DNA of 42,571 nucleotides from Clostridia bacterium (GTDB lineage Bacteria; Bacillota; Clostridia; Oscillospirales; RGIG8002): the NCBI GenBank assembly GCA_017438525.1, contig JAFRVI010000048.1, positions 1-42,571 of the forward strand. Reading direction: 5' to 3'. A model generated the notes under the pieces. That model was given only the letters and a program-made list of their open reading frames with translations. It ran no database searches and had not been told where the DNA came from. Within the stretch, counting starts at the first letter, position 1. Each line of letters opens with the position of its first letter. The translations under genes and the position numbers were made by a program. Of this stretch, positions 1 to 42,571 are shown in pieces.

Positions 1-1678
1 CCTCGACAACATGGAGCTGGAGCGCGAGCGCGGCATCACGATTAAGGCGCGCGCCGTCAAGCTCAACTACCACGCGGACGACGGACAGGAGTATATCTTC
101 AACCTCATAGACACCCCCGGCCACGTCGACTTCAACTACGAGGTCAGCCGTTCCCTCGCCGCCTGCGAGGGCGCGCTGCTCGTCGTGGACGCGGCGCAGG
201 GCATCGAGGCGCAGACGCTGGCGAACACCTACCTCGCCGTCGACGCCGACCTCGAGCTCGTGCCGGTCATAAACAAGATCGACCTGCCCGCCGCCGACCC
301 CGACCGCGTTAAAGAAGAGATCGAGGAGGTCATCGGCATCCCCGCCGACGAAGCGCCCCTCGTTTCCGCGAAGACGGGGCAGAACGTCCGCGACGTGCTC
401 GAAGCCGTCGTGAAAAACATACCCGCCCCGAAGGGCGACGACGACGCGCCGCTCCGCGCGCTGATATTCGACAGCTACTACGACAGCTACAAGGGCGTTA
501 TCGTCTATATCCGCGTGATGGACGGCGTGCTGAAAAAGGGCGCGCGCATAAAGATGATGGCGACCGGCGCGGAGTTCGACGTCGTGGAAGTCGGCAATAT
601 GCGCGCGACCTCGCTCGAGCCGCTCAGCGAGCTGCGCAGCGGCGACGTCGGCTACTTCACCGCGAGCATAAAGACGGTAAAGGACACCACCGTCGGCGAC
701 ACCGTGACGACCGCGGAAAAGGGCGCCTCCGAGCCGCTGAAGGGCTACCGCGAAGCGCTGCCGATGGTCTTCTGCGGCATCTACCCCGTCGACGGAGCGC
801 GCTACGGCGACCTGCGCGACGCGCTCGACAAGCTCAAGCTCAACGACGCGGCGCTCACCTTCGAGCCGGAGAACTCCGTCGCGCTCGGCTTCGGCTTCCG
901 CTGCGGCTTCCTCGGCCTGCTCCATATGGAGATAATCGCGGAACGCCTCGAGCGCGAGTTCAACCTCGACCTGATAATGACGATACCGAGCGTCGTCTAT
1001 AAGCTGCACATGACCGACGGCAGCGTCCGCAGCATAGACAACCCGACCTACTACCCCAACCCCTCGGAGATAGACTACTGCGAGGAGCCGGTAATCAAGG
1101 CGACGATCCTCTGCCCGAACGAATACATCGGCGCGGTCATGGATCTCTGCCAGGAGCGCCGCGGAGTCTATAAGGATATGCAGCACGTCGCCGGCAGCCG
1201 CGTGGAGATACACTACGACCTGCCGCTCAACGAGGTCATCTACGACTTCTTCGACGCGCTGAAATCCCGCACGCGCGGCTACGCCTCCCTCGACTACGAG
1301 CTGAAGGGCTATCAGCGCGCGAACCTCGTCAAGCTCGACGTGCTGCTCAATGGCGAGATGGTGGACGCGCTCAGCTTCATCATCCACTCCGACCGCGCCT
1401 ACGGACGCGCCAGAAAGATAACCGAAAAGCTGAAGGAAAACATCCCGCGCCAGCTCTTCGAGGTGCCTATCCAGGCGGCGATAGGCGGCAAGATAATCGC
1501 CCGCGAGACCGTCAAGGCGCTGCGCAAGGACGTACTCGCCAAGTGCTACGGCGGCGACATCACTCGCAAGAAGAAGCTGCTTGAAAAGCAGAAGGAAGGC
1601 AAAAAGAAGATGCGCCAGCTCGGCACCGTCGAGATCCCGCAGGAAGCGTTTATGTCGGTTCTCAAGCTGGACGAATAG
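1..1678 (+). CDS. lepA: Elongation factor 4 (LepA), 5' end missing
   Basis: Ribosomal back-translocase GTPase LepA/EF4. The reading frame is already open at base 2 (Leu-Asp-Asn before the first Met at 11), so that Met is internal and roughly the first 50 residues, including the P-loop, lie outside the window. Visible G motifs: RGITIKA (G2), DTPGHVDF (G3), NKIDLP (G4) and SAKTG (G5). The EF-G-like domains III and V and the LepA-specific C-terminal domain follow, ending in the lysine-rich tail ([20 protein letters not shown]) and [16 protein letters not shown] that typify the family. 555 residues remain of about 600. No frameshift is seen. It acts in the cytoplasm on stalled or mistranslocated ribosomes. 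The gene ends just before a strong hairpin at 1697-1720. Confidence 0.97.
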
Positions 1679-1696
1679 TGAAAATGGTTATAAGTA

Positions 1697-1720
1697 AATC
1701 CGCACCCTCGGGTGCGGATT
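1697..1720. repeat. Palindromic repeat copy 1 behind lepA, possible terminator
   Basis: Perfect 11-bp inverted repeat AATCCGCACCC / GGGTGCGGATT with a 2-base TC between the arms, 18 bases after the lepA stop. There is no T-run after it, so it is a weak candidate for intrinsic termination. A second small stem (AGGGA/TCCCT, 1721-1735) follows. Almost the same sequence recurs in the same orientation at 2870-2890, so this may be a dispersed palindromic element rather than a dedicated terminator. Confidence 0.7.
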
Positions 1721-1761
1721 AGGGATGTAGCTCCCTAAAAGAAGAATCGCCATAGTTAGGT

Positions 1762-2742
1762 ATGAGTATTGATATGATTTCGTTTTCTTTTCTCCCGAAA
1801 GAAAGGGCAAACGTTTTTTTGCCAAAGCTGTTCGACATACTTCACGTCAATATGAATCATATTGCGCCGACGGGTATGACTTATGAGGAAGACTTAAACG
1901 AATGGATCGGCGCAGTAGCACCAGCGCTCGAAAAAGATCCGAGGCAGATAATACTGATTTCAGACGGCGATAAAACAGTCGGGTTCTTCCAGTATTACGT
2001 AAACGACTCGACTTTTATGATGGAAGAGATACAGTTCTTGCCGGAATATCAAGGCAAGGGCGTATTTCAAAAACTGTACGCGCATCTTGCAGAGATCATC
2101 CCACAGAATATTCCGCTTGTTGAAGCGTACGCTCACAAAAGCAATCTGAAATCACAGGGCATACTGAAGCATCTCGGGCTTGAGAGCATCGGAGAAAGCA
2201 AGAACGGAAACAACTATCACTTCTGCGGGGATTGTCAGAAGATGTTGAACATTTTCAAAGAAATCAAGATGACGGAATACAAATGGACCAAAGGAGACGT
2301 TCCGCGCGGGATCGAAGTGAGGCAAGTTTACGGGATCGTCTTTTCAGATGATGGCAGAATCCTTCTGCGCATCGAAGACGGCAAGTATAAACTAACCGGA
2401 GGAAAACCGGAAGGCGACGAAACTTATGAGCAAACGTTGATTCGCGAGTATCTCGAAGAAGTGAACGTCGAGCTTAAAAACTGCCGTTATCTCGGTTATC
2501 TTTTGGTAAACGATGATAACGGCGAGCAGTATGCACAGGTAAGAATGATTGCAAAGATAAAAAGGATCGGAGAGAATAGACCGGACATTGACAACGGCAA
2601 GACTTACGGCAGACTACTTGTAACGCCCGAGAAAGCAAAAATATTATTGAACTACAAAGACGAAGCGGGTAATACTATGCTTGATGACGCTGTGAAAACG
2701 GCCGGTGAAGTATATGGAAAACAGAAAAGTGTTCCTGAATAA
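1762..2742 (+). CDS. GNAT acetyltransferase - Nudix hydrolase fusion
   Basis: 326-residue two-domain protein. Residues about 1-160 look like a GNAT N-acetyltransferase: a beta strand with EEIQFLPEYQGKGVFQKLY, where Q-G-K-G-V-F occupies the acetyl-CoA pyrophosphate-binding loop. Residues about 185-300 are a Nudix domain whose box runs G-K-P-E-G-D-E then TYEQTLI then REYLEEVNV. It matches GX5EX7REUXEEXGU except that the late Gly is Asn. An internal Met (base 2269, residue 170) lies at the linker, but the frame is continuous and no second RBS is obvious, so one fused product is favoured. Substrates are unknown. Base composition is clearly more AT-rich than the neighbouring lepA, suggesting transfer. 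The start is uncertain: the RBS is weak, and Met at 1762 or 1774 could be used. Confidence 0.85.
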   Translation: MSIDMISFSFLPKERANVFLPKLFDILHVNMNHIAPTGMTYEEDLNEWIGAVAPALEKDPRQIILISDGDKTVGFFQYYVNDSTFMMEEIQFLPEYQGKGVFQKLYAHLAEIIPQNIPLVEAYAHKSNLKSQGILKHLGLESIGESKNGNNYHFCGDCQKMLNIFKEIKMTEYKWTKGDVPRGIEVRQVYGIVFSDDGRILLRIEDGKYKLTGGKPEGDETYEQTLIREYLEEVNVELKNCRYLGYLLVNDDNGEQYAQVRMIAKIKRIGENRPDIDNGKTYGRLLVTPEKAKILLNYKDEAGNTMLDDAVKTAGEVYGKQKSVPE

Positions 2743-2770
2743 ATACCCTCTTTGTGTATTGAGTATTCAT

Positions 2771-2812
2771 AAAAAACGGCTGTATCGTTTAATTGATACC
2801 GCCGTTTTTCTT
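2771..2812 (+). terminator. Rho-independent terminator after the GNAT-Nudix gene
   Basis: Inverted repeat AAAAACGGC-GTATC / GATAC-GCCGTTTTT with an 8-base loop (GTTTAATT) and one mismatched base in each arm, ending in TTTTTCTTTT. It begins about 28 bases after the stop at 2742. The A-run and T-run on opposite ends would let it work in both directions. Confidence 0.85.
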
Positions 2813-2869
2813 TTCACACTCGCTTGAAGGTCGCAGGTTAATACTGTAATCTATACGGTATCCCTAAGG

Positions 2870-2890
2870 CGCACCCGTCGGGTGCGGATT
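2870..2890. repeat. Palindromic repeat copy 2
   Basis: CGCACCCGTCGGGTGCGGATT, differing from 1701-1720 only by one inserted G, followed here by TTTTT. Together with copy 1 it brackets the GNAT-Nudix gene and its terminator, about 1.17 kb apart in the same orientation. Confidence 0.7.
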
Positions 2891-2904
2891 TTTGCTGCTC
2901 GTCA

Positions 2905-3061
2905 CAATGTAACGCGTGTGTAACACGGGTTTGTTTCAATGTAACAAAACGCAACGCATGTGTAACGCGTTTGTAGCGTAGAGATAGAGATAGAGATAGA
3001 GTTATAGATAGAGATAAAAGAGAAGAGATAGAGTAAGAGTAAGAGAGAAGAGAAAGAGAAA
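2905..3061. repeat. Degenerate direct repeats plus purine-rich (GATAGA-like) tract
   Basis: This fills most of the 390-base gap between the GNAT-Nudix gene and the next lipoprotein. At 2905-2966 CAATGTAAC occurs twice (2905, 2937) and AACGCGTGTGTAAC (2911-2924) is echoed by AACGCATGTGTAAC (2953-2966). From about 2979 to 3061 the plus strand is almost entirely purine, built from imperfect GAGATA/GAGTAA/GAGAA units. On the minus strand this would translate to Leu-Ser-rich low complexity, which I do not regard as a gene. Confidence 0.75.
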
Positions 3062-3069
3062 TAATTAAC

Positions 3070-3093
3070 GGCGGGTGAGAAAACTCACCCGCC
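3070..3093 (-). terminator. Hairpin terminator candidate of lipoprotein gene B
   Basis: Perfect 10-bp stem GGCGGGTGAG / CTCACCCGCC with a 4-base loop, 40 bases downstream of the leftward lipoprotein gene stop at 3134. On the minus strand it is followed by GTTAATTATTTCTC, which is only moderately T-rich. On the plus strand the TTTTT at about 3101 is 7 bases away. Confidence 0.6.
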
Positions 3094-3133
3094 TCGCTCG
3101 TTTTTGCCCCGTTATACAAAATCATTTTCGCCG

Positions 3134-3532
3134 CTAATCGTCGATGCGCCAGTCGTAGGTCTGGTTTCTCGCGACGTGCAGCTCTCTGCCGTTTATCGTG
3201 ACCACGGAGTCGGATTTCCAGACGACCTCCGCTTCCGACTCGTTATGGCTCCAGTAGATATTCTTCGTATCCTTGTTATCCTTGTCCTTCGAGTCGTTGT
3301 CGACAAGCTCGCCCCTGATGCAGAATTCGCCCGTGTCCTCGTCCTGCACAAGATAAATATTGACGGTGTAATGCCCGTTGATCGAGTCGGCGGATTTCAC
3401 GAACACGCCGTCCGGAATGCCTATGACTTTGCCGAACAGTCTGCCCATCGTCGCGCACGCAGACAGCAGAAGCGTCGCCGCTATAAACAGCGGCAGAACG
3501 GTGAATACGACTTTTTTCACGGATTTGCTCAT
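3134..3532 (-). CDS. Small lipoprotein, DUF5412-like (copy B)
   Basis: 132-residue predicted lipoprotein. A signal peptide with a basic start (MSKSVKKVVF) and hydrophobic core ends in a lipobox LSAC at residues 23-26. The mature part carries GHYTVNIYLVQDED, FCIRGELVDN, NIYWSHNESEAEVVW and VVTINGRELHV, a beta-rich pattern that I recall from the DUF5412 family of Bacillales/Clostridia lipoproteins. The function is unknown. The RBS AGGAGG lies 10 bases before ATG. It is a paralogue of 4258-4635. The 5' flank through the REP-like element and on into the last codons of the scaffold gene is nearly identical in both copies, so this is the duplicated, downstream copy. Confidence 0.85.
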   Translation of the reverse strand: MSKSVKKVVFTVLPLFIAATLLLSACATMGRLFGKVIGIPDGVFVKSADSINGHYTVNIYLVQDEDTGEFCIRGELVDNDSKDKDNKDTKNIYWSHNESEAEVVWKSDSVVTINGRELHVARNQTYDWRIDD

Positions 3533-3607
3533 GGTTGTTGTTCCTCCTGCTATGATCTGTGTTATCGGTTTTTTACTGTTTGTATTCGGGATGACACCTC
3601 ATCCGTC

Positions 3608-3650
3608 TTGCCGCCTTCGGCGGCAATCCACCTTCCCCTCAAGGGGAAGG
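3608..3650. repeat. REP-like double hairpin, duplicated copy
   Basis: Two adjacent palindromes: TTGCCGCC-TTC-GGCGGCAA (3608-3626) and CCTTCCCCTCAAGGGGAAGG (3631-3650). The identical pair is found at 4710-4752 in the same position relative to the paralogous lipoprotein. From memory this double hairpin is common in Clostridia genomes; I could not check that here. Confidence 0.8.
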
Positions 3651-3654
3651 CTTT

Positions 3655-3678
3655 TTATTTCAAGAATCCGTTGATTAT
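3655..3678 (-). pseudogene. Relic of the 3' end of the SufB/D scaffold gene
   Basis: On the minus strand this reads ATA ATC AAC GGA TTC TTG AAA TAA, Ile-Ile-Asn-Gly-Phe-Leu-Lys-stop, exactly the last seven residues and stop of the scaffold gene at 4757-5683. One silent difference is present (TTC for TTT). Homology ends immediately before it. It is a footprint of the segment duplication that produced lipoprotein copy B. Confidence 0.85.
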
Positions 3679-3681
3679 TCT

Positions 3682-3747
3682 TTAATACACTTCTTTGGAA
3701 CCGATAAAGTTTGTCAAATCATCAAGGCTGTTTATCTCATTCCACAT
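3682..3747 (-). pseudogene. Truncated start of a small gene (21 codons)
   Basis: ATG lies 3 bases after the stop of the gene at 3751-4233 and opens a 21-residue frame starting MWNEINSLDDLTNF and ending GSKEVY-stop. The tight spacing suggests a translationally coupled partner gene. The frame stops three bases before the duplication junction at about 3679, so the rest of the gene was probably lost there. The start resembles, from memory, small Firmicute proteins beginning W-[KN]-E-I with acidic D-D-[LI]; that family link is unverified. Confidence 0.5.
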
Positions 3748-3750
3748 AAT

Positions 3751-4233
3751 TCAGTACCTCTTTCGTTTTTTGCCGTCATAGAAATCGTGCGGCAGGATAT
3801 CTTCATCCGTCTCCCCGTATTCATCGCGGAAAAGACGCAGCTTTTCGGAATATTCCCTATTTATCACGGCCTTGAATCCGTCTATATCCAGCATGTCAAA
3901 ATCGCATTGCGAATTCAGTACCGTCAGTTTTGTTTCGCTGCCAAACGAAGATACCCATTTGGACACGTCGAAAATATAGCCCAAATTGCGTTCAAAATTG
4001 CTGAAGCACAATTCAAAAACAACCTTTATCGTTTCTTGCACCGAAGCGATATCGACAACGGCTTTTTTGTCTATCACAAAGCGATCGTCATCGACGACTC
4101 TGCGTTTGAAAAGGCATCCGGACGGTCTAGAATATTTGCTGACGCTGTACTTATTCTCAAAAGCACGTCTGATAGTATCCGGTGTTAACGCGCATTTTAC
4201 CTCAAGCGTAAAGAAATAACTCTCCATTCCCAT
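3751..4233 (-). CDS. Hypothetical protein, 160 residues
   Basis: Not recognised. It is soluble, with no signal peptide or membrane segment, and mixed alpha/beta in appearance. It contains LEVKCALTPDTIRRAFENKYSV near the start, a central hydrophobic stretch (TIKVVFELCFSNFERNLGYIF), and a very acidic then basic end (DEYGETDEDILPHDF, then DGKKRKRY). The RBS AGGGTGAT precedes ATG, and Met1 or Met3 could start. It is more AT-rich than the core genes. It lies between the two paralogous lipoprotein genes and is followed 3 bases later by the truncated 21-codon frame. A two-gene accessory cassette, for example of the toxin/immunity kind, is conceivable but nothing shows it. Confidence 0.7.
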   Translation of the reverse strand: MGMESYFFTLEVKCALTPDTIRRAFENKYSVSKYSRPSGCLFKRRVVDDDRFVIDKKAVVDIASVQETIKVVFELCFSNFERNLGYIFDVSKWVSSFGSETKLTVLNSQCDFDMLDIDGFKAVINREYSEKLRLFRDEYGETDEDILPHDFYDGKKRKRY

Positions 4234-4257
4234 AATATCACCCTACTGTCCGTCTTG

Positions 4258-4635
4258 CTAATCTTCGTATCGACCGTCGTAAGTCTCGTTTTTTGATACG
4301 TCCAGTCGTATACCGTTTATCGTAACAACCGTGTCGGAATCCCAAACTACAGTTGCTTCAGATTCGTGGTAACGATAATATATGTTTTTCTTATCTTTGC
4401 TCTCGGTAGAATTATCAATGAGCACGCCGACAATGGAAAAATCTACCGTTGCTCCGCCGACACCGTGATAAATCTCAAGAGTATAACGTCCATCGGGAGA
4501 ATCATACGACCTTAAATAATCCCCCGTTTTTATAGAATCAAGACTTCCGAACACTATATCGCACGACGACAGCAGGAACGCCGCCACGAGCAGCGGCAGA
4601 ACGGTGAATACGACTTTTTTCGCGGATTTGCTCAT
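4258..4635 (-). CDS. Small lipoprotein, DUF5412-like (copy A)
   Basis: 125-residue lipoprotein starting at MSKSAKKVVF. A longer in-frame start upstream runs through the REP-like palindromes and is rejected because AGGAGG sits 10 bases before this ATG. The lipobox LSSC is at about residues 22-25. The mature domain has SPDGRYTLEIYHGVGGATVDF, VGVLIDNST, NIYYRYHESEATVVWDSDTVVTING and ends near NETYD. It shares the whole frame of copy B but is clearly diverged, while the 5' flanks are nearly identical. It lies directly downstream of the SufB/D scaffold gene, 121 bases away across the REP-like element. The role in the cell envelope is unknown. Confidence 0.85.
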   Translation of the reverse strand: MSKSAKKVVFTVLPLLVAAFLLSSCDIVFGSLDSIKTGDYLRSYDSPDGRYTLEIYHGVGGATVDFSIVGVLIDNSTESKDKKNIYYRYHESEATVVWDSDTVVTINGIRLDVSKNETYDGRYED

Positions 4636-4709
4636 GGTTGTTTTTCCTCCTGTTATGATCTGCGTTATCGGTTTTTTACTGTTGTATTCGGGATGACACC
4701 TCATCCGTC

Positions 4710-4752
4710 TTGCCGCCTTCGGCGGCAATCCACCTTCCCCTCAAGGGGAAGG
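4710..4752. repeat. REP-like double hairpin, original copy
   Basis: TTGCCGCC-TTC-GGCGGCAA (4710-4728) and CCTTCCCCTCAAGGGGAAGG (4733-4752), starting 4 bases beyond the scaffold stop at 4757. It could also act as an mRNA 3' hairpin for the suf genes. It is identical to 3608-3650. Confidence 0.8.
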
Positions 4753-4756
4753 CATT

Positions 4757-5683
4757 TTATTTCAAAAATCCGTTGATTATCTGTTCCTCGGCTTCCTTTT
4801 CCGTCAGACCGAGGGACATAAGCTTCGTGAGCTGCTCGCCGGCGATCTTGCCGATCGCCGCTTCGTGAACGAGCGCGGCGTCGACGTTTTTCGCGTCGAG
4901 CGACGGGACCGCGAGCACGCGGGCGTTATCCATGATTATCGCGTCGCACTCGGTGTGTCCGCTGCAGGGGGCTTCGCCCGTGATGCGCGCGTTGAAGGTC
5001 TGGGAGGAATCGTCGCGCGCGACGGAGCGCGAAACGACGTCCGCAGAGGAGTTCTCGCCCTTCAGCTCCACGACGTAGTCGCTGACCGCGTGCTGTTTCC
5101 CGTGCGTCATCAGGCGTTCCTTTACGACGAGGCGGGCGTTCTTCTTCAGCTCCGCGTAGTTCTTCCGCTCGGTGGAGTCGACTCCCTTTATCTGCTCCAT
5201 CACCATCTCCATGGAGCTGCCTTCCTCCATATAGACCTCGGTGACGGGGTTGAGGATGCGCTTGCCGGAGCCGTCGCCGGAGCCGTAATGCTTCTCGACG
5301 TACTTCGCCTTCGCGCCCCTGCCGACGAAGAAGCGGTGGACGCCGTCGTGCTGCGAATCGCCCGCGCCGCAGTTGTCTATGCCGCAGCCGGCAACGATAA
5401 GCACGTCGCTGTCTTCGCCGATATAAAAGTCGTTATATACAGTTTCTTTGTAGCCCGTGTTGCTGAGCACCACGGGGATATGCACGCTCTCGCGCTTCGT
5501 GCCGGGCTTGATGTGTATGTCGATGCCGGTGCCGTCCGGCTTGGAGACGATCTCGATATTCGCGGTGCTGTTCCTGCCCGCGAGCTCGCCGTTGGCGCGG
5601 AAGTTATACGCGCCCTCCGGCATGGTGTGCAGGTCGGCTATTTCGCCGATAAGGCGTTTTTGTATCTCGTCAAGCTTTACCAT
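4757..5683 (-). CDS. SufB/SufD-family Fe-S scaffold, minimal (SmsB-type)
   Basis: 308-residue scaffold for iron-sulfur cluster assembly, paired with the ATPase SufC. It lacks the long N-terminal part of SufB from the full SUF system, as in the short SufB/D proteins of anaerobic Clostridia and archaea (the two-gene SUF-like minimal system). Visible core: beta-helix segments (DVLIVAGCGIDNCGAGDSQHDGVHRF), then the conserved C-terminal block SGHTECDAIIM, VPSLDAKNVDAALVHEAAIGKI, and the end GLTEKEAEEQIINGF. At the position of the SufB catalytic Cys (GDKCGAHT in E. coli) this protein reads DNARVLA, so the chemistry cannot be copied over directly. The RBS GGGAGG precedes ATG, and sufC ends 13 bases upstream. 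No cysteine desulfurase is in the window. Confidence 0.93.
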   Translation of the reverse strand: MVKLDEIQKRLIGEIADLHTMPEGAYNFRANGELAGRNSTANIEIVSKPDGTGIDIHIKPGTKRESVHIPVVLSNTGYKETVYNDFYIGEDSDVLIVAGCGIDNCGAGDSQHDGVHRFFVGRGAKAKYVEKHYGSGDGSGKRILNPVTEVYMEEGSSMEMVMEQIKGVDSTERKNYAELKKNARLVVKERLMTHGKQHAVSDYVVELKGENSSADVVSRSVARDDSSQTFNARITGEAPCSGHTECDAIIMDNARVLAVPSLDAKNVDAALVHEAAIGKIAGEQLTKLMSLGLTEKEAEEQIINGFLK

Positions 5684-5696
5684 TCCGATCCCCTCC

Positions 5697-6422
5697 CTAC
5701 TGCAGCTTCTCGCAGGCGGATTCCGGCGCGGACGCGCCGGTCAGCTCCGTCAGAAGCTCCGTTCCGCCGCGGCGGGAGAGCTTCCCGTCCGCGATGACGA
5801 TTATCTCGTCCGCGATCTGCAGGATGCGCTCCTGATGCGAGATTATGACGATGGAGCTGTCTTTTATCTCGGCGCGCATCTTCTCGAAGATGCGTATAAG
5901 GTTCTGGAAGCTCCAGAGGTCGATGCCCGCCTCCGGCTCGTCGAAGACGCTCAGGCGCGTGTTGCGCGCGAGCAGAGTCGCGATCTCGATGCGCTTCAGC
6001 TCGCCGCCGGAGAGGGACGCGTTTATCTCCCTGTCGACGTAGTCGCGCGCGCAGAGGCCGACTTCGGAGAGGTATTCGCACGCCTCGGATATGCTCAACT
6101 CCCTGCCGGACGCCATGCGAAGCAGGTCCTTGACCTGTATGCCCTTGAAGCGCACCGGCTGCTGAAACGCGAAGCTGATACCGAGCTTCGCGCGCTCGGT
6201 GACGTTCAGGTCGGTTATGTCAGTGCCGTCGAAGAAGATGCGGCCGGAGGTCGGCTTTTCGACGCCCATGATTATCTTCGCGAGGGTGGATTTACCGCCG
6301 CCGTTCGGGCCGGTGATGACGACGAAGCGGCGGCTCTCCACCGTCAGCGAAACGTCGTCAAGTATCCTTTTCACGGCTCCGTTTTCGGAGACCTCATAGG
6401 TTATATTTTTCAGTTCGAGCAT
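5697..6422 (-). CDS. sufC: Fe-S assembly ATPase SufC
   Basis: 241-residue ABC-type ATPase that drives the SufB/D scaffold. Walker A is GPNGGGKST (residues about 39-47), the Q-loop is FAFQQP, the ABC signature LSGGELKRIEIA, Walker B LSVFDEPEAGIDLW and the H-loop IISHQ. GIDLW and the E-A-G-I-D following Walker B are typical of SufC rather than transporter ATPases, and there is no permease nearby. The length is normal for SufC (about 245). The RBS ACGAGGTG precedes ATG, and the gene sits 24 bases downstream of the HAD phosphatase gene. It forms a two-gene minimal assembly unit with the downstream scaffold. Confidence 0.96.
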   Translation of the reverse strand: MLELKNITYEVSENGAVKRILDDVSLTVESRRFVVITGPNGGGKSTLAKIIMGVEKPTSGRIFFDGTDITDLNVTERAKLGISFAFQQPVRFKGIQVKDLLRMASGRELSISEACEYLSEVGLCARDYVDREINASLSGGELKRIEIATLLARNTRLSVFDEPEAGIDLWSFQNLIRIFEKMRAEIKDSSIVIISHQERILQIADEIIVIADGKLSRRGGTELLTELTGASAPESACEKLQ

Positions 6423-6446
6423 TGTAACACCTCGTTTTTACGTCCT

Positions 6447-7094
6447 TCAGAATTCTATCCCCAGCGCGAGCTTCACCGCGTCCGCGGCGGAGTCCGCGAG
6501 CTGAACGCCGCTTGCTTCGAGCTCCCTGTCGCCCTGATGGCCGCCGCGCACGAGCACACAGGCGCAGCCGACCGCCTTCGCTACCGCCGCGTCGTGGAGC
6601 GTGTCGCCGATGACGACGGCGCGTTCTGGCGAAAGCCCCTCGGCCGCGAAGTATTCGCGCGCGCGGTCGGTCTTGTCGCCGCAGTGGATGTTATCCGCGC
6701 CGAGCACGGCGGCGAAGCAGCCGTCGACGCCGTATTCGCGCAGCATCCGGCGGAGCTTGTTCTGCTCGAAGGCGGAGAGCACTATCTGCCGCACGCCCGC
6801 GTCCGCGGCCGCCTTCAGCGCGAGGCGGGTGCCTTCGCGCACCTCGCCGCCGTCAAGCAGCGCGTCGTAGTTGACGTTGAACTCGCGCAGAAGCTGCGTG
6901 ACGTCGGTCTTCTCAAGGTCGAAAAGGCGCTCGTAAAAGCGCGTTATCGGCGTATCGATGTAGTCGTAGTAGTCCGCCTCGGTTATCGGCGGCATACCGC
7001 GGTCGGCGAGGATGCGGTTGACCGAGCCGAGCGATACGCCCATATCGTCGATGAGCGTGCCGTTCCAGTCCCATATGACACAGTCGTATTTCAT
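6447..7094 (-). CDS. HAD-family phosphatase (phosphoglycolate-phosphatase-like)
   Basis: 215-residue haloacid-dehalogenase superfamily hydrolase. Motif I is DWNGTLID (nucleophile Asp at about residue 9 and acid Asp about residue 15), motif II VLSAF, a lysine near GADNIHCGDKTDRA, and motif IV VIGDTLHDAAVAKAVG, which supplies the Mg2+ ligand. The cap is a short helical C1 insertion, as in Gph-like phosphatases. The substrate is not predictable. The RBS GGGAGG is well placed. It lies between a metallophosphoesterase and sufC in the same leftward run, so it is probably co-transcribed with the Fe-S genes, though no functional link is evident. Confidence 0.92.
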   Translation of the reverse strand: MKYDCVIWDWNGTLIDDMGVSLGSVNRILADRGMPPITEADYYDYIDTPITRFYERLFDLEKTDVTQLLREFNVNYDALLDGGEVREGTRLALKAAADAGVRQIVLSAFEQNKLRRMLREYGVDGCFAAVLGADNIHCGDKTDRAREYFAAEGLSPERAVVIGDTLHDAAVAKAVGCACVLVRGGHQGDRELEASGVQLADSAADAVKLALGIEF

Positions 7095-7130
7095 TTCCCC
7101 GCCTCCCTTCGCGGTGTGGTGAGTGCAGTT

Positions 7131-8060
7131 TTATATTTTCAGCTCCGCGGAAAGTATGCACGCGGTGCAGGCGCGTCCGGCGGAGTCGCAGGGCGAAAGT
7201 CCCGCTTTTTCGCGGTCGACGCCGTAGAGAAAGCGGCTTTCCGCGCCGTCGATCTTTATATATCCGTCGTCGCGGAGGGTGATTATCGCGCTCAACGGAT
7301 CCTCGTATATCAGCGTGTGCCCGACGAGGCAGTATTTCTCGCGCAGCTCCGGCGGGAAGAGGTCGTGCGGCTTGCTTATCCAGTGGTAGGACGCGGAGTT
7401 GAGGTCGAGGAAGGCGATGCCGTTCTCGACGACCAGTCCGTCCATATGGTGGTGTCCGTTTATCGCCATGAATATACGCCTTTTGTCGCGATTGAGCTCA
7501 CCGAGCAGGGCGAAGACCTCGTCGTGCTCCGCCGCGGACATACGGTTGTTCGGGCGCTCAAGGCTGAAGTGACTCAACAGCACGCAGGGGTAAGGCGAGC
7601 CCGTTACGGCTTCGACAAACCACTCGCGCTGGCGCTCCTCGAAGGTGGCGAGCGCCGTGCCGGCGGGCATCCTGACGCTGTTGCCGAGGGTGTAGTGCAC
7701 CGCTTCGCCGTCCACGCGCGCGTAGTTCAGGTCGAGCACGATGAAGCGGAAACCGCCGCGATCGAAGAAGTAGTAGCCGCGCTCGAGCCCGTACGCCTCC
7801 AGCGCCTGCTCGAAGGTGCTGTCCTCGAACTCGTGGTTGCCGAGGACGTGGTACGCCGGCATCGGCGCCGACTCGAAGCGCTCTATTATGTCGGCGCGTT
7901 CGTGCGGCGCGTGGCAGAGGTCGCCGAGCTGGACGATAAACTCCGCGCCGGAGGCCTCCGCGCGCGCGATTATCGCGTCCAGGCGCTTCTCCGCGTCGGT
8001 GTAAAATATGCCGGGGTGATAATGCAGGTCGGCAAACGTGCAGAACTTTATTTCGTTCAT
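7131..8060 (-). CDS. Calcineurin-like metallophosphoesterase
   Basis: 309-residue cytoplasmic metallophosphoesterase. The five signature blocks are present: FADLHYH (D-x-H), GDLCH, LGNHEF (GNHE), LSHFS and NGHHH, which build the dinuclear metal site. The arrangement resembles CpdA/Icc-type class III phosphodiesterases, with a C-terminal extension that includes NLNSASYHWISKPHDLFP. The ATG at 8060 is preferred over an upstream in-frame ATG because GGGGAGG lies 7 bases before it. It is the first gene of the leftward run into HAD phosphatase and sufC. A TTGAAC-N17-TATAAT promoter lies at 8103-8131. Confidence 0.92.
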   Translation of the reverse strand: MNEIKFCTFADLHYHPGIFYTDAEKRLDAIIARAEASGAEFIVQLGDLCHAPHERADIIERFESAPMPAYHVLGNHEFEDSTFEQALEAYGLERGYYFFDRGGFRFIVLDLNYARVDGEAVHYTLGNSVRMPAGTALATFEERQREWFVEAVTGSPYPCVLLSHFSLERPNNRMSAAEHDEVFALLGELNRDKRRIFMAINGHHHMDGLVVENGIAFLDLNSASYHWISKPHDLFPPELREKYCLVGHTLIYEDPLSAIITLRDDGYIKIDGAESRFLYGVDREKAGLSPCDSAGRACTACILSAELKI

Positions 8061-8102
8061 TTTTTCGCCTCCCCTTCTCCCGCGCATTCAAGGCGGTAAT
8101 AT

Positions 8103-8131
8103 ATTATAACAAAAAACGGAGCGCAGTTCAA
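8103..8131 (-). promoter_or_regulatory. Sigma-A-type promoter for the metallophosphoesterase-suf run
   Basis: On the minus strand: -35 TTGAAC (8126-8131), 17-base spacer, -10 TATAAT (8103-8108). The -35 box falls in the loop and the spacer in one arm of the terminator of the preceding gene (8111-8150), so the upstream terminator and this promoter share sequence. Confidence 0.75.
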
Positions 8132-8150
8132 TACCCGCGCTCCGTTTTTA
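8111..8150 (-). terminator. Terminator of the Ser-rich lipoprotein gene
   Basis: Stem AACGGAGCGC / GCGCTCCGTT with a 12-base loop, flanked by A6 and T5, so it can end transcription in both directions. It lies 19 bases after the stop at 8169. Confidence 0.9.
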
Positions 8151-8168
8151 TTATTTGTTTTCGTCCGT

Positions 8169-8810
8169 TTAATTATCGTATGAGTAGGTGATCGACGACC
8201 TGCAGCCGAGACCGACGTTGAGCTTCGCGCCGGGCGAAATCACCATCGCCGCGCCGCTGAAGGTGAAGGCGTGAACGGCGTACTGCCCCGCCTCGATGCG
8301 GACGCCGTCAATGCTGCCGAAGCTGCCGGTCGCGATGGTGCCGGCCTCGTTGCTGCTTATTGTCAGCTCATTGATCTCGAGGTTATAGACCGCCTTGTCG
8401 CGCCCGTTGATGATGAAGCACTCGGCGTAAAGACTGCCGTCCTGCTTCCAGCAGACGTAGCGCAGTCTCATGGTGACCTTGCCGGGATCGGCGGCGGTGT
8501 TGCTGCTCTTGAAGTAGTTGTTCGGGTCATACGCGGACGCTTCGGAGGAAGCGGGCTGCTCCGGCGAGGACTCCGGCGGAGCTTCCGCCGGCTCGGAGGA
8601 GGACGATGACGATGACGACTCGGAGGACGGGCCGAAAAGCGTCGAGCCGCCGTTTCCGCTTCCCGAGGAGGAACTTCCCTCTTCGGAACCCCTGTTCCAG
8701 CCGAAGATGTCGGTCTGATCCCCGCCATGCGCGGGCCGGTTTTCGTTTCCGCAGGCGGCGAGCGCGAATACGAGCAGCGCCGCGAGGATTATTGCCGTGA
8801 GCTTCTTCAT
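8169..8810 (-). CDS. Lipoprotein with Ser-rich linker and C-terminal beta domain
   Basis: 213-residue predicted lipoprotein. The start MKKLTAIILAALL at 8810 is chosen over a longer frame because AGGAGG sits 7 bases upstream. The lipobox LAAC is followed by a low-complexity Ser/Glu/Pro/Gly linker (about residues 45-95) with long Ser runs. The C-terminal part (about 110-213) is beta-rich: VTMRLRYVCWKQDGSLYAECFI, AVYNLEINELTISS, IEAGQYAVHAFTFSG. That pattern loosely recalls the SLAP-type domain of Firmicute surface proteins, but similarity is weak. The linker should hold the domain away from the membrane. It is monocistronic, with its own promoter at 8880-8908 and terminator at 8111-8150. Confidence 0.85.
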   Translation of the reverse strand: MKKLTAIILAALLVFALAACGNENRPAHGGDQTDIFGWNRGSEEGSSSSGSGNGGSTLFGPSSESSSSSSSSEPAEAPPESSPEQPASSEASAYDPNNYFKSSNTAADPGKVTMRLRYVCWKQDGSLYAECFIINGRDKAVYNLEINELTISSNEAGTIATGSFGSIDGVRIEAGQYAVHAFTFSGAAMVISPGAKLNVGLGCRSSITYSYDN

Positions 8811-8879
8811 GTTATCGCCTCCTGTTATTCGTACGCCGCGTAACGCGATCCGCCGCAGCGTCATTCATTATATGTGAAG

Positions 8880-8908
8880 ATTATAGCAGATAGCCGCGCG
8901 GAATGCAA
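8880..8908 (-). promoter_or_regulatory. Promoter of the Ser-rich lipoprotein
   Basis: Minus strand TTGCAT (8903-8908), 17 bases, TATAAT (8880-8885). A second TATAAT at 8867-8872 lacks a matching -35. The remaining bases up to 9022 show no gene. Confidence 0.65.
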
Positions 8909-9022
8909 GGAGTTTTTGCCGGAGGCGAATATCCGCGGCAATCGGTCATTAGTCCGCTATTAAAAAACGGGGAACAACCGAGCCGGCCGAAATGCTGTGC
9001 ACAAGACGCCGCTTCAGGATCG

Positions 9023-10024
9023 TCAATTAACCTTCGTGCGTTTCTTCAGCCACAGCACAGTATCACGAATACTGTTTTTCAGAGGACGGGGAGCATATCC
9101 GAAAGCCGCGGCCGCGGCTTTTCTGCTGAAGCGGCTGTTGGAATCGAGCACGGCGACGGAATAAGGAGTAAAGTAAAGCGTCTGCTTTTTCCTCAAACTC
9201 CGCTTTTCATAGACAGGCGCCACCAGCTTCGCGAAACAAATCGGCAGGAATGAAACCATCCGCTTTAGCCCGAGGTTTTTCTTCGCCGCGTCAAGTATGT
9301 CGCGTATGGACGCATACTGCCCGGAGAGGATATAGCCGCGTCCGGCTTGTCCGTGCTCCGCGCAGGAGACGATACCTGCCGCGACATCGCGCACATCCAC
9401 AAAATCATAACCGCCCCTCACGGCAAAAGGAAGCTTTCCGGCAAGGAAAGACATCAGCATATTTGTAATACTGCCCTTCCCGACGTCCCCGGGACCTATG
9501 ATACCGGAAGGGAAAACCACACTGGCATTCAGGCCGCGGCCGGCTGCTTCAAGAACAAGAGAGGTGGCGATGGCTTTGCTTTTAGCGTAATCGCCTCTCA
9601 CCATATCGGGTGAAAAGACCGCGTCCTCCGTGATCTCCGTTCCCTTCGGCTTTTCGGGAATCGCATGGACGGAACTGACATATACCAACTTGCCTACGCC
9701 GTTTTTTTCGCAATGGCGCAGTATATTGTTTGTGCCGCCGACATTCACCCGATAGATCCGATCTCCCGGATCAGAGGCCACCGAAACGATACCCGCGCAA
9801 TGAATGACGCAGGTATCGCCGCCTGCGCCGGCAAAAAAACGCTCCAGCGAAGCATCGTCGCACACGTCGCCGCAAACGACAGCGGCTTCCTGCGGCAAAT
9901 CGGCGGCCAGCGGATCGTTTTTTAATACCAGAACCCTGATCTCCGCCTCCTTCTTTATAAGCTCGGCGAGAACCGCGCGGCCGAGAAAGCCGCTTGCTCC
10001 CGTAACTAAATATTTCTCGAACAT
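9023..10024 (-). CDS. NAD(P)-dependent epimerase/dehydratase (extended SDR)
   Basis: 333-residue extended short-chain dehydrogenase/reductase. The nucleotide-binding motif is VTGASGFLGRAV (TGxxGxxG) at residues 7-18; CGDVCD and CAGIVSVA follow. The catalytic motif has YVSSVHAIP (Ser) and the Y-x-x-x-K pair in GDYAKSKA. The substrate part resembles dihydroflavonol-4-reductase-like and NDP-sugar epimerase proteins; the exact substrate is not predictable. The RBS GGGAGG precedes ATG. It is divergent from a TetR-type regulator with overlapping promoters, so that regulator probably controls it. Codon use is a little less GC-rich than in the core genes. Confidence 0.88.
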   Translation of the reverse strand: MFEKYLVTGASGFLGRAVLAELIKKEAEIRVLVLKNDPLAADLPQEAAVVCGDVCDDASLERFFAGAGGDTCVIHCAGIVSVASDPGDRIYRVNVGGTNNILRHCEKNGVGKLVYVSSVHAIPEKPKGTEITEDAVFSPDMVRGDYAKSKAIATSLVLEAAGRGLNASVVFPSGIIGPGDVGKGSITNMLMSFLAGKLPFAVRGGYDFVDVRDVAAGIVSCAEHGQAGRGYILSGQYASIRDILDAAKKNLGLKRMVSFLPICFAKLVAPVYEKRSLRKKQTLYFTPYSVAVLDSNSRFSRKAAAAAFGYAPRPLKNSIRDTVLWLKKRTKVN

Positions 10025-10055
10025 AATGCTCCCCTCCCTTTTTAATAAACATGTG

Positions 10056-10084
10056 TTGATTATCTTTCACTCTTATAGTATAAT
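10056..10084 (+). promoter_or_regulatory. Promoter of the TetR-type regulator
   Basis: TTGATT (10056-10061), 17-base spacer, TATAAT (10079-10084). Its -10 overlaps the -10 of the leftward promoter at 10077-10105, so the two should compete for RNA polymerase. Confidence 0.65.
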
Positions 10085-10105
10085 ATATATGCGCAGAGAA
10101 AGCAA
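10077..10105 (-). promoter_or_regulatory. Promoter of the epimerase gene
   Basis: Minus strand TTGCTT (10100-10105), 17 bases, TATACT (10077-10082), overlapping the regulator promoter by four bases of the -10 region. The epimerase start is at 10024. Confidence 0.55.
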
Positions 10106-10159
10106 CCAACAGTGTTTTTCAATAAGAAAGAAAAGCAACAGAAGGTCATACTGTGTTGC
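10102..10159. promoter_or_regulatory. Imperfect inverted repeat, candidate TetR operator
   Basis: GCAACCAACAGT (10102-10113) is mirrored by ACTGTGTTGC (10150-10159) across a 36-base A-rich spacer, inside the 5' leader of the regulator and at the -35 of the epimerase promoter. A further AGCAACAG lies between. The arms are far apart, so two half-sites rather than one operator are possible. Confidence 0.35.
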
Positions 10160-10194
10160 TAAGAATTAAAACTATTTGTGTGCGGGGTGGTTTG

Positions 10195-10743
10195 ATGAAA
10201 AGGAGCGACGCAAGAGTGCGCTATACGCAGCGCGTATTGAAAGAATCGTTTTTATCTCTGCTGATGGAGAAACCCGTCAATAAGATCACCGTCAAAGAGG
10301 TCTGCGAATCGGCTGAGTTGAACAGAGCGACCTTCTATGCGCACTACAGCGATTGCTTTGCGCTGATGGAAAGCATCGAGCAGGAGCTTCTCGAAGCATT
10401 CAGGCAGTCTCTGCGCCTGATCAACGGCTTTGACGTTAGCGCGCTGATCGCGGCGATCTACTCGATAGCGGAACAGCATGAAGAATCCTGCCGCGTTCTG
10501 ATCTTCAACGGCGCAAGCCCTTCCGTTCTCGGCAAGATGATCGACCTTGCCAGAGAATCGAGCATTGCAGCTTGGAGGCAGCAGCTTCACCATGCGTCCG
10601 ACGCCGAGCTCGAAATGCTCTATACACATCTGTCAAGCGGTCTTATGAACGTTGTGCTTGACGGGTATGACAAATACAGCCGGGACGAAGTGATCTCCTT
10701 TGTCAACCGCATCGTCAAAAGCAGTCTGTCCCTGTTCCGCTGA
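10195..10743 (+). CDS. TetR/AcrR-family transcriptional regulator
   Basis: 182-residue regulator. The start MKRSDARVRYTQRVL at 10195 is chosen (GGGGTGG 4 bases upstream). The N-terminal TetR helix-turn-helix spans about residues 10-60, with LMEKPVNKITVKEVCESAELNRATFYAHYSD, the typical T-V-K-E-V-C ... N-R-x-T-F-Y-x-H-Y pattern. The rest is all-helical, like the C-terminal domain of DhaS-type TetR proteins. The ligand is unknown. It is divergent from the epimerase with overlapping promoters and probably autoregulated. Low GC relative to the flanking core genes hints that the epimerase-regulator pair was acquired together. Confidence 0.9.
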   Translation: MKRSDARVRYTQRVLKESFLSLLMEKPVNKITVKEVCESAELNRATFYAHYSDCFALMESIEQELLEAFRQSLRLINGFDVSALIAAIYSIAEQHEESCRVLIFNGASPSVLGKMIDLARESSIAAWRQQLHHASDAELEMLYTHLSSGLMNVVLDGYDKYSRDEVISFVNRIVKSSLSLFR

Positions 10744-10817
10744 TCCTCACTTTGCTGTGATTATCGCTCGAAGCCGCAAATCCGAGAGTATTACAAAATG
10801 ATATATCCGTTCCTTAA

Positions 10818-10900
10818 TACGCCGCAGGCGTATATCATCCGCGCAAGCGGATATCATATGCGGAGCATATATCATCCGTTCCGAAAGGAACGGATATCAT
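10818..10900. repeat. Array of mini-hairpins separated by ATATCAT
   Basis: Four short perfect palindromes follow one another: TACGCC-gca-GGCGTA, CCGC-gcaa-GCGG, ATATGC-gga-GCATAT and CCGTTCC-gaaa-GGAACGG. ATATCAT occurs after each (10832, 10851, 10869, 10894). A fifth, larger hairpin follows directly at 10901. Stem sequences differ while the heptamer is constant, so this is not a simple tandem repeat. I recall comparable ATATCAT-linked palindromes in other Clostridia but cannot verify it. Confidence 0.8.
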
Positions 10901-10936
10901 TGCAAAAGAGCGATGCTTTCGCATCGCTCTTTTGCA
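10901..10936. terminator. 16-bp hairpin abutting the tRNA 3' end
   Basis: TGCAAAAGAGCGATGC / GCATCGCTCTTTTGCA with loop TTTC. It begins at the base next to the tRNA CCA end and could both terminate or process the tRNA transcript (minus strand) and end the regulator transcript (plus strand). No long T-run follows in either direction. Confidence 0.65.
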
Positions 10937-11011
10937 TGGCACCCCCTGCGAGAATCGAACTCACAACTAGCCCTTAGGAGGGGCTTGTTATATCCATTTA
11001 ACTAAGGAGGC
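10937..11011 (-). tRNA. tRNA-Arg, anticodon CCT
   Basis: 75 bases on the minus strand, CCA encoded. The acceptor stem is GCCTCCT with AGGGGGT (two G-T pairs), the D stem GTTA/TAAC with GG in the loop, and the anticodon stem AGCCC/GGGCT with loop CTCCTAA, giving anticodon CCT for AGG codons. The T arm is GTGAG-TTCGATT-CTCGC, discriminator G. It lies only 25 bases downstream of the sugar-binding protein gene with no obvious promoter of its own. A decayed copy is at 12208-12283. Confidence 0.93.
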
Positions 11012-11036
11012 GTATTCGGTTTTCGCGCGGCTTTTA

Positions 11037-12122
11037 TTATTTCAATTCGTCTTCGGTGTAAAATCCGGAATCTATGAGTATCTCTGTATAACTGTCTTTG
11101 TCCACGACTTCGGGCTCGCAGACGAACGCCGGGACGGTTAAAACGCCGTTATCATATCTTTCACTGTCGTTTATCATCACGGTTCCGCCATTGACAAGCG
11201 ACTTCATCATCTCCACGGCTCTTGAAGCGAGCGTTTCCGTATCGCAGAAGAGGGACATCGACTGCTTGCCGCTCAAAATGTATTTAACGTTTTCTTTTTC
11301 GCATCCCGAGCCGGTTATGATCGGCCACGCGCCTCTATAATTGTATTCGAGCGATTTCACGACGCCGCTTGCGCAGGAATCGCTTGAACACAATACCGCG
11401 TGAAGCGTCGTGCCGTCCGAATAATTTGCGAAAATGACAGCGTCCATTCTCGACATCGCCGCTTCACCGGCCCACGCCGCCGTCGCGACTTCTTTGAAAT
11501 CGACCTTACCGGAACGGACGTTAAGCTTGCCCTCGTCTATATAGGGAGTAAGCACATCCATCGCGCCCGAAAACATCATACTCGCTTTTCCGTCGCTCGG
11601 ATCTCCGGCGACAAACTCGATATTATACGGACCGGCGGTCGCGTCAAGGTCCAGACTATCTCTGATATATTCCGCCTGCTTATGACCTGTCATATACGAA
11701 TCAAACGCGACGTAATAGGATACCGCGTCCGAATTCATCAGCATTCTGTCATAAGATATGACGGGAACGTTTTTTCCTTTGGCTGCGTCAAGGACGGTCC
11801 CGAGCGCCTCGCCCTCTACCGGCGCGATTATCAGATAGTTGCATCCGGAATTAAGCATATTCTCTATCTGCTCCACCTGCGTCGCGACATCGTTTGACGC
11901 GTAATCGAGAACTGCCGCGTATCCAAGCTCCGACAGCCCCTCTTTCATCAGGTCTCCCGCGCGGTTCCACACATCGTCGTCTTCGGTGGGCAGGGAAATG
12001 CCGATATTTACGATTCTGGTTCCTCCGACGGCAGGCTCCTCGGGCGGCGCGTTTTCAGCGCATCCCGCAAATACGCCGGCGATCATGGCGAGTGCAAGCA
12101 ATATAACGACGGCTTTTTTCAT
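11037..12122 (-). CDS. ChvE-like sugar ABC-transporter binding lipoprotein (orphan)
   Basis: 361-residue periplasmic-binding-protein family 1 (sugar type, PF13407-like) lipoprotein. The signal peptide MKKAVVILLALAMIAGVFAG ends at lipobox FAGC. The mature part aligns from memory with ChvE/multiple sugar-binding proteins: NIGISLPTEDDDVWNRAG, QIENMLNSGCNYLIIAPVEG, VISYDRMLMNSDAVSYYVAFD, YNIEFVAGDPSDGKA, ITGSGCEKENVKYILSGKQSMSLF (shown only in part). No permease or ATPase gene adjoins it, so it either feeds a distant transporter or signals to a sensor. The RBS is GGGAG. It lies between a tRNA relic upstream and intact tRNA-Arg downstream, all in the same direction. Confidence 0.9.
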   Translation of the reverse strand: MKKAVVILLALAMIAGVFAGCAENAPPEEPAVGGTRIVNIGISLPTEDDDVWNRAGDLMKEGLSELGYAAVLDYASNDVATQVEQIENMLNSGCNYLIIAPVEGEALGTVLDAAKGKNVPVISYDRMLMNSDAVSYYVAFDSYMTGHKQAEYIRDSLDLDATAGPYNIEFVAGDPSDGKASMMFSGAMDVLTPYIDEGKLNVRSGKVDFKEVATAAWAGEAAMSRMDAVIFANYSDGTTLHAVLCSSDSCASGVVKSLEYNYRGAWPIITGSGCEKENVKYILSGKQSMSLFCDTETLASRAVEMMKSLVNGGTVMINDSERYDNGVLTVPAFVCEPEVVDKDSYTEILIDSGFYTEDELK

Positions 12123-12207
12123 AATGCAACTCCCTCTTCGGCTGTTCAGTGATATATTATCTTACGCCGATTTCAAGTGTTTTTGCGTCTGAATAAAATA
12201 TGCCCGC

Positions 12208-12283
12208 CGGCGCGCCTGAAACGAATCGAACGTCCGCCCCTTCGCTTATGAGGAGCTTGTTATATCCGTTTAGCATAAGAGGC
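12208..12283 (-). pseudogene. Decayed full-length tRNA (relic related to tRNA-Arg CCT)
   Basis: The minus strand reads GCCTCTT..., identical to the intact tRNA through GGATATAACAAGC in the D arm, keeping the TTCGATTC T-loop and sharing the 5' flank AAACCGAATAC with it. The anticodon stem pairs at only two of five positions (AGCTC with GCGAA), the acceptor has C-C and T-C mismatches, and CCA is CCG. The loop would read CAT. It is therefore not expected to function. A consensus promoter lies just upstream (12310-12338). Confidence 0.75.
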
Positions 12284-12309
12284 GTATTCGGTTTCGTTTT
12301 GCAAATGCT

Positions 12310-12338
12310 ATTATATATCCTCGGGCGGCGATTGTCAA
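12310..12338 (-). promoter_or_regulatory. Consensus promoter in front of the tRNA relic
   Basis: Minus strand TTGACA (12333-12338), exactly 17 bases, TATAAT (12310-12315), a perfect sigma-A consensus. Predicted start about 12303, some 20 bases before the relic. It would read through the relic into the sugar-binding gene and tRNA-Arg. Confidence 0.85.
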
Positions 12339-12386
12339 TATTTCTTTCCGAATTATTCCGCGACAAAAGTCTTCTGCGGCTATTGC

Positions 12387-12414
12387 TTTACGGCGTCCGA
12401 TATGTTATTATAAT
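12387..12414 (+). promoter_or_regulatory. Promoter of the PHP phosphoesterase gene
   Basis: TTTACG (12387-12392), 16 bases, TATAAT (12409-12414), 35 bases before the ATG at 12449. The -35 is poor; TTGCTT at 12384 with TATTAT at 17 bases is an alternative. Confidence 0.5.
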
Positions 12415-12448
12415 ACCTGTAAAATCAAGTTTAAACGGACGCGATGAA

Positions 12449-13138
12449 ATGATAAACAAATACACCTACGAGCTCCACTCGCACACCTCCGAAGTCAGCG
12501 GCTGCGCGGAAGTCCCGGCCGCCGAAAGCTACCGTATGCACGAAAGCGCCGGCTTCGACGGCATCGTGATAACCGACCATTTCTACACCGACGCGCTCAA
12601 CGACCGATACAGCCGCGTATGGGAGGAGCGCGCCTACGGCTATATGACCGGCTACCGCAAAATGAAGGAGCTCGCGCGCGACGGCTTCACCGTTATGCTC
12701 GGGCTGGAGTTCCGCTTCCACGATTCGCCGAACGACTACCTCATCTTCGGCATAACGCCGGAGCTGCTGACCGCCTCGCCGGACATCGACCTTTACGACA
12801 AGCGGCAGCTGCGCGACTGGGCGGACGAGCACGGGCTGCTGATTGTTCAGGCGCACCCCTTCCGCGGGAGCTGCACGCCGGCGGAGCCGTGGTTCCTCGA
12901 CGGCGTGGAGGTCTATAACGGGCATCCGTGGCATAATTCGCGCAACGATATGGCGCTCGCTTTCGCCGAGGAACACGGACTGATACAGACCTCCGGCAGC
13001 GACTTCCATCACCCCGGAATGCTCGCCAGAGGCGGCATCGCGACCGACTTCCCCATCCGCTCCGAACGCGAGCTGGTCGACGTGCTGAAAAGCGGAAGCT
13101 ACCAGCTGATGAAGACCGAAAGCGGCTTCTGCTATTGA
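12449..13138 (+). CDS. PHP-domain phosphoesterase
   Basis: 229-residue PHP-fold metal-dependent phosphoesterase. The start MINKYTYELHSHTSE at 12449 is used; the long in-frame extension upstream crosses the tRNA relic and promoters and is not coding. Metal motifs: ELHSHTSEVSG (HxH), ITDHF (D-H), GLEFRF (E), QAHPFR (H) and the final GSDFHHPG (D-x-H). This is the set found in PolC/DnaE PHP domains and stand-alone histidinol-phosphatase-like or nucleotide phosphatases. The substrate is not predictable. It is transcribed alone, ending at a good terminator (13155-13182). Confidence 0.88.
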   Translation: MINKYTYELHSHTSEVSGCAEVPAAESYRMHESAGFDGIVITDHFYTDALNDRYSRVWEERAYGYMTGYRKMKELARDGFTVMLGLEFRFHDSPNDYLIFGITPELLTASPDIDLYDKRQLRDWADEHGLLIVQAHPFRGSCTPAEPWFLDGVEVYNGHPWHNSRNDMALAFAEEHGLIQTSGSDFHHPGMLARGGIATDFPIRSERELVDVLKSGSYQLMKTESGFCY

Positions 13139-13154
13139 AAAGGATATGCCCCTG

Positions 13155-13182
13155 CGGAGAGACGGATGTCTCTCCGTTTTTT
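13155..13182 (+). terminator. Terminator of the PHP gene
   Basis: CGGAGAGAC-GGAT-GTCTCTCCG followed by TTTTTT, 16 bases after the stop. Confidence 0.92.
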
Positions 13183-13276
13183 CACCGCAAACGACTGAGT
13201 TGAATGAACAATCCACGCAAAAAACACGGCGGCGCGGTAATATCCTCGGCGCCTCATTTTTTCGGTAAAAAAGCCA

Positions 13277-13305
13277 TTGCAAACTGCCGCGCGCTGTTGT
13301 ATAAT
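13277..13305 (+). promoter_or_regulatory. Promoter of the HD-GYP gene
   Basis: TTGCAA (13277-13282), 17 bases, TATAAT (13300-13305), 54 bases before ATG at 13360. Confidence 0.8.
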
Positions 13306-13359
13306 ATAAGCGTCGGATGAATAAATATAGATTCCCCGGGACAATTACGAGGTCATTAT

Positions 13360-14685
13360 ATGGAGTTCTTAAAGAAATACCAACTTAGCATAATGCTGAT
13401 ACTGTGCGGTATATGCTTTGCGCTTGCGGTATTGACTCTGCTGACAAAAGCTCTGTCACGGAAGCGCAAGTCAATTCTGCTCTTTATGGAAACGTCCGCG
13501 CTGATGCTGCTCGTGTTCGACCGCTTTTCGTATATTTATAAAGGCGACGTCAGCGAACTCGGCTCCGTAATGGTAAGGGTCGGCAACTTTATGGTCTTTT
13601 TCATATCGCTGCTGATACCGCTCCTTGTGACGCTCTACCTGATCGACCTTTACCTGAACGAAGGCAAGCTGCGCGCGGTTCCGAAACAGCTGAAGGTCTG
13701 CATCTGTCTGTTCGCGCTCGGCGTCGGGCTGCTGATCGTTTCTCAGTTCATCGGCCTGTATTACACCTTCGATACACAGAACAACTACCAACGCGCGGCG
13801 TGGTTCCCGCTTTGCTACGTCTTCCCGTTTCTCATCGTTCTGCTGCAGGAATGGACGATAATTCAAAACCGCAATCGGCTGAAAAAGCGACTCACCGTTT
13901 CGATGCTCGTCTGCATCGCCCTGCCTACCATATCCTCGGTGCTGCAGATCTTCTTTTACGGAATATCGCTGGCGAATCTGACGATGGTCGTCGTAGTCGC
14001 CGTCTTCTACACCTACACACTGATCGATATGGGTGAATCCGTTGAGCGCGCAAGGACACGCGAACTCGAATTCTACAAAGAAGCGCGCGAAAGGGAATCC
14101 GCCATGTTCGGGCAGATTACCGAGGCGTTGGCAAACGCGATCGACGCAAAGGACGGGTATACGCGCGGACATTCCGCGCGCGTCGCCGTCTATTCACGCG
14201 AGATAGCAAAAAAAGTCGGGATGCCGGCGCGGGATTGCGAAGATGTGTATTTCGCCGCCCTTCTGCATGACGTCGGCAAGATCGGCGTGCCGATCAATAT
14301 CATTAACAAGGTCGGAAGACTCACCGACGAGGAATTCGAGCAGATCAAACAGCACCCTGCTATGGGAGACCAGATACTCACCAGCATTAAGCAGGCGCCG
14401 TTCCTGCGCCTCGGCGCGCGCCACCACCACGAGCGCTACGACGGCACAGGGTATCCGGACGGGCTCGCCGGCGAGGATATTCCGGAGATCGCGCGGATAA
14501 TCGCCGTCGCCGACGCGTACGACGCGATGACCTCGATGAGAAGCTACCGCGAACCGCTGCGGATCGAAGCGGTGAAGGAAGAGCTCGTCAAGGGTAAGGG
14601 AACGCAGTTTGACCCGCGCTTCGCCGACGTCATGCTTCAGCTCATCGACGAGGACGGAGACATTTTCAAACCAAAAAACACGTGA
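13360..14685 (+). CDS. Membrane HD-GYP protein (probable c-di-GMP phosphodiesterase)
   Basis: 441 residues. The first 225 residues hold about seven hydrophobic helices (for example MLILCGICFALAVLTLL near the start and TMVVVVAVFYTYTLIDMG at the end), a sensor-like membrane module. A short coiled linker rich in Arg/Glu leads to an HD-GYP domain (about 250-430): GHSARVAVYSR, HDVGKIGVP (HD pair), HPAMGD, RHHHERYDGTGYPDGLAG (GYP) and AVADAYDAMTS. All metal-binding and GYP residues appear present, so active hydrolysis of cyclic di-GMP, or a related cyclic dinucleotide, is likely. The membrane module would sense an unknown signal. RBS GAGG, own promoter and terminator. No diguanylate cyclase is in the window. 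Confidence 0.92.
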   Translation: MEFLKKYQLSIMLILCGICFALAVLTLLTKALSRKRKSILLFMETSALMLLVFDRFSYIYKGDVSELGSVMVRVGNFMVFFISLLIPLLVTLYLIDLYLNEGKLRAVPKQLKVCICLFALGVGLLIVSQFIGLYYTFDTQNNYQRAAWFPLCYVFPFLIVLLQEWTIIQNRNRLKKRLTVSMLVCIALPTISSVLQIFFYGISLANLTMVVVVAVFYTYTLIDMGESVERARTRELEFYKEARERESAMFGQITEALANAIDAKDGYTRGHSARVAVYSREIAKKVGMPARDCEDVYFAALLHDVGKIGVPINIINKVGRLTDEEFEQIKQHPAMGDQILTSIKQAPFLRLGARHHHERYDGTGYPDGLAGEDIPEIARIIAVADAYDAMTSMRSYREPLRIEAVKEELVKGKGTQFDPRFADVMLQLIDEDGDIFKPKNT

Positions 14686-14705
14686 TCAGCACGGCATATA
14701 ACAAA

Positions 14706-14746
14706 GCACGCATTGAACAAATCGTTCAATGCGTGCCGTTTTTTTC
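14706..14746 (+). terminator. Terminator between HD-GYP and TIGR04076 genes
   Basis: 13-bp stem GCACGCATTGAAC / GTTCAATGCGTGC with a 5-base loop, then CGTTTTTTT on the plus strand. It lies between two convergent genes and may also serve the leftward one, though the minus-strand tail (TTTGTTAT) is weaker. Confidence 0.92.
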
Positions 14747-14751
14747 TCGCT

Positions 14752-15057
14752 TTATTCCTCTATCGCCTCGACGTAAAAGCTGACGGGGCGGAAGCCGTCG
14801 TTGCAGGAGATCATCGCGGACTTCGGATCCTTCATCCAGCCGTCGTAGAAGTTGCCGCCGCCCGCGGCGAGCTCCTCGACGAAGGGGCGCAGCGAATACC
14901 ACGCGCTCTCGCAGAAGCCCTCCGGGCGCCTGCCTCCCTTGCTGACGAATACTTTTCCTATCTCCATATCGCAGGCGTGCTCTATGGGGTTTTCATACTT
15001 CCCCGCAAGGTCCTTGTAGAAGGTCCTGCGCATCACGGTTATGCGGCAATCGAACAT
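14752..15057 (-). CDS. TIGR04076-family protein
   Basis: 101-residue small soluble protein. The layout matches the TIGR04076 family known from anaerobes: an N-terminal beta strand with DCRITVMRRTFYKDLAGKY, then EIGKVFVSKGGRRPEGFCESAW, the conserved GGNFYDGWMKDP and finally SCNDGFRPVSFYVEAI. Several Cys are placed as in the family (GFC..AW and the Cys before NDG), but no function is established. RBS AGGAGAG. It is the last gene of the leftward run behind secA, 38 bases after the secA stop. Confidence 0.85.
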   Translation of the reverse strand: MFDCRITVMRRTFYKDLAGKYENPIEHACDMEIGKVFVSKGGRRPEGFCESAWYSLRPFVEELAAGGGNFYDGWMKDPKSAMISCNDGFRPVSFYVEAIEE

Positions 15058-15095
15058 GGCGCTCTCTCCTGTCGGGATTATTCGGCTGCTTCGGC

Positions 15096-17822
<2,727 letters not shown>

Positions 17823-17835
17823 ATTTTCGTCTCCT

Positions 17836-18960
17836 TTATGAGAGAAGTATGCCGCGCAGGACGACTGCTTTGAGTTTCAGCTCCGCGTCGACGAGGATGA
17901 GGTCCGCGCGCTTGCCGGTGGCGATGCTGCCGATGCGCCCCTCCGCGCCGATGACGCGGGCGGGAGTGAGCGAGGCCGCGCGGACGGCGTCCGCGAGCGG
18001 CACGCCGAACTCCACGGCGCTGCGGACGTTATCCAGCAGAAAGCCGCCTCCTCCGGCGAGCTGCCCGTCGGCGAGGCGCACCGCCTTTCCCCCGTCGCGC
18101 CTGTGCTTTATGCCGCGGAAGACGTATTCCCCCCGCGGCAGTCCGGCTCCGGCGACGGAGTCGCTGATAAGCGCGACGCGTTCCGCGCCGAGCTCTTTGA
18201 AGGCGAGGCGGACGGCGGCCGGATGGACGTGTTCGCCGTCGCAGATAAGCTCGCAGGTGACGCCTTCGCTGTCCAGCGCCGCGCCGGCGAGCCCGGGTTC
18301 GCGGTGCCCCATCGGGAGCATCGCGTTGAAAAGATGCGTGACGTGAGACGCTCCGCGCGCGAAGGCGCGTTTCGCCGTTTCGTAATCCGCCGCGGAGTGC
18401 CCGAGCGACGCGACGGCGGTACCGGTTATTTCTTCAATTAGCGCGTCCGCGCCTGCGCATTCGGGCGCGACGGTGACGAGCTTGACGCGCCCCTTCGCCG
18501 CTTCGCGAAGGCGGGCGTAGAGCGCGGTATCCGGCTTCGAGAGGTATTCGACCGGGTGCGCGCCGCGCTTCGCTTCCGAAAGGAAGGGGCCCTCGAGGTT
18601 TATCCCCTCGGGCGAGGCGCAGCCGGCGGGGACGCCGGCTTCGATAAGCTCCGCGATCTCGCCGGTAACGGAAACGAGTTTTTCGATATCCATTCCGCGG
18701 CAGGTCGGGAGAAACGCTGTCGTGCCGCCCGCGGCGAGCGAGCGCGCTACCTTCAGCGCGGCGCCGTCGCCGTCGTAGCACTCGTGCTCCCCGACGCCGT
18801 GGGTGTGGATATCCACAAGCCCTGGCAGGACGAACAGGCCGGAGGCGTCGATGCATTCGCCGGAGCCCGCGCCCGCGGAGATGCTTTCGCCCTCGACCGC
18901 TACGTCTTCACGCGCGAGTGTGAAATCCCCGCGCAGTACCGTTCCGTTTCTGATGAGCAT
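17836..18960 (-). CDS. nagA: N-acetylglucosamine-6-phosphate deacetylase
   Basis: 374-residue amidohydrolase that removes acetate from GlcNAc-6-P to give GlcN-6-P during amino-sugar use and wall recycling. Motifs: [13 protein letters not shown] near residue 50, [51 protein letters not shown] and [16 protein letters not shown] with the catalytic Asp. The length fits NagA (about 380). RBS AAAGGTAAAATTC before ATG. It is 21 bases downstream of a WG-repeat lipoprotein gene and 13 bases upstream of secA. No nagB or transporter is near. Confidence 0.94.
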
Positions 18961-18981
18961 GAATTTTACCTTTCGCCTCGA

Positions 18982-19887
18982 TCAACGGTATGAGGAAATC
19001 CCGCCGATATTGCCGATCCGCCATTCTTCGCCCCATGTAAGCGCGGCATAGGTGCCGTCGCCGAAGGGGATTATATCTCTATACTGGAATGCGCAGACAA
19101 TGTCGCCGGCGCCGTTGTACATACCGTAAAGCCCTTCATGATTGAGGACGATCATTCCGTTCGCGTCAGCGTCGTACGGCATTCCCTGACCGAGATCGGT
19201 GCAGGCGGCGCCTACGTAGGCGTCGTCATAATAGAAACCGATTATCACGGTCCCTTGCATATCGACGTAGCCCCATTTGCCGTCCTTCTTCACTGCCGCA
19301 AAGCCGTTGGCGAAGGGCAGACCTTCGTCGTAGATCGGCTCGACGATAAGCTTGCCGTCGTGACCGACAAGGCCTACCTTGCGGGTCTCGAGGTCGAATA
19401 TTATCTCCGCTTTGCCCTCCGCGGGAAGATCCTCCTCAGGAACGGGGTAAGCGTCGACTTCATAGTAGACCGCCTGCTGATTCGCGGCGTCCCAGACGAA
19501 TGTCGCGGGTCCGCCGTGAGCGCAGAGGTTGCCGTCGGTATAAGTCTTGTCTTCGGGATTATAGGTGCATTCGCTGCCGTCCGGCTTCGTCAGCACGAAG
19601 AAGAGCTGCATCGCGCAGTATTTGACCTTCGAATACTCCGCCTCGACGACCGTTTCGCCCGCGGAATTGATGAGGCCGAGCTTGCCGGTCGCGGCGTCCT
19701 TGAAGGAAACGAGCCCGCCGCCGACGTACGCCAGGTCGGTCATATTAGCCGCGACCGGCTCGAAGACCGGCGCGACGTCCTGCGACTCGGGCGTAACGCT
19801 TTCCTCGCCCTTGCCGCAGCTGCAGCAAAGCGCGAGCGTAAACGCCGCGAGCACGAGACAAAGGATCTTTGTCAGATGCTTTTTCAT
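18982..19887 (-). CDS. WG-repeat lipoprotein
   Basis: 301-residue lipoprotein: basic start MKKHLTKILC, hydrophobic core and lipobox CCSC at about residue 24. The mature part is built of WG-type beta repeats, each of the form x-G-[YL]-[VMI]-[DNS]-x-x-G-x-x-[VI]-x(4)-[YF]: KLGLINSAGETVVEAEY, VGLVGHDGKLIVEPIYDE, WGYVDMQGTVIIGFYYDDA and YGMYNGAGDIVCAFQYRD. Such repeats form a propeller-like or solenoid fold, probably for protein interaction outside the membrane. A Cys-containing insert (SECTYNPEDKTYTDGNLCAHG) may be disulfide-bonded. RBS CGGAGG. It sits between the GT2-GtrA gene and nagA. Confidence 0.88.
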   Translation of the reverse strand: MKKHLTKILCLVLAAFTLALCCSCGKGEESVTPESQDVAPVFEPVAANMTDLAYVGGGLVSFKDAATGKLGLINSAGETVVEAEYSKVKYCAMQLFFVLTKPDGSECTYNPEDKTYTDGNLCAHGGPATFVWDAANQQAVYYEVDAYPVPEEDLPAEGKAEIIFDLETRKVGLVGHDGKLIVEPIYDEGLPFANGFAAVKKDGKWGYVDMQGTVIIGFYYDDAYVGAACTDLGQGMPYDADANGMIVLNHEGLYGMYNGAGDIVCAFQYRDIIPFGDGTYAALTWGEEWRIGNIGGISSYR

Positions 19888-19924
19888 TTGTATTTCCTCC
19901 GTTTATATCGGTTTGTTTATACGC

Positions 19925-20986
19925 TTATTTGCCGTCGTCTTTGAAAACCCAGTTTTTCTGCACGAAGTAACCGACGAAGAAGAGCGTCGTATCGACCGCC
20001 ATCTTCACGACGGTCTTGAGCAGTCCGGTCGCGCCGGTCAACCTAACGAAGAGGTACACGAGGCCGTAGGACGCGCCCATCTGACAGAGCCACATAGTGT
20101 AGTAGCGGCGCATACTCGCCTTTCCGCCGCTGCGGAATACCGCTTTTTTGTTTATCGTGTAGTTGACGATCGACGAGCAGATACGCGAGACCACCGTAGA
20201 GATAAGCAGCTTGACCGAGGTCGGTACGCCCGTCATATCGAGCAGCCAGTTGAGCAGCGTGAATATCGCAAGCTCGAGCAGGGTGGAGAGCACAGAGTTC
20301 AGCGTGAACGCGAAAACGCGGTAGATACGCACCGAGTCCGCGACGACGCGGAACTTCGACCCGACGTTGCCGTTGATGTAGACGGTCCTGATCGGCACTT
20401 CGCGTATCGGAATGCCTTTCTTGCCGGCGCAGACGAGCGCGTTCATCTCGAATTCGTAGCGCTCGCCGTCGATCTGAAGCAGCTCCGCGAAACGACACGA
20501 CGGCAGTCCGCGAAGCCCCGTCTGTGTGTCTGTAAGGCGCAGGCCGGTGGACATACGCAGCACCGTGCGCGTCGCCTTGTTGCCGAAGCGGCTGCGGGCG
20601 GGAACGTCCTTCGAGTCAAAGTCGCGGCAGCCCATGACGATGCTGTCGGGATGCGCGGCGAGCTCCAGCGCGACGGCGGTTATGTCTTCGACAGTGTGCT
20701 GTCCGTCGCTGTCGGCGGTCACGGCACCGGCGATATTCGGGCGGTTCGCGATAAGCCACTCGAGCGCGGTCTTCAGCGCCCTGCCCTTGCCGCGATTCTC
20801 CTCATGCGCAAGCATCGTAACGCCGCCGAGCGCCGCCGCTTCGTCATAAAAGCGCAGCGTTTCCGCGGCGGAGCCGTCGTTGATAATCACTATATCCTCA
20901 AAGCCCGCTTCGCGCAGTCCGCGAACGACCTCGACGAGCTTTTCGTCGGGGTCCAGACTCGGTATTACGATGGAAATGTCCTTCAT
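19925..20986 (-). CDS. GT2 glycosyltransferase fused to GtrA membrane domain
   Basis: 353 residues. Residues 1-210 are a GT-A glycosyltransferase of the DPM1/polyprenyl-phosphate type: IVIPSLDPDEKLVEVV, IINDGS, NRGKGRALKTALEW, VTADSDGQHTVEDI (D-x-D-type metal site), GxRDF and NKATRTVLRM, then LTDTQTGLRG. Residues about 225-350 are a GtrA/DPMS-TM-like module with four membrane helices (NSVLSTLLELAIFTLLNWLL, TVVSRICSSIVNYTINKKAVF and a final FVGYFVQKNWVF). This fusion typically makes and flips a polyprenyl-phosphate sugar used to decorate wall polymers. RBS GGAGAAG. It is the first gene of the leftward nagA-secA run, with promoter at 21022-21050. Confidence 0.92.
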   Translation of the reverse strand: MKDISIVIPSLDPDEKLVEVVRGLREAGFEDIVIINDGSAAETLRFYDEAAALGGVTMLAHEENRGKGRALKTALEWLIANRPNIAGAVTADSDGQHTVEDITAVALELAAHPDSIVMGCRDFDSKDVPARSRFGNKATRTVLRMSTGLRLTDTQTGLRGLPSCRFAELLQIDGERYEFEMNALVCAGKKGIPIREVPIRTVYINGNVGSKFRVVADSVRIYRVFAFTLNSVLSTLLELAIFTLLNWLLDMTGVPTSVKLLISTVVSRICSSIVNYTINKKAVFRSGGKASMRRYYTMWLCQMGASYGLVYLFVRLTGATGLLKTVVKMAVDTTLFFVGYFVQKNWVFKDDGK

Positions 20987-21021
20987 TTAATCTTCTCCGT
21001 CTCCGCAAACTTCCAATTTAT

Positions 21022-21050
21022 ATTATATAACAACACGCGTGATATTGCAA
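21022..21050 (-). promoter_or_regulatory. Promoter of the GT2-GtrA/WG/nagA/secA run
   Basis: Minus strand TTGCAA (21045-21050), 17 bases, TATAAT (21022-21027), 35 bases before the glycosyltransferase ATG. Its -35 is 15 bases from that of the divergent glpK promoter. Confidence 0.8.
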
Positions 21051-21065
21051 GTGTTATTATGCTTC

Positions 21066-21094
21066 TTGCGTTTTCCTTCATTCTATGGTAAAAT
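21066..21094 (+). promoter_or_regulatory. Promoter of glpK
   Basis: TTGCGT (21066-21071), 17 bases, TAAAAT (21089-21094), 22 bases before the glpK start codon, so the leader is very short. Confidence 0.7.
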
Positions 21095-21116
21095 GTATTA
21101 TGAAAGGCGGTGCCGT

Positions 21117-22601
21117 ATGATGAAATACGTTCTCGCGCTCGACGAAGGCACGACAAGCGCACGCGCTGTCCTCTTCGACGAGGAATGCCGCGCGGTCGCG
21201 ATAGCACAGCACGAATTCACACAGATTTACCCCCGCGCCGGCTGGGTCGAACACGACGCTGTGGAGATATACGCCAAGCAGTATGCCTCGATGACGGAAT
21301 GCGTCGCGAAAAGCGGAGTCTCCCCCGACGACATCGCCGCCGTCGGCATCACTAATCAGCGTGAAACCACGGTCGTCTGGGACAAACGCACCGGCGAACC
21401 CGTCTGCAACGCGATCGTATGGCAGTGCCGCCGCACCGCGGACGTCTGCGAGAAACTGCAGGCGGAGGGGCTGGGCGACTACGTCGCGGAGAAGACCGGA
21501 CTGCGCATAGACGCCTATTTCAGCGGCACCAAGCTCAAATGGATACTCGACAACGTTCCCCGCGCCCGTGAACGCGCGGAGCGCGGCGAGCTGCTCTTCG
21601 GCACCGTCGACTGCTGGCTGCTCTGGAAGCTCACCGGCGGCAAGGTGCACGCAACGGACCGCACCAACGCATCCCGCACGATGCTCTATGATATTTCAGC
21701 CGACCGCTGGGACGAAGGACTGCTCCAAGCGCTCGACATACCCGCCTGCATACTGCCGGAAGTCCGCAGCAGCGGCGAGGTCTACGGCTATACCGACGTT
21801 ATGGGAACGCAGGTGCCCGTCTGCGGCATCGCGGGCGATCAGCAGTCCGCGCTCTTCGGACAGGGCTGCTTCGAATCCGGCGAGGCGAAGAACACCTACG
21901 GCACCGGCTGCTTCCTGCTCGCCAACGTCGGCGAGACGCGGCCGGACGTGAAAAACGGCCTCATCGTCACCGCCGCCGCGGGCGAGAAGGGCGCGCCGCG
22001 GCAGTTCGCGATCGAGGGCAGCATCTTCGTCGGAGGCGCCGCGATACAGTGGCTCCGCGACGAGCTGCGCGTGATCGAGAAATCCGCGGACAGCGAAAAA
22101 CTCGCCTTCAGCGTGCCGGATAACGGCGGCGTCTACCTTGTGCCCGCGTTCGTCGGGCTCGGCGCACCGTACTGGGATATGCGCGCTCGCGGCGCTCTAT
22201 TCGGCATGACGCGCGGCACCGACGGCGCCGTACTATGCCGCGCCGCGCTCGAATCCATCGCCTACCAGACCGACGACCTAATCCGCGTGCTTCGCGAAGC
22301 CGGCCTCCCGCTGACCTGTCTGAAGGCCGACGGAGGCGCCTCGCAGAACCGCTTCCTGATGCAGTTCCAGGCGGATATATCCGACGTGGAAGTGCTGCTT
22401 CCGCCGTCCCCGGAGGCGACCGCGCTCGGCGCGGCGCTGCTCGCGGGCCTCGCGGCGGGAGTCTGGCGCGGCCGCGCGGAAATCAAGGAGAAGCTCGGCG
22501 GCGGAACGCGATACTCTCCCGCCATGAGCGAAAACGAACGCTCGCGGCTGCTCGACGGCTGGAAACGCGCCGTCGCCGCCTGCCGCGCTTTCGATAAATA
22601 G
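21117..22601 (+). CDS. glpK: Glycerol kinase
   Basis: 494-residue FGGY-family kinase making sn-glycerol 3-phosphate from glycerol and ATP. The N-terminal ATPase lobe starts [19 protein letters not shown]; the glycerol-site signature [18 protein letters not shown] follows, then [19 protein letters not shown] (FGGY signature 1) and [20 protein letters not shown] with [12 protein letters not shown] (signature 2). The adenosine motif is [10 protein letters not shown]. The length is normal. The start is Met at 21117 or 21120 (AAGGCGG upstream); a longer in-frame start covers the promoter and is rejected. It is followed 12 bases later by a lipase-like hydrolase, suggesting use of glycerol released from acylglycerols. 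No glpF or glpD is seen. Confidence 0.96.
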
Positions 22602-22613
22602 GAGGGTGCAGCA

Positions 22614-23534
22614 ATGATAACCGTTATCGAGAAAAAAGTCCCGTCGTGCGACGGTATACACGAGCTCGCCGGCAAGGTCTATCTGCCCGAAGGCGAGCCC
22701 AAAGGTCTCTTTCACGTAGTGCACGGAATGACCGAGCACATCGGGCGCTACGACGCCTTCATGCGCGCCGCCGCGGAGGCGGGTTTCGTCTGCTTCGGCT
22801 ACGACCACCTCGGGCACGGACACACCGCGAAGGACGACTCCGAGCTCGGCTACATTGCGAAGAAGAACGGCTGGAAGCTGCTCGCGCAGGACGTCGCCGA
22901 GTTCGCCGACGCGATGAAGAAGGAATACGGCGACGACCTGCATTATATCCTGCTCGGGCACAGCATGGGCTCCTTCGTCGTGCGCACCGCCGCCGAAACG
23001 ACCTTTATCCCCGACCGCCTCGTCGTAATGGGCACCGGCGGCCCGAATCCCGCAGCGAAGGCCGGCTCCGCGATGATGGGCGTGATGAAGACGTTCAAGG
23101 GCGGACACGCCTATTCCGGCCTCGCGGAAAAGCTCGCGTTCGGCAAGTATAACGACCGCTTCGCAGGCGAAAACGACCCGCGCAGCTGGCTGACGAAGGA
23201 CACGGGCGTCCGCGCGACCTACTCGCAGGACAAGTTCTGCACCTTCCGCTTCACCGTCAGCGCGTATCAGGACCTGATGCGCCTGACCTCCTTCTGCAAC
23301 GGCAAAAAGTGGTTCAAAAACATCGACAAGTCCCTGCCGATACTGCTCGTGTCCGGCTCCGAAGACCCCGTCGGCAACTACGGCGAGGGCGTCAAGACCG
23401 TTTACGAACGGTTGAAAGCCGAGGGAGCGCAGGTCGAGATGAAGCTCTACGAAAACTGCCGCCACGAGATACTCAACGACACCTGCCGCGGCGAAGCCAC
23501 CGCGGATATACTCGAGTTCGCGACACGGAAATAA
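22614..23534 (+). CDS. Alpha/beta hydrolase, monoacylglycerol-lipase-like
   Basis: 306-residue serine hydrolase of the Hydrolase_4/lysophospholipase group. VHGMTEHIGRYDAF holds the oxyanion HG motif, followed by CFGYDHLGHGHT, typical of monoglyceride lipases. The nucleophile elbow is LLGHSMGSFV (G-H-S-M-G), the acid probably the Asp in LVSGSEDPVG, and the catalytic His in CRHEILND. There is no signal peptide, so it is cytoplasmic. RBS AGGAGG. It is coupled to glpK by a 12-base gap, so a pathway from monoacylglycerol or glycerophospholipid to glycerol to glycerol 3-phosphate is a reasonable inference. The exact substrate is open. Confidence 0.9.
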   Translation: MITVIEKKVPSCDGIHELAGKVYLPEGEPKGLFHVVHGMTEHIGRYDAFMRAAAEAGFVCFGYDHLGHGHTAKDDSELGYIAKKNGWKLLAQDVAEFADAMKKEYGDDLHYILLGHSMGSFVVRTAAETTFIPDRLVVMGTGGPNPAAKAGSAMMGVMKTFKGGHAYSGLAEKLAFGKYNDRFAGENDPRSWLTKDTGVRATYSQDKFCTFRFTVSAYQDLMRLTSFCNGKKWFKNIDKSLPILLVSGSEDPVGNYGEGVKTVYERLKAEGAQVEMKLYENCRHEILNDTCRGEATADILEFATRK

Positions 23535-23573
23535 ACCGTTTAACCGAATCATAAAAAACAAGGAGGAAACAAA

Positions 23574-23948
23574 ATGTTCAGAAACATCGGCAAAAAAATC
23601 AAAACTCTCGCAAAGGTAGTCTGCTGGCTCGGCATCATCGGCGGCATTATATCCGGCCTTTCGCTTATCGCGGTCGGCGCCGCGGGAAGCGGGATCACCG
23701 TCAACAGCAACGGCTCATCCAGCTTCGTCAGCGGAATGGCGCTGGTCGTAGCGGGTATAATCCTGCTCGTGCTGCTCCCCCTGCTCGCGTGGGTATCAAG
23801 CTTCATGCTCTACGGCTTCGGCGATATGGTCGACAACGTCTCGGAGTTGAAACAGTCCAACGAGGAGATGCTCAACCGCGTCTCCAACATCGCGCAGAAC
23901 GTCTACTACTCCGCGCAGAACAGGCAGCAGAATCCGAATCAGCAATAA
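23574..23948 (+). CDS. Small membrane protein with two TM helices and a coiled C-tail
   Basis: 124 residues, no recognised family. After a basic start (MFRNIGKKIKTLAKVV) come two hydrophobic segments, about residues 17-38 (WLGIIGGIISGLSLIAVGAAG) and 54-80 (MALVVAGIILLVLLPLLAW), joined by a Ser/Asn-rich outside loop. The C-terminal tail VSELKQSNEEMLNRVSNI is amphipathic and coil-like, ending in a Gln/Asn-rich stretch. RBS AAGGAGG. It is 39 bases after the lipase and before a strong terminator, so probably the last gene of the glpK transcript. The function is unknown. Confidence 0.8.
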   Translation: MFRNIGKKIKTLAKVVCWLGIIGGIISGLSLIAVGAAGSGITVNSNGSSSFVSGMALVVAGIILLVLLPLLAWVSSFMLYGFGDMVDNVSELKQSNEEMLNRVSNIAQNVYYSAQNRQQNPNQQ

Positions 23949-23965
23949 CTTTTCGCATTTAATGA

Positions 23966-23997
23966 AAACGGACCGTGCCGGCACGGTCCGTTTTTTG
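23966..23997 (+). terminator. Terminator of the glpK transcript
   Basis: Perfect 24-base palindrome (23968-23991, half ACGGACCGTGCC) followed by TTTTTT, 20 bases after the stop at 23948. The A-run before it allows bidirectional use. Confidence 0.93.
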
Positions 23998-24055
23998 CAA
24001 AAAATCCGAAAAAACGAATAAAAGTCCGTTTTATCGGACAACTATGATGCTATTA

Positions 24056-24061
24056 TATAAT
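24056..24061 (+). promoter_or_regulatory. -10 box ahead of the small acidic gene
   Basis: TATAAT 35 bases before the ATG at 24097. The -35 is weak (TTATCG with a 19-base spacer, or none). A GTCCG/CGGAC inverted repeat (24024-24039) lies just upstream. Confidence 0.4.
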
Positions 24062-24096
24062 CGCAAGGAAAAACCGAGGGCAAAAAGGAGGATACT

Positions 24097-24246
24097 ATGG
24101 GTTTCTTTTTCGGAAACGGCGGCGGGTTCGACGTCGAAGATTGTATCCTTTTCGAGATGATGCTCGACGAAGAGGAAGAGGAGCGCAACAGACTCGACGC
24201 ACTTGATGAGTTTGACGAGTTTGAGGAATTAGAAGACGAGTTCTGA
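24097..24246 (+). CDS. Small acidic protein, 49 residues
   Basis: A short frame with an excellent RBS (AAAGGAGG, 6 bases before ATG) and its own -10 box. It starts MGFFFGNGGGFDVEDC, has a central FEMMLDEEEEERNRL and ends in repeated D-E-F/E-E-L units (DEFDEFEELEDEF). Nearly half of the C-terminal half is Asp/Glu. There is no Lys and only two Arg. The Phe-Gly-rich start followed by an acidic amphipathic helix suggests a small binding protein, perhaps for a basic partner, but I recognise no family. It ends 4 bases from the convergent DUF1653 gene. Confidence 0.65.
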   Translation: MGFFFGNGGGFDVEDCILFEMMLDEEEEERNRLDALDEFDEFEELEDEF

Positions 24247-24250
24247 CGCG

Positions 24251-24493
24251 TTATTCCCCGATATACGTGAATCGCTTGAAGGTCTTTCCGCCGCGCTCGA
24301 CGGTTTCGTCCCACATAGAGAGCGGCCTCACCCAGTAGCCGCCCTCGCCGTAAAGCGCCTGATAGACGACCTCGTCCTCGAGCGTTTCGGAGTTTTTCGC
24401 GACGAAAAGGGCGCGGTATTCCCCGCCCTTGAAGTGTCTGTATCTGCCCGCTTTGAATTCGGGCGTTTTGATTTCGCTGTTGTTGGTTTTCAT
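24251..24493 (-). CDS. DUF1653-domain protein
   Basis: 80-residue protein matching DUF1653: RYRHFKGGEYRALFVAKNSETLEDEVVYQAL, then YGEGGYWVRPLSMWDETVERGGKTFKRFTYI. Families of this type are about 70 residues, made of a small SH3-like beta fold, with no known function. The first 14 residues are an extra charged lead. RBS AAAGGAGC is 8 bases before ATG. It is downstream of the two large surface-protein genes but behind their terminator. A hairpin at 24520-24543 lies in its leader region. Confidence 0.88.
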   Translation of the reverse strand: MKTNNSEIKTPEFKAGRYRHFKGGEYRALFVAKNSETLEDEVVYQALYGEGGYWVRPLSMWDETVERGGKTFKRFTYIGE

Positions 24494-24519
24494 AGTCAGT
24501 TGCTCCTTTCCGGGAACTG

Positions 24520-24544
24520 CCGCCGTTTATACGGCGGCTTTTTC
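24520..24544 (+). terminator. Hairpin with plus-strand T-run in the DUF1653 leader
   Basis: GCCGCCGT-TTAT-ACGGCGGC then TTTTT on the plus strand, 27 bases upstream of the leftward DUF1653 start. No plus-strand gene ends nearby, so it may shield the DUF1653 leader from antisense transcription or fold in its mRNA leader. Confidence 0.5.
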
Positions 24545-24562
24545 CGTATGCGCGCTCAAAGG

Positions 24563-24603
24563 CGGAAAAGAAAATCCGGCTGAAGACCCGCTTCAGCCGG
24601 ATT
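24563..24603 (-). terminator. Terminator of the surface-protein gene pair
   Basis: AATCCGGCTGAAG / CTTCAGCCGGATT with a 5-base loop. On the minus strand it is followed by TTCTTTTCC. It begins 15 bases after the stop at 24618. Confidence 0.88.
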
Positions 24604-24617
24604 CGTTCGTTTAAGCG

Positions 24618-27068
24618 TTACGCGCGCTTTTTGCTCTTCTTATTCGTCAGCGCGAGGCCGCATCCGGAGATGAGCGCCGTGACGACGAAGACGAAGGTCA
24701 GAGTCATATCTCTGCCGATGTCGCCCGTCTTGGAATTTTTGTTCATTCCCTCGGGGTTGCCGTCGGCGTCGAGCTTCTGATACGCCTGCAGATCGGAGAT
24801 GTAGATCGAGGTGGAGCCGGAGATGTTGACCGACAGCGTAAAGGCGTCGGGCGCCGGAATCATCGGATGACTGCCGCTCATGATCGCCTGTTCGTTCTCG
24901 AGCTGCTCCTCAAAGGAGGCGGTGGGGACCTTCAGCTCGGAGTACTTCTCGGCGAGCTCCATGTCGGAGATCTGCCAGTAGTACCAGCCGGGGCCGTCGT
25001 AGGGCTTGGTGGAGTTCGTCGCCGCGCTCTCCCAGGTGTAGTTGACGTTGCTGAGCGCAAGCTGCAGATACTTGCCGCGGGCGTACTCCTCCTTTTCGAC
25101 GGCGACGTACATACGGATGCCGGAGATGTACTTATACTCGCTGCCGAAGGGGTTGTTGTAAACGGCGTTGCCGTTGTAGTTCGAGAAGGAGAAGTTGGTC
25201 TTGCCGCGGTTCAGCTTGAACTGAATTCCGAAGTCGGCCTCGGTGTCTATGAACGCCTTGTCTTCGGTGACGGACGCGACCGCGTTCTCAAGGGTGATAC
25301 CGGGGTTGCCGGTGATGTTGTCCCAACTCTTGAAGGAGTTGAGGTTGACGTATTTGATCTCGCCCTTCTCAAGTCCGTCCAGCGCCTTGCGGAGTTTCTC
25401 GCAGGCGGCGTTGACGTCCTCGACCTCGGCGGAGGAGGAGTTGAAGGTCGTCTGCGCGGAAAGCAGCGCGCGGTCGAGCGCCTTCATGGAGGCGGCGCTG
25501 AATTCGTATTCGTCGACGTTCTGCGCTTCGCCTATCAGAGCGGCGAGCTCCGAAAGACTGACCGCGTTGTCGTTGGTCTCCTTCTTATAATACTCGAAGT
25601 CGGAGATGTAGAAGGTCGCGCCAGCGGAGGGCATTACGACTTCAAACTGGAAGATGTAGCCGGGGTTCGGCATCTTCTCCTCGCCGGAGAGCTCGGAGAA
25701 CGGGACGTAGACGTAGCCGGGGCCATCGAAGGTGATGACGTAGGGATCGCCCTTGCCCGCGCCGTCGATGGTTATCTTCTGCTCGCAGGCGGTCGTTATG
25801 TCGGCGTTGCCGCCGAGGGTGATCTTGAAGCCGGTGGTCGTCTTGGTCGCGCTGTCGTATCTCTTAAACTTGGAGTAGTCGGGAGAGGATACGTAGAAAC
25901 GGATGCCGGTGTAGCCGGTATGCGCGATGCCGCCGAAGATGTCGGAGGGCATTCTCGTGAAGCTGGTGGTGTTGGGGCGGAAGTTCTGGAAGATGATCGA
26001 GCTGGTGTCGCTCTTGCCGACTACCTTGATGATCTGCTTTGAGCCCTCGGCGCCGAACTTGGCGATCTCGGCTTCGTCGGTGACAAGCGTCATCGTGCCG
26101 TTCTTGGCGTACGCTTTGGCGAGATCCTCGTCGGTCCAGTTCTCGATACCGGGCAGCTTCTTGCTGGAGATGGTCAGCGGAACGAGCTGGTCGATCGCTT
26201 CCTGGAGCTGAACGGCGAACTTTTCTTTCTGGGTCGCGCTGGTGGCGGCCTTCGCCTGATCGTAGACCTTCTTGAAGGCCTTCCATGAGCTCGAGGTGTA
26301 TTCGGCCCAGCGCTTCGTGGCGCCGTCCGCCATTACCTTGGAGTAGGAGACGCCGCCTTCTTTGCTGAAGCAGGCGAGGTCGGACATCGTAAGGAAGCCG
26401 GTGCCGACGGTCGTTCTGCCGACGTCTACGGAGATGAAGTTTATCTCCGTAAGCTGTTCGTCGGTGATGCCGACGGTGGAGTCGGCGGTGTTGACGAAGT
26501 ACTTATACGCCGCCTTCTCCTCCTCGCTCTCGGGGATGTCGAAGAAAACGTAGATGTTGTTGTTCGCTTCGCGGTCGGCGTACTTGAACTTGACGCTCGC
26601 GGTGAAGTCGTGGTCGGTTCCCTGCGCGCCGATGGTCAGCGTGATGTTCTGCGTGATGCTCTTGGAGTTGAGCTGCACGCGCATTCCGTCGAAGGCGGAG
26701 AGGTCCGCGCTGCCGTCCTCAAGCGTGAAGGGGTTGCCGGCGAGCTCGGTAACGTCGGCACCGAGCGACGCGTCCGCAAGCTGCGAAACGGCGGTGAAAA
26801 CGTTGCCGCTCGACGCCTTCTTCGGCGAGATGGTCAGAACGCCGGCTTCGCTGTTGGTGACGCTGCCGCCGTTGCCCATCGTCATACCGACTGGCGGAGT
26901 CGCCGTCTTCGCGATGGCTCCCCAGGCGGCAAAGCCCTTGAGCTTCGTGGAGACGAACGCCTCGTAGTACGGTTCGTCATCTTCCGCGGAAGCGCCTATC
27001 GGGAAGAGCCCGGTGAAAAGCGCTCCGACAAGGGAGATAACGAGTATGAACGTAAGGATCTTTTTCAT
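24618..27068 (-). CDS. Secreted, membrane-anchored repeat protein (paralogue 2)
   Basis: 816 residues. Signal peptide 1-28 (cleavage near ASA-ED). Three beta-rich units (about 35-237, 303-497, 572-766) share a core G-[IM]-R-[FMV] strand (DGMRVQL 127, TGIRFYV 387, SGIRMYV 649), a later aromatic strand (NIYVFFDI 171, GYVYVPFSEL 451, GWYYWQISDM 694) and an ending [IM]-S-D-[FL]-x-x-[FY] (228, 488, 758). Between them lie FIVAR-like helical modules (about 245-300 and 500-568, for example LSELAALIGEAQNVDEYEFS). The C-terminus has NSKTG where LPXTG would stand, a membrane helix and KKSKKRA, a sortase-type layout with a non-canonical motif. RBS AAGGAGG. The function is unknown; adhesion or glycan binding is inferred. 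It follows its paralogue by 30 bases. Confidence 0.85.
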   Translation of the reverse strand: MKKILTFILVISLVGALFTGLFPIGASAEDDEPYYEAFVSTKLKGFAAWGAIAKTATPPVGMTMGNGGSVTNSEAGVLTISPKKASSGNVFTAVSQLADASLGADVTELAGNPFTLEDGSADLSAFDGMRVQLNSKSITQNITLTIGAQGTDHDFTASVKFKYADREANNNIYVFFDIPESEEEKAAYKYFVNTADSTVGITDEQLTEINFISVDVGRTTVGTGFLTMSDLACFSKEGGVSYSKVMADGATKRWAEYTSSSWKAFKKVYDQAKAATSATQKEKFAVQLQEAIDQLVPLTISSKKLPGIENWTDEDLAKAYAKNGTMTLVTDEAEIAKFGAEGSKQIIKVVGKSDTSSIIFQNFRPNTTSFTRMPSDIFGGIAHTGYTGIRFYVSSPDYSKFKRYDSATKTTTGFKITLGGNADITTACEQKITIDGAGKGDPYVITFDGPGYVYVPFSELSGEEKMPNPGYIFQFEVVMPSAGATFYISDFEYYKKETNDNAVSLSELAALIGEAQNVDEYEFSAASMKALDRALLSAQTTFNSSSAEVEDVNAACEKLRKALDGLEKGEIKYVNLNSFKSWDNITGNPGITLENAVASVTEDKAFIDTEADFGIQFKLNRGKTNFSFSNYNGNAVYNNPFGSEYKYISGIRMYVAVEKEEYARGKYLQLALSNVNYTWESAATNSTKPYDGPGWYYWQISDMELAEKYSELKVPTASFEEQLENEQAIMSGSHPMIPAPDAFTLSVNISGSTSIYISDLQAYQKLDADGNPEGMNKNSKTGDIGRDMTLTFVFVVTALISGCGLALTNKKSKKRA

Positions 27069-27098
27069 AGGTCATTTCCTCCTTTTCCCGACACGCGC

Positions 27099-29564
27099 TC
27101 AGCGACCGCTGCGCTTAGCGCGGGAGGCCTTTTTGGTCATCATCAGCATGCAGGCGGCGAACGCGAGCAGACTGACGGCTATCGTCGGCAGCAGCGATAC
27201 GAGCTCCTCGGATCCGGGCAGGTCGCCGTCGAGCGGGTTACCCTCGTCGTCGAGGATCTTATACGCCGCTATGTCGGACAGGCAGTAGAACGCTTCCTGA
27301 ACGAGATAGCTTCCCTGGATATTGATCGCGAAGTAATCCAGGAACTCGTAGTCGAGCGAGTAGTTGTTGTTGGAAAGCTTGAAGCTGTTGAAGGGGAAGT
27401 AAACGTAGCCGCTCTCCTTCATATCGGACGTGTCGACGGTGCAGGTCGCGGTCAGTATCGGCATGAACGCGTTGCAGTTGCCGATCGTCATGGACATACG
27501 GGTCGGAGTGCCGCCCTTCGGCATATAGAGGTAAACGCGGATGCCGTCGTAGCCGGTGGCGTTCCTGCCGCCGAACGGCGTTGTTACGGCTTCGAGGCGC
27601 TTATACTCAGCGCTCTCGCCGGAGTTCGCGTTGGAGTAGCTGTAAAGCTGGATCGCGCCGGACTTGTATTCGATCAGCAGGCCGGCGTCGGTGACGTCGT
27701 TGCCGTTCTCGTCCTTGGCGAGATACGCCTGATCTCTCGTGATCGAGAAGTTGCCGCCGTTACTGACCATCTGCTTGAGCTGGTCGGCGGTCCAGGGCGC
27801 GAAGCCGGGGAAGCGGAGCAGCGCGTACTGCGGCTTCTTGAGGTTGGCGACCGCGAAGGAGAGCTTCTCGTATTCGGCGTCGATCTCCGCCTGGGTGACG
27901 TTCTGCTTGCCGGCGATCTTCAGCGCGGCGTTCTTTTCGTTGATGAGTTTCTCCCAGGACTGTCTGGACCAGAAGCTCTCTTCATATTCGTTTTCGATCT
28001 CTTCAATGAGGTTGACAAGCTTCGCCTTCTCGGCCTTCGTGTCAACGATGATGTACGCCTTGACGTCGGTTATCGCGACCTCGACGCCGTTGGTGATCTC
28101 GTTGAACTTCAGACCGAAGGTATCGAGCTTATCCATATATTCGGGGAGTTTATCCTGATTATCGAATGAGGAGAAAGGTACGAGATAGTAGCCGCTTTCC
28201 TTGACGTCGTCGATGCGGGCGGTGAAGATCTGGTTGGGTTCTTCGCCGTAGGTACCGATGATGACGTCAACGGACTTGGCGCGGCTCTCGGGGATGTTGC
28301 TGAAGTTCATGTAGAAGCGGAGGCCGGTGTAGCCACTCATATCCTTGCCGAAGAAATCGTCGTTGATCGGGATCGGCTGACCGTCTTCCATCTTCTCTTC
28401 ACGGTCGTAGTTCATGAACTCCATCCAGCCCTCGACCTCGGTGCAGACGAGTTTGAGGAGCTTCAGCGAAGCGTTCGGGCCCGCGGCGCGCTCCCACTGC
28501 TTCGTGCTGGAATTGTATTCGAGGGTATAAACGTCTTCGACGTCGTCGTAGTCGTAAACGAAATCCTTCTGGTTGTTGGTGACGAGCGAGGCGCGGCAGT
28601 AAAGCTGCTCGTACATCTCGTTTATGTCCTCGGTCTTGTACGCGCGGAAGCCCTTGATGTCAAACAGCTTCAGCTGCGGCTCGCCCAGCTTCGCGATGGC
28701 GGCGTCGAGGGCGGCCTTCTTGCTGTTGACGCTGGACTTCTTGCCGTTCAGCGTTTCCTTGATGTAAGCTTCGTAAGCGGCGGTGTACTCCTCGTAGGCG
28801 TCGGGGTCGTATTCGTCCGCGCCGTAGAGGGCGTTGACCGCGGCCATCGCCTCAAGATAGGACTCGGTGAAGTTGAAGAAACGGAAATCGCTGATGAGCA
28901 GCTGCATCCCCGCCTTCGTGCCGTGGACGGTGATATCCATGCGGGTGAAGGCGAGCGGATCGAAGCCGTCGTCAACGTTGAAGTCGGTGAACTTGAAGTA
29001 CATATAGTCGCCGCCGTCCGCTACCGAGCCGAGCGCTCCGGTCTTGGAAGCGTCTTTCATGACGGCCTTCTTGTCGCCGTCGGAAAGCGTCATCTCAAGC
29101 CAGCAGCCCGCCGCGTCCGCGCCGAGCATATTCGTGTTCACCCAGAGGCAGAGGCCCTCGAAGGTGCCGGTGCCGGGAGAAGCGATCGAGAACGATTTTG
29201 CGCTCTCGTCGTAGCGATTGGTAAACTCGGGCACGACAGCGTTGCCGTCCGCGTCGAAGTTCGAGAACGCCGCGTCTCCGTCTTCGTTAGCGGTGATCAG
29301 AAGACTCTTTGTGGGAGCGAATTTCGTCGTGCCGCTTGTGACGGAGGGCTTCCTTCCTATATCAAAGGAAAGAGTCGCGTTCGTCGCAGCGACGTTCGTC
29401 AAGTCGTCGGCGGACCAGCTCTCGAGCGCATACATCTGCACGTTCTCGATGCCGTAGTCCTGCGCGGCTGAAGCGAGCATGGGTATGACCGCCGTGAACA
29501 TGGTCATAATAAGCCCTGCAAGCACCGCGACCGCGACCGATTTTTTAATCGATCTCTTAATCAT
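27099..29564 (-). CDS. Secreted, membrane-anchored repeat protein (paralogue 1)
   Basis: 821 residues, the same architecture as the downstream gene. Signal peptide 1-34 (cleavage near ASA-AQ). Beta units lie at about 42-232, 298-508 and 580-771, with strands FEGLCLWV (135), TGLRFYM (413) and DGIRVYL (673), aromatic strands GDYMYFKFTDF (185), GYYLVPFSSF (458) and GYVYFPFNSF (719), and endings ISDFRFF, ITDVKAY and LSDIAAY. Helical FIVAR-like linkers lie at about 235-295 and 510-577. Units 2 and 3 open with hydrophobic F-x-x-[YW]-[KT]-x-[ED] (GFRAYKTED, GFAPWTAD). The C-terminus is DLPGSEE, a membrane helix (residues about 789-808) and a basic tail, so anchoring is likely by the helix. RBS GGAGG. 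It is first in the leftward pair and divergent from the SGNH-like lipoprotein. Confidence 0.85.
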   Translation of the reverse strand: MIKRSIKKSVAVAVLAGLIMTMFTAVIPMLASAAQDYGIENVQMYALESWSADDLTNVAATNATLSFDIGRKPSVTSGTTKFAPTKSLLITANEDGDAAFSNFDADGNAVVPEFTNRYDESAKSFSIASPGTGTFEGLCLWVNTNMLGADAAGCWLEMTLSDGDKKAVMKDASKTGALGSVADGGDYMYFKFTDFNVDDGFDPLAFTRMDITVHGTKAGMQLLISDFRFFNFTESYLEAMAAVNALYGADEYDPDAYEEYTAAYEAYIKETLNGKKSSVNSKKAALDAAIAKLGEPQLKLFDIKGFRAYKTEDINEMYEQLYCRASLVTNNQKDFVYDYDDVEDVYTLEYNSSTKQWERAAGPNASLKLLKLVCTEVEGWMEFMNYDREEKMEDGQPIPINDDFFGKDMSGYTGLRFYMNFSNIPESRAKSVDVIIGTYGEEPNQIFTARIDDVKESGYYLVPFSSFDNQDKLPEYMDKLDTFGLKFNEITNGVEVAITDVKAYIIVDTKAEKAKLVNLIEEIENEYEESFWSRQSWEKLINEKNAALKIAGKQNVTQAEIDAEYEKLSFAVANLKKPQYALLRFPGFAPWTADQLKQMVSNGGNFSITRDQAYLAKDENGNDVTDAGLLIEYKSGAIQLYSYSNANSGESAEYKRLEAVTTPFGGRNATGYDGIRVYLYMPKGGTPTRMSMTIGNCNAFMPILTATCTVDTSDMKESGYVYFPFNSFKLSNNNYSLDYEFLDYFAINIQGSYLVQEAFYCLSDIAAYKILDDEGNPLDGDLPGSEELVSLLPTIAVSLLAFAACMLMMTKKASRAKRSGR

Positions 29565-29688
29565 GATGTGACCTCCGGAATCAGGATTTTCTCTTCTCCG
29601 CCTCAGAGGCAGAGATAACTACCCATAGTTACACAACATACGATAGGTATTATTATTATATTTCCTAATATACTAATTTTCTTGTCGG

Positions 29689-29721
29689 TTTGTGATATTA
29701 TTACGAATTTGTGATATTATT
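29689..29721. promoter_or_regulatory. Tandem 14-bp direct repeat, candidate regulator site
   Basis: TTTGTGATATTATT occurs at 29689-29702 and again at 29708-29721, separated by ACGAA, a 19-base period (just under two helix turns). It is in the AT-rich 303-base region between the divergent surface-protein and SGNH-like genes. The rest of that region holds the promoter at 29798 and no gene. Confidence 0.6.
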
Positions 29722-29797
29722 GAAAAGTTTTTTAAATTATTTTCATATGTAATATATCCCAAACCGGCAAAAAGGAGCGTTTGGAATCCCGAACGAC

Positions 29798-29826
29798 TTG
29801 ACTTTGCGCCGCCGCGGCGTTATAAT
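29798..29826 (+). promoter_or_regulatory. Promoter of the SGNH-like lipoprotein
   Basis: TTGACT (29798-29803), 17 bases containing GCCGCCGCGGCG, TATAAT (29821-29826), 42 bases before the GTG start. Confidence 0.85.
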
Positions 29827-29867
29827 TCAGATGGAAAGTCCCTGAAACAACGCAGGAGGTGAACGTC

Positions 29868-31307
29868 GTGAAACGATCCCTTTCAATAATAATTCTTGCG
29901 GCGCTGCTCCTGTCTCTGACTCAGCTCTGCGGCTGCAGCTGGCTCGAAGGAATATTCTATCCGGAATCCGAACGGCTCGACTTCGGTTCCAACGAGAAGG
30001 AGGAAACGCCGGATACGAAATACGAGCCGCTTTATGATAACGACGGCAACAAGATCAGCGACGCGCCGCTGACGAATATCGAGCTGCGCGCGCGCTCATT
30101 CAGCGCGGCAACGCAGCTGACTCCCGAGCGCATTGAGGGCGGAACGCTCTACGCCGGCAACCTCATACGCCTTGCCCGCGTGCTCAAGCGCTGCGAGGCG
30201 GCCTTTATTAAAGAAGAGACGCCTCCCTACTTCTCGAGCGAAGACAGCGCGCCGAAGCAGACGCCGCCCGACCCGACGGTCGACCGTTCACCCGTTACGG
30301 TCGGCTTCTGCGGCAGCGGCGCGATGGCGGGCGCGGGCGTCGAATACATGAAGGACGCCTATCCCTTCGCGATACGGCGCTGGTTCGCCGACACCTACGG
30401 CAGCGATAATTTCAACTTCCTCTTCAAAGCCGTTTCGGAAAGTGATTCGCGCTACGGTGCGCACGACGTCGGCAGAAACCTCATAAACGAGGGTGCGGAC
30501 ATCGTCTTTATCGACTACTCGGTCGCGGATATGAAAAACCCCGAAGCGAAGGAGACCTTCGAGGTCATCGTCCGGCGTCTGCTGACTGCCGAAAAACCCA
30601 TCGCCGTTGTAATACTCTGCACGATGGACGCCTCAGGCAAATCCGACTACGCGAACGAGCTCGAAATTGCCCGCGCGTACGGCTGTCCGGTCATCAGTCT
30701 GCGCCACGCGGTCGCGCAGGAACTCGCGGCGGGCAAGTTCTTCTTCTCATCGCTGACCGACGACGGCTTCAATCTCGGGCTTAACGGCCACGCCTTCTTC
30801 GGCGAGCTGGTCGCGAACTTCCTCGAAAACGTCCGCCGGCAGCTCGGCGAAATAAACACGGACGCGGATATCCCCGTCCCCGCCGTCGGACTCACCCCCT
30901 GCCGCTATATGAACGGCTGGCTCTTCACGAACTACAAGCGCCCGGTAAGCTTCGGCAGCTTCGTCCGCTACGGCCTGCGCTACGATATCTTCGACCGCGC
31001 CGGCTGGGAGTGCGCTGCGCCCGGCGGCGCTCCGCTGGTCTATCAGGTGGACGCGCAGTATATCACGCTGATGTACTGGAAGGTCGTCAACCGCACGGGC
31101 GGACGCCTCGAGGTCTACGTCGACGGCGCGCACGCCGCGACGCTCGAATGCGACTTCATCGACGGCGGCGAGGACTGCGCCGGCTACGCCACCGTCTACG
31201 CCGGCAGCGAATACGCGACGCACACCGTCGAGATCTATATGTCCGCGGAGAAGAACAAGGGCTCCACCGGCGAGCGCGTCTGCCTGCTCGCGATAATGAC
31301 GGCGTAA
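29868..31307 (+). CDS. Lipoprotein with SGNH-hydrolase fold lacking catalytic residues
   Basis: 479 residues from GTG at 29868, chosen because AGGAGGT ends 7 bases before it (a GTG at 29859 lies inside the RBS). Signal peptide with lipobox LCGC (Cys at 23). A charged linker leads to an SGNH/GDSL-like domain (about 143-325): VTVGFCGSGAMAGAG, ESDSRYGAHDVGRNLI, ADIVFIDYSVAD, RRLLTAEKPIAVVIL, DDGFNLGLNGHAFFGELVANFL. Against the usual GGSIT, AGIGG, VND and DxHPN blocks, the nucleophile Ser is Gly, the block-II Gly-Gly is Ser-Glu, Asn is Ala and His is Asn. A beta-sandwich-like C-terminal domain (about 355-479) follows. It is probably a non-catalytic binding protein. It is divergent from the two surface repeat proteins. 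Confidence 0.82.
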   Translation: MKRSLSIIILAALLLSLTQLCGCSWLEGIFYPESERLDFGSNEKEETPDTKYEPLYDNDGNKISDAPLTNIELRARSFSAATQLTPERIEGGTLYAGNLIRLARVLKRCEAAFIKEETPPYFSSEDSAPKQTPPDPTVDRSPVTVGFCGSGAMAGAGVEYMKDAYPFAIRRWFADTYGSDNFNFLFKAVSESDSRYGAHDVGRNLINEGADIVFIDYSVADMKNPEAKETFEVIVRRLLTAEKPIAVVILCTMDASGKSDYANELEIARAYGCPVISLRHAVAQELAAGKFFFSSLTDDGFNLGLNGHAFFGELVANFLENVRRQLGEINTDADIPVPAVGLTPCRYMNGWLFTNYKRPVSFGSFVRYGLRYDIFDRAGWECAAPGGAPLVYQVDAQYITLMYWKVVNRTGGRLEVYVDGAHAATLECDFIDGGEDCAGYATVYAGSEYATHTVEIYMSAEKNKGSTGERVCLLAIMTA

Positions 31308-31342
31308 GGGTCCAAATCCCTTCTACCCCTCTCAAGTATGCA

Positions 31343-31370
31343 AAAACGCCTCCCTCGCGGGAGGCGTTTT
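31343..31370. terminator. Bidirectional terminator
   Basis: AAAACGCCTCCC-TCGC-GGGAGGCGTTTT between convergent genes; an A-run and a T-run flank the stem, so it can serve both the SGNH-like gene and the leftward isomerase gene. Confidence 0.92.
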
Positions 31371-31396
31371 CATTATGTTTACAATGCTTATTCAAC

Positions 31397-32185
31397 TTAC
31401 AGAAGCATGGGCTTGAGATAGTCGACGGTGTACTGGATCCCCTTCTCGCCGAGCTCTCCCTGCCAGACGGCTGAGTGCGGCTCCAGCGAAACGCAGCCGT
31501 CGTAGCCGGCGGCGTAAAGATAGCCCATGAAGGAATGCCAGTCGAAATCGTCGAGTCCCGCGGGAGGGAAGTCCCAGCAGTTATCGCCGAGATAGAGCGT
31601 TCCCTTAACGTGAACGTGGTAGAAATGCTTCGCCCACTTGCGCATCTCCTCGCGCCAGTCCCTGCCGTGAACGACGGCGTGCGACGGGTCGAACTTGATG
31701 CCGAGGCCGGGGACCATCGGGATTATGCGATTCCACGCGCCGGCGTTGTCGAGGAAGTTGTTCCAGTCGCAGTTGTAGAGGCAGACCTTTACGCCGATCT
31801 CGTTGCCGTATTCGACAAGGCGGCGCATATACTTCGCCGCGGCGGCGAAGTCGGCGTCGTCGTCCCAGAGAGTCTGTCCGCGGTTGCAGCCGGTGATGTA
31901 AACGCCGCAGCCGACGGCGGCGGCGGAGCGCATAAGCTCCTTCTCGATCTCGATCTGCGCCTCGTTCAGCGTCCTGTCGGGCAGGAGACGCTCGGTCCCC
32001 CACTGACCGACGGCGGCGACTGAAACGCCGTACTTCTTTATCCACTCGTTTATCTGCGGAACGGCGGCGGTGAATTCGGGAACTCTGTAGTTGTCGTTGA
32101 TATCGAACTCAAGGGCGGAGATGCCCTTTTCCGCAGCGTTGCGGAAGCTGTTTTCATCAAACCATCCGATAATGCCAAGATACAT
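31397..32185 (-). CDS. Sugar phosphate isomerase/epimerase (TIM barrel)
   Basis: 262-residue xylose-isomerase-like TIM-barrel protein (AP_endonuc_2 type). Recognisable strands: GISALEFDINDN, VSVAAVGQWGTE, VGCGVYITGCNRG, VCLYNCDWNNF, LGIKFDPSHAVVHGRDW (metal Asp/His), FYHVHVKGT (His) and GCVSLEPHS (Glu). These give a plausible metal site. The substrate is probably a sugar or cyclitol. RBS GCGAGG. It follows a Gfo/Idh/MocA dehydrogenase gene by 14 bases, a frequent pairing in sugar and inositol catabolism in which the dehydrogenase oxidises a hydroxyl and the isomerase acts on the keto product. No transporter is adjacent. Confidence 0.9.
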   Translation of the reverse strand: MYLGIIGWFDENSFRNAAEKGISALEFDINDNYRVPEFTAAVPQINEWIKKYGVSVAAVGQWGTERLLPDRTLNEAQIEIEKELMRSAAAVGCGVYITGCNRGQTLWDDDADFAAAAKYMRRLVEYGNEIGVKVCLYNCDWNNFLDNAGAWNRIIPMVPGLGIKFDPSHAVVHGRDWREEMRKWAKHFYHVHVKGTLYLGDNCWDFPPAGLDDFDWHSFMGYLYAAGYDGCVSLEPHSAVWQGELGEKGIQYTVDYLKPMLL

Positions 32186-32199
32186 ATCTCTACCTCGCT

Positions 32200-33300
32200 T
32201 TAGTCGTCGTAGGTGAAGAAGACGGGCTTTCCGGTCTCCGCGGACTTATAGATGCCCTCGAGGATGCGGGTGACGACCGCGGCCTGCTCCGGCTTGACCA
32301 GCAGCTCGTTCTCACCGCGTACAGCGCCGTAGAAGGTGTTGGACTCCGCCTCGTCCGGACCGAAGCCCGCGAAGCCGTCGTAGTAGGCGACGCCGCCCTC
32401 GCTGAGGTCGGGCTTCTCGATCGTCATGGCGTCGTTGACGACCTTGTTGATGCGGACGCCGTCGGTGAAGTCGATGCCGCCCTTCGTTCCGCAAAGGGTG
32501 CAGATCGCTTCGCGCGTGTCGAGCATATTGATCGCCCAGGAGGAGTCGATGCTGATGACCGCGCCGTTCTCCATCTTGACGAAGCCGAACGCGGAATCTT
32601 CGACCGTGAACTCGGAGGCGTCGAAGCCGCCCCAGATGTTGCCGGTGTTCTTGCCGTCGCGGCAGATCTTCTTGAAGGTCTGGCCGACCGCCATGACGGG
32701 ACGGTAGTTATTCATATGCCACAGCGTCAGATCGAGCGCGTGGGTGCCGATGTCGATCAGCGGTCCGCCGCCCTGCTCGTCTTCCTTGAGGAAAACGCCC
32801 CAGTTCGGGATCGCTCTGCGGCGCAGCGCGTGGGCGCGGGCGAAGTAGATCTCGCCGAGCTCGCCGTTTTCGACGCGCCTGTGAGCGTAGATCTGCTCCT
32901 TGGTCTGTCTGTTCTGATAGCCGATGGTCAGCAGCTTGCCGTTCTTCTTAGCCGCTTCGCACATCGCGACCGCTTCCTCATAGGAGGTCGCCATGGGCTT
33001 CTCGCAGATGACGTGCTTGCCGGCGTTCAGCGCGTCGATGGTGATGAACGCGTGAGAACGGTTCGGCGTGCAGACGTGTACGCAGTCGATGCTCTCGTCC
33101 TTCAGCAGCTCTTTGTAGTCGACGTACTCGGCAGCGCCCGCGAGCTCGGGATATCTCTGCTTCGTTTCGGTCATTCTCTCGGGGATAATGTCGCAGATCG
33201 CGACGACCTCGACGTCCTTTACTGCTCTGAGGCCCTTGAGGTGTTTGCCGTTGGCGATACCGCCGGTGCCGATTATCGCCGTTCTGATTTTCTGTGCCAT
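32200..33300 (-). CDS. Gfo/Idh/MocA-family oxidoreductase
   Basis: 366-residue NAD(P)-dependent sugar dehydrogenase. The Rossmann start is TAIIGTGGIANGKHLKGL, then VVAICDIIPERM; the hallmark CEKPMATSYEEA (E-K-P) is at about residue 98. GGGPLIDIGTHALDLTLWHM holds the usual catalytic His motif (G-x-x-x-D-x-x-x-H). The C-terminal beta sheet domain carries DSSWAINMLDTREAICTLCGTKGGI. RBS GAGGAGC. It heads the two-gene unit with the isomerase. A perfect 14-base palindrome in its leader (33319-33332) may be an operator. The substrate is unknown. Confidence 0.92.
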   Translation of the reverse strand: MAQKIRTAIIGTGGIANGKHLKGLRAVKDVEVVAICDIIPERMTETKQRYPELAGAAEYVDYKELLKDESIDCVHVCTPNRSHAFITIDALNAGKHVICEKPMATSYEEAVAMCEAAKKNGKLLTIGYQNRQTKEQIYAHRRVENGELGEIYFARAHALRRRAIPNWGVFLKEDEQGGGPLIDIGTHALDLTLWHMNNYRPVMAVGQTFKKICRDGKNTGNIWGGFDASEFTVEDSAFGFVKMENGAVISIDSSWAINMLDTREAICTLCGTKGGIDFTDGVRINKVVNDAMTIEKPDLSEGGVAYYDGFAGFGPDEAESNTFYGAVRGENELLVKPEQAAVVTRILEGIYKSAETGKPVFFTYDD

Positions 33301-33318
33301 GTTGTCAGCTCCTCTTCC

Positions 33319-33332
33319 GCTTCCATGGAAGC
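33319..33332. promoter_or_regulatory. 14-base palindrome in the dehydrogenase leader
   Basis: GCTTCCATGGAAGC, perfectly symmetrical, centred 25 bases upstream of the leftward start codon at 33300. The position suits a repressor operator; no -10 box with good spacing was found. Confidence 0.4.
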
Positions 33333-33357
33333 AAAATTACAATTATCTATCTGAACC

Positions 33358-33939
33358 CTACTTCCGAGGGTCAAGATATGAACCGTAGGCGGCAACGTAC
33401 TGCCAGCCGGAAATTATCGTCGCAACGACCGCCGCGGCGAGCGTGATATAGCCGATCCAGTGCTCGAAGCACATCAGCCCCCTCAATTCGCAGGCGAACT
33501 GCGTTTCGAGCAGGATGCAGATTATCGCGATCATCTGAAGCGTCGTTTTCACCTTGCCCATATATGCGGCGGGGATGACGACTCCCCTGCTCGCGACGAG
33601 CAGGCGCAGCGACGTGACGAGAAATTCGCGCGCGACGATTATTATCGTCGCTATCGTCAGCAGCATCCGCCAAGTAGGATGTTCCGTTATGCATATTATG
33701 CAGAAAAGCGCCGCGGTCACGAAGACCTTGTCGGCGAGCGGGTCGAGCAGCTTGCCGAAATCGGTAACGAGTCCGCGCTTGCGCGCGATTTTGCCGTCCA
33801 GCAGGTCGGTCAGCGACGCGAGCGCGAAGAGCGCCGCCGCAATAAGAAAACGATACGGTATCGCCGTGATGAAGATCACTGCGACGAAGACCGGTATCAG
33901 TATCACTCTCAACACCGTCAGTTTATTCGGAAGGTTCAT
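33358..33939 (-). CDS. pgsA: CDP-diacylglycerol-glycerol-3-phosphate phosphatidyltransferase
   Basis: 193-residue integral membrane enzyme that makes phosphatidylglycerol phosphate from CDP-diacylglycerol and glycerol 3-phosphate. The CDP-alcohol phosphotransferase signature D-G-x2-A-R-x8-G-x3-D-x3-D is complete (DGKIARKRG, then DFGKLLDPLAD). N-terminal MNLPNKLTVLRVILIPVFV is typical of PgsA. Several membrane helices follow, including ATIIIVAREFLVTSLRLLVAS. RBS AAAGGTG. It is last in the leftward housekeeping run, 36 bases after recX. Confidence 0.96.
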   Translation of the reverse strand: MNLPNKLTVLRVILIPVFVAVIFITAIPYRFLIAAALFALASLTDLLDGKIARKRGLVTDFGKLLDPLADKVFVTAALFCIICITEHPTWRMLLTIATIIIVAREFLVTSLRLLVASRGVVIPAAYMGKVKTTLQMIAIICILLETQFACELRGLMCFEHWIGYITLAAAVVATIISGWQYVAAYGSYLDPRK

Positions 33940-33975
33940 AGTATCACCTTTTGTGATTTTTTCAGCCTCTCACGG

Positions 33976-34578
33976 TCATCCAAGCGCACGGCTTATCTGG
34001 TCGTAGGTAAAGCCCCTGCGGGCGAGAAACGCGGTTATCTTCCCTTTTTGCTCCCATGAAAGCTCGCCGAGCGGGCCGAATTTCTTTTCCGCTTCGGCGC
34101 GGGCGCTTTCGGGATAGTCGAAGCTCTCCTCGAGCGCCGCCAGTGCCTCCTCCGCCGTCGCGGAGTCGAAGCCGCGCCGGCGCAGCTCCGCGGAAACCTT
34201 CAGCGGTCCGTTGCCTGCCGCCGCGTAGTGCGCGGCGACGCGCGCGGCGTATTCGCCGTCGCGAACGTAGCCGAGCTCGGTCAGATGCGCCGCGGCGTGC
34301 TCCGCCGCTTCTTCGCTGACGGGCAGCTCGGTCAGCTTCTTGATCAGCTCGCCGGTGGAGTAGTCCCGCCGCGAAAGCAGGAAATAAGCGTGGGAGCGCG
34401 CGATGCGCTTCTCGCTCTCCGCGATCTCCGCCTCGAGCTCCGCCCCGTCCGCTTCGCAGCCGTCTGAAAGCCGCAGCCGCCCCTTGCTCTCGAAGTCGAC
34501 GAGCCCGAGCGGTTCGCCCTCCTCGGTCAGCACGGCGAAAAACGGCTTTTTGCCGAGGCGTTTGAGAGAAACTCTCAT
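33976..34578 (-). CDS. recX: Regulatory protein RecX
   Basis: 200-residue modulator that caps RecA filaments. The C-terminal two thirds show RecX helical repeats: AYFLLSRRDYSTGELIKKL, AAAHLTELGYVRDGEYAARVA, GPLKVSAELRRRGFDSATAEEAL and the ending AFLARRGFTYDQISRAL. The N-terminal 60 residues are a beta-rich RecX lead. It starts 8 bases after the recA stop with no strong RBS, suggesting translational coupling to recA. The length is normal. Confidence 0.93.
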   Translation of the reverse strand: MRVSLKRLGKKPFFAVLTEEGEPLGLVDFESKGRLRLSDGCEADGAELEAEIAESEKRIARSHAYFLLSRRDYSTGELIKKLTELPVSEEAAEHAAAHLTELGYVRDGEYAARVAAHYAAAGNGPLKVSAELRRRGFDSATAEEALAALEESFDYPESARAEAEKKFGPLGELSWEQKGKITAFLARRGFTYDQISRALG

Positions 34579-34586
34579 ATCATTGA

Positions 34587-35648
34587 TTACTCTTCTTCAA
34601 CGCCGGCTCCGATCCCGCCGGAAACGGGAGCCAGCGGCGCTTTGGACTCCTCCGCCACGGGAGAAGCTCCCTCGAGGATCTTCTCGCGGATCTTCGCTTC
34701 GACCTCGGCGGCCATGTCGGGATGCTCGACGAAGAATATCCTCGCGTTGTCCTTGCCCTGGCCGATGCGGGCGCCGTTATAGGAGAACCAGGTGCCGCTC
34801 TTCTCGACTACGCCGACGCGCACGCCGATATCGACGAGTTCGCTCTCCTTGGAGATGCCCTTGCCGTAGAGTATGTCGAATTCGGCGTTGCGGAACGGCG
34901 GGGCGACCTTGTTCTTGACTACCTTCACCTTCGTGTGCGCGCCGACGAGCTCAAGCCCGTTCTTTATCTGCTCGGCGCGGCGGATATCGATGCGGACGGT
35001 GGAGTAGTATTTCAGCGCGGCGCCGCCGGTCGTCACCTCGGGGTTGCCGTAGACCACGCCGACCTTAGAGCGCAGCTGATTGATGAAAATAAGTATCGTG
35101 TTCGTCTTGGAAATTACGCCGGCGAGCTTGCGGAGCGCCTGAGACATAAGCCGCGCCTGCACCGCCATATGCGCGTCGCCCATATCGCCCTCTATCTCGG
35201 CTCGCGGAACGAGCGCGGCGACGGAGTCGACGACGATGACGTCGATCGCGCCGCTGCGGACGAGCATTTCGGCGATCTCGAGCGCCTGCTCGCCGTAGTC
35301 CGGCTGAGAAACGAGGAGGTTGTCGGTGTCGACCCCCAGCGCCTTGGCGTAAACAGGATCGAGCGCGTGCTCCGCGTCGATGAACGCCGCTTCGCCGCCC
35401 GCCTTCTGCGCGGAGGCGATGACGTGCAGCGCCAGAGTCGTTTTGCCGGAGGATTCCGGTCCGTATATTTCTATTATTCTGCCGCGGGGCATTCCGCCGA
35501 CGCCGAGCGCCAGGTCGAGCCCGAGCGAGCCGGTGGAGATGGCTTCAACGTTCATCGCGGGCGTGTCGCCCAGCTTCATGACGGCTCCCTTGCCGCATTT
35601 CTTCTCGATCTGCTCGAGAGTGTATTTCAACGCCTGATTCTTATCCAT
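34587..35648 (-). CDS. recA: Recombinase RecA
   Basis: 353-residue homologous-recombination ATPase. Walker A is [17 protein letters not shown]-type lead [20 protein letters not shown]; Walker B is [22 protein letters not shown]; loop L1 follows, then [15 protein letters not shown] and L2 [24 protein letters not shown]. The C-terminal domain ends with a low-complexity tail ([14 protein letters not shown]). RBS AAGGAGG, start ATG. 28 bases after guaB and 8 before recX. No LexA-type operator was recognised upstream, and transcription may come from the guaB side. Confidence 0.98.
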
Positions 35649-35676
35649 TTATATTCTTCCTCCTTCTTAATATCAC

Positions 35677-37185
<1,509 letters not shown>

Positions 37186-37190
37186 TTATT

Positions 37191-38390
37191 TTACGCTATC
37201 GAAGCGAAGAGGCGGCGCGTGAGCTGCGCGGCCTCCTGCGAAGAGACCGTGCCCGACGGATCGAGCAGGAATCTCGCGGGGCATACGCCCGCGGCGCGGA
37301 GCGCGGATTCGACGTCCGAAGCAACGACCGAGACCGGCGCGTTCGCGTAAAGCAGCATATCGGAGAGCGTTTCCGCGTCCGAAGGCGAGTCGATCCTGAC
37401 GCGGATGATCTTCTCGCCCGCGTCCACCGCGTCGAGCAGCGACATCGCGGAGTAAACTCCGCAGGCGGCGAGCTCCTCAGCGGACGGCAGCGGATATATC
37501 TGACGCTCGAGTGCGAGGTATTCGCCCTCGCCCTTCGCCGTCTCTATCTCGACGTCGCAGACGGCGGCGGAGAGCGCGGAAATGTGCTCCGGAGTCGAGC
37601 CGCAGCATCCGCCCATCGCGGCGACGCCCAGCTCGGCGAGCCGCTTCATATCGGCGGCGAACGCCTCCGGCGCGACGCTGTGTCTGACGCCGTCGGAGTC
37701 GGGGTACTCCCCGTTCGGCTTGGCGGTCAGCGGTATCTTCGCGAGCTTTATCAGCTCGGGGAAAAGCGCGTACATCTGCTCCGGCGGGAGCGAGCAGTTG
37801 AGCCCGAACGCGTCCGCGCCGTTCGCCTGCAGCGTCACGAGCGCCGCCGAAGGCGTGCAGCCGGTCAGCGTGCGGCCGTTGGAGCCGCAGGTTATCGAGG
37901 CGTAGACGGGCAGGTCGGTGGACGCCTTCGCGGCGAGCACCGCGGCCTTGACTTCGGTCAGCGACATCATCGTCTCAACGGCGATGAAGTCCGCGCCGCC
38001 GCGTTCGAGCGCCTTCGCCTGCTGCGCGAAGACGGAGTAGAGCGTGTCGAAATCCGCGTCGCCGAAGGGCTTGGGCAGCAGTCCGGTCGGGCCGATATCG
38101 CCTCCGACGAGCGCGGCGGAGCCGACGGCGTTCTTCGAGAGCTTCACGAGCTCCTCGTTGAGCCGCTCGCACTCGCCTTCAAGTCCGTGCGCGGCGAGCT
38201 TCACGGCGTTGCCGCCGAAGGTGAAGCTGTAGACGGCGTCGCTGCCGGCGGCGACGTAGTTCTGCTGGAGCTGCGTCAGCGCGGCGGGGTTGTCGAGCGC
38301 CCACTTTTCGGGGCAGACGCCGGCGGGCATTCCCGCCTGTATCAGACAGGCGCCGCTGCCGCCGTCAAGTATCATAGGGGTTTGTTTCAT
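37191..38390 (-). CDS. Homocysteine S-methyltransferase-domain protein
   Basis: 399 residues from [11 protein letters not shown] at 38390 (RBS GAGGACG; the longer in-frame start overlaps argS). Residues about 5-285 are a homocysteine-binding TIM barrel as in MetH/Mmu[58 protein letters not shown], and the zinc ligands LNCS (first Cys) and [11 protein letters not shown] (Cys pair). The remaining 110 residues ([21 protein letters not shown] and on) are an unrecognised extension, not a cobalamin domain. It could supply methionine together with a separate corrinoid or folate partner. It lies between argS and guaB in the same direction. Confidence 0.88.
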
Positions 38391-38397
38391 ATCGTCC

Positions 38398-40098
38398 TCA
38401 CATTTTCTCCGGCGCGTCGACCTTGAGGATGTCGAGCGCGTTGGCAAGCACCTGCCGCACCGCCGTGACGAGCGCGAGGCGCGGGAGTATCAGCTCCTTC
38501 TCGCCGCTGCGGATGCGGTGGGCGTTGTAGAAGCTGTGGAACGCGGACGCGAGCTGCGTCGCGTAGTGGGTGACGCCGGACGGATCGCGGCTCTCCGCGC
38601 CGTCGAAGATAACGGTCGGGAACTCCGCGAGCAGCATCAGCAGCGCCTTTTCCTCCGGGCTGGTCAGTCCGTCCGCCGCGGGGACTTCGCCTTCCGCGAG
38701 GACGTAGCCGTCGCCCGCGAGGGTGGCGAGCAGACTGCATATGCGCGCGTGCGCGTACTGCACGTAGAATATCGGGTTCTGCGCCGACTGCTCGATCGCG
38801 AGGTCGAGGTCGAAATCCATGCCCGTCGCCGGCGTCTTCATATTGAAGAAGAAGCGCGCCGCGTCGACGGAGGTCTCTTCGAGCAGGTCGGAAAGCGATA
38901 TCGCCTTGCCGGTGCGCTTGGACATTTTCACCGGCTTGCCGTCCTGCATCAGCCGGACGAGCTGGATGAGCACGACTTCGAGGTTTTCGCTGCCGTTCAG
39001 GCCGAGGTCGTCGAGGATGTATTTCAGACGCGCGATGTGGCCGTGGTGGTCTGCGCCCCAGACGTTGATGACCTTATCGAAGCCGCGCAGGGCGAACTTG
39101 TTGTAGTGGTAGGCCGCGTCGGCGGCGAAGTAGGTGCAGTTGCCGTTCGTGCGGATGAGCACCTCGTCCTTCAGACGCTTGTCCTCCGGGCACTCCTCGG
39201 GCGAATGGCGGGAGGCGGCGTACCAGAGAGCGCCGTCCTTCTCGTAAGTCAGGCCATTTTCTGTCAGTATCGAGATGACCTTGTCGGTTATTTTGTCGCG
39301 GTAGAGCGAGCTTTCGCGGAACCAGACGTCGTAGTCGATGCGGTAGCCGTGGAGCGTTTCGCGAATCAGGTCGATGTTCTTCTCGAGCGCGTATGCGACG
39401 AGCGCGTCGCGGCGCAGCTGCGGCTCGGCGGTCAGCACGTCGTCGCCGTGAAGCGCGATATACTCCCCGGCGCGCGCGGTGATGTCGTCGCCGTGGTAGC
39501 CGTCCTCCGGCACCGGAACGTCCTGCCCGAAATGCTGAAGGTAGCGCGCCTCAAGCGAGAGCCCGAAGCGCTCGATCTGGTTGCCCGAATCGTTGACGTA
39601 AAACTCGCGCGTCACCTCCGCGCCGCAGCGCGAAAGCAGCTCCGCGAGCACGTCGCCGGCGGCTCCGCCTCTGGCGTTGCCGATGTGCATCGGGCCGGTC
39701 GGGTTGGCGGAGACGAACTCCACCATGATCTTCAGCCCCTTCATACGCTCGCTCCTGCCGTAGCCGGCGCCCTGCGTGAGCGCCTCGGCGAGCACCGCGC
39801 GGAAGAACGCGGGCGAGTAGGTGAAGTTTATGAAGCCGGCTCCGGCGACCGTTATGGTATCAAAAAACGTGTCCGATAAATCGGACTTATCTATCAGCTT
39901 CGCGGCTATGTCGCGGGGAGACGCGTGCAGCGCCCTCGCCCACACCATCGCGGCGTTGACCGAGAGGTCGCCGAACGCGGCGTTGGCGGGCTTCTCGACG
40001 GAGAACGCCGGCAGCTCCGGCGCTTCCGGGAACGCCAGCGCCGCCGCGGAGTTTATAAGCGATACCGCCTGCGCTTCAGCTTTTGAAATTGCGTTCAT
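38398..40098 (-). CDS. argS: Arginyl-tRNA synthetase
   Basis: 566-residue class I aminoacyl-tRNA synthetase. The N-terminal Add1 domain includes FSVEKPANAAFGDLSVNAAMVWA. The HIGH-like motif is VSANPTGPMHIGNARGGA, followed by YVNDSGNQIERF; the KMSK motif is VKMSKRTGKAISL. The C-terminal DALR anticodon-binding domain contains PIFYVQYAHARICSL and ends RLALVTAVRQVLANALDIL. The length is normal. It overlaps the preceding DUF1934 gene by 23 bases, the same ywiB-argS order known from Bacillus, indicating translational coupling. Confidence 0.97.
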   Translation of the reverse strand: MNAISKAEAQAVSLINSAAALAFPEAPELPAFSVEKPANAAFGDLSVNAAMVWARALHASPRDIAAKLIDKSDLSDTFFDTITVAGAGFINFTYSPAFFRAVLAEALTQGAGYGRSERMKGLKIMVEFVSANPTGPMHIGNARGGAAGDVLAELLSRCGAEVTREFYVNDSGNQIERFGLSLEARYLQHFGQDVPVPEDGYHGDDITARAGEYIALHGDDVLTAEPQLRRDALVAYALEKNIDLIRETLHGYRIDYDVWFRESSLYRDKITDKVISILTENGLTYEKDGALWYAASRHSPEECPEDKRLKDEVLIRTNGNCTYFAADAAYHYNKFALRGFDKVINVWGADHHGHIARLKYILDDLGLNGSENLEVVLIQLVRLMQDGKPVKMSKRTGKAISLSDLLEETSVDAARFFFNMKTPATGMDFDLDLAIEQSAQNPIFYVQYAHARICSLLATLAGDGYVLAEGEVPAADGLTSPEEKALLMLLAEFPTVIFDGAESRDPSGVTHYATQLASAFHSFYNAHRIRSGEKELILPRLALVTAVRQVLANALDILKVDAPEKM

Positions 40099-40522
40099 TA
40101 TCTCTTGCTGCCTTTCTGAGCTTTATGCTTATCCTGTTCTGCGCGCGCAGAGCGGAGTTTATGTCTATCGTGTAGCCGAGGTCGATGAAGCCGCCTTCGC
40201 CGGAAAGCTCCGACTCGACGGACTGCGTGCAGATGCCGACCATGAACGGGCCGACCGGCGTGGAGTACCAGCATGTGTGGCGCAGGCCCTTCTCGAAGAC
40301 CATCTTGCCCGCCTCGTCCGCGCCGCGCTGCATCGTGACGACGTCTCCGCGGACGGAAAACTCCGTGGTGACCTTGTCGCCGAAGGGCGCGATCTCCTCG
40401 TATCTTATGACGTAGCCGCCGTCCTCCGCCGAGAGCGAGCAGTCGGTACGCATTTCCGTCGTATCCGTGTCGCCGTCCCAGTTCTGGGCGCCGGTAAGGG
40501 TGAGTATGTAATCGTTTTTCAT
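40076..40522 (-). CDS. DUF1934 (YwiB-like) beta-barrel protein
   Basis: 148-residue lipocalin-like beta-barrel protein of the DUF1934/YwiB family: KNDYILTLTGAQNW, GYVIRYEEI, VTTEFSVRGDVVTMQR, FEKGLRHTCWYSTPVGPF and GFIDLGYTIDINSA are typical. The function is not established. RBS AAGGAAC. It overlaps argS and lies 20 bases after murI, so it belongs to the ddl-murI-argS transcript. Confidence 0.9.
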   Translation of the reverse strand: MKNDYILTLTGAQNWDGDTDTTEMRTDCSLSAEDGGYVIRYEEIAPFGDKVTTEFSVRGDVVTMQRGADEAGKMVFEKGLRHTCWYSTPVGPFMVGICTQSVESELSGEGGFIDLGYTIDINSALRAQNRISIKLRKAARDNERNFKS

Positions 40523-40542
40523 AGGTGTTCCTTAAGGGTAGG

Positions 40543-41310
40543 TTATTCCGCCGAAGCGGTGATGAGCTCGACCTCGCCGCCCATTATGCGGCAGGCAAGC
40601 TCGCGTGTTCCTCTGCCGATGTCGCTGACGTAATACTCGTCCGCGCCGCCGACGCCGGTCTCAAGCTCGGAAGCGAGACGCCGCGCGAGGCATTCGCCGG
40701 TGCTGATAAGCTCCGTATCCGGCAGCAGACGCGAGATGACGGGAGCGAGCAGCGGGAAATGGGTGCAGCCGAGGATGAGCGCGTCCGGACTGCCGAGCGG
40801 AAGGATATATTCCTTCGCGATAAGCTCCACGGCGGGACCCCCGAGCATTCCGCTCTCGACCAGCGGCACGAAGAGCGGGCAGGCCGCCGAAACGACCTCG
40901 CACTCCGGCGCGAAGCGCTTTATCAGCTTCGCGAAGCTGCCGCTTTCGACGGTGGCGGGGGTGCCGATGACACCGACGCGTCCGCGCGGATACTTCTCCG
41001 CGGCGTACTTCGCCGCCGGCTCGGTTACGCCGTAGACGGGCACGTCCGCTTCGGCGGCGACAGCGTCGAGCGCGACCGAGCTGACGGTGCCGCAGGCGGC
41101 GACGACGGCCTTGACGGAACGCTTCATCAGGAAGCGGCAGTCCTGCCGCGCGTATTCCCTGATTATCCCGTCGCCGCGTGTTCCGTAGGGCACGCGCGCG
41201 GTATCGCCGAAGTATATTATCTTTTCGTTCGGGAGGAGCTTCTTTATCTCCGCGGCGACCGTCAGGCCGCCTATGCCGGAGTCAAATACGCCGATAGCTC
41301 TGTCGTCCAT
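40543..41310 (-). CDS. murI: Glutamate racemase
   Basis: 255-residue cofactor-independent racemase making D-glutamate for peptidoglycan. IGVFDSGIGGLTVAAEI is the substrate loop; YFGDTARVPYGTR follows; the two catalytic Cys are in VVAACGTVSS (about residue 72) and LILGCTHFPLL (about 182), with both neighbours (N/T and TH) as expected. RBS AGGAGAG. It is 9 bases after ddl, a coherent cell-wall pair. Confidence 0.96.
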   Translation of the reverse strand: MDDRAIGVFDSGIGGLTVAAEIKKLLPNEKIIYFGDTARVPYGTRGDGIIREYARQDCRFLMKRSVKAVVAACGTVSSVALDAVAAEADVPVYGVTEPAAKYAAEKYPRGRVGVIGTPATVESGSFAKLIKRFAPECEVVSAACPLFVPLVESGMLGGPAVELIAKEYILPLGSPDALILGCTHFPLLAPVISRLLPDTELISTGECLARRLASELETGVGGADEYYVSDIGRGTRELACRIMGGEVELITASAE

Positions 41311-41319
41311 CAGTCTCTC

Positions 41320-42396
41320 CTATTCGCCCATCGGGTCGGGGAAGTCGTATTTCGGCCTCTCGCGGCGAAGGCCCTCTTCGATTATCTCGGTTATCTGCTC
41401 CGCAAGCGGAACGCCCGCCGCCGCCCACATACGCGGATACATGCTCGCGCTCGTAAAGCCGGGGATGGTGTTCAGCTCGTTGACTATGACCTGACCGCCG
41501 CGCCTGATGAAGAAGTCGACGCGCGTCATGCCCTTGCAGCCGAGCGCGTTGAAGGCGCGAACGGCCAGTGCGCGGACCTCGTCCGCCTTCTCCTTCGGGA
41601 TGAGCGCGGGCACGATGACCTCGGTGCCGTCGAAATACTTGGATGCGTAGCCGTAAAGGTCGCCGGTGTTCGGCACCTGGCCGCAGACGGAGGCGCGGGG
41701 CGGATCGCCCAGCACGCCGACCTCGATCTCCATGCCGTCTATCGCCTCTTCGCAGACGACGCGTTCGTTATAGGTGAAGCCCGTTTCGATCGCAGCGGCG
41801 AGCGCGGTCTCGTCCTTCGCGCAGATGACGCCGACGGAGGAGCCGCCGTTGGACGGCTTGACGAAGACCGGCATGCCGAGCTTGCCGATGAGGCGCTTCG
41901 TTATGCCGGTATCGGCGCGCCACTCGGAGAGCGTGAAGGAATCCCACTTCGCGTGAGGGATGCCGACGCGGTCCATAACGCAGTTGGCGTAATACTTATC
42001 CATGCAGACGGCGGACGCGCCTACGCCGCAGCCGACGCAGGGGATCCCCGCGAGGTCGAGCAGTCCGGCGGCGGAGCCGTCTTCGCCGCCCGAGCCGTGC
42101 AGGATCGGGAACGCAGCGTCGATGCGTATGTATTCGCCGTCCGCGGTGATAAGGCCGGGGCGCGCGCTTGACATGGAGAGATTGACGGGCAGGTTCCCTT
42201 CGTCGTTTATCCAGCTCTGGTCGCGGAGCTTATCGGTGCTCCCGCGGTAGAGCAGCCAGTCGCCCTCGTGCGCGATGCCGACGGGCACGGGGTTGTATCT
42301 GTCGCGCGGGAAGCCGTCCAGCACGAACGCCGCCGAAAGCAGCGAGATGTGGTATTCAGTCGACCTTCCGCCGAAGAGAACGAGTACATTTTTCAT
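41320..42396 (-). CDS. ddl: D-alanine-D-alanine ligase
   Basis: 358-residue ATP-grasp enzyme joining two D-Ala for peptidoglycan. The start MKNVLVLFGGRSTEYHIS at 42396 is used (AGAAGGTG upstream; the longer frame covers the promoter). Motifs: FPILHGSGGEDGSAAGLLDLAGIPCVG, CMDKYYAN, PVFVKPSNGGSSVGV, CEEAIDGMEIEVGVLG, MTRVDFFIRRGG and VNELNTIPGFTSASMYPRMW (parts quoted). The length fits VanA/Ddl-type enzymes with the omega-loop region YGYASKYFDGTEV. The Tyr in that loop is consistent with D-Ala rather than D-lactate use. First gene of the long leftward run; promoter at 42428-42456. Confidence 0.95.
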   Translation of the reverse strand: MKNVLVLFGGRSTEYHISLLSAAFVLDGFPRDRYNPVPVGIAHEGDWLLYRGSTDKLRDQSWINDEGNLPVNLSMSSARPGLITADGEYIRIDAAFPILHGSGGEDGSAAGLLDLAGIPCVGCGVGASAVCMDKYYANCVMDRVGIPHAKWDSFTLSEWRADTGITKRLIGKLGMPVFVKPSNGGSSVGVICAKDETALAAAIETGFTYNERVVCEEAIDGMEIEVGVLGDPPRASVCGQVPNTGDLYGYASKYFDGTEVIVPALIPKEKADEVRALAVRAFNALGCKGMTRVDFFIRRGGQVIVNELNTIPGFTSASMYPRMWAAAGVPLAEQITEIIEEGLRRERPKYDFPDPMGE

Positions 42397-42427
42397 CCAT
42401 TTCACCTTCTGGAATATATACGGTATT

Positions 42428-42456
42428 ATTTTATCATCTCTACTATAAATATGCAA
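42428..42456 (-). promoter_or_regulatory. Promoter of the ddl-murI-argS run
   Basis: Minus strand TTGCAT (42451-42456), 17 bases, TAAAAT (42428-42433), 31 bases before the ddl ATG. Confidence 0.78.
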
Positions 42457-42514
42457 CCCATATTGAAGGATATTTTTGATTTTTTGAGAAGTTTTTTCGT
42501 GAGCGCGGCAAAGA

Positions 42515-42545
42515 GCCGCCGCGGAGCGCGCGGCGGCTTTTCCCT
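42515..42545. terminator. GC-rich hairpin near the right edge
   Basis: GCCGCCGCG / CGCGGCGGC with loop GAGCG, followed by TTTTCCCT on the plus strand and TCTTTG on the minus strand. It probably closes a leftward gene lying beyond the window. Nothing else is seen in the last 115 bases. Confidence 0.55.
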
Positions 42546-42571
42546 CCCTCCGTCGTTTTTTGCGCGCAAAA

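Follow-up and report, generated by a model that had tools for sequence, protein, structure and literature searches.

A putative CE17-derived pseudoenzyme lipoprotein in a rumen genus of the Clostridia

Organisation of the locus

The window, that is, the whole stretch of 42,571 nucleotides that was analysed (Clostridia bacterium, Oscillospirales, RGIG8002; contig JAFRVI010000048.1), encodes a CE17-like lipoprotein next to two secreted proteins, designated SP_A and SP_B. We have identified the following features in this region:

24618–27068, minus strand: SP_A, predicted secreted protein with the same type of module as SP_B, a FIVAR-like spacer and a membrane anchor
27099–29564, minus strand: SP_B, divergent neighbour, predicted secreted protein with CBM-like beta modules and a C-terminal membrane anchor
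29798–29826, plus strand: near-consensus sigma-70-type promoter, TTGACT-17-TATAAT, common to the four species compared
29854–29862, plus strand: ribosome-binding site AGGAGGTGA, 5' of the GTG start at 29868
29868–31307, plus strand: gene of the putative CE17-like pseudoenzyme lipoprotein, 479 amino acids; open reading frame, start and frame as in the initial annotation
29868–29936, plus strand: signal peptide with lipobox and lipidated Cys23, as read from the sequence
29937–30119, plus strand: acidic N-terminal spacer, residues 24–84, of low model confidence
30120–30848, plus strand: SGNH-fold pseudo-hydrolase domain, residues 85–327, according to the structure model
30885–31304, plus strand: CBM35-like C-terminal beta domain, residues 340–479, according to the structure model
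31343–31370, no strand assigned: terminator-like hairpin 3' of the stop codon, between convergent genes

The pseudoenzyme gene is monocistronic, divergent from SP_B and SP_A, and lies outside any obvious utilisation locus. Its promoter, ribosome-binding site and GTG start recur in the other three species of the genus that were compared (four genomes in all), and the divergent pairing with SP_B is found in all four. The lipobox reads LCGC in the window protein and LSGC in the three orthologues; signal peptide, lipobox and cysteine, the marks of a bacterial lipoprotein, are thus all present, in line with the initial annotation of the product as a lipoprotein. The spacer that follows (residues 24–84) is the fastest-evolving part of the protein.

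Family affiliation and fold

The nearest solved relative, and the only match among PDB sequences, is RiCE17/CEX (6HFZ/6HH9; phmmer E 2e-23, query 143–460). RiCE17 is the CE17 mannan 2-O-acetylesterase of Roseburia intestinalis and consists of two domains, SGNH and CBM35 (PDB 6HFZ, 6HH9). Sequence similarity to this enzyme links the window protein to CE17. The Pfam model Lipase_GDSL_2 gave 21.9 bits, below its cut-off of 32.9; intact paralogues score 57.5–64.2, and an NCBIfam profile search of the window protein returned no match.

An AlphaFold2 model built with 45 relatives reached pLDDT 82 and pTM 0.81. Superposed on 6HFZ, it matched with Z 40.9 over 360 residues covering both domains (model residues 85–479), and Foldseek gave an E value of about 1e-28, also across both; the best structural match to any protein other than RiCE17 had Z 18.3. 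The model thus shows the CE17 domain order, SGNH followed by a CBM35-like domain, with intact relatives present in the alignment from which it was built. The SGNH fold had been proposed in the initial annotation; the affiliation with CE17 and the C-terminal CBM35-like domain are additions to it.

The protein also differs from RiCE17 by its lipoprotein anchor, a spacer insert and clade-specific cysteines. The insert comprises about 28 residues (approximately 114–141; 30207–30290), is rich in Pro, Ser and acidic residues, stands ahead of the first core strand and has no counterpart in the intact homologues aligned alongside. All four pseudoenzymes share eight cysteines (C109, C148, C251, C273, C345, C428, C437 and C472) that are nearly absent from the 41 intact homologues; they possibly form disulfides or have another role. 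The CBM35-like domain opens with a clade-specific aromatic-rich hairpin, GWLFTNYKRP, with W351, F353 and Y356 (about 30918–30935); position 351 is mostly Lys or Arg in intact enzymes, whereas it is Trp in the pseudoenzyme clade. This hairpin possibly represents a replacement binding surface.

Replacement of catalytic and clamp residues

The catalytic triad of RiCE17 is Ser41-His193-Asp190, the oxyanion residue is Asn110, and Trp326 of the CBM35 domain forms a substrate clamp (PMC13276840). The corresponding codons of the window gene are:

30318–30320, plus strand: G151, at the position of the nucleophile Ser41
30525–30527, plus strand: A220, at the position of the oxyanion Asn110
30762–30764, plus strand: D299, the retained catalytic Asp (Asp190)
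30771–30773, plus strand: N302, at the position of the catalytic His193
31167–31169, plus strand: G434, at the position of the clamp Trp326

Pairwise alignment with RiCE17 placed Ser41, Asn110, Asp190 and His193 opposite G151, A220, D299 and N302. Independently of this, we inspected a 45-row alignment of the window protein, its orthologues L009, L010 and L011, and 41 other homologues, which include six paralogues from the same genome. Ser, Asn and His are present in 41/41 of these others, and Asp is likewise kept without exception. The four pseudoenzymes read G/G/G/K at Ser, A/A/A/A at the oxyanion Asn, D/D/D/D at Asp and N/N/G/N at His. Only the Asp of the triad has therefore been retained in this clade. 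T192, R200 and P303, each found in all 41 other homologues, are replaced in the pseudoenzyme as well. Lacking nucleophile (Ser), base (His) and oxyanion residue (Asn) alike, the window protein would be unable to hydrolyse esters by the CE17 mechanism, as is shown at the level of sequence.

The motifs FCGSGAM, AVSES, YSVAD and DGFNLGLNGH are present as the initial annotation described them, and the Ser, Asn and His positions that it listed do align with the catalytic ones. It had further claimed that all four hallmark residues were replaced, from which it proposed a pseudo-hydrolase. This proposal is borne out by the losses of Ser, Asn and His, which are robust, but the fourth change, that of the block-II Gly, does not carry the same weight. 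The block-II pair of the window protein is S190/E191, Gly191 occurs in two orthologues, and among the intact homologues residue 191 is A in 24, G in 16 and T in 1, while residue 190 is Ser in 9/41; because the position varies among intact enzymes, the change is not diagnostic.

The clamp Trp, on which the initial annotation was silent, as it was on T192, R200, P303 and the retained D299, has given way to Gly or Ala in each of the four pseudoenzymes and is kept in 32 of the 41 other homologues. Since it has been lost, an unaltered ancestral mode of mannan binding is unlikely, and this mode has probably been altered.

Orthologues, selection and evolutionary history

The pseudoenzyme gene is intact in four separate genomes, at 83–86% identity and in the same gene order, and all four species belong to one rumen genus. 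A search of 84,980 species genomes, with strict patterns by which distant members would be missed, yielded only two orthologues, one in a goat and one in a buffalo rumen MAG. Neither orthologues outside the genus nor intermediate sequences were found in about 390 genomes each at the order and class levels.

The NG86 dN/dS ratio of the window gene against each orthologue is 0.16–0.17, and over all orthologue pairs 0.16–0.23; intact CE17 paralogues show 0.06–0.30. Apart from the replaced residues the head is tightly conserved. In the tree the pseudoenzymes form one clade with a stem of 2.0 changes per site and tips of 0.02–0.08, as would be expected if the role changed once and the protein was then held. 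Losses common to all orthologues, the preserved frame, promoter, ribosome-binding site and synteny, and a dN/dS like that of intact paralogues argue for a maintained pseudoenzyme under purifying selection, not a decaying gene. The initial annotation had likewise argued against decay, and the three checks that it proposed, superposition on SGNH structures, homologue alignment and dN/dS, all agreed with its reading of an SGNH-fold pseudo-hydrolase that is not decaying.

Synonymous divergence within 24–31.3 kb amounts to 0.37–0.52, close to that of paralogues elsewhere in the genome (0.27–0.51). The idea of a fast-diverging block at this place was consequently tempered; the unusual feature is the high similarity of the right flank. 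Between about 24600 and 32200 the informative sites of SP_A, SP_B and the pseudoenzyme gene are divided over all three groupings of the species that are possible. The other genes tested clearly group this genome with G002, with the exception of the adjacent isomerase (13:20:3). The mixed tree signal in this block of surface proteins suggests recombination.

Neighbouring proteins and genome setting

SP_A and SP_B (24618–29564, minus strand) consist of repeated modules and helical FIVAR-like spacers and are almost devoid of Pfam hits. The last module of SP_B was modelled as a beta sandwich (pLDDT 73), whose best matches are mostly CBMs (CBM11, Z 10.8; CBM27, Z 9.6); the top-ranking match is a virus turret protein (Z 11.2). 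Related modules occur elsewhere in the genome, beside a GH16-like domain (a GH16 reading made by eye) and in a dockerin protein.

Most of the remaining CE17 genes in this genome carry dockerins and are arranged in tandem. Three intact CE17 genes form an array at G000:C82:2900-6950 and two at G000:C15:6000-8450, all with dockerin-like N-termini; in genomes G002 and G003 the contig with the C15-type array also carries a cohesin gene. The dockerin-bearing paralogues L002, L003, L004, L006 and L007 and the short L005, which has neither dockerin nor signal peptide, share the fold family with the window protein at 23–29% identity. Unlike it, they keep the GGS, ND and DxxHP motifs, and none of them has its lipobox and spacer. 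Cohesin and dockerin genes are thus both present in the genus; a search of three genomes for a GH26 mannanase was negative. Altogether, the genome context is that of a fibre degrader.

A second CE17-like module without catalytic residues was identified in a protein of about 980 amino acids (G000:C87:19068-22046; L071 4069-7047; orthologues L105, L106 and L107). Its CE2 esterase half is intact (E 6e-21 to CtCE2), and the C-terminal half is CE17-like (hhalign probability 98.6). In all four species the latter has Ser replaced by Asp, block II deleted, Asn replaced by Ser and no His in the block-V loop. It resembles the window protein in being CE17-derived, in the loss of catalytic residues and in its conservation in the same four species, but differs by the fusion to an intact CE2 domain, the block-II deletion and the nature of the replacements. 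The gene of a membrane-anchored cohesin protein lies 1.4 kb downstream. In a tree that includes this module, both dead lineages stand on very long stems.

Proposed role of the pseudoenzyme

We consider it reasonably probable that the window protein is a CE17-derived surface pseudoenzyme whose head binds polysaccharide, likely plant fibre, in the vicinity of CBM-like and dockerin-bearing proteins. Expression would be driven by the gene's own promoter, and the lipidated Cys23 with its disordered spacer would anchor the two-domain head at the cell surface. The head would then most likely bind polysaccharide, probably plant fibre, through a remodelled SGNH/CBM35 cleft, though hardly in exactly the way in which RiCE17 binds mannan. 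The substrate may in this manner be held near the cell, alongside SP_A, SP_B and the active, dockerin-bearing CE17 enzymes.

We infer the glycan-binding role from the fold and the neighbours. It fits the CBM-like modules of SP_A and SP_B and the second dead CE17-like module on an intact CE2. As to the ligand, the initial annotation had thought of acylated or glycosylated wall polymers, for which we found no specific support; the dockerin paralogues, the rumen habitat of two orthologues and the CBM-like neighbours point instead to plant polysaccharide. Counted against polysaccharide binding are the lost clamp Trp, the monocistronic gene and the negative search for a GH26 mannanase in three of the genomes. 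SP_A and SP_B could also be functionally unrelated to the pseudoenzyme, and the conservation of the latter is drawn from four genomes, too close to one another to resolve conservation of a ligand site.

Roles of the SGNH fold other than hydrolysis extend to Oskar, which is eukaryotic. Its SGNH-fold domain OSK is listed as RNA-binding (PMC9487903). It differs from the window protein in family and ligand. A precedent for polysaccharide binding is CtCE2 (Clostridium thermocellum Cel5C-CE2), an SGNH carbohydrate esterase domain that binds cellulose non-catalytically; it keeps the catalytic Ser-His dyad and esterase activity, however (PMC2661963). CtCE2 belongs to a different CE family.

The main rival, in our view unlikely, is a protein-binding scaffold: the pseudoenzyme would act by protein–protein contact, as a scaffold or regulator docking SP_A/SP_B or the active CE17/dockerin machinery, without binding glycan. 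Such a role would accord with the loss of the clamp Trp as well as the catalytic residues from an otherwise tightly conserved head, with the divergent pairing with SP_B in all four species, with the unusual mixed ancestry signal that SP_A, SP_B and the pseudoenzyme gene have in common, and with the existence of cohesin and dockerin genes in the genus. The pseudoenzyme itself, however, has neither cohesin nor dockerin, and its fold and neighbours are carbohydrate-linked.

Much less probable is a migrated active site, in which Ser150, adjoining the lost Ser, would act with Asp299 and another His, for example His308, in hydrolysing or transferring an acyl group. All three residues are invariant in the four orthologues, but intact enzymes carry G or D at position 150 and, at the site of His308, six residues past the lost His, an ordinary non-catalytic His or Tyr (36 His and 5 Tyr of 41); the oxyanion Asn, T192 and R200 are gone too. 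It is the lack of any His in the block-V loop and the Lys tolerated at position 151 in one orthologue that make such catalysis unlikely. A decaying CE17 copy or an assembly error, to which the lost catalytic residues and the MAG origin of the genomes might have pointed, is scarcely credible given intact frames in four separate genomes, conserved promoter, ribosome-binding site and synteny, and the low dN/dS, and was rejected.

Returning to polysaccharide binding, a wider and more tentative reading is possible: the CE17 scaffold may have become, on perhaps two occasions, a non-catalytic head for glycan capture at the cell surface. Such a 'pseudo-esterase lectin' would be of a new kind, directed at a feature of plant polysaccharides that catalysis would destroy, such as acetyl decoration. 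One form would be the lipoprotein, the other the module on the intact CE2 encoded near the cohesin gene.

Significance

Pseudoenzymes as such are well known; our search of openly licensed papers turned up none described for CE17. Should the protein bind acetylated polysaccharide and leave it uncut, it would be an example of a fibre-degrading bacterium making a receptor from an esterase, and could also be used to probe for acetylated hemicellulose. Metagenome surveys that count CE17-like hits as esterases may be including proteins incapable of esterase action.
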